From Cephalotus follicularis (Eukaryota; Streptophyta; Magnoliopsida; Oxalidales; Cephalotaceae), in the NCBI GenBank assembly GCA_001972305.1, contig BDDD01005914.1:30405-94404 (forward strand): DNA of 64,000 bases. Reading direction: 5' to 3'. This document shows, in pieces, positions 1 to 64,000 of this stretch. The notes beneath the pieces were generated by a model, which was not told where the DNA came from, made no database searches, and saw only the letters and a list, made by a program, of their open reading frames with translations. The stretch's first letter is position 1. The number at the start of each line of letters is the position of its first letter. The position numbers and the translations under genes were made by a program.

Positions 1-612
1 TAGTTAAGCAGAGGATGGCAAGAGTAGATGTTTTGAGCAAGGGGTTTCACCCGAGGAGCTGGTAGTCCTCGGATGAGAAGATAAGGCTTTTCTTTGAGTA
101 AAGACTCTACCTCGAAAAACGGTCCGAGGAGACAAGTAAGCCAGAGGTCTGAGGACGACTTGATGTTGAAATGCTACAGTGGTTTAAGCTAAGCTGTGCG
201 TTTTGTGGTTTAGTTTAGATGAGTAGTGTAGAGGAGAAAAGATCCGAGGACAAGGTGTCCCTGGGCATGTTTGGTCTACAGGTTGTTAAGTGAGCTTGTG
301 AGTTGCACGTGTGTGCTCTCTTCCGGGGTTTTATGTTGTTGCGCGTTTAGCCCAGGCCTTCTCCTCGGGCTTTTTGCGCGATAAGTTAAGTGATCTTGTG
401 AGGAGCACGTGGGTGTTCTCCTAGGGCGTAAGTGATGCGGTGCGTTTTGGAGCTTTGGTTAAGTAGTGCTGGGGACACAAGCAGGAGAGGAGTTGGATCC
501 TCTGCCCCGGTTGCCCTGTTAGCTGCGCGCCCAACCCAGGCTTGTCGTTTGGCCTTGTGTAGCAGGTCAGAGGATCGCCCCTCGGTAGAGTTAGCGGGAA
601 TGGGTCGTGTCA
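1..612 (-). mobile_element. LTR fragment of the gag-only chromovirus-type family
   Basis: Read on the minus strand, this stretch matches the start of the 2.7 kb LTRs found at 18531 and 27552. It shares the cccgttcccgct start region, the block with tgtgtccccagcactac, the cacgtgctcctcac block and the later segment with aaaacgcatagc-like sequence. The LTR start (TGACACGACCC in minus orientation) falls at 612. The rest of the LTR runs off the left edge of the window, so it cannot be told whether this is a solo LTR or one end of a full element. The two open frames inside it are LTR sequence and not genes. Confidence 0.75.
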
Positions 613-957
613 TAGGAACCCACCAGAATATGATATTCATGATTTACAATATCATGATTTACTTCTTCCATCAAGAAACTAATTGATTATGATCTTATAT
701 CAATATCTCATAATTAGCTATAGATAGTCAGATCATTACTCTTACCACAACTAGAGAGATTCACAATCTCATAATTTAGGGAATGAGTATGGATCACCAC
801 TTAATTAACATTTAAATAATAGGATAGTGTGTATGAACCACAATTAATTAGATATATCTTACATATTTAACTCAACCTCTATTGAAACCTCAACAGGGAA
901 ATATATCTATTTAAATTAAATCAAGCTGCTGATTTAAAATAAGAGTTTTCCACAACA
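613..957. other. Upstream region of the KCS gene, no feature resolved
   Basis: This is AT-rich DNA between the LTR fragment and the KCS start codon. It must contain the 5' UTR and core promoter if the gene is transcribed, but no single TATA box or known element stands out. The LTR ends only about 345 bp upstream of the start codon, so it may now provide or disturb upstream regulatory sequence. Confidence 0.4.
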
Positions 958-3130
958 ATGTTTAACGTTACAACATCGCATGATCTTGTCAAGTTCACTA
1001 ACCATCCCAAACTCACTTCCATTGCCTCATTTTTGTGTTTAATCCTACTACTTCTCCTCTCAAACATTATCAAAAGAAATAAATCGTGCAAAGTTTTCTT
1101 AGTCGATTTCGCAAGTTATAAGCCCCCAACCATTCAAATTTGCAGCAGCGAAACCTTTTTAGATAGAATGAGGTTCTCTGAGAAATTTTCGGAGGCATCT
1201 TTGGTTTTCATGCGGACGATATTGGAGAAATCAGGGTTAGGTCAGTCGACGTACGTCCCAGAAGCGTTTCTGAGGAAGCCCATGAACCCATGCTTGGAAG
1301 ATTCGAGAAGAGAGGCCGAAATGGTCATGTTTGGAGCTGTTGATGAGCTATTGGCAAAGACAGGAGTGGAGGGTAAGGATATAGGGATAGTGATAGTGAA
1401 TTGTAGTATTTTTAACGTGGTGCCATCTCTCTGTGCTATGATAGTAAATAGGTACAAGCTTGGAGAGGATACTGTGAGCTATAATCTTAGTGGAATGGGC
1501 TGCAGTGCTGGACTTATAGCTATAGGCCTTGCCAAACAACTGCTCCAGGTTGGCTTTTGTTCTACTTATAGCTATAATCTGTGACATCACAAGTTCAATT
1601 ATTTAGAATTGTTAGACATCTGAATAAATAACTGCGTACATAGATAAGAAAACGAAAGGATAATAAAATCTTTATTTTTTATTTTGTTATATGAGACGGA
1701 ATTCAAGAAGATTTGATAATAAAAAAAGATCAGAGATAAAACTTAAATTATTTGCATCAACCAAGGAACCTTTATTATTTGAATCGAACATAGATTAAAA
1801 AGTATTTATGAATTAGAAAGATAAGCTTGATAAAATCTTTATGCGAACTCATTAGTAGCACATCTATATATGAATTAAGAAGACTGAAGCATCAAACATG
1901 AACGAAGCTTTACTTTTTGACTGCATGGACATATTTATTACAAAATCTTGAATAGGTTTATTAGTCTTTAGTGTATTACATTAATTGGTCCAAAAATTTA
2001 AGTGTATTGCTGTAAATTTTTTAAATTTAATAGCATTAGATGGTTGGTGAACCAGTCCAATAACATCTAGAACGTTACCTAAATATTAATTATTTAAATG
2101 TTTGTTATTTACCCAGCAAACATAATTATTTTTACTTAAGTGACTATATATTATAGATCTGAATTTGCATGTGGTTAAGTGCACAAAATAATCTCGTGTA
2201 GTATGTAATAGCCACATGGTACATTAAGTATACACGATAATCTCCTCTTTTCTTGTACAATAAAGTTTTACAACAAATAGAATTTTGATTTTTTTTAATT
2301 TAAATATAAGATTTTTCCTGCTATAGGTGCGCCGCAACTCTTACGCTCTGGTCGTTTCCACAGAGAACATCACCCAAAATTGCTTCTTTGGCAATGAACG
2401 GTCCAAGCTCCTAAGCAACTGCATATTCCGTGTTGGTGGGGCTGCCATGCTCCTATCAAATCGTTCATCATATCACAACATCGCCAAGTACCAGTTAGTG
2501 CACACCGTCCATAATAATACGGCGGCATCTGACCAGTCATACAACTGCATTTTCCAAGATGAAGACCATCAAGGACAAGTAGGAGTCACCATCACCGAAG
2601 ATCTGTTGGTTATGGCTTTAAAGACCATTGAGGCCAACATCATCACACTAGGTCGTCTACTACTTTCAATACAAGAACAGATCCTATATGTCATAAATTA
2701 TATCATCAGGACGTTTTCCCTTGCAAAAGTCGATCCTTACGTACCAAATTTTAAAAAGGATTTTGACCATGTCATCAATCATGTTGGTGGCAAACCGGTA
2801 TTGGATGAAGTCAAGAAAATTTTGAATCTCACTAAACATGACATGGAAGCTTCTACAATGACTTTGTACAGGTTTGGTAACACTTCTAGCAGTTCAGTGT
2901 GGTATGGTCTAGCCTATGCGGAGGCTAAGGGCAGGATTAAGAGGGGTCATCGTGTATGGCAGATTGCATATGGGTCTGGGTTCAAGTGTAGCAGTGTGGT
3001 TTGGCGGGCAATGAAAACCATTGATAAAGAGGAAAATAATCCTTGGGGTGATGAGGTTGATGAATTTCCGGTGGACTTAGAGACATCATGGTCAGATGCT
3101 GACTACCACTTTGAGCAAGGACGGACTTAA
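958..3130 (+). CDS. 3-ketoacyl-CoA synthase (KCS/FAE1 family), two exons
   Basis: Condensing enzyme of very-long-chain fatty acid elongation. The family joins malonyl-CoA to a long acyl-CoA in the endoplasmic reticulum membrane for waxes, suberin, sphingolipids or seed oil. Exon 1 is 958-1548 and exon 2 is 2327-3130; the GT-AG intron is in phase 0 and the joined frame is 464 codons with no stop. Family blocks are clear: FLVDFASYKPP, SGLGQSTYVPEAF, VMFGAVDELLAKTGV, GMGCSAGL and YRFGNTSSSS. The catalytic triad is present as Cys182, His349 and Asn382, with nearly the same spacing as C223/H391/N424 of FAE1. One hydrophobic helix (about residues 19-37) is visible where family members usually have two, and the protein is some 30 residues short. 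Several usually fixed positions differ (NCFFGNERSK where NWYFGNDRSM is usual). It may be a functional diverged paralogue or a recently silenced one. Substrate length cannot be read from sequence. Confidence 0.88.
1549..2326 (+). other. Intron of the KCS gene
   Basis: This 778 bp AT-rich intron begins GTTGGC after the Leu-Leu-Gln codons and ends CTATAG before the block that reads NSYALVVSTEN in family members. The junction restores the KCS frame exactly, which supports both splice sites. No inserted element was recognised in it. Confidence 0.85.
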
Positions 3131-3529
3131 AATTGCTGTCATTAAAGTTGTAATGATTTTTTGTTTGTTTGTTTAGAATAACAGAAGTACCTAATTATAT
3201 TTGGTTAAGATCCTTGCTTTTGTTTTTCCTTGACGAGTTATCAACGGGGCAATAGAAATTTTCTTTTCCAGTCTGTGTTTGTGTATATGCATAATTTCGT
3301 TCTTTTGTGCTTCTTTTCCTTGACAAGTGCTCTTGTTTTAAGACTGCAAGACACACGCGAATTTTTTTTTGCTAGTTTTTGTTAGGGGTAAGATTTTATG
3401 GCATGTCACAAATTTGTTGTGGTCCAAACTTATTTATTGGTGACTAAAACAGAAAATATTTGCTAGAATGTTTTAGGGTTCGATGAGTTTTAATATCTAG
3501 GCGTCGTTACCAAAATACAAACATAACTA
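3131..3529. other. 3' flank of KCS, nothing further recognised
   Basis: T-rich sequence follows the KCS stop codon and presumably contains the 3' UTR. No clear polyadenylation signal can be singled out and no other feature was recognised. Confidence 0.4.
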
Positions 3530-4354
3530 AATTCTGTTGGAAATTTCCAATAGAATTATATACGAAATAGTCCGTCTTTAGCTTTAAGACGGACTATTCA
3601 GTCTTTGATTTAAAAATTAACGATGAAATATTTAGTCTTTAAAAATTGAATGGTCAGTCTGTATATATTTTGAGACGGAATTTTCGACGAAAAAATCTGT
3701 CAAAAATGGGTAATTTCTTTTTATAAAAAATAATTATATTTTTAGGATCACTCTGTAAATATAAGTAAACATTCGAAATACAATATAATTCTGAATCTAT
3801 TAACAAACAATCGTTTATTGATTTCAATGTACATATATAAAAACAATGTACTACTACATATTGTTTTAAAACATTACTATAAAACAACATTTTAGAGATC
3901 GAAATTAAAGACGTAATATAATTCTGTCTCTAAAACACGTAAATACCAACGAAAAGTAAATTCTCTCTATATTTATAGACGGAATCAATATCTGTCTGAA
4001 ATCTGTCGAAAATCACCGACAAAATTTAAATTATGTCGTTGATTTCCGATATAATTTATATTCTCCCGGTGATTTCCGATAGAAATTTTAATTCTGTTGA
4101 AAATCATCGACATAATTTAAATTCTATCGGTGATTTGTTTTATCAGATCCCTCTTCTCAAACCGACACTACTCTCTCTCTCTCTCTCTCTCTCTCCCCTA
4201 TGCATACTGCTTCTCATCACTCTCACCGGCACTGAAAAACTTAGTAGGCACCGACATAGTAAGTTCTCTTTTTCTCTTTCTTTCTCTCTCTATCATTCTC
4301 TCTCTAGCGTTCTGTCTTTCTCTCTCTATCGTTCTCTCTCTAGCGTCCTGTCTT

Positions 4355-4396
<42 letters not shown>

Positions 4397-4611
4397 TCTC
4401 CCTCGCTCAAATCTTGCAATAGCCACCACACAACTCAACCTGTAGCGTTTTGCCATCATCATCTCTCTCTAGCTTCTACTGTCACCGACGAAGCCCATAC
4501 CAATTCTAGGTAAAGCCACTGTCACTCGATCTAAATCTTGCACTGTGTTTTTTTTTTAAAAACCAAGCTTGTTGGTTAATTTGGTCTATAAAATCCTTTT
4601 TTCTAGTAGTG
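3530..4611. mobile_element. CACTA-like (En/Spm) terminal region, non-autonomous or a fragment
   Basis: The segment is full of short inverted and direct repeats such as gacggactattcagtc, tgtcgaaaatcaccgac and tcggtgatttccgata. This is the subterminal style of plant CACTA elements. It ends with ttttttctagtagtg at 4597-4611, which matches the usual CACTA right terminus. A matching left terminus was not located, so the left boundary is approximate. The middle holds a long CT microsatellite. A related but inverted copy lies at about 48285-48660, beyond the large retrotransposon nest. Confidence 0.45.
4169..4394. repeat. CT/CTTT-rich microsatellite
   Basis: Two CT tracts with intervening cttt and imperfect ~32 bp repeats of the ctctctagcgttctgtctttct type. 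The Ser/Leu-rich and Arg/Glu-rich open frames across it are artefacts of the dinucleotide repeat. Confidence 0.9.
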
Positions 4612-4654
4612 AAATAATGTTCAAATACATAATAATAGGTCTAACTAGCTATTT

Positions 4655-4925
4655 GTCGACAGGTCAGGTGTAAGATCTCGCCGAATAGGATGAGCATCTC
4701 CACCAATGATAGATCTCATCATAGTCCTCAACGACTCCATCTTTATCCACATACTGCTCAATTCCTCCACCTCCCTTTGCATACGATCCGTCCCGCGCGA
4801 TCTCTCCATAAGCTCTTCTACCTCCCTCTACACACGATCTATGTCACGCGATCTGTGCTCTATATTTGCCCGCATCCTCTCGAGCTCGTCTCCCTCCCTG
4901 TGGGACTATTGTTGACCGATTAAGA
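4655..4925 (-). pseudogene. Decayed coiled-coil coding piece, probably transposase-associated
   Basis: Read on the minus strand, this encodes a highly charged helical sequence with two imperfect copies of a REVEEL-type heptad unit (REVEELMERSRG and REVEELSSMW). One in-frame TAG interrupts it. Such Glu/Arg/Met-rich coils are common at the C terminus of CACTA-associated proteins, and CACTA-like ends lie next to it. The assignment is by context only. No catalytic domain is present. Confidence 0.35.
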
Positions 4926-7636
4926 TTTCCGCGGCCTAGAGTGCTCCCCAATGATCTCCATGACCTTCTTCCTTCCTCCTCCTTCCTCCTCCATCCACCT
5001 AATTCTTTTTCAATGTATCTGAGTGCTGCATAGATACCAAGAGCCTACGTGGATCGACTGTAGGCGTGTTGCTACTACCTTCAGCTATCGCCGCGCGAGC
5101 TTGATCTTTAGCATTGTGCAAGTAACATAAAATTCACTTTCAAAAAACATTTTGAAATAAAAACTAATTAACTCTTAAAAATTTATAAAAAATTGGGCAT
5201 ATAGTTTTTGTTTATAAGACTATGGCCAATGTAATGAAAATAGAGTATATGGGCTCTGCCCAGAACCAATTTCTCAATTAAAGCAAGTAAAAGTTTCAAA
5301 ACACAAAGCAAATTAAATCATGGGTTCAACCCTCCAAAAACTTTCAACATTCATATATACAGACATTTACAAATAGAGTATGACCCCTGTTTCCCTGTAG
5401 AACAAATGAGGCGATGATTTATCAAAAGAACATTATCAGAAATTTGAAGGATGATGATTATGACTTGAAAAGTAAAATTGTTAAGCTGAAAAGGGAAATT
5501 TTTGTAGTTGAAGAGCATAATTTGAAGCACTGAAGTTGAAGCACTGAAGTTGAAATCATGTGTCATCATAGGGTTGATGGTTTTGTTTCTAGTTTAATTG
5601 ATTAGTGTTGTTATGTATTTAAGACAAATAATTTCGTCTCAATGTTGAAAGCAATGTCTTTAGTCAATTGTAACTCCTTGATTTGAATTTAGTGACTTAA
5701 TGTTGGTATGGATGAAATTTTTTTCCCTTATGTACTGATCCATGCAACCAACATTTATACACTAAGCCTGGACATGGATGCAAGTAACACGGTACTAACA
5801 TTATCAATATCGCGCACCCAATAAAACTGCCAAACATGAGAAGCAGGTAAGAAAGAAGGATTAAAACTTTTAAGCCTTATAATTGATGATTTACTACTTA
5901 ATAGTAAAGTGGGCAACTTATATCAAATCTTATTTATATGAAGTCACTATGAGTTAGAAGGAAAAAAGATATAGCAAATAACCAATGGTTGGCACACATT
6001 GAAACTAGAAACAATTTATTGTTCAAAAAAAAAAAAAAAAGAAACTAGAAACAATTTTTATGCAAGCCTCAATGACAAGATATTATATTATAAAGTTTTC
6101 TAAGCAGTACAAATGTTAAGATCTTGAAGACACCAGCCTCCACTAAAACTAGTTGCAAACAATGCATCAATGTTATTAAAAGCAATCATTAGAACTAATA
6201 TCTGCAAAATATTAAATAAACAATACACAGGCAGATGATAAGTTTTGATAATATGTTCTGTCACAGAATATAAGCCAATTTAAATCTCTTAGTCTCTCTA
6301 AAAATTGATCATTTCGAAAATCAATTACGAAAATCTGATCAAGCAAAATTTATCTATTGACTCAGAGAAAAATTATACACTAATTCTAGACCGTGCAACT
6401 TTCCTACCCTAATTTTTATCAACCCCCTATTTATGAACAACAACTCGAAAGCTATCTTCCATAGCATTTATTTCGTTATAATTACCAAATAAAACGAGTG
6501 TGCCCTTGACATCATCATGCTGGAGAGCAATATGCAGAGAATTGGGGGTCTTCGTAATTGGAAAATCAATTAAACATGATCCCTGAACACTAGAGTGGCA
6601 AACTTTCCTACATGCAGAGGTAGTTTTTGCAAGTTTAAACGGTTTATAAAAATTCAAAAACAAGAGAAAAGTGGAATCTTAAATCCAGTGCAGCAACATA
6701 TTCTAGACAAGATAAGTATACTGCAAATGATGATGCGCCTTCATATAATTGATGTTGCGCCTTTATATAATTGAGCAAAGGCTTACATATTTACTTTAAA
6801 TAAAATTCAATTTGGTAAACATTGAATGTCATTCAAGTTTGAAGCAGTGAACTTGTAAATCTATGGTAAAGAGTGAATTACAATCTCCAATCAATACCAA
6901 CAATAAGCTTCACTGCCGTAAATAATCAAGAAGCCATCTGTAAATGAGAAGAAATTAATCCCTAACAGAACCATTACGAGCTATATAATGTGGAAATGGA
7001 AGTGCAAATAGTGTAGGTTGATTCTCTTCTTGTATATTCATGCCTCCCATCAGAGAAGCATAGTGAATAGAATGCATGATGTTGCTTTGCCATAGTATGC
7101 CTCATTAATTGTATAAAACAACTTCAAGGAATATTGTATGCTTGCAAACATGTAAAATTGTCACCACCATGAGCATACAAGATGAATCTTGTGATCATAC
7201 ATATATTTTTTTTTTTAAACACCTATTTTCCGACTTTCAAAAAGCTTACGTGACATCGCACACAGCTGTGCGTGTTTTATAACTAATCTTTTATTTGATA
7301 AATAAATTATTTTATCCTTCGATTGGAATCAATAGACGCTAGGTAATATTAAACCCAAATTTTTTTGATATGCTATATATAGTATCAGTGAGATTTAGAG
7401 AGGGTCAAGGTAAGTTATCATTGATTGTATATATAATCCATCAAATTAACAAAAAAGGAATCTGTAAATGAGAGTAAATATGTTGTTTTATTACTGTTAT
7501 GGGTAATTAGATTACCACAAACTATATTGAAATGTATACTAGCTAAATTTACACACTGAAATGCTCACCATGTCTCTGAAATGCTCCCCATTCAACCCGA
7601 AAAAAAAATCTATGTGCAGATCTTAATGTTGATGCA
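4926..7636. other. AT-rich DNA without a recognised gene
   Basis: It contains short homopolymers (poly-A near 6029, poly-T near 7207), a duplicated gaagcactgaagtt unit near 5525, and no open frame with a recognisable domain. A 78-codon minus-strand frame at 6427-6663 looks like ordinary protein sequence but I cannot assign it. No terminal repeats were found. Confidence 0.5.
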
Positions 7637-8115
7637 TGTTGATAGTGAAATCAACTTCACAACAATCTTTCATGTGTGGAGGTTTGATTTGTTGAAGGAA
7701 ACGCTGGACGGTTCAAAAATTGTGTTTGGTTTATGATTATCTCGTCTTCCATGCACACACAGATAGCAAGTAATCAAAAATCCAGGAGGTTTTACTTCTG
7801 GGACACTCCGATACTTAAGTCAGTTGTTATGCATATAAAATAATAAGCTCGAATAGCAAATTGGTCGACCCTCCCGACTGTCATTCTTGGGGGTATTTAT
7901 AGCATTACCTGGCTATAACGTCTCTGAACTGCTAGTATTGTTGAGATGATTATGCGTCCATTGGAAATGGCTGAGATTCTAGACCATTTTTTTTATTACG
8001 GGATAGAGGCGTTTCCTCCCCCATTATGACCACGAACTTGGATGTTTTGCCCGTATTTGTGGGTTTTAATGACACGTGTCAGTACCTTAATAATATAAGA
8101 ATTTTTTACGTATCA
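7637..8115 (-). repeat. Left LTR (3' LTR) of Tat element A
   Basis: Direct repeat of 47647-48120. Shared blocks include gaaatcaacttcac, tagcaagtaatc, aggaggttttact, cgtttcctc and ccattatgaccacg. It runs on the plus strand from tgttgatag to tacgtatca, followed by a pyrimidine-rich stretch that is the polypurine tract of the minus-strand element. Confidence 0.85.
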
Positions 8116-8611
8116 TATACCCACCTGGTCTTCCTTTTCTGTGCTTTGCAGAGGAGGAAGAGCATTAATAAGTTGGTCTTGCTTTGAGCAGACCTTTGAT
8201 GCGTAATTAGACCTGTTTTGGCTTATGGGCTTTGCTTTTTGGCCCAGCTCTAGCTTTAATTGATGCGTGGCAGGACGAGCATGGCTCCCGCCCACGTCTT
8301 TTCGTTTACCGCGCATGGTCTCTTCGTTTCCCATGCCTGATTGATGGGCTGATCTAGGCCGTTTGATCCCGCAGAGATCGCATGGTTTGAAATTAAACTA
8401 AAGCCCCTTAAATCTCTTTTTCTTCTTGGAGAAGTTTCCTTACTTTAGTCTTCCTCAACTTTCAAAGCTCTTTTTCTATGAATCTTTTCGATCTTCCAGG
8501 CCTTTAAATGATTTTTCTCCAAATCTTCTCTTCAAAATCTTAGGTGAGTCGTTCTTTGTTATTTGCTTTGTAAACTGATCAGGGTGTCTCTTGGGTTTTT
8601 CTTAGTTTCTC

Positions 8612-8616
<5 letters not shown>

Positions 8617-8660
<44 letters not shown>

Positions 8661-8670
8661 ATCTCTCTCT
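8617..8670 (+). repeat. CT microsatellite in the leader of the antisense ORF
   Basis: A run of (CT)n lies just ahead of the antisense ORF start codon at 8687. Element B has a shorter CT run in the same place (50339-50360). The conserved position suggests it belongs to the leader or promoter of the antisense transcript; CT tracts are common in plant 5' UTRs. Confidence 0.8.
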
Positions 8671-8686
8671 CTTCATGAGTTTCCAG

Positions 8687-10128
8687 ATGGCTAGAGTTAA
8701 GCAAACCTCAAGACCAGCTGCTCTAGTAGAAATACGCCGCATGACTGAGGCAGTGACAGTTGTCGAGAGTCCTCTTGGCTCAGAGGATGCCATGGATGCT
8801 ATCGTAATAGGCAGTCCTGAGGTCGCCTCTTCCAAAGCTAGGACCCAAGTCTTTAAGACCCACATTGATAAAAGCGTACTTCTTCGCAAAAAAGTAGAGA
8901 AGTTGGTTAAAAAATATTGCTTTCCCAGAGGCTTGACCATATCCCTTCAACGAGATCCCAAGGAGGCCACAAAGAGCAGACCTGACCTCTTCGTGGTTTT
9001 CGAGGATGCTCTTTCACATGGTCTAAGACTTCCTGTACGCCCCTTGGCTATTGCGGTTTTGAGGAGTTTCCAACTTCATCCCTCACACCTTCAAGAGCAG
9101 TCCTAGACCTTAATAATGGGATTTTTAGTGAAACGTTTGGAAACAAAAGTGACAACGACGGTGGGGCTATTCAAGGAGTTTCATGTCCTCACTACATCTC
9201 CGGGAAAGCGCGGATACTACTTTTAAGTCGTGCACTGGTCTGACCAAGAAACTGTTGGTGGATCCTACAAAATCTAACAAGAACTAGAGGGAGAGGTACT
9301 TCCTTATTAGGAATCTACCTTGCTTCACTCCCTCCCATTGGTGTGATTCGTTGGATACCCAGCGCCTTAATTAGAGATTAATTTTATCTGGGGAATAGAA
9401 GGCAAACATTGCAAAGCTGTCAGTGCTGGAGTCCGAGGAAGTTAATTTTACCATAATCGAGGACCGTTTGAGCAGCGTTGGGCTGAGTCTATTCTGAGGT
9501 CGCAGAGACGTCTTGGACGATACAGAGGAGATCCCAGTGGGGATTGAGAGAGAGGGAGTTCAAGAGAGCATAGAAGAAATAGGAGTTACGCCCAGCAATG
9601 AGGGGGAAAGCCGTACTAAGCCTTCATCTCCTCCTTGGCTTCTAATTTCTCTATTTTGTTCTTTCCTTATTTCTTGTAATTCATGTTCTTAACTTTGATT
9701 TTATTGCTCTCTGCAGTAATGGGTTCTCGACGCTCTTTCGGAGATGTCTTGAGGGCTAATAGGGAGGAGTAGGGCACTGTTGATGAGGCAAGGTAGAGAG
9801 CCTTAAGGGAAGCCGCTACGGGGCCTAAGAAAAAGGCATAGAAGGAAGCTGTTACAACCGCCAAGAAGAGGTCTGACCGTGGCAAGTGAGTTGCGGAGGA
9901 TTTGCCCCATTCCGCTTTGCCCGTTCCTCTATCAAAGAAAAAAAAGGAGGAAAAGGCGGAGAAGGCTCTTCTCGCAGCCAAGAAGTTGTTCCCCCTACGG
10001 TGAGTTCTCGGGACCCTATCCTCCTTGGTGTGCCTTGGGACATCGACAGGATGGAATAAGAGCTGGAGGCGTTGGGCGACTATGGCTTGGACTTGAATGC
10101 CCAAAGGGAGCCTTTTGAGTTTAGCAGG
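8687..10128 (+). pseudogene. Antisense ORF (aORF) of Tat element A, 5' part; Transposase_28-like (PF04195)
   Basis: The ORF runs opposite to gag, between the 3' LTR and the minisatellite, where Tat elements may carry extra ORFs. I place the start at 8687, not the upstream in-frame ATG at 8675, because from 8687 the protein (MARVKQTSRP) aligns with element B (MARTKQTTRY) and follows the same leader. The block HGLRLPVRPLAIAVLRSFQL resembles the plant-only PF04195 'putative gypsy type transposon' family. Stops and frameshifts follow codon ~140. A likely intron spans 9613-9716 (GTACTAAG to CTGCAG), at the same place as in B. Downstream is a Lys/Arg-rich stretch near 9930-9970. The Athila insertion cuts the ORF at 10128; the remainder is at 40981. 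The biochemical function of this family is unknown. Confidence 0.75.
9613..9716 (+). other. Candidate intron in the antisense ORF of element A
   Basis: The sequence starts GTACTAAG, contains T-rich DNA and ends TTGCTCTCTGCAG. Element B has GTATTAAG and TTCTCTCCAG at the equivalent positions, 108 bp apart versus 104 bp here. Conservation of both sites between two elements whose surrounding DNA has diverged supports splicing of a plus-strand transcript. Confidence 0.55.
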
Positions 10129-10668
10129 TGTTCACGAATTTTGAAAAGAATTAAATTTATACCACAAGTGCACGGTTGTGCAGTAACGGGTCGAATACTA
10201 GGAAACAAGCTAAATCAGTTTTCATCTATCCAACCTAGGCGAAGTATGCAAAATTGAGGGCTATTATCAAAAACTATTCCTAAACATGTAAAAAGAAACT
10301 AATTATTGAAACAGACGTGTAAAGCGTCGACGGTATGAACGAAGGCATCGACGGTATAATTAAAAGTATTGAAAGCATCAACGTTAAACGTTGACGAAAC
10401 TACGAAATAACACGGAAAGTGTACAACTGAATTGAGCAATATTGAATTAGCAGAACAAGAAATAAATTGACTAAAATTTGTAAGAAAAAAATCGGTTTTA
10501 TGGTACAGAAACTCACCATAGATTGTATTGAAAAACTCACTTACTTGAATGATCAAACCTTGGTAATCAACAGCTGCTAGGTCGATACGGAGTGTGACTG
10601 TGATGACAAATCGTATGCGTAGTCATGCTAGGTCTATACGGAGTGTGGCAACAACGACAAATCGTATG
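10129..10668 (-). repeat. Athila left LTR, first part
   Basis: It matches 39118-39690 from tgttcacgaattttg onward, including the gcatcgacg-type motif pairs at 10317-10400 and two copies of the ctaggtc(g/t)atacggagtgtg unit. It ends in the target duplication gtatg (10664-10668), where the Sirevirus begins. Confidence 0.9.
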
Positions 10669-11883
10669 TGAATATTGCAAACACAATTTATAGTGGTTCG
10701 GCAAAGATCGTGCCTACGGCCACTTTCCCAAGGTCCTCCTTGAGTTTCCACTAGTGTTTCACTCTAACACAATCTCCGAATATCTTTATGGGGGCTATTT
10801 GGTACACCTTACAAACTTCTGTGATTGACCTCAATCACAAGACTCCCCTTTCTTCACTTTAGGGTTCACTCCCCTAAGTGTTGATTACAAAAAAAAAAAA
10901 TGATATGTGTTTTGTGTAACCTCTCAAATGTTTGATTTTTTTATTTTGATTACAAGGAAATAGTTGCTCTCAAATAGATAAAGAAAGCTTGTTCTTGCTT
11001 TTGATCTTGATATGAAAGTTGATTTTTCTCTTGATGATTTCTCCTTTTTTTTGATCTTGTGTACTTTTCAGTTTCTTGTATTTCTCTTCTTTGTATCTGA
11101 ATTTGATTTAATAGACTTGATGTTTGGAACCTTGGGAATAGTTGCTTTTACTTGGGAACTACAACTTTTATCTTGAAACTTGTTCCTTCAGTCTTGGATT
11201 GTGTTATTTCAGTCTTGGAAGTTGTTCCTTCAATAATGGTGCATTTAAAATGCTGTCAGTAATTTGTTCCCCGAGGGTCAAAGGGTCAACTGTTGTTCTT
11301 AAAGCGTCGCCGCTTAAGAGTCCGTTGGATATTTGAATTTGAAAGTTCTGTTCCAAGTGTTGATGGTCTTGAATTTGGAGTCGACGGTTTCCCTCAAAGC
11401 GCTGACGGTTTGTGTTGAGCATCGCCGCTTTGAGCAATTATAATTACCTCAAAAGTCTCTGTTTTTAACCGCTGATGTCGAGTGCTTGACTATTGACGCA
11501 TTGATTCAAAGCGCTGAGGCTTTCTTCTGAGCGTCGTCGTTTTAGTCGAAATGATTGGCTCCAAAAACTTCTATTTTTAACCACTGATATAAGGCCCTTA
11601 ACCGCTAGCGCCATGCCTCTAAGCGCTGACGCTTTCTTCAGAGTGTCGACGGTTTGAGCAATTTATCCTTTGCTCACAATGCTTCAACTGTTGACGCTTT
11701 TCACTTGGGCGTCGAAGGTCTCACAAAGCGCTGACTGTTTCATTGTGAGCGTCGACGCTTAGACCTGTTTCTGCAATTTCTGTTTTGACTTTGCAACTTT
11801 TTATCTTATCTTGCACAAAAAGAAACTTTGTTAAATAAAAATATGTTATCATCAAAACCTGGATTGAGACATAAATGCCAACA
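10669..11883 (-). repeat. Sirevirus left LTR (3' LTR), complete
   Basis: 1,215 bp running tgaatattgcaaac to cataaatgccaaca on the plus strand. The distal 640 bp carries the array of paired quasi-palindromes. The damaged partner LTR lies at ~18094-18530 and 30273-30714. The open frames inside it read through the LTR and are not genes. Confidence 0.9.
11301..11762. repeat. Array of paired quasi-palindromes in the Sirevirus LTR
   Basis: Units related to AAAGCGTCGACGCTTT occur as pairs, for example aagcgctgacgctttc followed by gagtgtcgacggtttg. First bases of the two cores are 20-21 bp apart in the pairs counted. At least five pairs lie here, and a further three lie outside the LTR at 13229-13422. 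Sirevirus LTRs in grasses are known to carry conserved palindromic motifs, so the family context fits. The function is not known from this sequence. Confidence 0.85.
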
Positions 11884-11900
11884 ATCTCTCCCTTTTTGAT
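11884..11900 (-). other. Polypurine tract of the Sirevirus
   Basis: The plus strand reads atctctccctttttgat directly after the LTR, so the minus strand has ATCAAAAAGGGAGAGAT next to the 3' LTR. This is the plus-strand primer site of reverse transcription and fixes the element's orientation. Confidence 0.85.
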
Positions 11901-12465
11901 GATGACAAAATTTTCTACATTTTTAAACAAAAATTATGCACGTTAAGAGAACATAAGTAAAACATGTACAAATAACTCATAACACATAACTCATAACTCC
12001 CCTTAACTCCCCCCTTAATCCATTAACTCCCCATTAGTGTGACAAGGGGTATTTTCTCTTTACTTTGTTATTCTCCCTATATTTTCAATCAATCTCCCTA
12101 CTTAATTTTGTTTTAGCTTGTCATTTTCCCACTAATTTCTCCCCATTTTTGTTATCACTTCAAAAAGGTTTAGCCATAAGTTCAAAACTACACAGGCATA
12201 CCATTCATCAAACTAATATCAAACCATTCAACTTTCAATACATATTGTAAACTCCAAATTGTTTTCAACATATTTACAAATCATATCAAATTCATAACGA
12301 AATATAAATCATTAAAAACATGCATTCAAAATGAAAAATCCAATTAGATTACAAATACAAAAACTGTTAAGACATGGTTCAAAGACACAATGCCAAACTG
12401 AATTACAAACTGTCAAAATTTCAGAAAATGAAAAATGCAAAATGAAAATATGAAAATGCATATGC
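11901..12465. other. Sirevirus 3' non-coding region
   Basis: AT-rich DNA between the polypurine tract and the extra ORF, with several actccccxttaa-type repeats near 11990-12040. No gene was recognised. Confidence 0.6.
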
Positions 12466-13101
12466 TCAGTCGTCCATGGGAGTATCCACGTCATCGGTGG
12501 CTCCTTCATCAAATCCATTGACCTTAGGTAGTATGTGTGTGGCAATGGCACGGTGTAGGAACCTATGGTGCAAGCTAAGATTCCTAGTATACATTGTTTG
12601 TATACAATCAGCATTCTCACCAAATAATATTCTCACACACTCTTCTTTGTTAAAATCATCATTAATAATCCAATTCCGTTGGTTCCAACCTCTAGCACCT
12701 TCATATGGGATATCTAAGATAGTGGCTAGAGTTTTGAAGCTAAATCCTATCTCCGTATATTTAACTGTTGTATTTAAATCTAACCTAGAGCTGGGTAGGA
12801 TATTAACATAAAATTCTTTTATCAAGTCAAGATAGTAAGGTAAATTAATGGAGAAAAGAGGTTCTAAACCTTGGGCATTTAGCCAACCTACAACGGGGAA
12901 ACCTTCACTATTGCAAAAATTGAAATCAAAGGTCTTTCCTACAAGTATTTTTCGGTCAAAATAGGCTTTGGGATACCTTGGTAATGGAAGAATCTCCTGT
13001 TGTGATGACTGCTCAATAGTTCCTCTCTTCTTCTTCTTCCCAAGATGCTTTGTTTTTGTTCTTGATCCTTGCCCCACCTCAGTTTGCTTACTTCTAGGCA
13101 T
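12466..13101 (-). CDS. Extra ORF at the 3' end of the Sirevirus (plant transposon protein-like)
   Basis: This intact 211-codon ORF lies in the same direction as pol, between RNase H and the 3' LTR. That is where Sireviruses carry an env-like gene, but no signal peptide or membrane helix is visible. It opens MPRSKQTEVGQGSRTKTKHL, followed by a basic GKKKKRG stretch that could be a nuclear localisation signal. The block LIKEFYVNILPSSRLDL and the following helix-rich segment resemble the 'putative plant transposon protein' family (PF20167-like). The acidic C terminus ends ATDDVDTPMDD. The first residues match those of the Tat antisense ORFs (xRxKQT). It is the only uninterrupted frame left in the element's minus-strand coding region apart from short pieces. 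The function is unknown. Confidence 0.65.
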   Translation of the reverse strand: MPRSKQTEVGQGSRTKTKHLGKKKKRGTIEQSSQQEILPLPRYPKAYFDRKILVGKTFDFNFCNSEGFPVVGWLNAQGLEPLFSINLPYYLDLIKEFYVNILPSSRLDLNTTVKYTEIGFSFKTLATILDIPYEGARGWNQRNWIINDDFNKEECVRILFGENADCIQTMYTRNLSLHHRFLHRAIATHILPKVNGFDEGATDDVDTPMDD

Positions 13102-13228
13102 TTTTGTTGAGGGTTTTTGGTTTAGAAGTTGATTTCGACAGGGAATCGTAAGGAAATTGCCAGAGCAGTGATTTTGGGAGTTAGGGATTTGTGTTGAACG
13201 TGACTGACAGATGAGGGATTCTGTTTTA

Positions 13229-13422
13229 TATTTCGACTAAAGCGTCGACGCTTTTATTTGAAGCGGCGTCACTTTGTTGAATTTTAAATTTCGAGCCCTA
13301 ACTTCAGTTTGAAGCGTTGACGCATTTAATTCAGCCATCGACGCTTTGCATACATTGCAAATTTCTAATTTTAAGTACAGTGTTAAGCGCTGACGCTTAC
13401 ATTCTGGGCGTCGGTGCTTTAC
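13229..13422. repeat. Three paired quasi-palindromes upstream of the Sirevirus extra ORF
   Basis: The pairs begin at 13229 (aaagcgtcgacgcttt), near 13315 (gaagcgttgacgcat) and near 13386 (aagcgctgacgctt). In each, the second copy starts about 21 bp after the first. In minus orientation they lie just upstream of the extra ORF, where a promoter or splice acceptor region would be. Confidence 0.8.
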
Positions 13423-13531
13423 TTTGTTTTTCTATTGATTTATCTATAATGCGAATGCATGAATGTACACGATGCAACAATCAACATATAGTCAATTCAA
13501 GCAAAAACATTCAAGCATATAAACATATTAA

Positions 13532-15019
13532 TTATTCAATTTCACATAAACCTAATTCTAATCTAAATTTAGAGAAAGTTTGTTCATCTAATGGTTTTGT
13601 GAAAATGTCCGCTACTTGTTCGTTAGTTGGTACAAATACTAATTCTATGTCACATTTCTTAATATGATCTTTTATAAAGTGATATCTAATGTCAATATGT
13701 TTGGTTCTAGAGTGATGTACAGGATTTTTGCCCAAACAAATTGCACTTGTGTTATCGCACCTAATCGCCACTTTTTCAAATTTAAAGCCACAATCAAGAA
13801 GTTGTTGTTTCATCCATATTATTTGTGCGCAACAACTTCTAGTGGCAATATACTCAGCTTCGGTAGTAGAGAGTGCTACCGAGTTTTGTTTCTTGCTAAA
13901 CCACGAGATGAGCATATTACCTAAGAATTGACATGTGCCACTAGTGCTTTTTCTATCGACTTTATAACCTCCGAAGTCGGCATCGGAGTATGTGTGCAAG
14001 TCGAAAGAAGAATTTCTAGGATACCATAGACCTAAGGTTGGTGTGTAGGCTAAGTATTTAAAAATTCTCTTTACTACATGTAAATGTGATTCTCTAGGTG
14101 AAGCTTGAAATCTAGCACATAAACAAACACTAAACAAAATATTCGGCCTACTAGCCGTTAAGTAAAACAAAGATCCTATCATACATCTATATAGTTTTTG
14201 GTCGATAGGTTTAGCTTGCTTGTCTTTATCTAGCTTAGAAGTTGTGCTCATCGGAGTCTTACTCTCTTTAGCACTTTCCAATCCAAACCTCTTTAGTAAG
14301 TCCTTGACGTACTTGGATTGGTTTATGAAAATCCCATCCTTTATTTGCTTAACATGGAGTCCTAGGAAGTAGTTGAGCTCTCCCATCATGCTCATTTCAA
14401 ATTCATCATGCATAATCTTAGGAAAATTCTTGCAATAATTTTCATTAGTGGATCAAAAAATGATATCATCAACATAGATTTGAACAATTAAAATTTCTTT
14501 ACTAAAAATTTTTGTAAAGAGAGTAATATCTATAGTACCTCTTTTAAAATCATTTTCAAGTAACTAACCACTTAATTTTTCATACCAAACTCTAAGAGCT
14601 TGTTTCAAACCATATAGAGCTTTAGAAAGTTTAAAGACATGGTTTGGAAAATGAGGGTTTTCAAACCCGGGAGGTAGTTCTACATATACTTCATCCTTTA
14701 TTAAACCATTTAGGAAAGCGCTTTTAACGACCATTTGATAATGAGTGAAATCCTTAAATGATGCATAAGCAAGTAACATGCGTATTAATTCTAGCCTAGC
14801 TACGGGAGCATACGATTCATCGAAATCAATTCTCTCTTCTTGGAAATATCCCTTAGCAACTAGTCTAGCTTTGTTTTTAATTACTATTCCTTGATCATCT
14901 ACTTTATTGCGAAATACCCATTTAGTACCAATTATGTTTTGGTCATTCGGCCTAGGTACTAGGTTCCATACTTTATACGTTCGAATTGATTTAATTCTTC
15001 TTGCATAAAACTTATCCAA
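13532..15019 (-). pseudogene. Sirevirus reverse transcriptase and RNase H
   Basis: Ty1/copia reverse transcriptase (WNLVPRPNDQNIIGTKWVF, KARLVAKGY, FLNG, ALYGLKQA) followed by RNase H (STSGTCQFLG, ALSTTEAEYIA, KHIDIRYHFIKDHI). The domain copies the RNA genome into DNA and degrades the template. The frame breaks near 14455, where the catalytic YVDDIIF motif is followed by a stop in place of the usual Gly, and again near 14560. Short frames on the plus strand are shadows. Confidence 0.85.
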
Positions 15020-15089
15020 TTTTCATCTTTTTCGGTCTCTTCTATATTTTTAGGTTCTACTTGTGATAAAAAGGCAATATAGTTGTGAT

Positions 15090-16373
15090 TCAAACTAACC
15101 TAGTAGTTACTCCTAGTCTAGGATTACCTAATATTGTTTCGCGGGGGTGACGTCTTACTACCGTCAAAGTGTTATTGTGTAAAGCTTCTTGATAGCTTTG
15201 GGAAGATTGTTCATTTATGGGTTCTTCCTTCTTGCTATCATCTAGATTTAGTTCATCAATTTTATTTTCTATAAATTCTAAAGAGTCAACAATGATAACT
15301 TCTTTTGGAAGTTTCAGGTTAGTTTCATCAAATACAACATGTATAGACTCTTCTACAAGCAATGTTCTTTTATTAAAACACCTATATGCTCTACTAGAAG
15401 TTGAATAGCCAAGAAATATACCTTCATCGACTTTGGAGTCGAACTTACCGAGATGGTCCTTTCCGTTGTTGTGGATAAAGCATTTACATTCGAATGCATG
15501 AAAGTAACCAATATTAGGCTTTCTCCCCCCCCATAATTCATATGGAGTCTTTTTGAGAATTGGCCTTATCGTTATACGATTTAGGATATAACACAAAGTA
15601 TTTATTGCTTCTGCTCAAAAATATTTTGGCAAATTATTTTCATTTAGCTGTGTTCTACACATTTCTTGTAGAGTCCTATTTTTCCTTTCAACAACCCCAT
15701 TTTGTTGAGGTATTCTAGGAGTGGAGAACTCATGTGTAAAACCATTTTTATTATAAAAGTTTTCAAACAGATGATTTTCAAATTCCTTTCCATGATCACT
15801 TCGAATTTTAAAAATAGAAGTGTCTTTTTCTTTTTGAACAATTTTACAAAATGTTGAAAACTCTTTAAAGGTTTTACTTTTGTGGGCAAGAAAAATAGTC
15901 CATGTATAACTAGAATAATCATCGACTATGACCATGGCATAAGATTTACCACCTAGACTTCTAATATCTATAGGACCAAATAAATCTCTGTGTAAGAGTT
16001 GCAATGGCCTAGATGTAGAGACTATGTCTTTACTCTTAAAGGATGCCCTAGTTTGTTTTCCTTGTTGACATGCGTCACAAATTTTATTCTTTTCAAAGCT
16101 AAGTTTGGGAAGACCCTTAACTAATTCATGTTTTAAAAACTTTGTAATATTTGTCATTCCTACATGACCTAATCTCCTATGCAATAACCAACTATCCTCA
16201 TTTATGGAAACTAAACATTTAACGTTTTGTAGGTCATTTAAATCTACAATATATACATTTCCTTGTCTATGTCCTATGAACCTAGTTTGATCATTATTAA
16301 TGTCTATTACTCTACACATATCTTTTTTGAAAGTGACTTTACAATCCTTGTCACATAATTGACTTATGCTCAA
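15090..16373 (-). pseudogene. Sirevirus integrase
   Basis: The N-terminal zinc-binding HHCC motif (HRRLGH, CDACQQGK) is followed by the DDE core: Asp in HRDLFGP, Asp in IRSDHGKEF, Glu in NGVVERKN. The C-terminal part continues in 15090-15596 with the copia blocks PYELWGGRKPNIGYFHAFEC and FLGYSTSSRAYRCFN. Integrase inserts the DNA copy into the host genome. The catalytic residues survive, but a stop lies near 15615 between the core and the C-terminal part. Confidence 0.85.
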
Positions 16374-16567
16374 TTATGAATAGAGGTTTGAGCGTTACCT
16401 ATGGAGCCGAAACCCATAATCTTTCCTTTAGCATTATCTCCAAAAGTAACAACTCCCCCTTCCTTTGTCTCGTAGTTAACAAAAAGACTTTTCTCACCAG
16501 TCATATGCTTGGAGCATCCACTATCCAAGTACCATTGCGTTTTCTTGGATAGTGCCTTCAAGCACAT
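16370..16567 (-). pseudogene. Sirevirus protease
   Basis: The aspartic protease signature WYLDSGCSKHMTGEKSLF and the following GDNAKGKIMGFGSIG block are typical of Ty1/copia. The protease cuts the Gag-Pol polyprotein. The segment overlaps the integrase and gag frames at both edges, so frameshifts separate the three. Confidence 0.8.
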
Positions 16568-17043
16568 CTACAAAAATAAATCCAGGTTTTTGTTTGAGGT
16601 ACCCAACTAATTTTGGGTCCTTTGGGGTTAGTCACGATGGTTCCTTTAGGAACCCAATTTTTCTTAATTCTAATAAAGTTTGAATCATACATGATATTTA
16701 CTTTATAAAAGCATGCGGTAGAAACGTGTACTAGTTTACCACAATTATTACAAGAGACATTTATTTTTCCTTTATTCACGAAATTTCTATTATGCATGAC
16801 ATTTTTCTTATAGAAGCACAATGGTGATCTATGTCCGAATTTACCACAATGAATAGAAGAAGTATTTGCAATTTTCATGTTCATAGCAATTTTCTTGTGA
16901 AAGCATGAGGTTGATACATGCCCATATTTACCACAGTAATCACAAGAATTAATATCATTTCTCTTAATCATGACATATCTTTTATGATAACATGAAGAAG
17001 ATATATGTCCTATCTTACCACAATACTCACAAGTAATTTTCAC
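16558..17043 (-). pseudogene. Sirevirus gag C-terminal region with four tandem CCHC-like knuckles
   Basis: Four zinc knuckle units follow each other at about 35-45 residue spacing: CEYCGKIGHISSSC, CDYCGKYGHVSTSC, the degraded IHCGKFGHRSPLC (first Cys lost), and CNNCGKLVHVSTAC. Such knuckles bind nucleic acid in the capsid. The tail WVPKGTIVTNPKGP is a usual Sirevirus block just before protease. A fifth knuckle lies in the separate gag piece at 17562-18161. Confidence 0.8.
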
Positions 17044-17560
17044 AACTTTCTTCTTGATAGATATTTTTTTTCTTTATTCTTTTCTATCGTTTCTTTCCTC
17101 TCAAAGAAATTTTGATAATGTTTTACATTATTCATTTCTTCGTATCCTAGTCCCACTTTGTCAAAGACACACCTTTGCATTCCTAAGAGGTTTTCTAGCT
17201 TTTCACTACTACTAGAGAATTTTGAAAAGGTTTTCTTTAAGGCATCTACTTCAACCTTAAGATTTTTATTTTTTTCTTCTAAATGAGCTACTTCATTTTC
17301 TAGAAAGTCTATTTCTACATCCTTAGAGTTGATTTCCTTAGTCAAATCAATTGTTTTTAGTTCATCATTTTCATTTGCTAAAGTTTTGACCTTTTTCTTT
17401 AGAGGAGCAATCATAGAATTATATTTCTCACACATAATAATAAGTTCATCGTAAGTTACCTCTTCATTTTCCTCCTCCTCTTATTCCTCGTAGGCCATCA
17501 ATGCCAACTGAGCAACTTGTTCCCGAGTGTCCTCATCCGTGCTTGATTCGTCGCTATCAT
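17040..17560 (-). pseudogene. Sirevirus gag coiled-coil region
   Basis: A Lys/Glu/Leu-rich heptad pattern (KKKVKTLANENDELK, ENEVAHLEEKNKNLKVEV) suggests a coiled coil, as known for Sirevirus Gag. It lies between the first knuckle and the tandem knuckles. At least two stops occur between 17436 and 17562, including in an acidic DEEEENEE-like segment. Confidence 0.75.
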
Positions 17561-17561
17561 C

Positions 17562-18161
17562 CTAAATAGCGACCATTTCTTTCTTCTTCTTTATGAATTC
17601 CTTCTTCTTTAGTCGGGGGAAATCGCTCTTGTAATGCCCCGGCTTGTTGCATTCGTAACATACGACTTCTTCCTTTTTGCTTGATTCTCCCTTTTGATGA
17701 AATTTCTTGTATGGTTTTTCACCAAACTTCTTTTTGTTGGCAAGGAACTTCTTGAACTTTCTTGTGAAGAGAGCAAGGTTTTCATCATCATCTTCTTCAT
17801 CATCATCGGGGTCATCAACTTTGGATGATTTTAGGGCTACCACATTTTTCTTCTTTTTCTCCTTCTCTTCATCATCGACTCTCTTTTGCATAGTTAGCTC
17901 ATGGGTCATTAGTGACCCTAGTAGATCCTCCAAGGGAAGGATGCTTAGATTATTTGCCTCTTCGATTGCGTTGACCTTGGGCATCCATGATCTTGGCAAG
18001 CACCTAAGTATCTTTCTCACCAATTCACTATTAGAATATGTTTTATCAAGAGATTGCAAAGCATTGATAATGTTAGTAAATCTAGTAAACATGGATTTTG
18101 ATATGAAAGTTGATTTTTCTCTTGATGATTTCTCCTTGATTTGATCTTGTGTACTTTTCAA
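17562..18161 (-). pseudogene. Sirevirus gag, N-terminally replaced by LTR-derived codons
   Basis: The Ty1/copia gag core is recognisable (MFTRFTNIINALQSLDKTY, NSELVRKILRCLP, LLGSLMTHELTMQKR). It is followed by a zinc knuckle CYECNKPGHYKSDFP in which the last Cys is Phe. The first ~22 codons (MKSTQDQIKEKSSREKSTFI) are encoded by sequence that aligns with the middle of the LTR (11010-11070), so this frame is a fusion created by a deletion. The true gag start, leader and PBS are gone. Confidence 0.8.
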
Positions 18162-18530
18162 TTTCTTGTATTTTTCTTCTTTGTAGCTGAATTTGATTTA
18201 ATAGACTTGATATTTGGAACCTTGGGAATAGTTGCTTATACTTGGGAACTACAACTTCTGTATTGAAACTTGTTCCTTTTGTCTTGGATTGTGTTATTTC
18301 AGTCTTGGAAGTTGTTCCTTCAATAATGGTGCATTTAAAATGCTGTCAGTAATTTGTTTCCCGAGCGTGAAAGCGTCGACTATTGTTCTTAAAGCATTGC
18401 CGCTTAAGAGTCCGTTGGATATTTGAATTTGAAAGTTATGTTCCAAGCACTGACGGTCTTGAATTTGGAGTCGACAGTTTCCCTCAAAGTGTTGACGGTT
18501 TGTGTTGAGCGTCGCAGCTTTGAGCAATTA
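18094..18530 (-). repeat. Sirevirus right LTR, first part (truncated)
   Basis: It matches the left LTR from tgatatgaaagttgattt through the motif-pair array to gagcaatta. The ~345 bp that correspond to 10669-11013 are absent. It ends in the target duplication aatta (18526-18530), where the gag-only element starts. Confidence 0.9.
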
Positions 18531-19938
18531 TGTCAGGACCCGTTCCCGCTCTAACTATGGGACACGTGTCCTGACGGGGATGGCACTCTTGCCAACAACC
18601 CTCTCAAACTAAAACTGCCCGAGAAGCCATCTGAAGACTCCCCAGGAACCTATCGCGCAAAAAGCACTAGGAGAAAGCCTGGGCTGGGCGCGCAGCTAAC
18701 GGGGCAGGGGATCCAACTCCTCTTCTGCTTGTGTCCCCAGCACTACATAACCAAAGCTCCAAAACGCGCCGCATCACTTATGCCCGAGGAGAACAACCAC
18801 GTGCTCCTCACATGATCATTTAACAACCTGTAGACAAAACATGCCCGGGGAGAGGGCCTGGGCTAACGCGCAAAGACCCTAACACCCGAGGAGAGATGCA
18901 CGCACGCCTCACGTGAAAACATAAACACTAAGGGCTGCACGGACCCTGGGGACGCACCTTGTCCCCCCGCTACCTTTCTCCCCTCGCCAGCTCAAGAACA
19001 CTACTAACATCAAAACGCATAGCATAACTTAAAACACTATCGCTCTAGAACTTATAACCCATCCCTGGCCTTCATTTAACAGCCTCCCCTGCCTTCGACC
19101 CGAGGACTCCTTCTCGGCGTCATACACCAAAGGCCAACCTTACCAGGGGACACCCTGCCTCCACGGGTAACACTCTATAAACTTAAAGCATCCACCTTAG
19201 CCTTAAACTACTCTTCTCTGCTAAGCTCATCCCTGCTATGCTCATCTCCGCTATACTAGCCAAGGACTCTCTAGCTCCCCGATCAGACCTGGGAACACGA
19301 AACTGAAAACATGAAATATCCATGAAATCACAAGATAAACAAATCTACTAACTCAAAACATACATAAAGTTCCTTGAAAGCATAAAATCATTACATATTT
19401 GTTCCCTGGCATAAACATACACTGCCTTCCCTGGCATAAACATACACTGCCTTCCATGGCAGGCAAAAGAATATCATATCTTATACAAAAGGAAAAGCTA
19501 TCGGCTACTCTACTACAAAAAGGGGGGTAGAGAAACCCAAAAGAATGCCCAATGCTATGCAATGCTAAAAGCCCAAGATGACGGTCCATGGTGCTGAGAT
19601 CAAAAACTACCTCGTTTAGCTATCTACTGCAGAGCTGGAGGATCTCCTCCGGCTGGCTGGTCTGCAAAATAATCTGTGAGGGGATTAGTCCAACTGACTA
19701 AGTGACTGTGAACAAAACATCCTCTAATGCATTCATAAAGGAATGCACTGAAGAAAGCTTACCATGAGCACGAATAGCTATCCCAACTGGCGAAAAGACT
19801 ATAAACAAAGCATATGTCATGGCATACAATAAAGAAAAGCTCAAAGCATTTGAAAAACTTACTTCTTTCTCTGCTTAGCTGATTCTAGAATGTTCATGAA
19901 AGCTGAAATAACTTAAGAATACAACTGATTAAAAGAAA
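18531..19938 (-). repeat. Left LTR of the gag-only element, first part
   Basis: It aligns base for base with 27552-28970, from tgtcaggacccgttccc to ctgattaaaagaaa, with scattered substitutions and a small indel near 18705. It is interrupted at 19938 by the second Copia. The open frame near 19353-19589 is duplicated in the partner LTR and is not a gene. Confidence 0.9.
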
Positions 19939-20654
19939 TGATGGAATCGGAATATCCAATTCCTATGCCATAAAAGGACTAAGGTGTGTAGGGTGTAACA
20001 GAAGAACACCCAACAACGATAAAAACATTCCTTTTATGGCAAGACCACAGGTCACATGGACTACCACATCAACACTTAATTGAAAAAATGTCACCATTGC
20101 ATACAATGGTGACACACAAAAGCATGGCAATAAGAGAAGGAGACAAGGATATTATACCAACGAGTGAAGGCTCCTTCTATCTATGCCGCTAAACGCTTGG
20201 GAAGACACAAAAATCGTTGCTTCCAAAATCCCTGGTACAAAAACTACTCCAACCAGCAAGATCAAAAGCAAACTTCTCTCACTTTCTCTTTAAGCTTGAG
20301 AAGAGTAAATTGACATTGACAAGACTTAGCCAAAATCAATCCACCATAGACAAGAACTTGCTTGGTGTATTACAGTGAAGGGAACACTAACTGCAGAGAG
20401 AAATCCAAACTACTCTTGCCCAGCAAAAACTCAACTCACTATTTAAAATTCTGCAGATTTTTCTTATCACTAGCCTCCTTCTTCTCTCTCCCACTCTCCC
20501 ATTCACTTAGGATCATGGTCCTCACTCCTAGGGAGTCTGTGGCCATGATCCCCACGTTCCCATAACATGCAAGAATGGGAGATAACTGCTGGAGATGAGA
20601 GAGAAAACATGCCTACGAAGTGAGTTCGTGCATAGGTTGCACGTCCTGCTCAAA

Positions 20655-20835
20655 GACATCGATGCTTTCCAAAAGACATAGACGCTTATGAAATGTGGCA
20701 CTAAAAACATAGACGCTTTCTAAAAGACATCAACGTCTTTACAAGTGTTAAGCGTTGACACTTCCCAGAAGGCGTTGACGCTAAAAACACAATAAAACTC
20801 GACGCCTTTCCCAGAAGGCGTCGACGCTTTTCCTG
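20655..20835. repeat. Paired quasi-palindromes in the LTR of the truncated Copia
   Basis: Units such as gacatcgatgctttcc / gacatagacgcttatg and gcgttgacacttccc / gcgttgacgct repeat in pairs with 20 bp between starts. The last copy, ggcgtcgacgctttt, is close to the Sirevirus and Athila units although the surrounding LTRs are unrelated. Confidence 0.8.
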
Positions 20836-21439
20836 ACAGGTGAGGTAATTTGAGTCTAACTCCTTTAGTGATATCAAGTACCCTTCAAATATTGATTAAG
20901 TAAGATCAAACAAATGTGTTTCCACAAAATGCAAAATCCACATAACCGATATTTGACACCAAGATTTAATATGCCTAACATATTAAAGAACTAATCATTA
21001 TAAGGCAGGGACCCTATAAAATCTTGGTTAAAACCAGAGGTGCTTATAAATTACCGAAATACCCCTAGGGTTTGGTTTAGCCATTATAAATTGTCCTTGA
21101 CCAATTTAAATGCTATCGGAATAATATCTAATATTATCCAAATGAAAAAATTAATCTAATTAATTTTCCCATAATTTATTATACACCTCAATAACCCTAG
21201 ATTTTCTAAGTCGTCGGTTCACGTGTACTATAATCCCTTGTCATGCTTGGCCCCGATTAAGGTCTAGGGTAAGAATATGTGTCAACCCTAGATAATACCT
21301 CAATGGTTAAAATATCTGATCATTACGAGGACCTTTGGTAAACTCTCCGGAAATCTAATTTCCAGTCTACCTCAACCTTGGCCAAGAATTTCATAAGCCC
21401 AAAGTATAATCAGATCATAATAGAGTCGATCACCTTCGC

Positions 21440-21719
21440 TCAGGTGTGACAATCCCATATTGCGCACTCACTTATATTCGTATAGATTCGATCATACCGA
21501 AAGACCACCCGATTGCCAGCCCTGCGTAAGGACTGGGTAAGGTGGAGATCAAAGCATAACCGTCTCCATACAATATAGAGCAGTCGCTCAGGTCTAAGGA
21601 TCAAACGAGTTTGAGAACTCACTAAGTGATTATCACTTATACACGACCGCAACAAGTAGGAGTCACTACTGACACGAGAATAGCGACAATCCAAATAGTG
21701 TCTCCTACGCGGGTCCAGT
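21440..21719 (-). other. Decayed 3' region of the truncated Copia
   Basis: No RNase H is recognisable. The segment with gagtgcgcaatatgggattgtcacacctgag resembles the 3' non-coding region of the Copia copies in the inverted repeat at 57-61 kb, including a gacctgagc(g/a) block, which suggests related families. Confidence 0.5.
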
Positions 21720-23279
21720 TCAGTGTACACGCTCCCAACGCGCACCCCGTATTTGCCCTAGTGTCCAACACAGATGGTAGTGAGATAATCTATCCGCCAA
21801 TTCCATGAGCAGGCAACATACGCGCAAGTCTATCCGGTTCACTAATTCAGACTGAAAATGACTTGCCATACCCAGGGCAAGTGCGACATCAGGACTAGTA
21901 CATAACATGGCATACATGATCGACCCTATTGCCGAAGCATAAGGTATCCGACTCATGCGTGCTCTCTCTTCAGATTTCTGAGGAGACATCTTTCGAGAAA
22001 GATGAATTCCTTCGCCTATTGGCAATAGACCTCTTTTGGAATTCTCCATGCTAAACCTCTTTAGTACCTTACTGATGTACTGGCTTTGGGAAAGCCCAAG
22101 CAACCTATTCGATCTATCCCTGAAGATCCTAATACCCAGTATATAGGTGGCTTCTCCCAAATATTTCATGGAAAAATTATTAGTTAGCCATATCTTTGCA
22201 GACTATAACATCCCTACATCATTCCCAATGAGTAGGATGTCATCTACATATAGCACTAAGAAAGTGATACTAGGTCCCTCTTGCTTTCGATAAACACATG
22301 GCTCATCTTCATTTTTAACGAAGTCAAAAGCTTTGACTGCTTCGTCAAAACGTAGATTCCAGCTACGAGATGCTTGCGGGTGCTCGGAAGATGTAAACCC
22401 CTCTTGTTGGGACATATAAATATCTTCTTCAAGACGCCCATTTAAGAATGCCGTCTTGACATCCATTTGCCATATCTCATAATTATAATGAGCGACAATA
22501 GCAAGCAAAATCCTAATGGATTTGAGCATGGAGACAAGTGAGAAAGTTTCAGTATAGTCGACTCCATGTCGTTGCCTATACCCTTTAGCCACTAATCGAG
22601 CTTTATAAGTCTCGATCTATCCATCTGCATTCATCTTCTTCTTGAAGATCCATTTGCAGCCAATAGGCACTATGCGTTCGGGTGCTTCAACCAAATTCCA
22701 TACTTGGTTGGAGTACATGGAATCCATTTCAGATTTCATGGCTCCTAGCCATGCTTCAAATTCAGTGCCTTGCACTACCTCTAGATAGCTGACAGGCTCA
22801 TCATCTTCAATGACGTTTATCTCATCAGTACCATCAATGAGGAAACAATACCTCTCAGGTGCTAATGGGATTATGCCTGATCTCCTCAAAGGAGCTCTGC
22901 CTAACTGAGAACCATTCTCAGCCTGAGATCCAATCTCAGCTGTGTCTGTTGAAGGTCTAACCTCCAACTCCTCCATCTCCTGTGTGGTTTCTACATGTGG
23001 TAACTCCTTGAGTTCCACCTTACTCCCATTGTCTCCTTCAAGAAGATATTCCTTCTCAAGGAACACAGCATTTCGCGAAACAAATATCTTTTGTTCACTA
23101 GGGTGGTAGAAATAGTATCTTTTAGTTTCTTTAGGATACCCCACAAACCTGCAACGGTCCGACCACGCTTCCAGCTTATCTGCGTCAAGCCTCTCGACAT
23201 AAGCCGGACAACCACAAACCTTCAAATGGCTTAGGCTGGGTTTCCTCCCTGACCATACCTGGTATGGAGTAGAAGGCAC
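21720..23279 (-). pseudogene. Reverse transcriptase of the truncated Copia
   Basis: Copia blocks appear in order from the right: PYQVWSGRKPSLSHLKVCGC and FVGYPKETKRYYFYHP (integrase C-terminal side), then SYLEVVQGTEFEAWLGAMKSEMDSMYSNQVWNLVE, VARLVAKGY-like, IWQMDVKTAFLNG, FLVLYVDDILLIGND and MKYLGEATYILGIRIFRDRS, ending with PYASAIGSIMYAMLCTSPDV. Stops near 22610 and 22200 break the frame, and the expected LYGLKQASR block is lost where HPQASRSWNLRFD is read. The RNase H that should follow is missing. Confidence 0.85.
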
Positions 23280-23516
23280 AGATTTTGAAGGAATCTAATT
23301 CAAGATATAAGCAGCTGTATCTAGGGCATAACCCCAGAGATAGGTGGGAAGGCCAGTGAAAGACATCATCGATCGAACCATGTTTAACAAAGTCCGATTC
23401 CTCCTTTCGGACACACCATTATGCTGTGGTGTTCTAGGAGGAGTCCACTAAGATAGGATTCCATTATCTCTAAGATAACCTAGGAATTCAGCTGACAAGT
23501 ATTCGCCACCTCGGTC

Positions 23517-23840
23517 CTACCGAAGTATTTTAATCGATTTACCTGTCTTTTTTTCTACTTCAAGTCTGAATTCCTTAAATTTCTCAAAGGATTCTGACTT
23601 GTGTTTCATCAGATACACATAACCATACCTAGATAAATCATCAGTAAAAGTTATGAAGTAGATATAACCACCTCGCGCATTGACTGACATAGGACCACAT
23701 ACGTCAGTATGGACTAAACCCAGTAAGTCCATAGCCCTTTCTCCTTGACCAGAGAAGGGTGATTTGGTCATCTTTCCCAATAAACAGGATTCACAAGTTG
23801 GATAGGACTCTAAGTCCTGGATATCAAGGAGATCATCCTT
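23517..23840 (-). pseudogene. Integrase fragment of the truncated Copia
   Basis: The second half of the zinc-binding domain (CESCLLGKMTKSPF) and the start of the core (LGLVHTDVCGPM, YIYFITFTDDLSRYGYVYL) are present. The core's second Asp and Glu lie in a decayed segment at 23290-23516 (with a stop in place of Trp or Arg before 23517). Upstream sequence is cut at the deletion junction. Confidence 0.75.
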
Positions 23841-24314
23841 GATATAACGGATACTTCACATCTTTGCTCTGGGAAACACTCCACTCTGAAGGAATGGCTA
23901 AAATAAAACCTTAGGGAAAACAAATTCCCATCTAAACTCACTTACTCGAAACTGAAGCTGAGGAGAAGGAATTCTCAAGAAAATAAGATGAACACTAAAA
24001 TACTTTAAAAGAAAGGATGTCCCACTCACAGTTCTTGCTACTTCCTTGGATGCTAACTTGACTTCTCTTCTGCTACTCTCTTCCTCTAGATTGACTGCTT
24101 CCTTCCTTTTCCTTGTCTGCTTCTTCTACTGCTGCGCTCAGAAAGCTTCAACTACTACTGGTCCAGGCGCTAAGAACGGGAAGAAGAAGAAGAAAACTAG
24201 AGCTCTCTTTCTCTAAAACTCTCTAATCCGCTGAGGCTAGAAGAAAAGAATGGCCACAACTCAAAATATCTCCACACTAATCCCAACTTAAACCGTCATT
24301 TGTCTTGGATGTTG
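23841..24314 (-). repeat. Left LTR of the gag-only element, second part
   Basis: It aligns with 29614-30083 of the partner LTR from gatata(a)cggatacttcac through the tctcttctgctactctcttc block to gtcttgga(t/a)gttg, where the solo LTR begins. Confidence 0.85.
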
Positions 24315-25732
24315 TGTTTAGCATAAAAATGTATTGTTTTTAATGATTTATTTGTGGTATTATTATGCTTGGAATAGACTAATTTGGTTGTGTTATTTTG
24401 ATTTTCAGGTACAAGAGCAAAAGGACCAAAGTGTAAGAATACTATCCAAAGTTGTGCAAATTGGAGCTTGAAAGTTTGAAGATTGAGGAATTGACAAATT
24501 CTGCAGAAACAGAGTAAAAAGCGTCAATGTCTTTCATGGGGATCGATGTCTTTTCTGGGTTTGTAGTGAACGCATCGACGTCTTTTGTTGCGGATCGATG
24601 TCCTTTCTGGGATTGCAACCTACCTTCAAATGCTATGAGAAAGACATCGACGTCTTTCATCAAACGGATCGATGTCTTTGTGCAAATTCGACCTATAGAT
24701 TTTGGATCAAAACGCATCGACGTCTTTCATCAAAAGGATCGATGTTAATTGCATCTCAGCAAACGACAATTTTTTTTACAAAACACGTTGACCTTCAACC
24801 AAAGGCGTCGACGTCTTCTTATGCAGCAGAAATAGAAAGCTAGATTTTTTGCCAGATTTTGTAACTAGGATTGATTTATTTCTGTTTTTGATCAGTTTGG
24901 TAGTAGAAAAACAATACAAGGTCGGCCAAATAAGAGAGGAGGCTGGTAGAAACCCTATTTTCTTCTTTATCAATTTTAATTTATTTTACAATGTTTAGTA
25001 GCTAAAATCCTCAAGGTTTTGGGAAGAACAAAGCCTAGATTGTTATTGTTTCAATTCCATCAATAAAAATCCTTGAATATTTGATTTGCTCTTCAATTTT
25101 TCTGCTTTCGCACATACTTTTTCTGTCTGATTAAAATCCACAAACATCTTGTCGGTGAAGCTGAAAGTTGGTGAATAAATGGTGCTTAATACAATCAACG
25201 GAGTCTACTCATACGATTTGTCACAACGAACACACTTCGTATAGACCTAGCATGTCTACTCATACGTCTTGCTGTAGTTGACGTACTTCGTATCGACCTA
25301 GCATGACTACTCATACGTCTTGTTATCACCGTCGCACTCCGTATAGACCTAGCTGCCGTTGGTTATCAAGGTACGATCGTTCAATTAAATGGAATATTTC
25401 AATGCAATCTATGATGAGTTTCTATACCCTAAAACCGCTTTTTAATTATATATTTTCTTCACTTTTGTTCATTGTCTTGATTAGTTTTAAAATTGCATAC
25501 TTTATTTCTTGGTGTTTTAAATTTAGTATTCTTGATCATCGACGCCTTCATCGCCTGTTTTGATTATTTAATTAGGAGTAGTTGTTGATAATTAAATCTT
25601 CATTTTTTTTTGCATACTTCGCCTAGGTTGGATAAATTACAATTAGTTTAACGTTTCCCTACGTTTGACCCGTTACTGCATGATCCGTGCACTTGCGGCT
25701 ATAAATTTTAAAACATTCTTTTTACGTGAACA
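24315..25732 (+). mobile_element. Solo LTR of the Athila family
   Basis: It begins TGTTTAGCATAAAAATGT and ends TTTTTACGTGAACA. It is the reverse complement of the Athila LTRs at 10129 and 39118, including three tacgtcttg/cgtatagacctag units and the ggataaattacaattag stretch. The flanks are tgttg and agttg, and the partner LTR has agttg at this point, so this is a target duplication with one substitution. No internal sequence remains, so it arose by LTR-LTR recombination. Confidence 0.85.
24520..24825. repeat. Paired quasi-palindromes in the Athila solo LTR
   Basis: At least four pairs of the type cgcatcgacgtctttcatc / ggatcgatgtcttt occur, with starts 19-22 bp apart. The core here is ATCGACGTC/ATCGATGTC rather than GTCGACGCT. 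The motif has therefore drifted while the pairing and spacing are kept relative to the other Athila LTRs. Confidence 0.8.
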
Positions 25733-25915
25733 AGTTGTAATCTTCCTCAATAAACTTTACACTTACATCCTCCAACTTTCACAAATTACACTTAAACCTT
25801 GACTTAACACTTCCTCCTCTTGCCCATTATTACACATAAGCCCAAAGTCCAAAAGGAACTTATATCAACAACATAAAAAGAACTCTTAAATCTCCAAAAG
25901 ATACGGGGCGTTACA
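25733..25915 (-). repeat. Left LTR of the gag-only element, last part
   Basis: It aligns with 30085-30267 and ends acggggcgttaca. It is followed directly by tcctcccctcg, the complement of the polypurine tract. Confidence 0.9.
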
Positions 25916-26043
25916 TCCTCCCCTCGTTAAGAAATTTGGTCCTCAAAATTCCTCAAGTCAAACTGTAGGAAGAACTATTCTATCATCTCTGGCTTCTCTG
26001 CAACCATGCTTAACTAACAGATACTATAACTTAACTTATCCTA

Positions 26044-27411
26044 CTAAAGGAGAAACGTAGAACGCAAGATCTCACATGGTGGCATGTCTGGTGTTGTCAT
26101 ATCCGCCCCTCTGAGAAGGGCCCTTGCTGTAGTCCCTGGTCTGCTTGGGGGTCTGCCACCAATAGCTTTGGCGGTACTGCTTTGAGGTGTTGAGAAACTT
26201 GTTTTCGGTGTTGTCGCCTGTTGACTTGATCTGGCTATTCCACTCCTTGGAGTCTGCTTCGCTACTGGTGCTGCCTTGGGAGTCATTGCTTCACTAAGAG
26301 ATTGTTGAGGACAATCTCTTTTCATGTGCCCGACCTTGCCACATCTGTAGCATCCGGAACGTCCTTTCCTGCATTCCCCCGAATGGGACTTACCACATAC
26401 TTGGAACTGAGGGGTCTTGTCACTCTGGTAAGAACTCCCCTGTACGTTGCTAACAACTAGGGCAGTTTGTGTCTGCTGAGATGCTCTGCCTCTGACGTTG
26501 CCCGAGGGCTGAGGTCCCCACTTCTTCTGAACCTTGGAGGGGTTCTCTGCTTGCTCTGATTGAGATGAGAATCTCTTCCGTCCTGGCTCTTGACGCACCC
26601 TCTGGTCTGCTAGGCTCGACTCTACTCTCTTGGCAGCTTCCACCAAATCACCGAACACTAACCACGGGGTAGCGGATATCATATGTCTGATCTCAAATCT
26701 TAGCCCTTCCAGGAACTTCTAACATCTCTCTTCTTGGTCTGTTACAAGGGATGGAAAAAAATGTGACAACTCCATGAACCGGTACTCGTACTGGGACACG
26801 GATCCATTTCTTTGCCGCAGATGAAGGAACTCTCTTCTCTTCTCTTGAACAAACGTAGGTGGAAAGAAGTACTGCCTAAACTCCTTCTTGAAGTTCTCCC
26901 ATGTGATCTCTGTCGAGCTCTCATGCCGAGCTACAAGAGGTTCCCACCATCTTCGAGCACCTCTTGCAAGAAACAAGGACGCACTCTTTACCCGTGAATC
27001 ATCTTCTATATCGAGCCACGTGAAGATCTCTTCAAGGTGGTTTAACAACACCTTTGCATCCATGGGGTCTCCTGTTCCCTCAAACGACGTTGCACCTAAC
27101 CGTTGCATACGTTCAACATGAAGAGGTTGAGGTCTGACTAAACCCATAGTCTGAGCCCACATCGTTGCTGCCTGTATCATCTCCATAGGTCCACTGGCAG
27201 GTGCTGGTGGGGGCATACGCGCCGCTGATTGCGTTGCTGGGATAGGCTCTTCTGGTACCTGTCGAGCTCCCTGTCCTTCTACTCCCACATTCGCTTGCTC
27301 CTCTGGCGCTTCTATAGGAACCTCTTGTTCCACTGTCTGGCGAGGAATCGCTCTTCCTCTACCTCTGCCTCGACCTCTGCCATGAATTGCGCTACGAGTC
27401 AGAGGTGGCAA
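26044..27411 (-). pseudogene. gag of the gag-only element
   Basis: The Gag polyprotein starts at 27411 with a basic GRGRGRGRGRA stretch. It has the Retrotrans_gag core (about residues 105-230: FEGTGDPMDAKVLLNHLEE, ARRWWEPLV, FKKEFRQYFFPP) and one CCHC knuckle CYRCGKVGHMKRDCPQ, followed by a Ser/Thr/Pro-rich tail. One in-frame TAG (near 26717) separates the two long frames; the sequence after it continues the same domain without a shift. The frame stops at about the point where protease would begin in a chromovirus, and the polypurine tract follows within 130 bp. Gag forms the virus-like particle. Confidence 0.85.
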
Positions 27412-27536
27412 CGTCTTCTACAACAAAAGGCTAACGTATCACGATATCATCGTAACCTAGATGCAATGCATGAATGCAATACATAAAGATACCCAACTAA
27501 CTAACATAGGAAGCACAAGGAAAAACGCAAACTTAC

Positions 27537-27548
27537 GCTCTGATACCA
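27537..27548 (-). other. Primer-binding site of the gag-only element
   Basis: The plus strand gctctgatacca is the complement of TGGTATCAGAGC, the classic initiator-methionine tRNA primer site. It lies three bases from the LTR start at 27552 and fixes the minus orientation. Confidence 0.9.
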
Positions 27549-27551
27549 CGT

Positions 27552-30267
27552 TGTCAGGACCCGTTCCCACTCTAACTATGGGACATGTGTCCTGCCGGGG
27601 ATGTCGCTCCTGCCAACAACCCTCTCAAACCAAAACTGCCCGAGAAGCCATCTGAAGACTCCCTAGGAACCTATCACGCAAAAAGCCCGAGGAGAAAGCT
27701 TGGGCTGGGAGAGCAGCTAACGGGACAACCAGGGCAGGGGATCCAACTCCTCTCCTGCTTGTGTCCCCAGCACTACATAACCAAAGCTCCAAAATGACCC
27801 GCATCAGTTATGCCCGAGGAGAACACCCACGTGCTCCTCACATGATCACTTAACAACCTGTAGACAAAACATGCCCGGGGAGAGGGCCTGGGCTGACGCG
27901 CAAAGACCCTAACACCCGAGGATAGATGCACGCACGCCTCACGTGAAAACATAAACACTAAGGTCTGCACAGACCCCGGTGATGCACCTTTTCCCCCCGC
28001 CACCTTTCTCCCCTGGCCAGCTCAAGAACACTACTATCATCAAAACACATAGCATAACTTAAAACACTATCACTCTAGAACTTATAACCCATCCCTGGCC
28101 TTCATCTAACAGCCTCCCCTGGCTTCGACCCGAGGACTCCTTCTCGGCGTCATACACTAAAGGCCAACCTTACCCGGGGACACCCAGCCTCCATGGGTAA
28201 CACTATATAAACTTAAAGCATCCACCTTAGACTTAAACTAATCTCCTCCGCTAAGCTCATCCCTACTATGCTCATATCCGCTATACTAGCCAAGGACTCT
28301 CTAGCTCCCCGGTCAGACCTGGGAACACGAAACTCAAAACATGAAATATCCATGAAATCACAAGATAAAAAAATCTACTAACTCAAAACATCCATAAAAT
28401 TCCTTGAAACCATAAAATCATTACATATTTGTTCCCTGGCATAACATACACTGCCTTCCCTGGCATAAACATATACTGCCTTCCCTGGTAGACAAAAGAA
28501 TATCAAATCTTATACAAAAGGAAAAGCTCTCGGCTACTCTACTACAAAAAGGGGGGTAGAGAAACCCAAAAGAATGCCCAATGCTATGCAATGCTAAATG
28601 CCCAAGCTGACGTTCCATGGTGCTGAGCTCAAAAACCACCTCGTTTATCTATCTACTGCTGAGCTGGAGGATCTCCTCCAGCTGGTTAATCTGCAAAATA
28701 ATCTGCGAGGGGATTAGTCCAACTGACTAAGTGACTGTAAACAAAACATCCTCTAATGCATTCATAAAGGAATGCACTAAAGAAAGCTTACCATGAGCAT
28801 GAATAGCTATCCCAACTGGGGAAAAGATTATAAACAAAGCATATGTCATGGCATACAATAAAGAAACGCTCAACGCATTTGAAAAACTTACTTCTTTCTT
28901 TGCTTAGCTAATTCTAGAATGTTCATGAAAGCTGAAATAACTTAAGAATACAACTGATTAAAAGAAAGAGATCTCAAAAAGAGCAGGGATCCTTCTCGGC
29001 TAAAAACCCGAGGAGAACAACTAGGCTGGGAACTGGCTTTTCTCTACTATGCTTGCTTTGCTGATTACATATTATAGTTGCCAACTTATAGTTGCCAGAG
29101 CTGAGCTGGTTACGTAATATAGTCGCCAACTTATAGTGCCTTGAGTTGAGCTGATCTAGGCTGAAGCCTTCTTGGCAGTATCTGCCGAGAACTCATGGTT
29201 CTCCTCTGAGCTATTATTCTTGTTGCTGTTTTTCTGGGCTGGGGACTACAAGTCCAAGGACAAGGTCCTCCTCTAGAAAACCTACTGAACGGCTCTATAT
29301 ACTACTATATCTGATAACTTAGCTCTGCTGTACTCAACCGCTATACATTGTCCTAGCAATAATGCAAGGAGATCCAGGTATGGAACCCGGGGACAGACTC
29401 ACTCAACTTCCCTTCCTGTGATGAGAGGCCGAGGAGGGGTGAGCTTGTACATATGTGCTCGGCTGCGCTCAAACCCTGTACACTGTCCTAGCCACAGCGT
29501 AAGGAGATCCAGGTATGGAACCCGGGGGCAGACTCGCTCAACAACCCATCATAGACAATAGGTACGCTGAGGAGGGGGGGTGAACACGTACACATCATCT
29601 CATCCGAGGATGAAGGATATAAAGGATACTTCACATCTTTGCTCTGGGAAAGACTCCACTCTGAAGGAATGGCTAACATAAAACGTTAGGGAAAACAAAT
29701 TCCCATCTAAACTCACTTACTCGAAACTGAAGCTGAGGAGAAGGAATTCTCAAGAAAATAAGATGAACACTAAAATACTTTAAAAGAAAGGATGTCCCAC
29801 TCACAGTTCTTGCTACTTCCTTGGACGCTAACATCACTTCTCTTCTGCTACTCTCTTCCTCTAGCTTGACTGCTTCCTTCATTTTCCTTGTCTGCTTCTT
29901 CTACTGCTGTGCTCGGAAAGGTTCAACTACTACTGGTCCAGGCACTAAGAACGGGAAGAAGAAGAAGAAAACTAGAGCTCTCTTTCTCTAAAACTCTCTA
30001 ATCTGCTGAAGTTAGAAGAAAAGAATGGCCACAACTCAAAATATCTCCACACTAATCCCAACTGAAGCCGTCATTTGTCTTGGAAGTTGTAATCTTCCTC
30101 AACAAGCTTTACACTTACATCCTCCAACTTCCACAAATTACACTTAAACCTTGACTTAACACTTCCTCCTCTTGTCCATTATTACACATAAGCCCAAAGT
30201 CCAAAAGGAACTCATATCAACAACATAGAAAGAACTCTTAAATCTCCAAAAGATACGGGGCGTTACA
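27552..30267 (-). repeat. Right LTR (5' LTR) of the gag-only element, complete
   Basis: A 2,716 bp uninterrupted LTR that serves as reference for the broken left copy. Around 29340-29550 it holds a tandem duplication of about 120 bp (two copies of aaggagatccaggtatggaacccggg). The short open frames in it are repeated in the left LTR and carry no recognised domain. Confidence 0.9.
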
Positions 30268-30714
30268 AATTATAATTACCTCAAAAGTCTCTGTATTTAA
30301 CCGTTGATGTCGAGTGGTTGACCATTGACTCCTTGATTCAAAGCGTTGACGCTTTCTTCTGAGCGTCGCCGCTTTGGTCGAATTGATTGGCTCCAAAAAC
30401 TTCTGTTTTTAACCGCTGATATAAGGCCCTTAACCGTTGGCTCCTTGCCTCAAAGTGCTGACGCTTTCTTCAGAGCGTTGATGGTTTGAGTAATTTCTTC
30501 TTTGCTCACAATGCTTCAATTGTTTATGCTTTTCACTTGGGTGTCGAAGGTTTCACAAAGCGCTGACGGTTTCATTGTGAGTGTCGACGCTTAGACTTGT
30601 TTCTGCAATTTTTTTTTGACTTTGCAACTTTTTATCTTATCTTGCACAAAAAGAAAATTTGTTAAATACAAATATGTTATCATCAAAACCTGGATTGAGA
30701 CATAAATGTCAACA
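30268..30714 (-). repeat. Sirevirus right LTR, second part
   Basis: It continues the LTR after the gag-only insertion, from the second aatta through three further motif pairs to cataaatgtcaaca. It aligns with 11437-11883 of the left LTR. Confidence 0.9.
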
Positions 30715-32238
30715 GTATGAGTAGTCATGCTATGTCTATACGAAATGTGTTAGGTGTGACAAACCTATAAGTAGTCATCCATTGATTTTGTGCAAACACC
30801 ATTCATTCAGCAACTTTCTTCTTCATAGACAAAGTGTATGTGGATTTTAATCAGACATAAAAAGTGTGGGAGATGTCAAAAAATTGAAGAATAAATCAAA
30901 AGTTCAAGGATTTTTATTAATGGAGTTGTATCAATACATCTAATGGCTTGTTCTAACCCTAAAAACCTTGAAAGTTTAGCTACAAAACATTGTAAATAAA
31001 ACTAAAAACTGAGGGAAGAAGGAGGAGGCGGCTGGCAAAGCTTATCTATAGCTTGTCTATTGTTTTTATGGCCTTCATCTCCTTATTTATAAATGTAATC
31101 ACGTGTAAAAAGAAAAAGAAATAAAGTTTAACCTAATTAAAATAGTAAATGGAATAATTACATTCTGAATCAAATACTAAAAACTTTCCATTTTTGTTGC
31201 CTAACTCGTCGTAAGCGTAGACGCTTTTTTCTGGGTGTCAACGGTTTGTCGCTTGGGTGTTGGCACTTTAATAATGTGAATGTGAACATGTTTAGGGTTT
31301 AGGGTTTATGGTTTAGGGTTAAGTGTCGATAGTTTGTATGAAGGCGTCGACGCTTTAGTTGAAAAAACAAGCTTGTAAGTGCACTAAACGTCGATGTTAA
31401 TGCGAAGCTTTGACGCTTAAAATATGAAGACTCGGTATATTTCGTAAGGATTGAAAGAAAAGCATCAGACTAGCAAACCATCATGAAATGCCGACTTGCA
31501 GAGAAACATTGAAACGACGAGGAAACCATGAAGTGACGAGCAAACCAACAACATAGGTAGCAGACCAAACTTTTTAGAGCAACGTTGCCAAGCAGACTTG
31601 AAATGTTGGAGTTTTGTGCAAAGGCAGAGCTTGTATGAGGAGTACAGACCATGTAGAACATCCGAGCAGACCAAAACTTGAAATGCAGACTAGACTGTGC
31701 AGAGCAGAGCATACATGGATGATGGTCTGGACAGAGCATGGCGAAGGCAGACTATCAGACCATACTAGCAGAGCATCAAAGTGGAGAAATACCAGACTAG
31801 CAATTAGAGCAGACATGAAAGAGAAAGCTTTGGTGGCTGAGTAGACCATACAATGCAGACTTGAGATGCAAGCTTGCCGAGCAGGGCATGGAATGGCATA
31901 TTGATCAGACCATGGAGTTAAGTGCATAGCAGAGAATGGAAAAACACTGAGAAAAAAAGCTTAAGCATCGACACTTATAATTAACCCGCCAGTGCTTTAT
32001 AGATAGACGTCGATGCTTAGAATGAACACGTCGACGCCTTCAATGCAGATTCTGCAGAACTACAACTTTAATCAATTTCTCTTCTATTTTCGCCAATTTG
32101 AACTAGTTTTACTACACTTTTGGTGAATTTGCTTTTGAACCTAAAAAGCAATAAAAAACAACCGCAGTAGTCTGATCCAAGCATACAAATATAATAAATA
32201 GATCCTTAAAAATAACACATTTTTATGCTAAAAAAATA
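30715..32238 (-). repeat. Athila left LTR, second part
   Basis: It resumes at the target duplication gtatg and aligns with 39680-40980 of the right LTR, then runs ~250 bp further. Its end ttttatgctaaaaaaata matches the start of the solo LTR at 24315 in reverse. It includes motif pairs at 31206-31420 and 31960-32045. A segment at 31440-31930 has repeated agcagacca/gcagact words that read as spurious open frames. Confidence 0.85.
31291..31320 (+). repeat. Short telomere-like repeat in the Athila left LTR
   Basis: Four TTTAGGG-type units, one with a substitution (tttatgg), lie where the right LTR has only ttatgcgctttagttctt. The plant telomere repeat is TTTAGGG, so this is an interstitial telomere-like tract gained after the two LTRs formed, or lost from the other. 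Confidence 0.75.
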
Positions 32239-33470
32239 CCCATACTTAAACGTTGCTTGCCCTCAAGCAAATGAAACGGAAAGCTAAAACAAGAAAAACA
32301 AAAACAAAAACAAAAACTGAAAACAAAAACAAAAACCCTAACTCACTTTCGTAGGAATCACGATTGCATTTAGCATATGCAACAAGACTTTAAACCCCTA
32401 GGTGTCCCTAGTGGACGAGTTTTGTCTCGTGAGTGCTTTCAGCGAATAAACACACAAAATTCAGTTCATCAAAATTTTGCTAATAGGTTAAATATATCTC
32501 CACTTAGAAATTTATAAGCAACCCCCAAACTTGAATTTTATTATCTTGCTCCAAGTTCTAGAATCATAACGCATCTCAATTAAGGAGCTTCACTACATTA
32601 TCCATATTGTTTCCCGATCCTGATCAAGATATGAATTCTTAGTTGCACAAAATCCTACTTTGGAGTTAGACAAAGGACTTTAGCACTCACATATTATTTT
32701 TTCTTTTCTTTCTCTTTTATCGAACTCATTCCTCCATTACTGTTGGTTTGAATGACATGGATGGAGCATACACCAGACACCCAAATTACTAAGTAGCTTT
32801 AGATTTTAGAATTTGCACATGAGATCAATAAAAATTTTACCAACTTAAATTCGTGCAATGTCTTAGTCTCTTAAGCTTTCTATAAGTCCCATGTAGTGAG
32901 CATTGGACCAGTTACTCTCAAGCCAGTTGGCTTTAAGGAACTAGGTATAAAACACCCCTAAGGCTTACTTACTCGAATCAATTAGGCTATAGACCAAGAC
33001 TGAATTCAAAGAGGTAAAATATATATAGTTTTCTTTTCTTTTCTTTTTTTATATATATGCAAGAACATCAATTCTGTATCCTTGTCTTTACTAAGATTTA
33101 TGAAACTTTGAAAACATACAAGATCAGTTTTTTTATTTATTCATTTTATTTATTTTTTGCACAAATTACTACCTTGAGATGTATTCCTTTTCTTTTCCTT
33201 GAAAACAAAATGTTTATTATTTCTCCTAAGGGCTTTCTATTATTTCTAAGTACATCAACATTTACTCCTACTTTCAAAATTAAAATGAACTTTGGTACTA
33301 AACCCCCCCATACTTAAACTTTGCATTGTCCACAATGCACTAAAAACAACTCTAGAAATAACAATGAATGATCAAGAAATATATGTGAAGCAATGCAATA
33401 AATTAACGAACAATAGGGGTAGGGTTTACCGAATATGATCATGGAGGCTCGAAATAAAGAGGTTAATGCA
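32239..33470. other. Athila 3' non-coding region
   Basis: AT-rich DNA between the integrase end and the 3' LTR. The expected polypurine tract is the minus-strand AAGTATGGG next to the LTR. An aaaaac minisatellite lies near 32297-32333. No env-like ORF is visible. Confidence 0.6.
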
Positions 33471-33479
33471 GGTCCATGG

Positions 33480-34598
33480 CCTCTTCCATTGGTGCAGCCG
33501 TAAATTCGAGAAACTTTTTCAATCGCTGCCCATTCACCTTGAAAGAATCTTCAGTACCTGGTTCACAAATCTCAAAAACACCATGTGAGTAAATAGTTTT
33601 AACAATATAGGGACCATCCCCAATGGGATCTCAGTTTACCAAGAAACATGTGTAACCGGGAATTGTACAAAATAACCTTGTCACCAACTTCAAATGTTTT
33701 CCGCAAAATCCGCACATCATGAAAGGTATTGGTCTTTTCTTTAGAGATCTTAGCGTTGTCATATGCGTCATTTCAGATCTCCTCCAACTCAGAGAGTTGG
33801 AGAGCACGATGACTACCCGCAATGGAACGATCAAAATTAAATTGCTTAATGGCCCAAAAGGCTCGATGTTCCAATTCCACTGGAAGATGATAAGCTTTAC
33901 CGTACACAAGGCGGTAAGGAGATTGACCAAGGTCAGTCTTGAAGGCTGTCCAATAAGCCCAAAGAGCACCCCACAAGTCGAGTAGACCAATCCTTTCTGC
34001 TGGGGTTGACTGTTTTTTCAAGGATTCACTTAATTTGGCAATTGGATACCTCAACTTGCCCGGTAGTTTGAGGATGGCATGGTGTAGTGAGTTTGTGAGT
34101 AATCACATACCTTTTCATAAGGGCTTCAAAAGAACGAACACAAGTCAAACCGAGAAAAGATATGTTCCTTGAGTAACTTGACAATCACAGAGTTGTCATT
34201 AGTTCGACAAGGAATCACCACTATCCACTTTGAAATGTAGTCAATAGCCAACAAGATGTATAAATTCCCAAACGAGCTAGGAAACGGACCCATGAAATTG
34301 ATGCCCCAAACATCAAAAATCTCAACTGTCAAAATCGGAGTTAAAGGCATCATATTCCTCTTGATCACACGGCCTAAACATTGACAAGATGCATAAGCCC
34401 GACAGTACATAAAAGTATCTCTGAAAAGAGTCGGCCAATAAAATCCACACTGTAAAACTTTGGCCGTTGTCTTAGTTGGGCCAAAATGCCCACCACAAGC
34501 CTAGTCATGACAAAAAGAAAGAATATAACGACACACATGATCAGGAACACACCTCCGCATAATTTGGTCAGGACACACTTTAAAAAGGTAAGGATCAT
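33480..34598 (-). pseudogene. Athila integrase
   Basis: The core block FDVWGINFMGPFPSSFGNLYILLAIDYISKWI contains the first catalytic Asp region (usual form WGIDFMGPFP, here Asp to Asn). The C-terminal part has [47 protein letters not shown] and the following [13 protein letters not shown]-like block. The HHCC half-domain is decayed (RAYASCQCLGRV). Frameshifts near 34050, 33990 and 34126 break it. Confidence 0.8.
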
Positions 34599-34655
34599 CC
34601 CAGAAAAAATGTTTGACTTACGAGAGAAACTGACGCTTATCTTGAGCAGCCAGTT

Positions 34656-36294
34656 TTATGGTACGATCCCCGTAATGAGATAATTTACTATGTCAGCATA
34701 CCATGGTTTGCTCTCAACATGCATAAGCTGTTCATCAGGGAAATTCTCATTAATCGGACCCTTGTCCTCTGACGAATTGGGGAGACAGGATAGGTGGTCG
34801 ACCACCAAACTCTCGGTTCCTTTCTTGTCTCTTATTTCCATGTCAAACTCTTGAAGTAGAAAAACCCAACGGATGAGACGCACTTTTGCATCCTTTTTCC
34901 CCACTAGGTACCGAATCGCTGCATGATCTGTATAAACAATGACGTTTGATCATAGCAAATATGATCGAAAATTTTTCTAGGGTAAAGACCACAGCTAAAA
35001 ACTCCTTCTCAGTGGTTGTGTAATTTAATTCCGCATCGGAGAGGGTCCTACTTGCATAGTAAATGACGTGAGGCAATTTATTCAGCATTTGCCCAAGAAG
35101 AGCTCCTATTGCACTGTCAAACGCATCACACATAATCTCAAAAGGCTCAGTCCAGATTGGCACCTGAATGATAGGACCCGAGGTGAGCTCCTTCTTTAAG
35201 CGGTTAAAAGCTTCAAGGCACTTGTTAGAGAAAACAAATTTCTGATCTTTTGCAAGGAGCGATGTCAAGGGTCACGCCACCTTGCTAAAATCCTTGATGA
35301 ACCTTCAATAAAAACCAAGATGTTCGAGGAATGCTCGGATGTCTTTCACAGTTAGAGGTGGAGGCAAATATTTGATGATTTCTACGTTGGCCTTATCCAC
35401 CTGAATTCCCTCTTTTGAAACGACATGTCCGGGCACAATCCCCTCATTCACCATGAAATTGTACTTCTCCCAATTAAGCACCAAATTCTTCTCTCTACTT
35501 CTTTCGAGTACAAATTTCAAATGATGAAGGCATTCAAAGAAGATCAAACCATGTACAGAGAAGTCATCCATGAATACTTCAAGAAAGTCCTCCACCATTT
35601 CAGAGAAGATACTAATCATGCACATCTGGAAAGTCGCAGGAGCATTGCAGAGGCCAAATGGCATGCGACGATAAGCAAAAGTACCAAAAAGGCATGTGAA
35701 GGTAGTCTTCTCTTGATATTTGGGGGCGATGGGAATTTGATTATATCAGGAGTACCCATCAAGAAAGAAATAATAATCGTGGCCAGCTAGCCGGTCCAAC
35801 ATTTGATCGATAAACGGAAGGGGAAAATGATCTTTCCAGGTGGCTGTATTCAACTTACGGTAGTCGATGCACACCCCCCATCCTATTTGAATCTTAGTAG
35901 GAATTAAGTCATTGTTGGAGGATTGCACTACTGTCACTCCAGATTTCTTCGAAACCACGTGGACTAGACTCACTCATTGACTATCCGAGATGGGATAAAT
36001 GATACCATTGTCTAGCCACTTTAGAATTTCTTTTTGTATGGCTTCTTTCATCACGGGATTTGCCCTTCTTTGAGGTTCTCTAGAAGGTTTGAATCCTTCT
36101 ATGAGATTTATATGATGCTCACAAATAGAAGGGCTGATTCCCTTGATATCAGCCATAGTCCAACCAATTACCTCTTTATTTTCTTTAAGTAGGTGAATAA
36201 CCTCCTCTTCCTGATGTGGAGTAAGATCAGATGACAGAATAACATGAAGAGTTTGGTTTTCACCTAAGAATGAATATTTTAGTGTAGAGGGCAT
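34656..36294 (-). pseudogene. Athila reverse transcriptase and RNase H
   Basis: Reverse transcriptase blocks appear from the right: VIGWTMADIKGISPSICEHHI, WLDNGIIYPISDS, VCIDYRKLNTATWKDHFPLPFIDQML, MPFGLCNAPATFQ, VFMDDFSVHG (the FMDD catalytic box) and EKNLVLNWEKYNFM. RNase H follows with EIMCDAFDSAIGALLGQ, ASRTLSDAELNYTTTEKEFLAVVF and [23 protein letters not shown]. Stops or shifts at about 35973, 35740, 35300 and 34900 show it is dead. The wording of the blocks is characteristic of the Athila lineage. Confidence 0.85.
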
Positions 36295-36326
36295 TCCTTT
36301 AATTCAAGTTTCGGAGGCTATTCTAT

Positions 36327-37338
36327 TTATGGCTTAGGTAAAGATGTGGACAAGGGGCCCATTGGTTCTAAGGGTTGCATACTAAGCACATCAAAGAAAT
36401 CTCCTCCGTCTACATCCTCTAATTCCCATATGCACTCACTAAAATTTCCATCAAAATCAATGTCAAAGACCGTATCAATGTGGTCAGGAATTGAATGGTG
36501 TGCGTTCACTTCATTAAAGTCAGCTGGATGCTTTCCCAAAAGGAAGACATTAAAATCCACTGACGTGTTTTCGAAACTCAACTTCATTAGACCATTTCGA
36601 TAATTTATCAAAGCATTACTCGTGGCCAAGAATGGCCTACCGAAGATAACTAGGATTTGATCATTGATATTCGCAACATGATGGGTATCTAAAATGATGA
36701 AGTCGACAGGAAAGAAAAATTCACCAACCTTGATTAACACACCTCAATTTTCCCTCTTGGTACTTTCACAGACCTATCCGCTAATTGTAAAGTCACCATG
36801 GTCAGGCACAACCCTCCTAAACCAAGCTTCTCGTAAACCGATGATGACAACAAGTTCACAATTGCTCCTAAATCGGGTAGATCATGTTCAATTTTGGTGT
36901 TACCGATGACACAAGAGATTGTCGGACAACCAAGGTCTTTATACTTTTGTACCATGGGTTGCGAAAACATCGACTGATATTGGCTGCCAAGAAAGCCTTT
37001 TTCAGAGTCTGAAGGATCCTCTTTTTAGTGCATAAGTCTTTTAGGAATTTTGCGTAAGAGGGCACATGAGCAATGGCTTCTAGCAATAGAATGTTGATTT
37101 TGACTTGTTTAAACATTTCAATGATCTTTTCCATTCCTGAGGATTTCTTATTTTGCAATCTCTTTGTGAAAGGAACTAGAGGATCATATGAACGCTCAGG
37201 TAATGCCGCTGGTTGTTCCTTCTTCTCTTCCTCTTGCTCTTCCTCAGATTTTTCTCGTGTGCTTAAATTTGTTGGTTGCACAAAGAAGTCAACCAACTGC
37301 TCGCTTAAATTGCTCATGTGCACAGAGGACTCGACCAA
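36327..37338 (-). pseudogene. Athila gag C-terminal region and protease
   Basis: The Glu-rich linker (KSEEEQEEEKKEQPAALPERSYDPLVPFTKRLQ) is followed by protease. The active-site block reads HDLPDLGAIVNLLSSSVYEKLGL; the usual form is DLGASVNLLP, so the Ser next to the catalytic region is changed. The second half FFPVDFIILDTHHVANINDQILVIFGRPFLATSNALI is typical. A frameshift separates the two halves near 36735. Confidence 0.75.
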
Positions 37339-37419
37339 AGGGTCACTTTTCTTGCCAGTTTGATCCGCTGGTTGATACTCATTTCCTATCCTCAGGGCAA
37401 AACTTATTTTGAGGGGCCT

Positions 37420-38799
37420 GAGGAGGAAGAGGAGCCTTGAGAATTCGATGTCGGTTGGGTGTGAGTGGGATTGTTCATGGCAAACCTCGGATTCGGATCT
37501 GGCTAGGAAGGAACCTTGCCTTTCTCTATTTCGTGTAGAGCAGAAGGGAGCTGGGAGATTTGCTTCTCCATGTTATGCTGACTAGTTATCACAATGCTCA
37601 TGAGAAGCTCCATGCTCTTTTCTAGCGAGGAAATCCTAGACGTGTCTTCCCTTTGGTTCGACAATCCAGGTAATTGATGATTTTGAAACTGGTTTTGTGA
37701 TGGGAAAGATGGTCGGACATTATTTGAAATCAAGGAAAACCTTTTAAAGGTCTGCTGAGGCACAGACTGGCCAGAGAAGCTCGAAGTTTGCCCTGAGAAG
37801 TTTGAGTTTTACCCCAAAAAATTCGCGGGTCCTCTCACTTTTTGCCCTTGACTCCATGAGAAGTTTGGATGATTTCTCCAACCCTAATTTTATGTGTTAC
37901 TATACTAGTTGTATTGATTCATTGCGGACACATTCTTAGGAGAGTACTGATTGTCATAATAATTCGGGCATTCTTCAAAAACATGACTTGGTGACTGGCA
38001 CTAAGAGCACATGGGGGCGCTTTGATTTATATGATTTGCTCGCTCGGGTCCCCTAACTATCGACTCTAATTGCTTGATGAGACTGTCTAACTGCGTCTCA
38101 TTAGCCATTGATCCTTCTATTGAGTACCCTTTACTAGGAAAATCTCTTTCCAAAACTTGAGTGGACTCCCACTCCCTAGTACGCTCACCAAAATCTAGAA
38201 GGAAATACCAAGCCTCATTTTCATCGGTATACGAGGTGAACCCATCAGGACACATCGACTCGACCGATTGTTTGGTCTGGTAGTCGATGCCTTCATAGAT
38301 AATTTGGCATAAATGCTAGGTGTTTAGACCGTTATGATGACACTCTAAGAGGAGGTCTTTAAAACGTTCCATACATCGAGAGAATGATTCATTGGGTCAC
38401 TGGCGAAACTGGAGAATGTCGTTCCTAAACTTATTGGTTTTGTGGAATTTTTTCAAGAATGAAACAGTGAAATGATCCCATGTAGATATGGAACCATTTG
38501 GCAGACTATAGAGCCTCTTCTTTGCTCCATCTTTGAGAGAAAAATTTATGAATCGCAATTTGATAACATCATTACATAATTGCTAGAGTTTCATGGGCAC
38601 ATACCTCCTTGAACTTGTGAAGGAAGAGATATGCATCCTCATTGGGTAACCCATGGAAGTGAGGGAGCATGCTAATGAATTGGGATTTCAACTCAAAATT
38701 GTTACCCGAAGGTGCAGGCAACTGGATATAGGATGATTGCGCTGTCCTTGCAGGATAGAACCTATCGAGCAAAGTTTGGATGAGTCATTCATCCGCCAT
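37420..38799 (-). pseudogene. Athila gag
   Basis: The start codon is placed at 38799, where MADE is followed at once by a stop. The core then reads LDRFYPARTAQSSYIQLPAPSGNNFELKSQFI and LPNEDAYLFLHKFKEVC, matching Athila Gag. Later pieces are at 38001-38255 and 37503-37763 (SLEKSMELLMSIVITSQHNMEKQISQL). Several stops occur. Its product would form the particle. Confidence 0.75.
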
Positions 38800-39092
38800 G
38801 TTTGCTTGTTCATTAATTCATTCAAGACGATTATTTGGACCACGCACCCAATCATTCATAAACTAAGAAGACCAGACCACTTGCCTCGTCAGACCACTCG
38901 TTAAAGTTTATGCAATCAATCGTTAAAGTTTATTAAGGCATACCACATGCGAAGAGCAGACTAGATGTTAAGGCAGTGGATCCGACCAGAGAACGCAAAT
39001 TTTAAAAAAAATTAATTAAAGTTTATGAGAAAACCTAATTAAACTAAATACTACGAATCAGTTGAATAAATTAAAACTAATCTAAAACTTGT

Positions 39093-39113
39093 TTCCCCGG
39101 CAACGATGCCAAA
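39093..39113 (-). other. Athila primer-binding site
   Basis: The plus strand ttccccggcaacgatgccaaa is the complement of TTTGGCATCGTTGCCGGGGAA. It lies four bases from the LTR start (tgttcacg at 39118). It differs by one base from the TGGCGCCGTTGCCGGGGA form usual for Athila. Confidence 0.85.
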
Positions 39114-39117
39114 AACT

Positions 39118-40980
39118 TGTTCACGGATTTTGAAAAGAATTAAATTTATATCGCAAGTGCACGGTTGTGCAGTAATGGGTTGAACGCTAGGAAACAAGCT
39201 AAATCACTTTTAATCAATCCAACATAGGCGAAGTATACAAAATTGAGGGCTATTATCAAAAACTACTCCTAGACATGAAAAAAGAAACTAATTATTGAAA
39301 CAGGCGTGTAAAGCATCGACGCTATGAACAAAGGCATCGACGGTATAATTAAAACTACTGAAAGCATCGGCGTTAAACGTCGATGTAACTATGAAATAAC
39401 ATAGAAAGCGTCGACGCTATTTAGGGAAGCGTCGATGGTTAAGCAACTAAATCAAGCAATATTGAATTAACAGAACAAGAAATAAACTGATTAAAATATG
39501 TAAGAAAAAATCGGTTTCAGGGTATAGAAACTCACCACAGATTGTATTGAAAAACTCACTTACTTGAATGATCAAACGTTGGTAATCAGCAGCTGCTAGG
39601 TCAATACGGAGTGTGACTGTGATGATAAATCGCATGAGTAGCCATGCTAGGTCTATACAGAGTGTTGCAATGGCGACAAATCATATGAGTAGTCCTGCTA
39701 TGTCTATACGGAGTGTGTTAGGCGTGACAAACTGTATAAGTAGACATCCATTGATTTTGTGCAAACACCATTCATTCAGCAACTTTCTTCTTCACAGACA
39801 AAGTGTACGTGGATTTTAATTGGACATACAAAGTGTGGGAGATGTCAGAAAATTGAAGAATAAATCAAAAGTTAAAGGATTTTTATTAAAGGATTTGTAT
39901 CAATACATCTAATGGCTTGTTCTAACTCTAAAAACCTTGAAAGTTTAGCTACAAAACATTGTAAAAAAAACTAAAAACTGAGGGAAGAAGGAGGAGGCAG
40001 CTGGCAAAGCTTGTCTATTATTTTTGTGGCCTTCCTCTTCTTATTTACACATGCAATCACGTGTAAAAATAAAAGGATTTACACATGCAATCACGTGTAA
40101 AAATAAAAGGAAATAAACTTTAACCTAATTAAAATCGTTAATGGAATAATTACAATCCGAATCAAATATTGAAAACTTTCCATTTTTGTTGCCTGACTCA
40201 TCGTAAGCGTCGACACTTTTCTCTAGGCGTCGACGGTTTGTTGCTTGGGTGTTGGCACTTTTATAATGTGAATGTGAACTTGTTATGCGCTTTAGTTCTT
40301 AAGGGTCGATAGTTTGTATGAAGGTGTCGACGCTTTGTTTGTAAAAACAGGCATGTAAGTGCACTAAGCGTCGATGTTAATGCGAAGCTTTGACACTTAA
40401 AATATGAAGACTCGGTAGATTTCGTAAGGATTGAAAGCAAAGCTTCAGACTAGCAAACCATCATGAAATGCTGACTTGCAGAGAAACATTGAAATTACAA
40501 GGAAACCATGAAGTGCCGAGCAGACCAACAACATAGGTAGCAGACCAAAATTTTTAGAGCAACGTTGCCGAGCAGACTTGAAATGTTGGAGTTTTGTGCA
40601 AAGGGAGAGCTTGTATGAGGAGTACAGACCATGTAAAACATTCGGGCATACCAAAACTTGAAATGCAAACTAGACTGTGCAGAGTAGAGCATACATGGAT
40701 GATGGTCCGACCAGAGCATGGTGAAGGCAGACTATCAGACCATACTAGCAGAGCATCAAAGTGGAGAAATACCAGACTGGCAATTAGAGCAAACGTGAAA
40801 GAGAAAGCATTGGTGGCTGAGCAGACCATACAATGCAGACTTGAGATGCAAGCTTGCCGAGCAGGGCATGGAATGGCATATTGATTAGACCATGCAGTTA
40901 AGTGCAGAGTAGAGAATGGAAAAATCCTAAGCTTCGACGGTTTTAATTAACCCGCCAGTGCTTTATAGATAGGCGTCGAC
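39118..40980 (-). repeat. Athila right LTR (5' LTR), truncated at its outer end
   Basis: It aligns with the two left LTR parts and carries motif pairs at 39305-39440, 40200-40250 and 40310-40345. A tandem 38 bp duplication of the acacatgcaatcacgtg unit lies near 40045-40110. It stops at gataggcgtcgac, ~250 bp before the LTR end seen in the left copy, and joins the antisense ORF of Tat element A directly. Confidence 0.85.
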
Positions 40981-41641
40981 TGGAGGAGGTTCTTAGGGCC
41001 CAGGAGTCCGTCTTGGAGGAGAAGAGGCAGGCACTTAAAGCTCTTGCAAAGGTGGAGAGGGAAAAGGATATAATTCTTGAGAGCCACATCAGACTTTGCG
41101 ATTTGCTGTAGACTACGGAGGAGAGGTTCTCTTGATTCCAAGACAGGAAGCTACTCGGGTTGAAGAGGCGGTTGACAAAGTCCTTATGGAATTCAAAACT
41201 TCTTTTCAGTTTCAAGGTGCTTTTACTGGGGCTGTGGAAGACTTCAAGGCTTCTCCAGCTTTTGAGGAGGAATTTTTCAAGGAGTCTGCATGGTACTGTC
41301 ATCGGGGCTTCTATACCTGTCGCAACTGGGTGGCTACTCTTTATCCGGAGGTTCCCTTGGCTCCTATTGTATATCGTGAGTCAGCAAAAGAATTCGACTT
41401 TTTTCCTGAGGGGATCGAGGCAGAGGAAGAGAAGGCTCGCCTCGCCCTAGAGGAAGAAACTCGCCTTGCCTTGGAGGATGAAGAGTTACAGAGGGCAGAG
41501 CTCCCAGATCTAATTTTCTTGTCCTCCGATCATGCTGCAGAGCTTTCTCCCTCTGCTTTTGTTGCCCCTTCCTCTATGCCTACTTCAGAGCTTGTTGCTG
41601 CTTCTCAGCTTGGGGATGTTCGGGATCCTGCTCCTGTTTAG
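40981..41641 (+). pseudogene. Antisense ORF of Tat element A, 3' part
   Basis: It continues the ORF interrupted at 10128 and matches 52094-52744 of element B: a coil (LEEKRQALKALAKVEREKD), then FKASPAFEEEFFKESAWYCHRGFYTCRNWVATLYPEVPLAPIVY and DFFPEGIEAEEEK. The last 181 codons (41096-41641) are open, ending in an acidic, Ser-rich tail with stop TAG. About 200 bp corresponding to ~51900-52093 of B are missing at the junction with Athila. The function of this conserved C-terminal region is unknown. Confidence 0.75.
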
Positions 41642-42069
41642 CTGTGTGAATTTTCCTTTTCTTTGCGTTGTACCTTTTTTGTAATTTCTACTCTAGTGAT
41701 GCAATAAAACATAATTTTAGCTTCATTTGAGCTTTACAATTCCCTTAGGAAAATTATCTTAGTATATCGTATTCTTAAACGTCTTTTTTACTAGTCTGAT
41801 ATTTTTCAGACCAGGTCATCTGAGCTTTTTAGTCCACATAGGGCAATTGTATCAAAGTGCTCAGCCAACGAGACTTGATCTTTGCGAGTTCTTATGTGTT
41901 CATAGATCAAGATGTGTTTCTGGTCTGACAAGTTCTTATGGGTTTGTAGACCAGGATTTCGTACTGGTCTGATATTTTTCAGACCAGGTCGTCTGAACTT
42001 TTTAGCCCATTGTGGGGGCACTTGTATCAAAGTGCACAGTCCAAAAAACTTGATCGTTGCGAGTTCTTA
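41642..42069. other. Non-coding region of Tat element A downstream of the antisense ORF
   Basis: It aligns with 52745-53225 of element B, including tgcaataaaac (a likely polyadenylation signal AATAAA for the antisense transcript) and two copies of a tctgatatttttcagaccaggtc unit. It ends in tctta, the target duplication of the solo LTR. Confidence 0.7.
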
Positions 42070-42414
42070 TGTGACATACGTGTCCCAGTAGTCTGTGTCT
42101 ATGAACCTACATGGCATTCTGTCTGTCTGTTTAGCTGTTAATCTAATTTTCTGGATTTAATGACATATGCATCACGGCATTAATAAATTTTTATGATTTA
42201 TTCTGATGGTTTTTATGCATAACAAATAAATGTTCTTTACTATAAATTAAATGATGTTTTACTGAAATGACTGCTGAATTCGGAAAATAAGCCAAGTGGT
42301 ATGTCCTAAACATCCAATTTCTGTTTGTATCGATTAAATTTTGTACAAAACTTAATCTGTTATGGATGAATATATATAAATATATATGAAATACCAAATT
42401 TTGATTCATTTTGG

Positions 42415-42458
<44 letters not shown>

Positions 42459-45000
42459 GTTCTCTCTCTGTCTTCTCCCTCTGCCACCAAATTCACTGCC
42501 AATATGACTCTGGTGAAGGCACCGGCGTGACCACAGTCACCTCCCCAACATGCTGCACCCCACCTCGGAACCGGCAAGGGCACTGTACACCCGCAACGAG
42601 CTTCTCTATATCAGCCTCTATTTTGAGCCGTATCTACGTCTTCGGCTACCATCACGGCAAGGCGAGCCCAGATTCGGCATCCTGGTGTTGCGACGAGTCA
42701 AACTCGACCAGCCCCGACCCGTGACGACGCCTGCAATGTAGATCGGCGGCGAAGGCAGCCGCCGCCAAACTAGTCCATTCTGGACAGATGCAGCGACGCC
42801 GTGACCAACGCGCCTCAGATCCGTGATCTCCGTCCTCCGGCGTACCAGATCCAGCCTTCTCTGCTGCTGATCGGTGACCAAGCGTGGCTGACACGGGTCG
42901 GCCAGCGTTGGCGTGTGAGCCCACGTGTCGGCAGCGTCCGACAATGCGTTTCAGACTCGTCCAGATTTCTGACTCCGTTTTCTACGTAGGCGTGATCCGG
43001 TCTGGTTTCGTTATGAGATTCTGGTTTTGTGCACCGTTCCGTCCGATTTTGGTAAACTTTGAACTTTTATCCGTTAGTTCTATTTCCTGTTGAATTCTAT
43101 ATTTTTGTATCTGTTTCTGTTGTATAATGAACTTGAATTGCTTATATGATTCAAAATTGGATAGCCTGGACAACCACTTGGATTTACTTTAATAATTTTT
43201 GAAAGGGCGTTTAAATTAAAGGTTTAAAAGATGTTTTTTTAATAATCAGACTTCTGTTTCTGTCAACCGTGTTGATCGGTTATAGTTTTTTTTTACATCT
43301 GCACGCATCTCATTGCATAAATCATTTCACGTCTTAGTACGTGTTTGAGTCTGATAGTTTATCTGTCTGTTGGTAGAGGATCCCGCTGTTGAGGTCGGCC
43401 ATGGAGGCGACCAGTCGAGGGACTTGCTCGTTTGTTCTGTGAGTGAAACGCATTTCTTTAACCCTTTTTACTCTGAAATGCTTTTAAATGTTTTGAATGT
43501 TTAAGCGTGTTCGCTTATTTATTTCTGTATCTGAATGAACTTGGTTTTAGTTCATTTTTGAAATTTGTTTAACTTTTAATGTCTAATACATTCCTTTAAT
43601 GTTTTTCAAATGCTCGCACAATAATAGTCATAGTATGACGCTATTTTCAGATATATCTGTATTTGATAAGAAAATGATTTCTGTATCTGTTTAAATCTGT
43701 TTTGATGGCACTAATGATTTTCTGTATCTGTTTAATCTTTTTAAAGTCTGTTTTGAGGAATTGGATATTCTGTATTCTGAAATCCTTTAAATATGTTTAG
43801 ATGAATGGTGATCTCGGTATTGTATTAGTTACTTATCTGATGCCCATGAGAGGCACTGTCTGCACGTGTATGACCTTCTGCTGATGCTTTGACACGACGG
43901 AGTCATTGCCACTATTTCCGCTGGAAGTTCGGCCTGACAGGGCCCAGGCGTCAACCTTACCCAGTAGACCCATTGCATCTTTATATATTTATTCTGTTTA
44001 AACACTATTAATTATTACATATATCTGAGTTTTCTGCTGATTTATCTGTTAAGATAAAGATCTGATTTTTCTGCTGACTAGGTTAAAATTATTTTATAAT
44101 CTGTTTTATAAATCAGGTTTTTGGACTTTAAATCTGTTTTTCTGATATTCTGTTAAAGCTGTTTTAACCTGATTTAATAAATCAGATTTATGATTTTCTT
44201 TCTGTTTAGGAACCTCTGTTTAAGTTTGTTTTATACTTCTGATTTTAACATTTCTGCAAAAATATGTTTTATTACGAGCAAAACTCTGTCATAGTCTTTT
44301 GTTCCATCTCACTAGTCCTGTGGACTAACCCCTCCTTTGTTTTTGTTTTTAGTTCTGACAGGTTAGTCTGATGAGTTCTGTCAGCTGAAGTCAGTCAGTC
44401 TGCTAAGGTGAGACCACAAGGGCATGCGTACCAGAGTCAACATATGCATATCATCCACAATATTAGCATTTAAATTTCAGCATTACTTATGTTTTTCTTT
44501 TTTAGATAAATGCTTTTATTGTTTTGTTTATAAGGGCTAAGCCCTATTTATGTTTTAAGCTTTGATAATATAATTGGGGTTGAGCCCAACCCATCTGTAG
44601 ACGGACTAAGTCCGATAAATTGTTTTCTGTTTCTGATGAGAATGGCGGAGCCCTAGTTTTGTTTTGATATATTGTGAAATTTTTCTCCTACGGGAGAGTG
44701 GTTTGCTGAGGGCTGAGCTCATTTTATAAACCGTGTTTTTCTTTACAGGGGGCATAGTCCGATAAACGAATACTACATGCCCGATTTTAGTAAAAATTTA
44801 AGAGTTACATTTATTTTCAAGTTTTTGAAGAAACTTTTCTGTTTATTTAATGGTTTTAGTTAAACTTTGTATATTTATTATGTCTAAAAATGTATTTCTG
44901 AAACTATGATATGCTGAACCTACGTGGTGAGTCTCTGATGGGAGGCTTTGCCTCGTAGTGGCCGTGACGGATTCCAGCAGGGCTGGGTCCAGACGTGTCA
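42070..45000 (+). mobile_element. 2.9 kb solo LTR of a Tekay-like chromovirus
   Basis: It starts TGTGACATACGTGTCCC and ends TCCAGACGTGTCA, with an exact 5 bp duplication tctta at 42065-42069 and 45001-45005. Internal blocks such as gagtgaaacgc, tttccgctggaagttcggcctgacagggcc and ggtgagaccacaagggcatgc are familiar from Tekay/Del LTRs. A CT microsatellite at 42419-42456 and a short GC-rich stretch at 42480-42960 produce several spurious open frames on both strands. No coding domain is present. Confidence 0.8.
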
Positions 45001-45039
45001 TCTTATGTGTTTGCCTTTCAAGATACGATGCAGATTTGG

Positions 45040-45800
45040 TCTGACAAGTTCTTAGACCAACATTTACTCTCTTAGGAGTCTTTGTATTTCTCCCTTGGGA
45101 GTCTTTGAATAAGTTTGTATTAAAGCTTTAGTCTGATCAAGACTTTCTCTGATTGCTCCCTTCGGAGTCTTCTAGGATTGCTCCCTTAGGAGTCTTCTCT
45201 GACTACTCCCATGAGAGTCTTCTCTGATTGCTCCCTTGGGAGTCTTCTCTGACTGCTCCCTTGGGAGTCTTCTCTGACTGCTCCCGTGGGGGTCTTCTCT
45301 GATTACTCCCTTACGAGTCTTCTCCGATTGCTCTCGTACGAGTCTTATCTGATTGCTCCCTTAGAAGTCTTCTCTGAGTGCTCACGTGAGAGTCTTCTCT
45401 GATTGCTCCATTGGATGTCTTCTCTGATTGCTCCTTTAGGATTCTTCTCTGATTGCTTCTTTATGAGTTTTCCTGATTACTCCCTTAGGAGTCTTCTATG
45501 ATTCCTCCCTTAGGAGTCTTCCCTGAGTCCTCCCGTGGGAGTCTTCTCTGATTGCTCCCTTAGGAGTCTTCTCTAAGTGCTCCCGTGGGAGTCTTCTCTG
45601 ATTGCTCCCTTGGGGGTCTTCTCTGATTGCTACCTTAGGAGTCTTCTGTGATTGCTCCCTTAGGAGTATTCTCTAAGTGCTCCCGTGGGAGTCTTCTTAG
45701 ATTTCTCCCTTAGGAGTCTTCTTTGAGTTCTCCTATGGGAGTATTCTCTGATTGCTCCCTTAGGAGTCTTCTCTGAGTGCTCCCGTGGGAGTCTTTTTAT
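45040..45800. repeat. 25-26 bp minisatellite in Tat element A
   Basis: About 29 tandem units of the form gattgctcccttaggagtcttctct. Each unit contains the near-palindrome CTCC-CTTA-GGAG. Element B has only a few diverged units at the same place (53285-53600), so the array expanded in A. It lies between the end of the antisense ORF and where integrase should be. Confidence 0.92.
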
Positions 45801-46039
45801 CTAGAACTGGAATAGATTTTTTTAAAGAAAATCATCTTTATTGAATGAACTGAGCATTTGTACACATTTTTTTATACATAACTGATAATCTTTCGCTTCT
45901 GTAGACTAGATAAATACATCTCTATTATTTTTTAGAAACATAATCAGTTCCTCTTTCTCCACCTCTCTCTCAGCCAATGACCATTCTTAGTCAAAAAATG
46001 GTGTGTATCACCCCTCTAGGTTGGTTCTCCTCACCCTGC
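45801..46039. other. Junction where pol is missing in Tat element A
   Basis: The first part (tctttattgaatgaactgag and onward) aligns with 53760-53810 of element B, which there leads into integrase. In A it passes within about 200 bp into the gag C terminus. The entire pol region, over 3 kb in B, is absent. Confidence 0.7.
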
Positions 46040-47603
46040 TGTGGAGCTTCTTCTATGCGCTCCCTTCTTTCCTAAGAAGCATCTTTATTCACATACTTCC
46101 TCAGATGGCCTTTACAGATTAAGTCCTTTATCTGATTTTTTAACTGCCCATAATCCTCCGTATCATGCCCATGATCACGGTGGTATCAACAGTATTTGCT
46201 CGAATCCCTCTTGTCTGCTCAGATTCTCAACGGAGGTGGCCATTGGATTGAGACTTTTTCCTTCTCCACTGCAAGGATTCTGGTCCGTGTCTCGAGGAGA
46301 GGGCAAAGCTTTTGTAATTGGGGATTGGTGATGCCCTTTTTGGTGAATTCTTCATTTTGAAGAATTTGTGCCTCAAGTCATCTTCTACCAGCTCTGGCCC
46401 CCATTTCCTCTTCTGATGGTCAGACCAAGAGGTTTTCTGCTTTCTAGTATGTAGAGCCTCCTATGCATTTATATACTTTTTAGCTTGTCTAAGGAGGTCT
46501 ACCATGTTAAGGGTAGGCTTCTTCATCAGGGAGAAGGTGAAAGCTGAGTTGTCTATCAACCCGCTGTTCAGGGAAACAAGAGCAAAGGATGGCTCCAAGT
46601 CCTTTACCATCAGTGAATCCTTGTTGAACCGAGTAAGGTAATCTATGAGGGATTCATTTTTTCCTTGCACCACATTGATCAGATGACAAGAATTCTTTCT
46701 CTAGGTGGTGCTGTTAAGGAATTTGGTAACAAACATCTAACTGAATTGCTTGAAGTTTGCCACTGACTTGGGGGGCAATGTAGCGTACCACGTCTGTGCT
46801 ACACCTATGAAGGTAGCTGGAAGTACTCTGCAAAGGATAACATCTGAAGTTTGATGCACCAGCATGATCTGAGTGTTGTACCTCACATGTTATATTGGGT
46901 TAGAAGACCCGTCATAATCTGTGAACGTTGGGAACCTGAACCCTCTCGGCACAGGCTCCCTCAAAATCTCTGGAACGAAGGGGGTGCAGTTTAAGTTCCG
47001 CACCTCTGACAAGTATCCCCTCGTATGCTCGGATCCTCTGAACCTTTTCTACATCTCTGCAAACCTTCTGTTGATGGTCTGCTCGATACCTTTTTGGTCC
47101 CTAGACTTGCTAGAGACCTGAGATTGTCCTCCGGTTGGTCTGACCGAGTAGACTGACCTGCTCCTCCGTCCTGATTCAGTCCTACGAGAAGCGTAGGAAT
47201 GTGCATGGGATTCCTATTCAACTACATAATAATCTGAGTAGTCTTCCTCCATTGGATCATGCTCTGGAAGGTCCAATGCAGGGTCATAATTATAAACACT
47301 TTCACTGGAGGACTCTGCTCTTAGAGATGAATTAATCTTTGACCGCCTTGGAGGGTGCCTGGCCCCCCTTGGCCAGTTACACCTAGCCTCTTGATGCTAT
47401 TGTAGTTATGGGGATAGTCGACTAGGTCCAGCCTGATTCTGGGGGGCTGGTCGGCTTGGTCAAGCCTGATTCTGGCTGGCCAAGTTATTTTCTAGAAAGG
47501 TAGTGAGACTCCCCATCTCTTGAATGAGCTGATTAGATTGCCCACCAGTGAGAGGAGCTTGACCAAGAGCGGCCGCAGGGTTGGTGGTTCTCTTCAGAGG
47601 CAT
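46040..47603 (-). pseudogene. gag of Tat element A
   Basis: Start codon at 47603, 22 bp inside the PBS (MPLKRTTNPAAALGQAPLTG). The Retrotrans_gag core continues with RVLPATFIGVAQTWYATLPP and VVQGKNESLIDYLTRFNKDSL, KDLEPSFALVSLNSGL and NMVDLLRQAKKYINA. The end at 46050-46200 resembles the knuckle-adjacent [13 protein letters not shown]-type block of Tat Gag, heavily decayed. Several stops (for example near 47477, 47230 and 46990) make it non-functional. Confidence 0.8.
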
Positions 47604-47624
47604 TGTCGAATTATCTTATGTCAC

Positions 47625-47646
47625 GTTTCCCAAAGACGACGCCAAC
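47625..47646 (-). other. Primer-binding site of Tat element A
   Basis: The minus strand reads TTGGCGTCGTCTTTGGGAAACG directly after the 5' LTR, a one- to two-base variant of the TTGGCGCCGTCTGTGGGAA site usual for Tat elements. It sets the minus orientation. Confidence 0.8.
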
Positions 47647-48125
47647 TATTGATGGTGAAATCAACTTCACAAAAGTCCTCCACGTGTGGAGGTTTGATTA
47701 GTTGAAGGAAACGCCGGAAGGTCCGAAGATTGTGTTTTGTTTATGATTCTCTCGTCTTCCTTGCACACAAAGATAGCAAGTAATCGAAAGTCAAGGAGGT
47801 TTTACTCCCGGGGACACTCCGATGCTTAAGTCAGTTGTTATGCAGAGAAAATAATAAGCTCGAATGGAAAATTGGTCGACTCCCCTGACTGTCTTTCTTA
47901 GGGATATTTATAGTATTACCTGGCTGTAATAACTCTAAACTGATTGAATTGTGGAGATGATTATGAGTCCCTTGGAAATGGCCGAGATTCCATGCCATTT
48001 CTTCATGACGGGATAGAGGCGTTTCCTCGCCCATTATGACCACGTACTTGGACGTTTTGCCCGCATTTGTAGGTTTTAATGATACGTGTTAGTGCCTTAA
48101 TAATACAAGAATTTTTACCATATAA
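47647..48125 (-). repeat. Right LTR (5' LTR) of Tat element A
   Basis: Direct repeat of the left LTR, from tattgatggtgaaatcaac to aatttttacca(tataa). It is followed by atgca, the candidate target duplication. Confidence 0.85.
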
Positions 48126-48148
48126 ATGCAGATCATTTACAAATGTGA

Positions 48149-48185
<37 letters not shown>

Positions 48186-49331
48186 TAATTAATTAATTAA
48201 AAAACCATATCAAATTAATTGATCAAATATTACCAAAAATAAAAACCCTAACCAATTAAGTATCAAAAATTAAGAAAACAATTAGCATACCTTGTCAGTG
48301 ACAGAAGTGGTGGTGATTGCCATTCCAAGATCTGAGTGAGGCACAATTAGAGAGAGAGAGAGAGAGAATGAGTGACTACCGTGTCGGTGCCACTACTTTT
48401 GCCGGTGATGAGTCTGAGACATCGAGAGAGAAAGTTGAAGCAAAAAAGAGTGAGGGAGATGATTTTTTTGATTTGTAATAACATATTAGAGATGCAATTT
48501 AAATTCCGTCTCTAATTAGACGGATATTTTCTAACAGAATAGATATAGAATCCTACGTCAATCGTTAAATTTTTGAATTATGACAGAATTTTAATTTCTG
48601 TCATAATCTTCCATTTTTAGAGACGGACTAATTTACTATTTTCTTGAAGTAATGAGAAGGAGAAAAGAATTTAGTTACTTTGGATGCATTTTTAATTTTC
48701 TTCTCGAATATCTGGAGTCCAATTTTCAAAAGATTCCATGACATTGTTAGATAAGAAAAGTTCTATGTGGGATTCCAATAATCGAAAGTGATCTCTCCGA
48801 ATCTTTTGATTCAAAGGTGAAACTGTTACCTATATGATGAAACTATAAAAAGTACGATGACATGTCTTTGTTAATCTCTCTTCTCACGCATAAACGTTAT
48901 CTATTTGGATGCAAAAACCATATCATTTTGAAATAGTTACTCTTTATGTTACTATAAAATAATCTTGTTACTATGGTAGCAGAGGCAAAAGTTACCTTAT
49001 AAATTAGTAGTAACATTTATGCGCTACGAGACTACTTTATAGAAAGGTATGAATGTCGTAACGTCCGGATATATAATTTCTTTGTTATTTAAATTTATAT
49101 CGTATTACAATCTTTCCCCTACTTCATAAATAGGTTATCACAATATCTTTTTCTTTTTTCTTTTGATATTTTTGAAAGATTTACTTATAGGGTCGTTAAA
49201 ACTAATGGTCATTTAGTACGTTGTAATATTATGGAGGATATGTGAGATATAGTTTGTTAGAATATGTGTAAATATAAATTTATTTAATATTTCACTTTAT
49301 AAATTTATTTAGTTCTCTAAACTTTTAGTAT
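48126..49331. other. DNA between the two Tat elements, with an inverted CACTA-like end
   Basis: 48147-48182 is an (AAT)n microsatellite followed by (TTAA)n. 48285-48660, read in reverse, resembles the CACTA-like sequence at 3.5-4.6 kb: a GA run at 48352, a cggcaccgac-like stretch, gagacggaatttaaatt units and the end ttttcttgaagtaatg (a degraded TTTTCTTGTAGTG). The remainder to 49331 is AT-rich with no recognised feature. Confidence 0.5.
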
Positions 49332-49833
49332 TGTTGATGCAAGAATCAACTCATCAACAGTCTCTTACGTGGAAGTGTTTGATTTGTAGAGAGAAACGAA
49401 CTGAATACTCTGAGAACAGTATTGGGTTGAGTGTTTCATGATCTTCCCTTCACACAAATAGCAAACTAATCGAAGACCCAGGAGGTTTTACTCCCGGGGA
49501 CTTTCTGATGCTTAAGTCAGACAGTGTACAAAGAAGAAAGCACAAAGGTTCTTGTAGTGTAAAAATGGCCGACCTATGTAATGTATATGATTGTTGTATT
49601 TATAGTGGTACCTGGATGTAATTTCCTTACTTGACTTGCGGAGATGATTATTGTACCCCTAGGAAACAGTCGAGGATCTCACTCCATTTCCTTGTTTAAT
49701 GCTCTGACGTTATTGAGCCTTATCTCTTCAGATTTCATACGGTTTGATCACGTGTCTGTAGCTCTAGAGGACACATGTTTTGTTTTCTAGAGGACACGTG
49801 GAGGTATTTTTGGGTAGAATTTTTTCCATGTCA
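49332..49833 (-). repeat. 3' LTR of Tat element B
   Basis: It runs tgttgatgcaagaatc to ttttttccatgtca. It shares organisation and short blocks with the LTRs of element A (caggaggttttactcccggggac, tgcttaagtcag, tatttatagt, gcctt) but differs widely in sequence. No partner LTR is in the window. Confidence 0.8.
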
Positions 49834-51290
49834 TATGCCCCATGGTCTTCATTTTCTGGGCTTGGCAGAGGAGGAAGACCATTAATGGCTTGGCTTAACA
49901 TCGAGCAGGGCTTTTAGTGCATGAACAGGGCTACTAAGTCATTTGGGCCTTTTCATTTTGCCCAAATTTGGTGTAATTATGGTGCGACAGAGCAAAAGTC
50001 GCTTCCGTTACATGTCCTTTTAGTTGCCGTGCATTAACTCTTCATTTCCCGCACCTGATTTGATCGATCCATCTCAGCCGTTTAGTACAGTAGGGATCTA
50101 ATGGTTTGGAAGTGATCTAGGGTTCTTTAAATTGCTTCGTCTTCTTGCGAAAGTCTCTTTAGGCTTCCTTTTGATTTAAGAGCTCTTGTTTTCTCTCAGA
50201 TCTCCCAATTCTCCCAATCTTCAAAGCAAACTTCCTTCAAATCTTCCTTGCGTTAATTTCAAGTGAACAATTTTGCTCCGTTTGTTTTTAGTAAACTGTT
50301 TAGGCAAGTTAAGGGTCTTTCTCAGCTTTCCATCCTTTGTCTCTCTCTCTCTCTCTCTTCACAAATCTATAGATGGCTAGGACAAAACAAACCACCAGAT
50401 ACGTTAGAACTCCTGAAGAAGTACGTTGTGTCGGAGAAGGGGTTAGTGCCGTTGAACGCCCTCTGGGTATGGATGAGGCCTCGGATGCCACCACCGCTAG
50501 TGCTCCTGACGCTGCCTCTACTGAAGCTGGCGTCCAAGTTTTCTTTGACAAAAGCATGCTCTCTCGGGACAAAGTGAGTGCTCTGGCCAAAAAGTATTGT
50601 TTCCCAAGGGGCTTGACATATTCGCTCCCCAAGATCCCAATGAGGTCACTGAAAGCAAACCTGACCTATTTGTGGTTTTTGTGGATGCTATAGAGCATGG
50701 TTTGAGGCTCCCGATTCCGCCCTTTGCCCTTGCGATCCTAAGGCATTTCAAGATTCATCCCTCACTTCTCCAGGCCCAATCTTGGGCCTTTATCATAGGA
50801 TTTTTAGTGAAGTGTTTGGAGATCACAATGACTGCTACAGTGGGGCTCTTCAAAGAATTGCATACTCTCGCTGTTTCTCCTGGAAAGCACGGATACTACT
50901 TCAAGTCCCGCCCTGGTCTGACCAAGAAATTGTTGGTGGACCCCATGAAGTCTGTCAAGGGTTGGAGAGGGAGGTATTTTCTTGTCAAGAATCTCCCTGG
51001 GTTTTTCCCTTGTCAGTGGTCTGACACATTGGATATTCAATGCCTCAAGAAGATGTCAGTTTTGACTGATGCCGAAAAGGTAGACCTGGAAAAGCTCTCT
51101 GGTCTGGAACCCGGAGGGGTCAACCACACCATCTTCGAGGATCGTTTGCACCGTGTCAGACTGAGTATGTCCCCTGGTCGGTGAAACGTCTTGGATGAGG
51201 GAGAGGATATCTCAGAAGGGCTGGAGAGAGAGAGGGTTCAAAGCGGCCGAGAAGGAACCGATGCTTTGCCCGAGGCCGAGGCGGAAAGCT

Positions 51291-51398
51291 GTATTAAGCC
51301 TTCGTCTCCTCCATTTCTAACTTCTTTATTATTTTTTTTTCATTCAATTACTATTTTTGCTATGCTCTTGACTCTGTGCTTTTTGTGGTTCTCTCCAG
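51291..51398 (+). other. Candidate intron 1 of the element B antisense ORF
   Basis: GTATTAAG to TTCTCTCCAG, with a T-rich tract before the acceptor. Element A has the equivalent GTACTAAG/CTGCAG pair at 9613-9716. Confidence 0.55.
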
Positions 51399-51896
51399 CA
51401 ATGGCTTTTTGGCGATCCTCGGATGATGCCCTGAGAGCTGCCAGAGAGAAAAACAAAGCTGTTGCCGAGGAGGAGAGGCGAAAGGCTATGCAAAAGGCTG
51501 CTGAGATGGTAGAGAAGTGAGCGGTTGAGGAGGCTGCTGCTGCTGGTGAGGCAGAGGCCGTGACTGAGGTTGCTACTGCCCAGATTGGTCGCGGCAAACG
51601 AGTTGCTAATAACCCACCACCTCGTCCCTCTAAAAAACACAAGAAGAGGAGGACATAAAAGGAAGGTTGTTCTCGGGAGAACGCTCTCGAGGTGAGTCCT
51701 CGGGAACCTGTCTGCCCTGACGTGCTCGTGGATCTTGGCAGAGTAAGAGAAGTACTCGAGAGGCTCGGCAACTCGGGTGTTAGCTTGAGAACGTTGGGGG
51801 TAGCGGTCAAGCTCATCAGGTTAGGCCTCCTTCCCGCCGAGATCGAAGAGAGGAAGGACTGGTCCGTTGGTCAAATGTGGACCCATATTTTCTAGG

Positions 51897-51982
51897 GTAA
51901 CCTCAGGGTTTGTAGCTTCCCACTTATTTTTTCGTTAAGTAAATTCTTTGCTCTTATTTTGATCTTGAGTTTTCTTTTTCAG
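51897..51982 (+). other. Candidate intron 2 of the element B antisense ORF
   Basis: GTAACC donor and TTTTCTTTTTCAG acceptor, 86 bp, T-rich. The equivalent part of element A has been lost at the Athila junction, so this intron cannot be cross-checked. The phase across it is not settled because of nearby stops. Confidence 0.4.
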
Positions 51983-52744
51983 GCTATGAACGATGCCTAC
52001 CTCTTGCTAGAGAATTCCAAGGATGACAACGCACTCATTGAGCAGTTTCAAACTGAAAATGCGGAGCTCAAGAGGTCATTTGACGAGGCCTGCACCCAGC
52101 TTGAGGAAGTGCACGGGGCCCAATAGTTTGTCATGGAGGAGAAGAGGCAGGCTCCTGAAGAACTAGCAAAGGAGATGAAGGAGAGGGAGGTAGCGGTCCA
52201 CTACAACATCAAGCTTCAGGGTCAGTTGAAGGCTTACGATGAAAATCTCTCCAAGTTTCAAGAGATGAAGGCTGCTCAGACCGAGGCAGCAGTATACAGG
52301 GCCCTTATGGACTTCAAGGCTTCTTCAGAGTTTCAGGATGCTCTGACTAAGGCCGTGGATGACTTCAGGATTTCTCAAAGCTTCAAAGATAAAGTCCTAA
52401 AGGAGTCCGCAGTTCTTTATCGTAGGGGCTTCTATACATGCCGCAACCTGGTTGCTCGCCAACTAGAGGTTCCTCTGGACGACATCGTCTATTGCCCGAC
52501 CATTTCTGAGTTTGACTTCTTTCCCAAGGGGGTAGATGCAAAGGAAGCTGAAGTTCTCCTCGCCTTCATGGAGCAAGAACGCCAAGCTCGGGAGGCCGAT
52601 GAAGCGCAAAGGATAGAGCATTCAAATGCTATTGTTCCACACTCTGGAGCTACCGAGGATGTTGTCTTGAGCCCTCCTCCCTTGAACTTCCATGTGCCTG
52701 ATTCTTCAGATGTACATAATGTACCATCAAGGGATAAAAACTAA

Positions 52745-53811
52745 GCTAGGATTTTTCCTTTTTTGCCTTGTAATTTGACAATCTACTTGTTTATTTCTGA
52801 GCAATAAAACTTTAACTTTTCTGTTGCATCTGAGTTTCTCCTAGGAAATCTTGATACAAGTAACATAACTTATTTTCTGCTTAGTTTGAGCTTTGGTAAT
52901 TCCATTAGGAATTTTAACGTAGTCTATCTTGTTTGTAGACTTCTTTTGTGTAGTAGTCTGATATTTTTCAGACTGAGTTACCTAAACTTTCTAGTCCCTA
53001 TAGGACACTTTGTATCAAAAGTACTTAGGCACAGAGACTTGGTCTTTATGAGTTCTTAAGTGTTGACAGTCCAAGTCTTAGGTCTGGTTGGACAAGTTCT
53101 TACGAGTTTGCCGACCAGGATCTCGTCAGGTCCGTTATTTTCCAGACCAGGTCACCTGAGCTTGCCTCCCTCGTAGGGGCACTTGTATTAAAGTGCTCAG
53201 TCCAACAACTTTGATCATTACGAGTTCTTATGGGTTCGCCTCTCAAGTTACGATGTTGGTTTGGTCTGACGAATTTTTATAGCTTCGCTGACCAACGTTT
53301 GCTTCATTGGGAGTCTTTTTTATTGCTTCCTTAGAGGTCTTTTTGATTGCTTCCTTAGAAGTCTTTTGCTCCATTAGGAGTCTTGTAGCTTTGCTCCCTT
53401 AGGAGTATTTTAGTATTGCTCCCTTTGAAGTCTTTGGCGCTCCTCTGATGGAGTCTTTGGTGCTCCTCTGATGGAGTCTTCTCAGATTTGACACCTCGAT
53501 CTATTCGAGACATTAGTCTGCTCTAATTACTCCCTTAGGAGTTTTATGTCTTCGTGAGACTTAGAGAGCTCGGGTCCTATATCAAGACCTGCTCTGATTG
53601 CTCCCTTGGGAGCATGGTCGGACATGATTGTATTAGAGCTTCTTGATTGAGGGAACTAGTCGGTGGCTGTTTGGAGGTTTAAGGACTTGAACATTGGGCC
53701 TCCAGTCCCTTTCAAACTTGGAACTATAATCTTGAAACTGCTTTTTGATTCAAAAATTCATCTTTATTGATACTCTTGTATTTTGAACATGTGTACATAC
53801 TTGCACTAGTT
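52745..53811. other. Non-coding region of Tat element B between the antisense ORF and integrase
   Basis: It contains a gcaataaaac polyadenylation-like site just after the antisense ORF, repeats of tcagaccaggtcacctgag type, and a short degenerate version of the gctcccttaggagtctt minisatellite at 53285-53600. Confidence 0.7.
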
Positions 53812-55084
53812 ATTGATAGTACTTCCTTAGGTGTTCGACATTCCAAACCCTAGGAATCTCCCTGCCCCCCAGAGTTTCAAGTTTGAATGCTCTTGGTCAG
53901 AGCACTCTTTTCACCTTGTAGGGCCTCTCCCAATTCGGAGCTAGCTTTCCTTTGGTACTGGTTGAATCAGCTATTGCCACATTACGGAGGACTACGTCTC
54001 CTTCCCTTAGTGGTCTAGGGTTTACTCTTTAATTGTAATAACGGCTCACTCTCTGTTGGTAAGCTGCTACTCTGATGGCTGCCTTATGTCTGAACTCTTC
54101 CACTAAGTCGAGGAGGTTTCTCAATCCTTCTTCATTATTTTCTTCACTGAAATGAAAACCTCTAGGTGAATGCATTCCAATTTCCACCGGTATCATAGAT
54201 TTTGAATCGAAACAAAGGCTGAATGGGGACTCGCCGGTTGTGGTCCGAGCAGTTGTTTTATATGCCTATAGTACACTTAGTAACTCCCCTGTCCATCTTC
54301 CTTTGCTGTCTTCGAGGCGCTTTTTCAGCCCTGATACGATTTCTCTGTTAATGACCTCTGGTTGCTCATTGCTATGGGGGTAGGCTACTGAGGCAAGCCT
54401 ATGCTCAATCCTCTATTCTCTGCAAAAGTCTCAGAAATCCTGGCAATCAAACTTTTTCCCATTGTTGAAGACAATCACTCTGGGGACCCCGAAACGGGAA
54501 ATGATTGACTTCCATACGAAGATTTTCGTATTCTTCTCTGTTATTGTAGCTAGGGGTTCGGCTTCAACCCATTTAGTGAAGTAGTCCACTGCCAAAATGA
54601 GATATTTTCTCTGCCCTGTTGCTACTGGTAATGGTCCGATGAAGTCCATTCCCCATTGCTCGAAGGGCCAATGGGCAGTGATAGATGTCAGAGGCTCTGA
54701 TGGTCTTCTGCTTATGCTAGCATTCCTCTGACACTTATCACATTTCCTTACGAATTTGATGGCATCTTGGTGCATGGTCGGCCAGAAATAGCCCTGCCTT
54801 AATAGCTTACTTGATAAGGTTCTGCCCCCTGTGTGATTTTCACATACTCTTTCATGGATCTCACTTAGAGCATAATTGGCCTCTGAGGGAGTCAAACTTC
54901 TTAGCATTGGGAAAGAAAAAGACCTTTTGAAGAGAATTCCTTCTCGGAATTGGTATCTATTGGATCTATATACCAGTCTTCTCGCCTCCTCGGGGTCCTC
55001 TAGAAAAATTCCATCCCTTAGCCAACTAATAAACGGAGTCATCCAATTTGGCTCTTGTGGTACATCAATGTCCATCACATCCAC
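53812..55084 (-). pseudogene. Integrase of Tat element B
   Basis: The zinc-binding domain (EIHERVCENHTGG, CDKCQRN) and core (FEQWGMDFIGPLPVATGQRKYLILAVDYFTKWVEA) are clear. The second catalytic Asp is lost: VIVFNNGKKFD where the family has SDNGTQF. The C-terminal part (GRWTGELLSVL, TTARTTTGESPFSL, LREGDVVLRN and PNWERPYKVK) extends to about 53812, with stops after DCQDF (54428) and elsewhere. Confidence 0.85.
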
Positions 55085-55520
55085 TTCTAAAATGGAGGGG
55101 CCTCTCCAAGTAGTCTACTAGCACGGTTTGATTTTTCTCTAATTCCTCTATTGTGGCTAGTTTTGTCAACTGGTCTGCTCTGGCGTCTTCTGATCTGGGC
55201 ACCTTCAAAAGTCTGAATACTTGGAAAGCTGACTTCAAACTCTCAACATGTGCTAAGTATTTAGCCATTGAGTCTTCTCTGGCTTCATACTCTCCACTCA
55301 CCATACCAACTATAAGTTGAGAATCACTAGTGGCTTCTATTTTTTGAACCTTTAAGTGCTTTGCAATTGTCAGCCCGGTGATCATAGCTTCTCATTTGGC
55401 TTCATTATTTGTGGCTTTGAACCCAAATCTCAGGGCATACTCCAAGGTCCACCCGTCTGGACTAGTTAATACCAAACTTGCTCCACTCCCGGAGATGCAG
55501 GATGAGCCATCAACGGACAA
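55065..55520 (-). pseudogene. Second (archaeal-type) RNase H of Tat element B
   Basis: It begins LSVDGSSCISGSGASLVLTS (catalytic Asp), continues EYALRFGFKATNNEA and ITGLTIAKHLKVQKIEATSDSQLIV (second Asp), and ends with RSEDARADQLTKLAT. A stop replaces Tyr in the usual NNEAEYEA block. This extra RNase H domain between the first RNase H and integrase is characteristic of Tat. Confidence 0.85.
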
Positions 55521-56885
55521 CTTCCATAGCCCATTCTCATCTTCTGGGGAGTCTTCTTCCATACACTCTGTAAGTGTATTGTCTCCAACAAAATCCGCCA
55601 ATACCTGCGATTTTATTGTTGTTCTAGCCTCAAACTTCATGTCGTATTCGTCCAACTCGACAGACCACTTGACTAGTCTTCCTGACGTATCTGGCTTTGC
55701 TAGTACTTGTCTAAGTGGCTTGTCGATCAAAACTTTGATAGTGTGGGCTTGAAAATACGGCCTCAGCTTCCTCACCATAATAATCAGAGCATATACATAT
55801 TTCTCTACCTCTGGATATCTCCCCTCAGCATCATTCAAAACCTTGCTCACATAACATACTGGTCTTTGAACTTTATCCTCTTCCCTAATTGGCACTACAC
55901 TCACTGCTCCTAATGTTGCCGCAAGGTACAAATACAAGTCTTCCCCATCTCTTGGTTTTGATATCAGAGGAGGGGAAGCCATGTACTCGTTCAATTTCTC
56001 AAAGGCTGCTTGACATTCTTCCGACCAGGAAAATCCCTTGGGATCCCTCAATACCTTAAAGAAAGGAAGACATTTTTCTGCTGACTTGGAGACAAATCTG
56101 CTCAGGGCTGCGATTTTTCCATTTAACCTCTATATTTCCCTGATAGATTGAGGAGGCTTCAAGCTCTGAATTGCAGAGATATTCTCTGGTTTGGCCTTTA
56201 TTCCTCTGTTAGAAACCATAAACCCAAAGAACTTACCAGAAGTAACCCCGAAAGTACACTTGGAAGGATTGAGTCGCATTTTGTATTTCCTCAGTACGTC
56301 AAAAATCTCATCCAAGTATTTAATGTGAGGGCTCCTTGCAGGTGTTTTGACGAGCATGTCGTCAATGTAAACCTCCATATTCCTCCCGATCTGAGGTTCA
56401 AAGATCTTGTTGACCAACCGTTGGTAGGTCGCACCCGTATTTTTTAGTCTGAACGGCATGACTTTGTAGCAACACATGCCCTTGTCAGTGATAAAGTTGT
56501 CTTGTTCTCGTCTGGCCCATACATAGGGATTTGATTATAACCGAGCATGCATCCAAGAAGCTTAGCATTATGTACCCATAGGTTGCACCCACCAACTGAT
56601 CAATCTTCAAGAGGGGGAAGTGGTCTTTGGGACAAGCTTTGCTGAGGTAAGTGAAATCTATCCACATCCTCCACTTGCCATTCGCCTTCTTGACTAGGAC
56701 CGGGATTGCCAGCCAATCAAAATATTAAAATTCCCTTATAAACCCCACTTGTAATAGTTTGTTTACTTCATCTGATATTACCAATTGCCTCTCTGTGGTG
56801 AAATTTCTCTTCTTTTGCTTGATCGGAGGCCTCATTGGATCTACGCTCAGTTTATGTACCATCTGTTGGAGTAGCGGTGTCCCTA
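55521..56885 (-). pseudogene. Reverse transcriptase and first RNase H of Tat element B
   Basis: From the right: HKLSVDPMRPPIKQKKRNFT, EVNKLLQVGFIREF, VLVKKANGKWRMWIDFTYLSKACPKDHFPL, CYKVMPFRLKNTGATYQRLVNK and MEVYIDDMLVKTP (the YxDD box), then RNase H with FEKLNEYMASPPLISKP and YVSKVLNDAEGRYPEVEKYVYAL. Breaks occur at about 56720, 56480 and 56110. Sequence before HKLSVDP is replaced by unrelated DNA. Confidence 0.85.
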
Positions 56886-57234
56886 CATGCCACGAGGTGG
56901 CTGTATATATATATATATATATACACATAGATATGTATACATACATATCTATGCATACGCTCCTTGTCTGTAGATGTCTCATTAAGCCATGAGGCGGCTG
57001 CATGTGTGTATATTACACTATCTATTTATACAATCTGAATTCCTTTTCATGTTTTATAGTGCATATTCAATCAATAATGACAACCTGCTATATGTATATC
57101 CTAACCCATCTCAATGGATTAGTTGATCACCATATCAACTAAGTACACATATAGTGCCCTGTCGTTAAAAGGGTTGGATCTCATGCCTGGGAGGTTATGA
57201 GAATGAGATCCATACTCCCTTCTGACAAAATGTT
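56886..57234. other. Junction DNA with TA microsatellite
   Basis: A (TA)n run at 56902-56921 lies between two similar 20-mers (catgccacgaggtggctg and aagccatgaggcggctgca). The second leads into Copia-type 3' non-coding DNA. The frame through the microsatellite is artefactual. Confidence 0.55.
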
Positions 57235-60200
57235 CCAAGTCATAGGTTCACTTTCTTAGGGCAATTGATGAACCGCAAAGACTTTCCATATTATGCTTAC
57301 CCTCTTGTGTGTGGGGGATGGACCATCTCATTACCATTTGGATTTATCCTAAAGCTGATACGGGCTTCGTGCTAGAGAGCATGAGACTGAAAAGGCCCAC
57401 CATAGGAAACCTATTTGGAAAGTCATACCTATGTCAATAGAATTCATATAGTCTCGCTAGTGTATAGTCTATGGTGACTAGTAGAGCATTTGTGGACTGA
57501 GTTGTATCGTTAGACCTGAGCAGCTGGCATACATTGTGTTGTAATAGCTTGGCTTTGATTTCCGCCTTCCCTAGCACTAGCCACGTGCTAGAAAAATGGT
57601 TGTCTTTAAGCCTTGTGGGAGCTTCATTGAGATATATGGGCGAGTGCGCAATAAGGGATCGTCACACCCGTATGAAGGGTGATCAGCTCTATATTATTTA
57701 TGTCCGTTGAGACTCAAAACCCTGATCAGGTATAGGCAAACTAAAAACGGGGTTTCCAGGGAAGTTTGCCGAAAGTCTCGATGTATACATAAATTTATAG
57801 TTATCGCGACTTCACCTAGGGGTGACATTATTCCGAACCCTAGGTCGCGGTCAGAGCTAAGAATGATGTGGGATACATGACACATATGCCGATGACTGGA
57901 TAAAGTACTGGTTAACCAGTTAACGAATGATAGACGTGGTGTACACGGATCCGGGGAATAATTGGAAATCATACCGGGGTCATTCTGATAGTCGAGGACT
58001 ATCAGGGTGGTCGTACCAGAACTCCGGGATGTTCTAGAAAATTTATCGTCGTTCCAGAATCTAACCGGGCTTTTGGGTCCCACCTGATTATTGGAAAAGT
58101 GATGCATGCTACACACATGCTAACTTGGTGAAAAATCTAGTTTTTAACTAGTATATATTAATTTGACATTAGTGGTTTATTTTTTACCACCGTATTGTCA
58201 TATTGATATATTAAGAGAAGCCACAGTGGGAGTATGTTGATACATACGATGTGCGAGGCACAGAACAATAAAGGGAGAAATTTCTAATAAATGAGAAAGA
58301 GAAAAAATAAGGCACATGTCATTTTTTGGTCTTCATATATTTTTGACACACCAAAAAGTGCTGGGTAGCGCAAAAACAGGGGAAAATGAACCATTGAGTG
58401 CGTCACGCGCAGCAGGTGCGTTTTCGACCTGAGAAGACTACCACCTTGTCGCTGGTGACTGGGAAAAGAGGCGGCCTCTCATCCACGGTACGCCTTTTCT
58501 CTTTCTCTCCCCATTTTTCTCTTTCTTTCTCTCAGCGTTCTCCTGAATCGTTTTGCGTCTCCCACCGTCGGCCTCTCTTTCCGCAACCAACGATCACAGT
58601 AGGTGGAGCCAATCCTTGGCTCTACCTATTTTGATTCTAGACTAGGTGATTTCTAAGCATTTTTTTCCAGATTTCGTTCTGTGAATCGACTCTGTCGAGT
58701 CAACTCGTTGTGCGTCGTGGCTTGGCATTCTTGCCCGAGTCACAGCGGGTCTTGGGTCGCAGTGCGAAGATCAGGAGTTTGCTGACCTGTGATGGCGCGG
58801 CAGGTCCATGGTGAGTTGACCGGGTCACACTGAGTCCAAACTCAGCGAGTCACCGCAGCTGCTAGCTGCTCCATGGAGTTCCGGGGTGCTTCCCATCGAG
58901 TCTCCACCAGAAACGGGTAGATTGGCAATTTTGGAGTCCAATGATGTCCTGGTCGGACCTCAGGCGACATGGTCAGAATCTCGCAGTGGCGTCGGTGACC
59001 GGCAGTTGCTGCTGCAAGCCCGTAGCGACAAAGTGGTGGAGCCGCCAACGTTGGTATGGTTCCTAATCATTTATATTTATTGTTATCGATTTATTCGGTT
59101 TGTGAAAGTGGATGTATGCTTGATTTCGGTTAGTTCAATTGAACATTAAATTAACGGTGATCATTGACATTTTTATTATGGTAGTAAGATGTCAGTGTGA
59201 ACCTAGACTTGTGAGTCTTGGTGTTAAAAAAATTAAAATTATACACACTAGCATCCTAGACCCAAAATAGACCAAGACCCCTCCTGGGTTCCCACAAACT
59301 TGGTATTTGTTTTTAATATTCAATCGATTGGCCACTGCCGGTCACCGGCGTCACTGCCGGATTCCAGCCAACTCGCCTGAGGTCCGACCACGACATTATT
59401 GGACTCCAAAAAGGCCGATCTACCCATTTCTGGTGGAGACTAGTTAGGAAGCACCATGGAACACCATGGAGCAGCTGGTAGTGGCGATGACTCACTGAGT
59501 TCGGCCTTAGTGAGACTCGGCATGGACCAGCCATGCCATCACCGGCCACCAAATCTTTCGATCTTTGCATCAGGACCCAAAACCCACCGTGACTCGGGCC
59601 AGAAGACCAAACCAAGGCGCACAACACGTCGACTTGACAGAGTCGACTCAACATATCAAAATCCGGCCAAAAACGCATGGAAATCACCTAATCTAGGATC
59701 AAGACAGGTATAGCCAAGGATTGGATCCACCTACTATGATCGTCGGCGGTGGAAGAGAAAGGCCGACGGTGGAAGACGCAAAATGCATCAGAAACACCAG
59801 AGAGAATAGGAAGAGAAAACTGGGAGAGAGAGAGAGAAGTGGCTTACCGTGGACGATAGCTAGCCTCTTTTCCTGGCCATCGAGGCCAACGCGGCCGTCT
59901 TCTCCAGCCGGAAAAGCGCCCCGGCACACAACGCACACACTGGTGTGTTTTAACCTGTTTTTATGCTACCCGGCGCTTTTTGGCGTGTCAAAAATATATG
60001 AAGACCAAAAAATGCCATGTGTCTTATTTTGTCTCTTTCTCATTTATTATAAATTTCTCTCTTTATTGTTATGTGTCCCGCACATTGTATGCATCAACAT
60101 ACTCCCACTGTGGCTTCTCTTAATATATAAATATGACAATACGGTGGTAAAAAACAAACCACTAATGTCAAATTAATATATACTAGTTAAAAACTAGATT

Positions 60201-61098
60201 TTATACCAAGTTAGCATGTGTGTAGCATGCATCACTTTTCCAATAATCAGGCGAGACTCGAAAGCCCGGTTGGATTCCGGTACAATGATAAATTTTCCAG
60301 AACATCCCGGAGTTATGGTACGACCACCCTGATAGTCCCCGACCATCAGAATGACCCCAGTATGATTTTTAATCATCCCTCAGATCAGTGTAAACCACGT
60401 CTATCATCCTTTAACTGGTTAACCAGTACTTTATCAGTCATCAGCATATGTGTCATGTATCCCACGTAATTCTTAGCTCCGACCACGATCTAGGGTTCGG
60501 AATAATGTCACCCCTAGATAAAGTCCCGATAACTATAAATCTACGTACGCATCGAGACTTTCAGCAGACTTCCCTGGAAACCCCGTTTCCAGTCTGCCTA
60601 TAGTTGATCAAGGTTTTGAGTCTCAACGGACATAAATAATATAGAGCTGATCACCATTCATATGGGTGTGACGATCCTTTATTGCGCACGCACCCATACA
60701 TCTCAATGAAGCTCCCACAAGGCCTAAAAACAACCCTTTTGCCAGCACGTGGCTAGTGCTGGGGAAGGCGAAAATCAAAGCCAAGCGATTACAACACAAC
60801 GCATGCTAGCCGCTCAGGTCTAAGGATACAACGCAATTCATGAATGGTCTACTAGTCACCATAGACTATACACTACCGAGACTATAGGAATCCTATTGAC
60901 ATAGGTATGACTTTCCAAATAAGTTTCCAATGGTGGGTCTGTTCAATCTCACGCTCTCTAGCACGAACCCCGCATTAGCTTTAGGATAAATCCAAATGGT
61001 TATGAGATGGTCCATCCCCCACACGCAAGAGGGAAAGCATAATACGGCAAGTGTTTACGGTTCATCAATTGCCCTAAGAAAGTGAACCTATGATTTGG
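57235..61098. mobile_element. Large inverted repeat of two opposed Copia 3' ends
   Basis: The left arm 57235-~59015 and right arm ~59330-61098 are reverse complements over about 1.8 kb, with a ~315 bp spacer. Each arm contains a Copia 3' non-coding region, a polypurine tract (left: cacagtgggagta; right: its complement tactcccactgtgg) and an LTR beginning TGTTGATACATACGATGTG (left, at 58236) or its complement ending near 60100. The two Copia ends therefore face each other. No coding domain remains; the mirrored frames (for example 57694-58116 and 60218-60469, both opening MCSMHHFSNNQ) are arm sequence. Confidence 0.85.
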
Positions 61099-61388
61099 TG
61101 TTGACATTTACATGTTACAATCCTTGTTTTGATGATTACAAAACACCTAATGTGTTTGCTTGATGTGAAGGAATCATTATCTAAGTTAACTTATGTTGCA
61201 AAAAAGCTTAGAAATGTATATTAGTACTTTTGGCGTCAACGATTATGTAATACGCGTCAACGTGCTGGGAATGAACACACGTTCTGGGCTTGAAAAGATG
61301 ATTCTCATCAACGTGATTCACTATCCGCGTCAAAGTTTAGGGAAATTATGATATTCGTCAACGCCTTGCTCCCGGTTCGGGATCGGGA
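61099..61388 (+). mobile_element. Sirevirus-like LTR fragment
   Basis: It starts tgttgacatttacatgttac and ttgttttgatgattaca, close to the minus-strand start of the Sirevirus LTR (TGTTGGCATTTATG, TTTTGATGATAACA). It also contains two motif pairs: cgtcaacgattatg / cgtcaacgtgct 21 bp apart, and catcaacgtgatt / cgtcaaagttt 22 bp apart. It abuts the right arm of the inverted repeat; the right limit is approximate. Confidence 0.6.
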
Positions 61389-63250
61389 TGTCACCCCTGA
61401 TTCCGAGTCGGGTTGTCACACAGGACTGAACTAACAAAAACATATCATAATGTCTTAATCCTATGTCATTAAAAACTGTATAAAGTCTCCAATTTAAACT
61501 GATAAAAGAAAATCTCATATTCAAGACTTAAATTTTGCTCATAATCAATTTTATCTCCAAGTTAACACGTGGTGGTCTAAACATAATCGTGAACATAACA
61601 TTATCTGAAAATCATAATATGATAATCATAACATTACTAAAAGAATTCAACTCTAAGAAATCCTCAAGCCATAGGTGTTCCTCTCATCACACAATTTCCC
61701 CAAAACTCCAGATAACCTGCCGCATGGAAACAAAAACGCGGCTGAGCAAAACTCAGTACGGATATAGAATCATAAAACAGTTTACGAATAAAACAGTTAC
61801 GATACGAAACAAAATGGTTACAAAACAAAACGGAACAGTATACGAATCAAAACAATTTACAAATCAGAACAGAACATTTTACAAAACAAAACAATATTGA
61901 TAAGTCTACGAAAACCTAATAACCGATGAAGCTAAAGGTAGTAACTTTTAAACAATTCTTTTAAAAGTAAACATAAAAAATTTTACAAACAGAGCGAAAC
62001 GAAGCGAATCAGTTTACGAAATGAAACAATACAAATCTTTTACATAAACAGAACAATTCATCGATAATTTGAATTTATGCAATTGAAACAGTGTTTCATG
62101 CAAAACATATACATATATAGATTCACAAGTCAGTATAAAATGAAAATATATACATCTGAGCATTTCAACATTTTCCAAATCTATATTTTATACTGAGATA
62201 TGCAATATCGGATTAAATACATATATATATGCAAGGGGTTTGCAAAGCCCACATGCTCTGACGGAAAGACGTGTACGTCACTACACAATCAATCCCAAAT
62301 CTGAATCTGTATCTGATAATAACTAGAGTCGAATCATACGCCTCAGTTGGCCATATCCTATCACAAGATATTAAGAGACGTCGTAGACTAATCACACCGC
62401 TACGGAAGTGTCATGTCCCCGTGTCAGGCCTACGACATGCCTATGGTACCTCCATAGGTAGGAAATAAATATATTCTCAATATTTCAAAAATAATGACTT
62501 TACCAAAAAACATTTCCAATTATTTGTTTACTCCAAAACCAATCATATCATAAAATTAGCATACTTTCGTATTTGAAAATCATGCTCATAACAAAATCTG
62601 TATCATAAAACTTAGCATACTTTCTTAGGTGAAAATCATACAGAATTTATAAAATCAGAATTATTTAATCTCATAAAATATCATAGTTGACTTTATTTCC
62701 TAAACAGATCAAAATACGAAGCACAACAAAGTTCATAAAACCAAAGGAATATATCAAGAACGAGAAATCCGTACATTATTCACTAAAAGTAAAACCGAAT
62801 TTATTTCAATAGAATCACGATGGGAGAATAAAATACGAAATATCTATACGTTATTCACAAAGCAAGACCAATTTCTAATAAAACCAATAGAAGAGTGTCA
62901 AGAAAGAATTATCCGTACATTATTCATTAAAGTATAAAACTGGATTTATTCTAGTAAAATCGAAGGATGATAAACAAGGAAGAAGAATCCGCACCTTATG
63001 CAATCACCACAATAACCTCAAGAAAAGATCAAATAATCCTTAGGCAGCACCTCGATCATTAGCAATATCTAAAAGAAATAAAATCGTTCGTATAAGGACT
63101 CGAAACTAATTTCGAGCATTAAATCAGAAAACGATGGTGATTAAATCAGACCAAATATGCTCAGTGCAGAACGGAATAGGATGGACACCAAACTAGAAAA
63201 GACGTCGCTAAAGACAAAGACGCATCAGACCTCGATTTACTTAAGGATGA
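61389..63250 (-). mobile_element. Tekay-like LTR, minus orientation
   Basis: It has the general make-up of a chromovirus LTR when read on the minus strand: TACTGAGTTTTGCTCAGC near 61760, a GC-richer block with CCTGACACGGGGACATGACAC near 62420, and an end close to GGGGTGACA at 61389. No internal domain or partner LTR is in the window, and the far boundary is not resolved. Confidence 0.45.
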
Positions 63251-63452
63251 GTTTACCCCCCTTTTACATTTCCTTCTCTTTTCTAACTAAAAGAAATAAG
63301 AAAATTTTAAAAGAATGAAACGGCGCCGTTTTTTACCAAAACTAAACAAAAACAAATTGTTGCCATTCTTCTTCTCACGCAACACATAACACTCACGCTC
63401 AGCATCAATATTTCGAAGCCTGGGTTGTATCTTCCTCGCACAACACTGTGAT
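63251..63452. other. Region before the CA microsatellite, nothing recognised
   Basis: Short non-coding sequence with an aaacggcgccgttttt palindrome at 63317-63333. No gene recognised. Confidence 0.4.
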
Positions 63453-63735
63453 ACAACCCACACACACACCGCACCCTTTACGCACAACACACACACACAC
63501 ACACACTGTCTTCACAAACACAACACACACACTACTCATTTACACAGCACACACATACTGCCCTCACACACACAACACACACACACATTGCTCATTAACA
63601 CATACACACGCGCACTGCCTACACAACACACACAGCACACATACATATACATACACTGCAAACAGACACATACATACACTAATATAGTACATACACGCTC
63701 ACTGCCCATACTCACAGCACACACACATTAACGGT
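63453..63735. repeat. (CA)n-rich microsatellite
   Basis: Imperfect CACACA tracts with tgcc/actc interruptions in a loose ~50 bp period. Open frames on both strands (Thr/His-rich and Val/Cys-rich) are artefacts. Confidence 0.9.
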
Positions 63736-64000
63736 TCATATCAATCACCACACGCCCGCACATGCTGCACCGGCTAGCTCAACACACACCACTTTAGACT
63801 AACACAACCTATAACCAGGGCGCCCGAAACTGCAAAAGGAAACATGGAAAAAAAATATAGGAGACATGTAGGTGGTGACTGGGCTTAAGGGAAGGTAAGG
63901 GAACCCAACCCCTGCACATATAATCCCATCAATATTAAAGCCTAAATCACCAGGTACTACAACCACAATGAACCACCTATACAAGACGTCCAAGACTGTT
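63736..64000. other. Right edge of window, nothing recognised
   Basis: Low-complexity A/C-rich DNA without recognisable coding or repeat structure. Confidence 0.4.

Follow-up and report, generated by a model that had tools for sequence, protein, structure and literature searches.

A histone H3-like N terminus is a conserved feature of the antisense accessory gene of Tat/Retand-type retrotransposons in Cephalotus follicularis

Introduction

The accessory genes that run antisense to pol in Tat/Retand-type retrotransposons have roles that are described as undetermined (PMC7264820, PMC11963269), and the conserved histone H3-like end reported here offers a concrete hypothesis for them. A related antisense protein, GENE23 of Grande, is a nuclear protein with a promoter of its own (PMC7264820), and TRP28, the domain concerned here, is predicted to bind DNA (PMC11963269). 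The VANC proteins show that a plant transposon can code for an anti-silencing protein with sequence specificity (PMC10398659). On the side of the chromatin readers, the PHD finger of UHRF1 binds PAF15 at its H3-like N terminus and DPPA3 at its VRT motif (PMC7060239 and PMC11187062), and the Arabidopsis VIM proteins, with the exception of VIM6, carry an N-terminal PHD finger (PMC8594673).

Here we describe an H3-like N terminus on the accessory proteins of two elements in a window of Cephalotus follicularis DNA (the window being the whole stretch analysed, 64,000 nucleotides) and follow it through the genome of this species. H3 N-terminal mimicry is reportedly the topic of Gomez-Orte 2013 and Chen 2021. 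We know of no earlier transposon-encoded N-terminal H3 mimic, so that TRP28 proteins, if they do act in this way, would be the first.

Two Tat/Retand-type elements with an antisense gene

The window contains two degraded Tat/Retand-type LTR retrotransposons, A and B, with the accessory gene on the forward strand. The pol domains of element B occupy 54434–56534 on the reverse strand, opposite to the accessory ORF. They comprise a reverse transcriptase (PF00078, 56133–56534), a first RNase H (PF17919 and PF17917, 55395–56129), a second RNase H (PF13456, 55068–55391) and an integrase (PF17921 and PF00665, 54434–55084), all on the reverse strand, the integrase likewise being antisense to the accessory ORF. 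We take a second RNase H to be the hallmark of Tat-type pol, and in element B PF17919/PF17917 and then PF13456 occur in that order. The second LTR of element B was not found. Adjoining this element is a long inverted repeat (57235–61098) with arms of about 1.78 kb that are 85% identical.

The accessory gene of element B includes a TRP28 core (PF04195, Transposase_28) at 50597–51184 on the forward strand, which scores 37.8 bits against a cut-off of 26.2 and is in a different frame from the N terminus. A downstream coding block of the same gene, without a Pfam match, lies at 52133–52744 (forward strand). PF04195 thus places a TRP28 antisense accessory gene in element B. The antisense ORF of element A (8687–9103, forward strand) has 139 open codons and runs into PF04195; its score of 21.9 bits falls below the same cut-off because the frame stops within the domain.

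Element A is flanked by LTR-like direct repeats of 468 bp, at 7639–8106 and 47649–48116, which are 86.8% identical, and an LTR-like repeat adjoins the accessory ORF. By our reading of the arrangement of the repeats, element A is interrupted by nested insertions, which have split off the second part of its accessory gene, a downstream coding block at 41096–41641 (forward strand). Other elements, apparently inserted into A, occupy 10129–39687 and part the two halves of the gene. Element A also contains an array of 25-bp tandem repeats at 45041–45914, and related repeats occur in element B near 53226–53488.

Both accessory ORFs begin like histone H3

The N terminus of histone H3 reads MARTKQTAR. 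The accessory ORF of element B begins with MARTKQTTRY at 50373–50402 on the forward strand (ATG GCT AGG ACA AAA CAA ACC ACC AGA TAC), directly after an in-frame TAG, and has eight of the nine H3 residues. The antisense ORF of element A begins with MARVKQTSRP at 8687–8716 on the forward strand. Both starts are as the original prediction had claimed. They are the most and second most H3-like (seven and six of the eight residues after Met) of the 1418 ATG starts in the window with at least 10 codons. Only 9e-6 starts with at least seven of eight matches are expected per window, and the best start in each of 60 simulated windows reached three to five of eight. The match of the window starts to H3 is therefore far above chance.

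The likeness ends after residue 9. Over residues 10–38 each of the two proteins shares 2 of 29 residues with H3, and these are therefore not captured H3 genes, an origin that we rule out. Third in H3 likeness among the window starts (four of eight residues; 0.6 such starts expected by chance) is that of an ORF in an unrelated element: a Copia-type ORF at 12466–13101 on the reverse strand that starts with MPRSKQTEV after AAAA. It lies 3′ of a Ty1/copia pol on the same strand and has a match to PF20167 (Transposase_32) that is below the cut-off.

Both window accessory ORFs are broken. Element B has 106 open codons from its H3-like Met (50373–50690, forward strand), the homologous frame being lost through a shift near 50615–50630, and element A has 139. 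A further claim of the original prediction was that the protein of element B also has a basic, nuclear-signal-like stretch. The stretch exists (RGKRVANNPPPRPSKKHKKRRT, 51590–51655, forward strand), but it does not share the frame of the N terminus and is found beyond stops and a probable intron.

The H3-like start recurs across the genome

The 1.58-Gb genome of C. follicularis has the exact 24-base start at five sites, the window included. One of them, on C8741 (L004 and L005), is identical to the window region over the stretch compared and represents either a copy duplicated recently or another haplotype in the assembly. Locus L001, on C68, has a 337-codon open frame that begins with MARTKQTTRH and shows no Met back to the preceding in-frame stop; two other copies selected by the motif stop at codon 9 (L002) and codon 68 (L003). 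Because L001–L003 were picked by the motif, they are uninformative on its conservation, which was assessed in two samples that are independent of it.

The first such sample was 200 kb of C68 (L007–L026, 4.5% N). It contains one copy of the TRP28 core, spread over L016 and L017, whose frame is broken further downstream. Its first residues, MARTKRTSRK, directly follow an in-frame stop, and with six of eight matches they show the highest H3 likeness among the 4895 ATG starts of the sample. Accessory downstream blocks (E 1e-6) were also seen in L015 and L021, with no detectable TRP28 core nearby.

The second sample came from a genome-wide search with the core of element B, in which 150 of 13,303 first-look candidates were scored. 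It consists of 40 loci, namely all scored rows that have no internal stop and an open frame of at least 262 residues, minus L001, each taken with 481 upstream bases; the remaining 110 scored rows, to which L001 and both the window copy and its duplicate belong, lie outside it. The sample represents relatives close to the core of B in one species, and its N-terminal columns were set by alignment, not by H3 likeness.

Among these 40 core-selected loci, 35 have at least six of the nine H3 residues, 10 have at least eight and two have all nine. The full distribution is one locus each with no match and one match, three with five matches, eight with six, 17 with seven, eight with eight and two with nine. 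The exact MARTKQTAR is present in L048 and in L042, whose frame is broken. By column, the 40 loci have M in 34, A in 29, R in 31, T in 27, K in 37, Q in 33 and T in 36; the next column is mixed (T 12, S 12, A 9), followed by R in 29 and, at the tenth position, Q in 18 or Y in 15. The start regions of L057 and L062 could not be aligned, which leaves 38 alignable loci. Val replaces Thr3 in element A and in seven of the 40 copies, and three loci (L027, L036 and L041) start with M-V-R-T-K.

The frame is open from the motif Met to the core in 19 of the 40 loci and closed in the other 21. Every one of the 19 open copies has six to nine of the nine H3 residues. Met and Lys4 are kept in all 19, Thr6 in 18, Gln5 in 17, Arg8 in 16, Arg2 in 15, and Ala1 and Thr3 in 14 each, with variation at H3 positions 7 and 9. 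Free variation of the first residues among intact copies would have spoken against the original prediction; apart from those two positions, the start is instead kept in copies that are open from start to core. In the C. follicularis genome the accessory gene thus has a conserved H3-like start.

Protein searches returned ten matches, all from Cephalotus; the last of these searches scored the 7998 candidates that shared most words. In viral contigs no relatives were found of the TRP28 core or of the Transposase_32 ORF, and solved structures gave no meaningful match to the N-terminal 80 residues of B or to the core profile. The AlphaFold model of the annotated protein P0002 has a mean pLDDT of 38.8, too poor for fold comparison.

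The motif Met is the first in-frame Met in the sampled copies

No further upstream in-frame Met occurs within about 190 upstream bases in any of the 34 sampled copies that have Met at the motif. The H3 context around K4 therefore stands at the first in-frame Met, with element A as an exception: there an extra in-frame ATG 12 nucleotides upstream (8675–8686, forward strand) would add MSFQ, although it might fall within a 5′ UTR intron. Donor-like sites are present upstream of the start in both elements, 143 nucleotides away in A (eight of nine consensus positions) and, weaker, 110 nucleotides away in B (six of nine). An AG immediately precedes the ATG in 19 of the 34 copies and is missing in the other 15 and in L001 and L002, and we therefore rejected the idea that a second coding exon begins at the start region. 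A 5′ UTR intron ahead of the start is possible and would leave the N terminus unchanged.

None of the ten annotated C. follicularis relatives (P0001–P0010) starts at the motif; all begin inside the frame, and the annotated Mets of P0002, P0004 and P0010 align some 32–36 residues into it. Taken together with the upstream ATG of element A and with the closure between motif and core of both window copies and of 21 of the 40 sampled copies, these gene models could mean that translation truly starts downstream (for example, at a Met near residue 33), or that the ORF is untranslated, in which case the cell would contain no H3-like end. We consider this improbable. On C1852 (L027), taken as the P0002 locus, the open frame extends upstream as far as the motif Met, where it reads MVRTKQTTRY, so that the P0002 model omits 32 residues. 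In addition, pN is below pS from the motif Met onward, and the motif Met has no in-frame competitor in the roughly 190 bases upstream in any of the 34 copies.

Constraint on the start codons

Across the 38 alignable loci pN is 0.15 for codons 2–7, 0.19 for codons 2–9 and 0.35 for codons 10–27. The value for codons 2–7 is below that for codons 10–27 in all 60 bootstraps over loci, but the range 2–7 was picked after seeing the counts and, because the loci are related, the bootstrap is no formal probability. Six pairs of copies, which are non-independent, give Fisher p values of 0.009–0.03 for the motif against its surroundings.

The two window copies share seven of nine residues in codons 1–9. 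Between them pN is 0.14 in codons 1–9, 0.42 in codons 10–35 and 0.17 in the core, and codons 1–9 differ from codons 10–35 and codons 10–92 with Fisher p values of 0.03 and 0.08, respectively. At the DNA level their identity is no higher in the motif (20 of 27 bases in the first nine codons) than in the 27 bases just upstream (21 of 27).

By pN, then, the motif is conserved above its surroundings, whereas its pN/pS is just slightly below that of the linker: 0.50 for codons 2–9 in all 40 loci, compared with 0.49–0.66 in five linker windows (codons 10–54). Three windows of codons 55–81 give 0.19, 0.49 and 0.22 in the same loci. The sampled copies carry much neutral decay.

Individual codons differ in what they indicate. 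At the Lys4 codon AAA and AAG are both frequent, yet pN is 0.04, and Lys4 is under protein-level constraint; with so few synonymous sites, the pS of 1.32 at this codon is an inflated value. Codon 6 (CAA) has undergone nearly no synonymous change (pS 0.01), and pN and pS are nearly the same at codon 9. Some of the conservation may therefore reflect recent descent or act at the DNA level. Codons 4 and 8 vary freely, with pN values of 0.41 and 0.48.

We think it quite unlikely that the conservation lies at the DNA level, in a signal near the start codon for transcription, the leader or splicing, with the peptide as a by-product. Such a signal would fit the adjoining leader, which is also fairly conserved (pN 0.27 for codons −8 to 0 in the 40 loci, besides the 21 of 27 bases shared by A and B), the barely varying third base of the CAA codon and the acceptor-like AG where it precedes the ATG. 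It does not fit the 15 of 34 copies that lack this AG, the freedom of codons 4 and 8 to change, or the Lys4 codon, in which the third base varies and the residue stays constant.

A candidate mimic of the H3 tail

A conserved start that fits the free H3 end at residues used by H3 readers, the precedents of the UHRF1 and VIM PHD fingers, the nuclear location of GENE23 and the DNA binding predicted for TRP28 together lead us to prefer a DNA-bound mimic of the H3 tail. We propose, with about even confidence for and against, that the antisense TRP28 protein imitates the free H3 tail with a short, conserved N terminus (A1-R2-T3-K4-Q5-T6-x-R8) that would serve to dock chromatin readers. In this mechanism, removal of Met would expose a free A-R-T-K end, the accessory protein would enter the nucleus, and the TRP28 domain would hold it on DNA, probably that of the element itself. 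The tail would then dock into H3-tail readers or enzymes, such as LSD1-type enzymes or PHD or ADD fingers (for example, those of VIM/UHRF1-type proteins), and docking would either recruit these readers to the element or compete with H3. The likeliest benefit would be anti-silencing, with chromatin docking as the alternative.

From the sequence we infer that the H3-like start may bind readers and counteract silencing. A more specific version is tentative: that an abundant lineage of plant retrotransposons encodes a dedicated, DNA-bound TRP28 decoy whose free ARTKQT(A/S/T)R end recruits or blocks H3-tail readers, such as VIM-type PHD proteins, and so leaves the element unsilenced, and that unrelated Copia elements may independently have reached a similar start, MPRSKQT. 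If true, the proposal would link TRP28 accessory proteins to silencing escape or chromatin targeting.

It counts against a mimic that two residues required by some H3 readers, Thr3 and Ala1, are kept less often than the other key residues (each in 14 of the 19 open copies). N-terminal acetylation after Met removal could also block H3 readers.

The main rival is that the nonapeptide is a short basic arm (A-R-x-K-Q-T-x-R) for contact with DNA or RNA or for nuclear import, its H3 likeness being convergent and involving no reader binding. We regard this as possible but rather doubtful. Conservation is good at all three basic positions (Lys4 in 19, Arg8 in 16 and Arg2 in 15 of the 19 open copies), DNA binding is predicted for TRP28 (PMC11963269), and the residues that mark an H3 end, Thr3 and Ala1, are less well kept. 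The Copia accessory ORF in the window, with its MPRSKQT start, suggests that starts of this basic kind may be widespread among plant elements. However, a basic arm on its own needs neither Gln5 (17 of 19) nor Thr6 (18 of 19), and it predicts common exchanges between Lys and Arg, whereas none of the 19 open copies has Arg at Lys4. Two of the 40 copies, L048 and the frame-broken L042, match H3 residues 1–8 in full, which again speaks for a mimic of the H3 tail over a basic arm.

Comparison with known systems

The Cephalotus protein shares with the TRP28 proteins of Retand/Tat elements (Grande GENE23, RIRE2 and Retand ORF4) the PF04195 domain, a position antisense to pol and a pol with two RNase H domains. 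An H3-like N terminus, seen here in Cephalotus, goes unmentioned in the main text of the TRP28 and antisense-gene papers PMC11963269 and PMC7264820, in which the terms ‘histone’, ‘H3K4’, ‘N-terminal’ and ‘mimic’ do not occur. Nor did we find such an end on TRP28 proteins in print, in a search that covered few subscription journals.

VANC of VANDAL transposons is likewise a plant transposon protein, and acts on the chromatin of its own element (PMC10398659), an action that is only proposed here. The class of element differs from Tat/Retand. To our knowledge, VANC proteins have no H3-like tail.

Like the Cephalotus protein, PAF15 (PCLAF) is not a histone yet imitates the H3 end with its own N terminus (PMC7060239 and PMC11187062); the M-V-R-T-K start of L027, L036 and L041 belongs to this likeness. 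PAF15 is an animal host replication factor, whereas the Cephalotus protein is the product of a plant mobile element and has the longer match, through T6 and R8. Nothing in the sequence data on the Cephalotus protein points to ubiquitylation.

Influenza NS1 and other viral histone mimics are likewise proteins of parasites that carry a motif resembling the H3 tail (PMC10208167). NS1 has its ARSK at the C terminus; the Cephalotus TRP28 protein, like H3 itself, bears the motif N-terminally.
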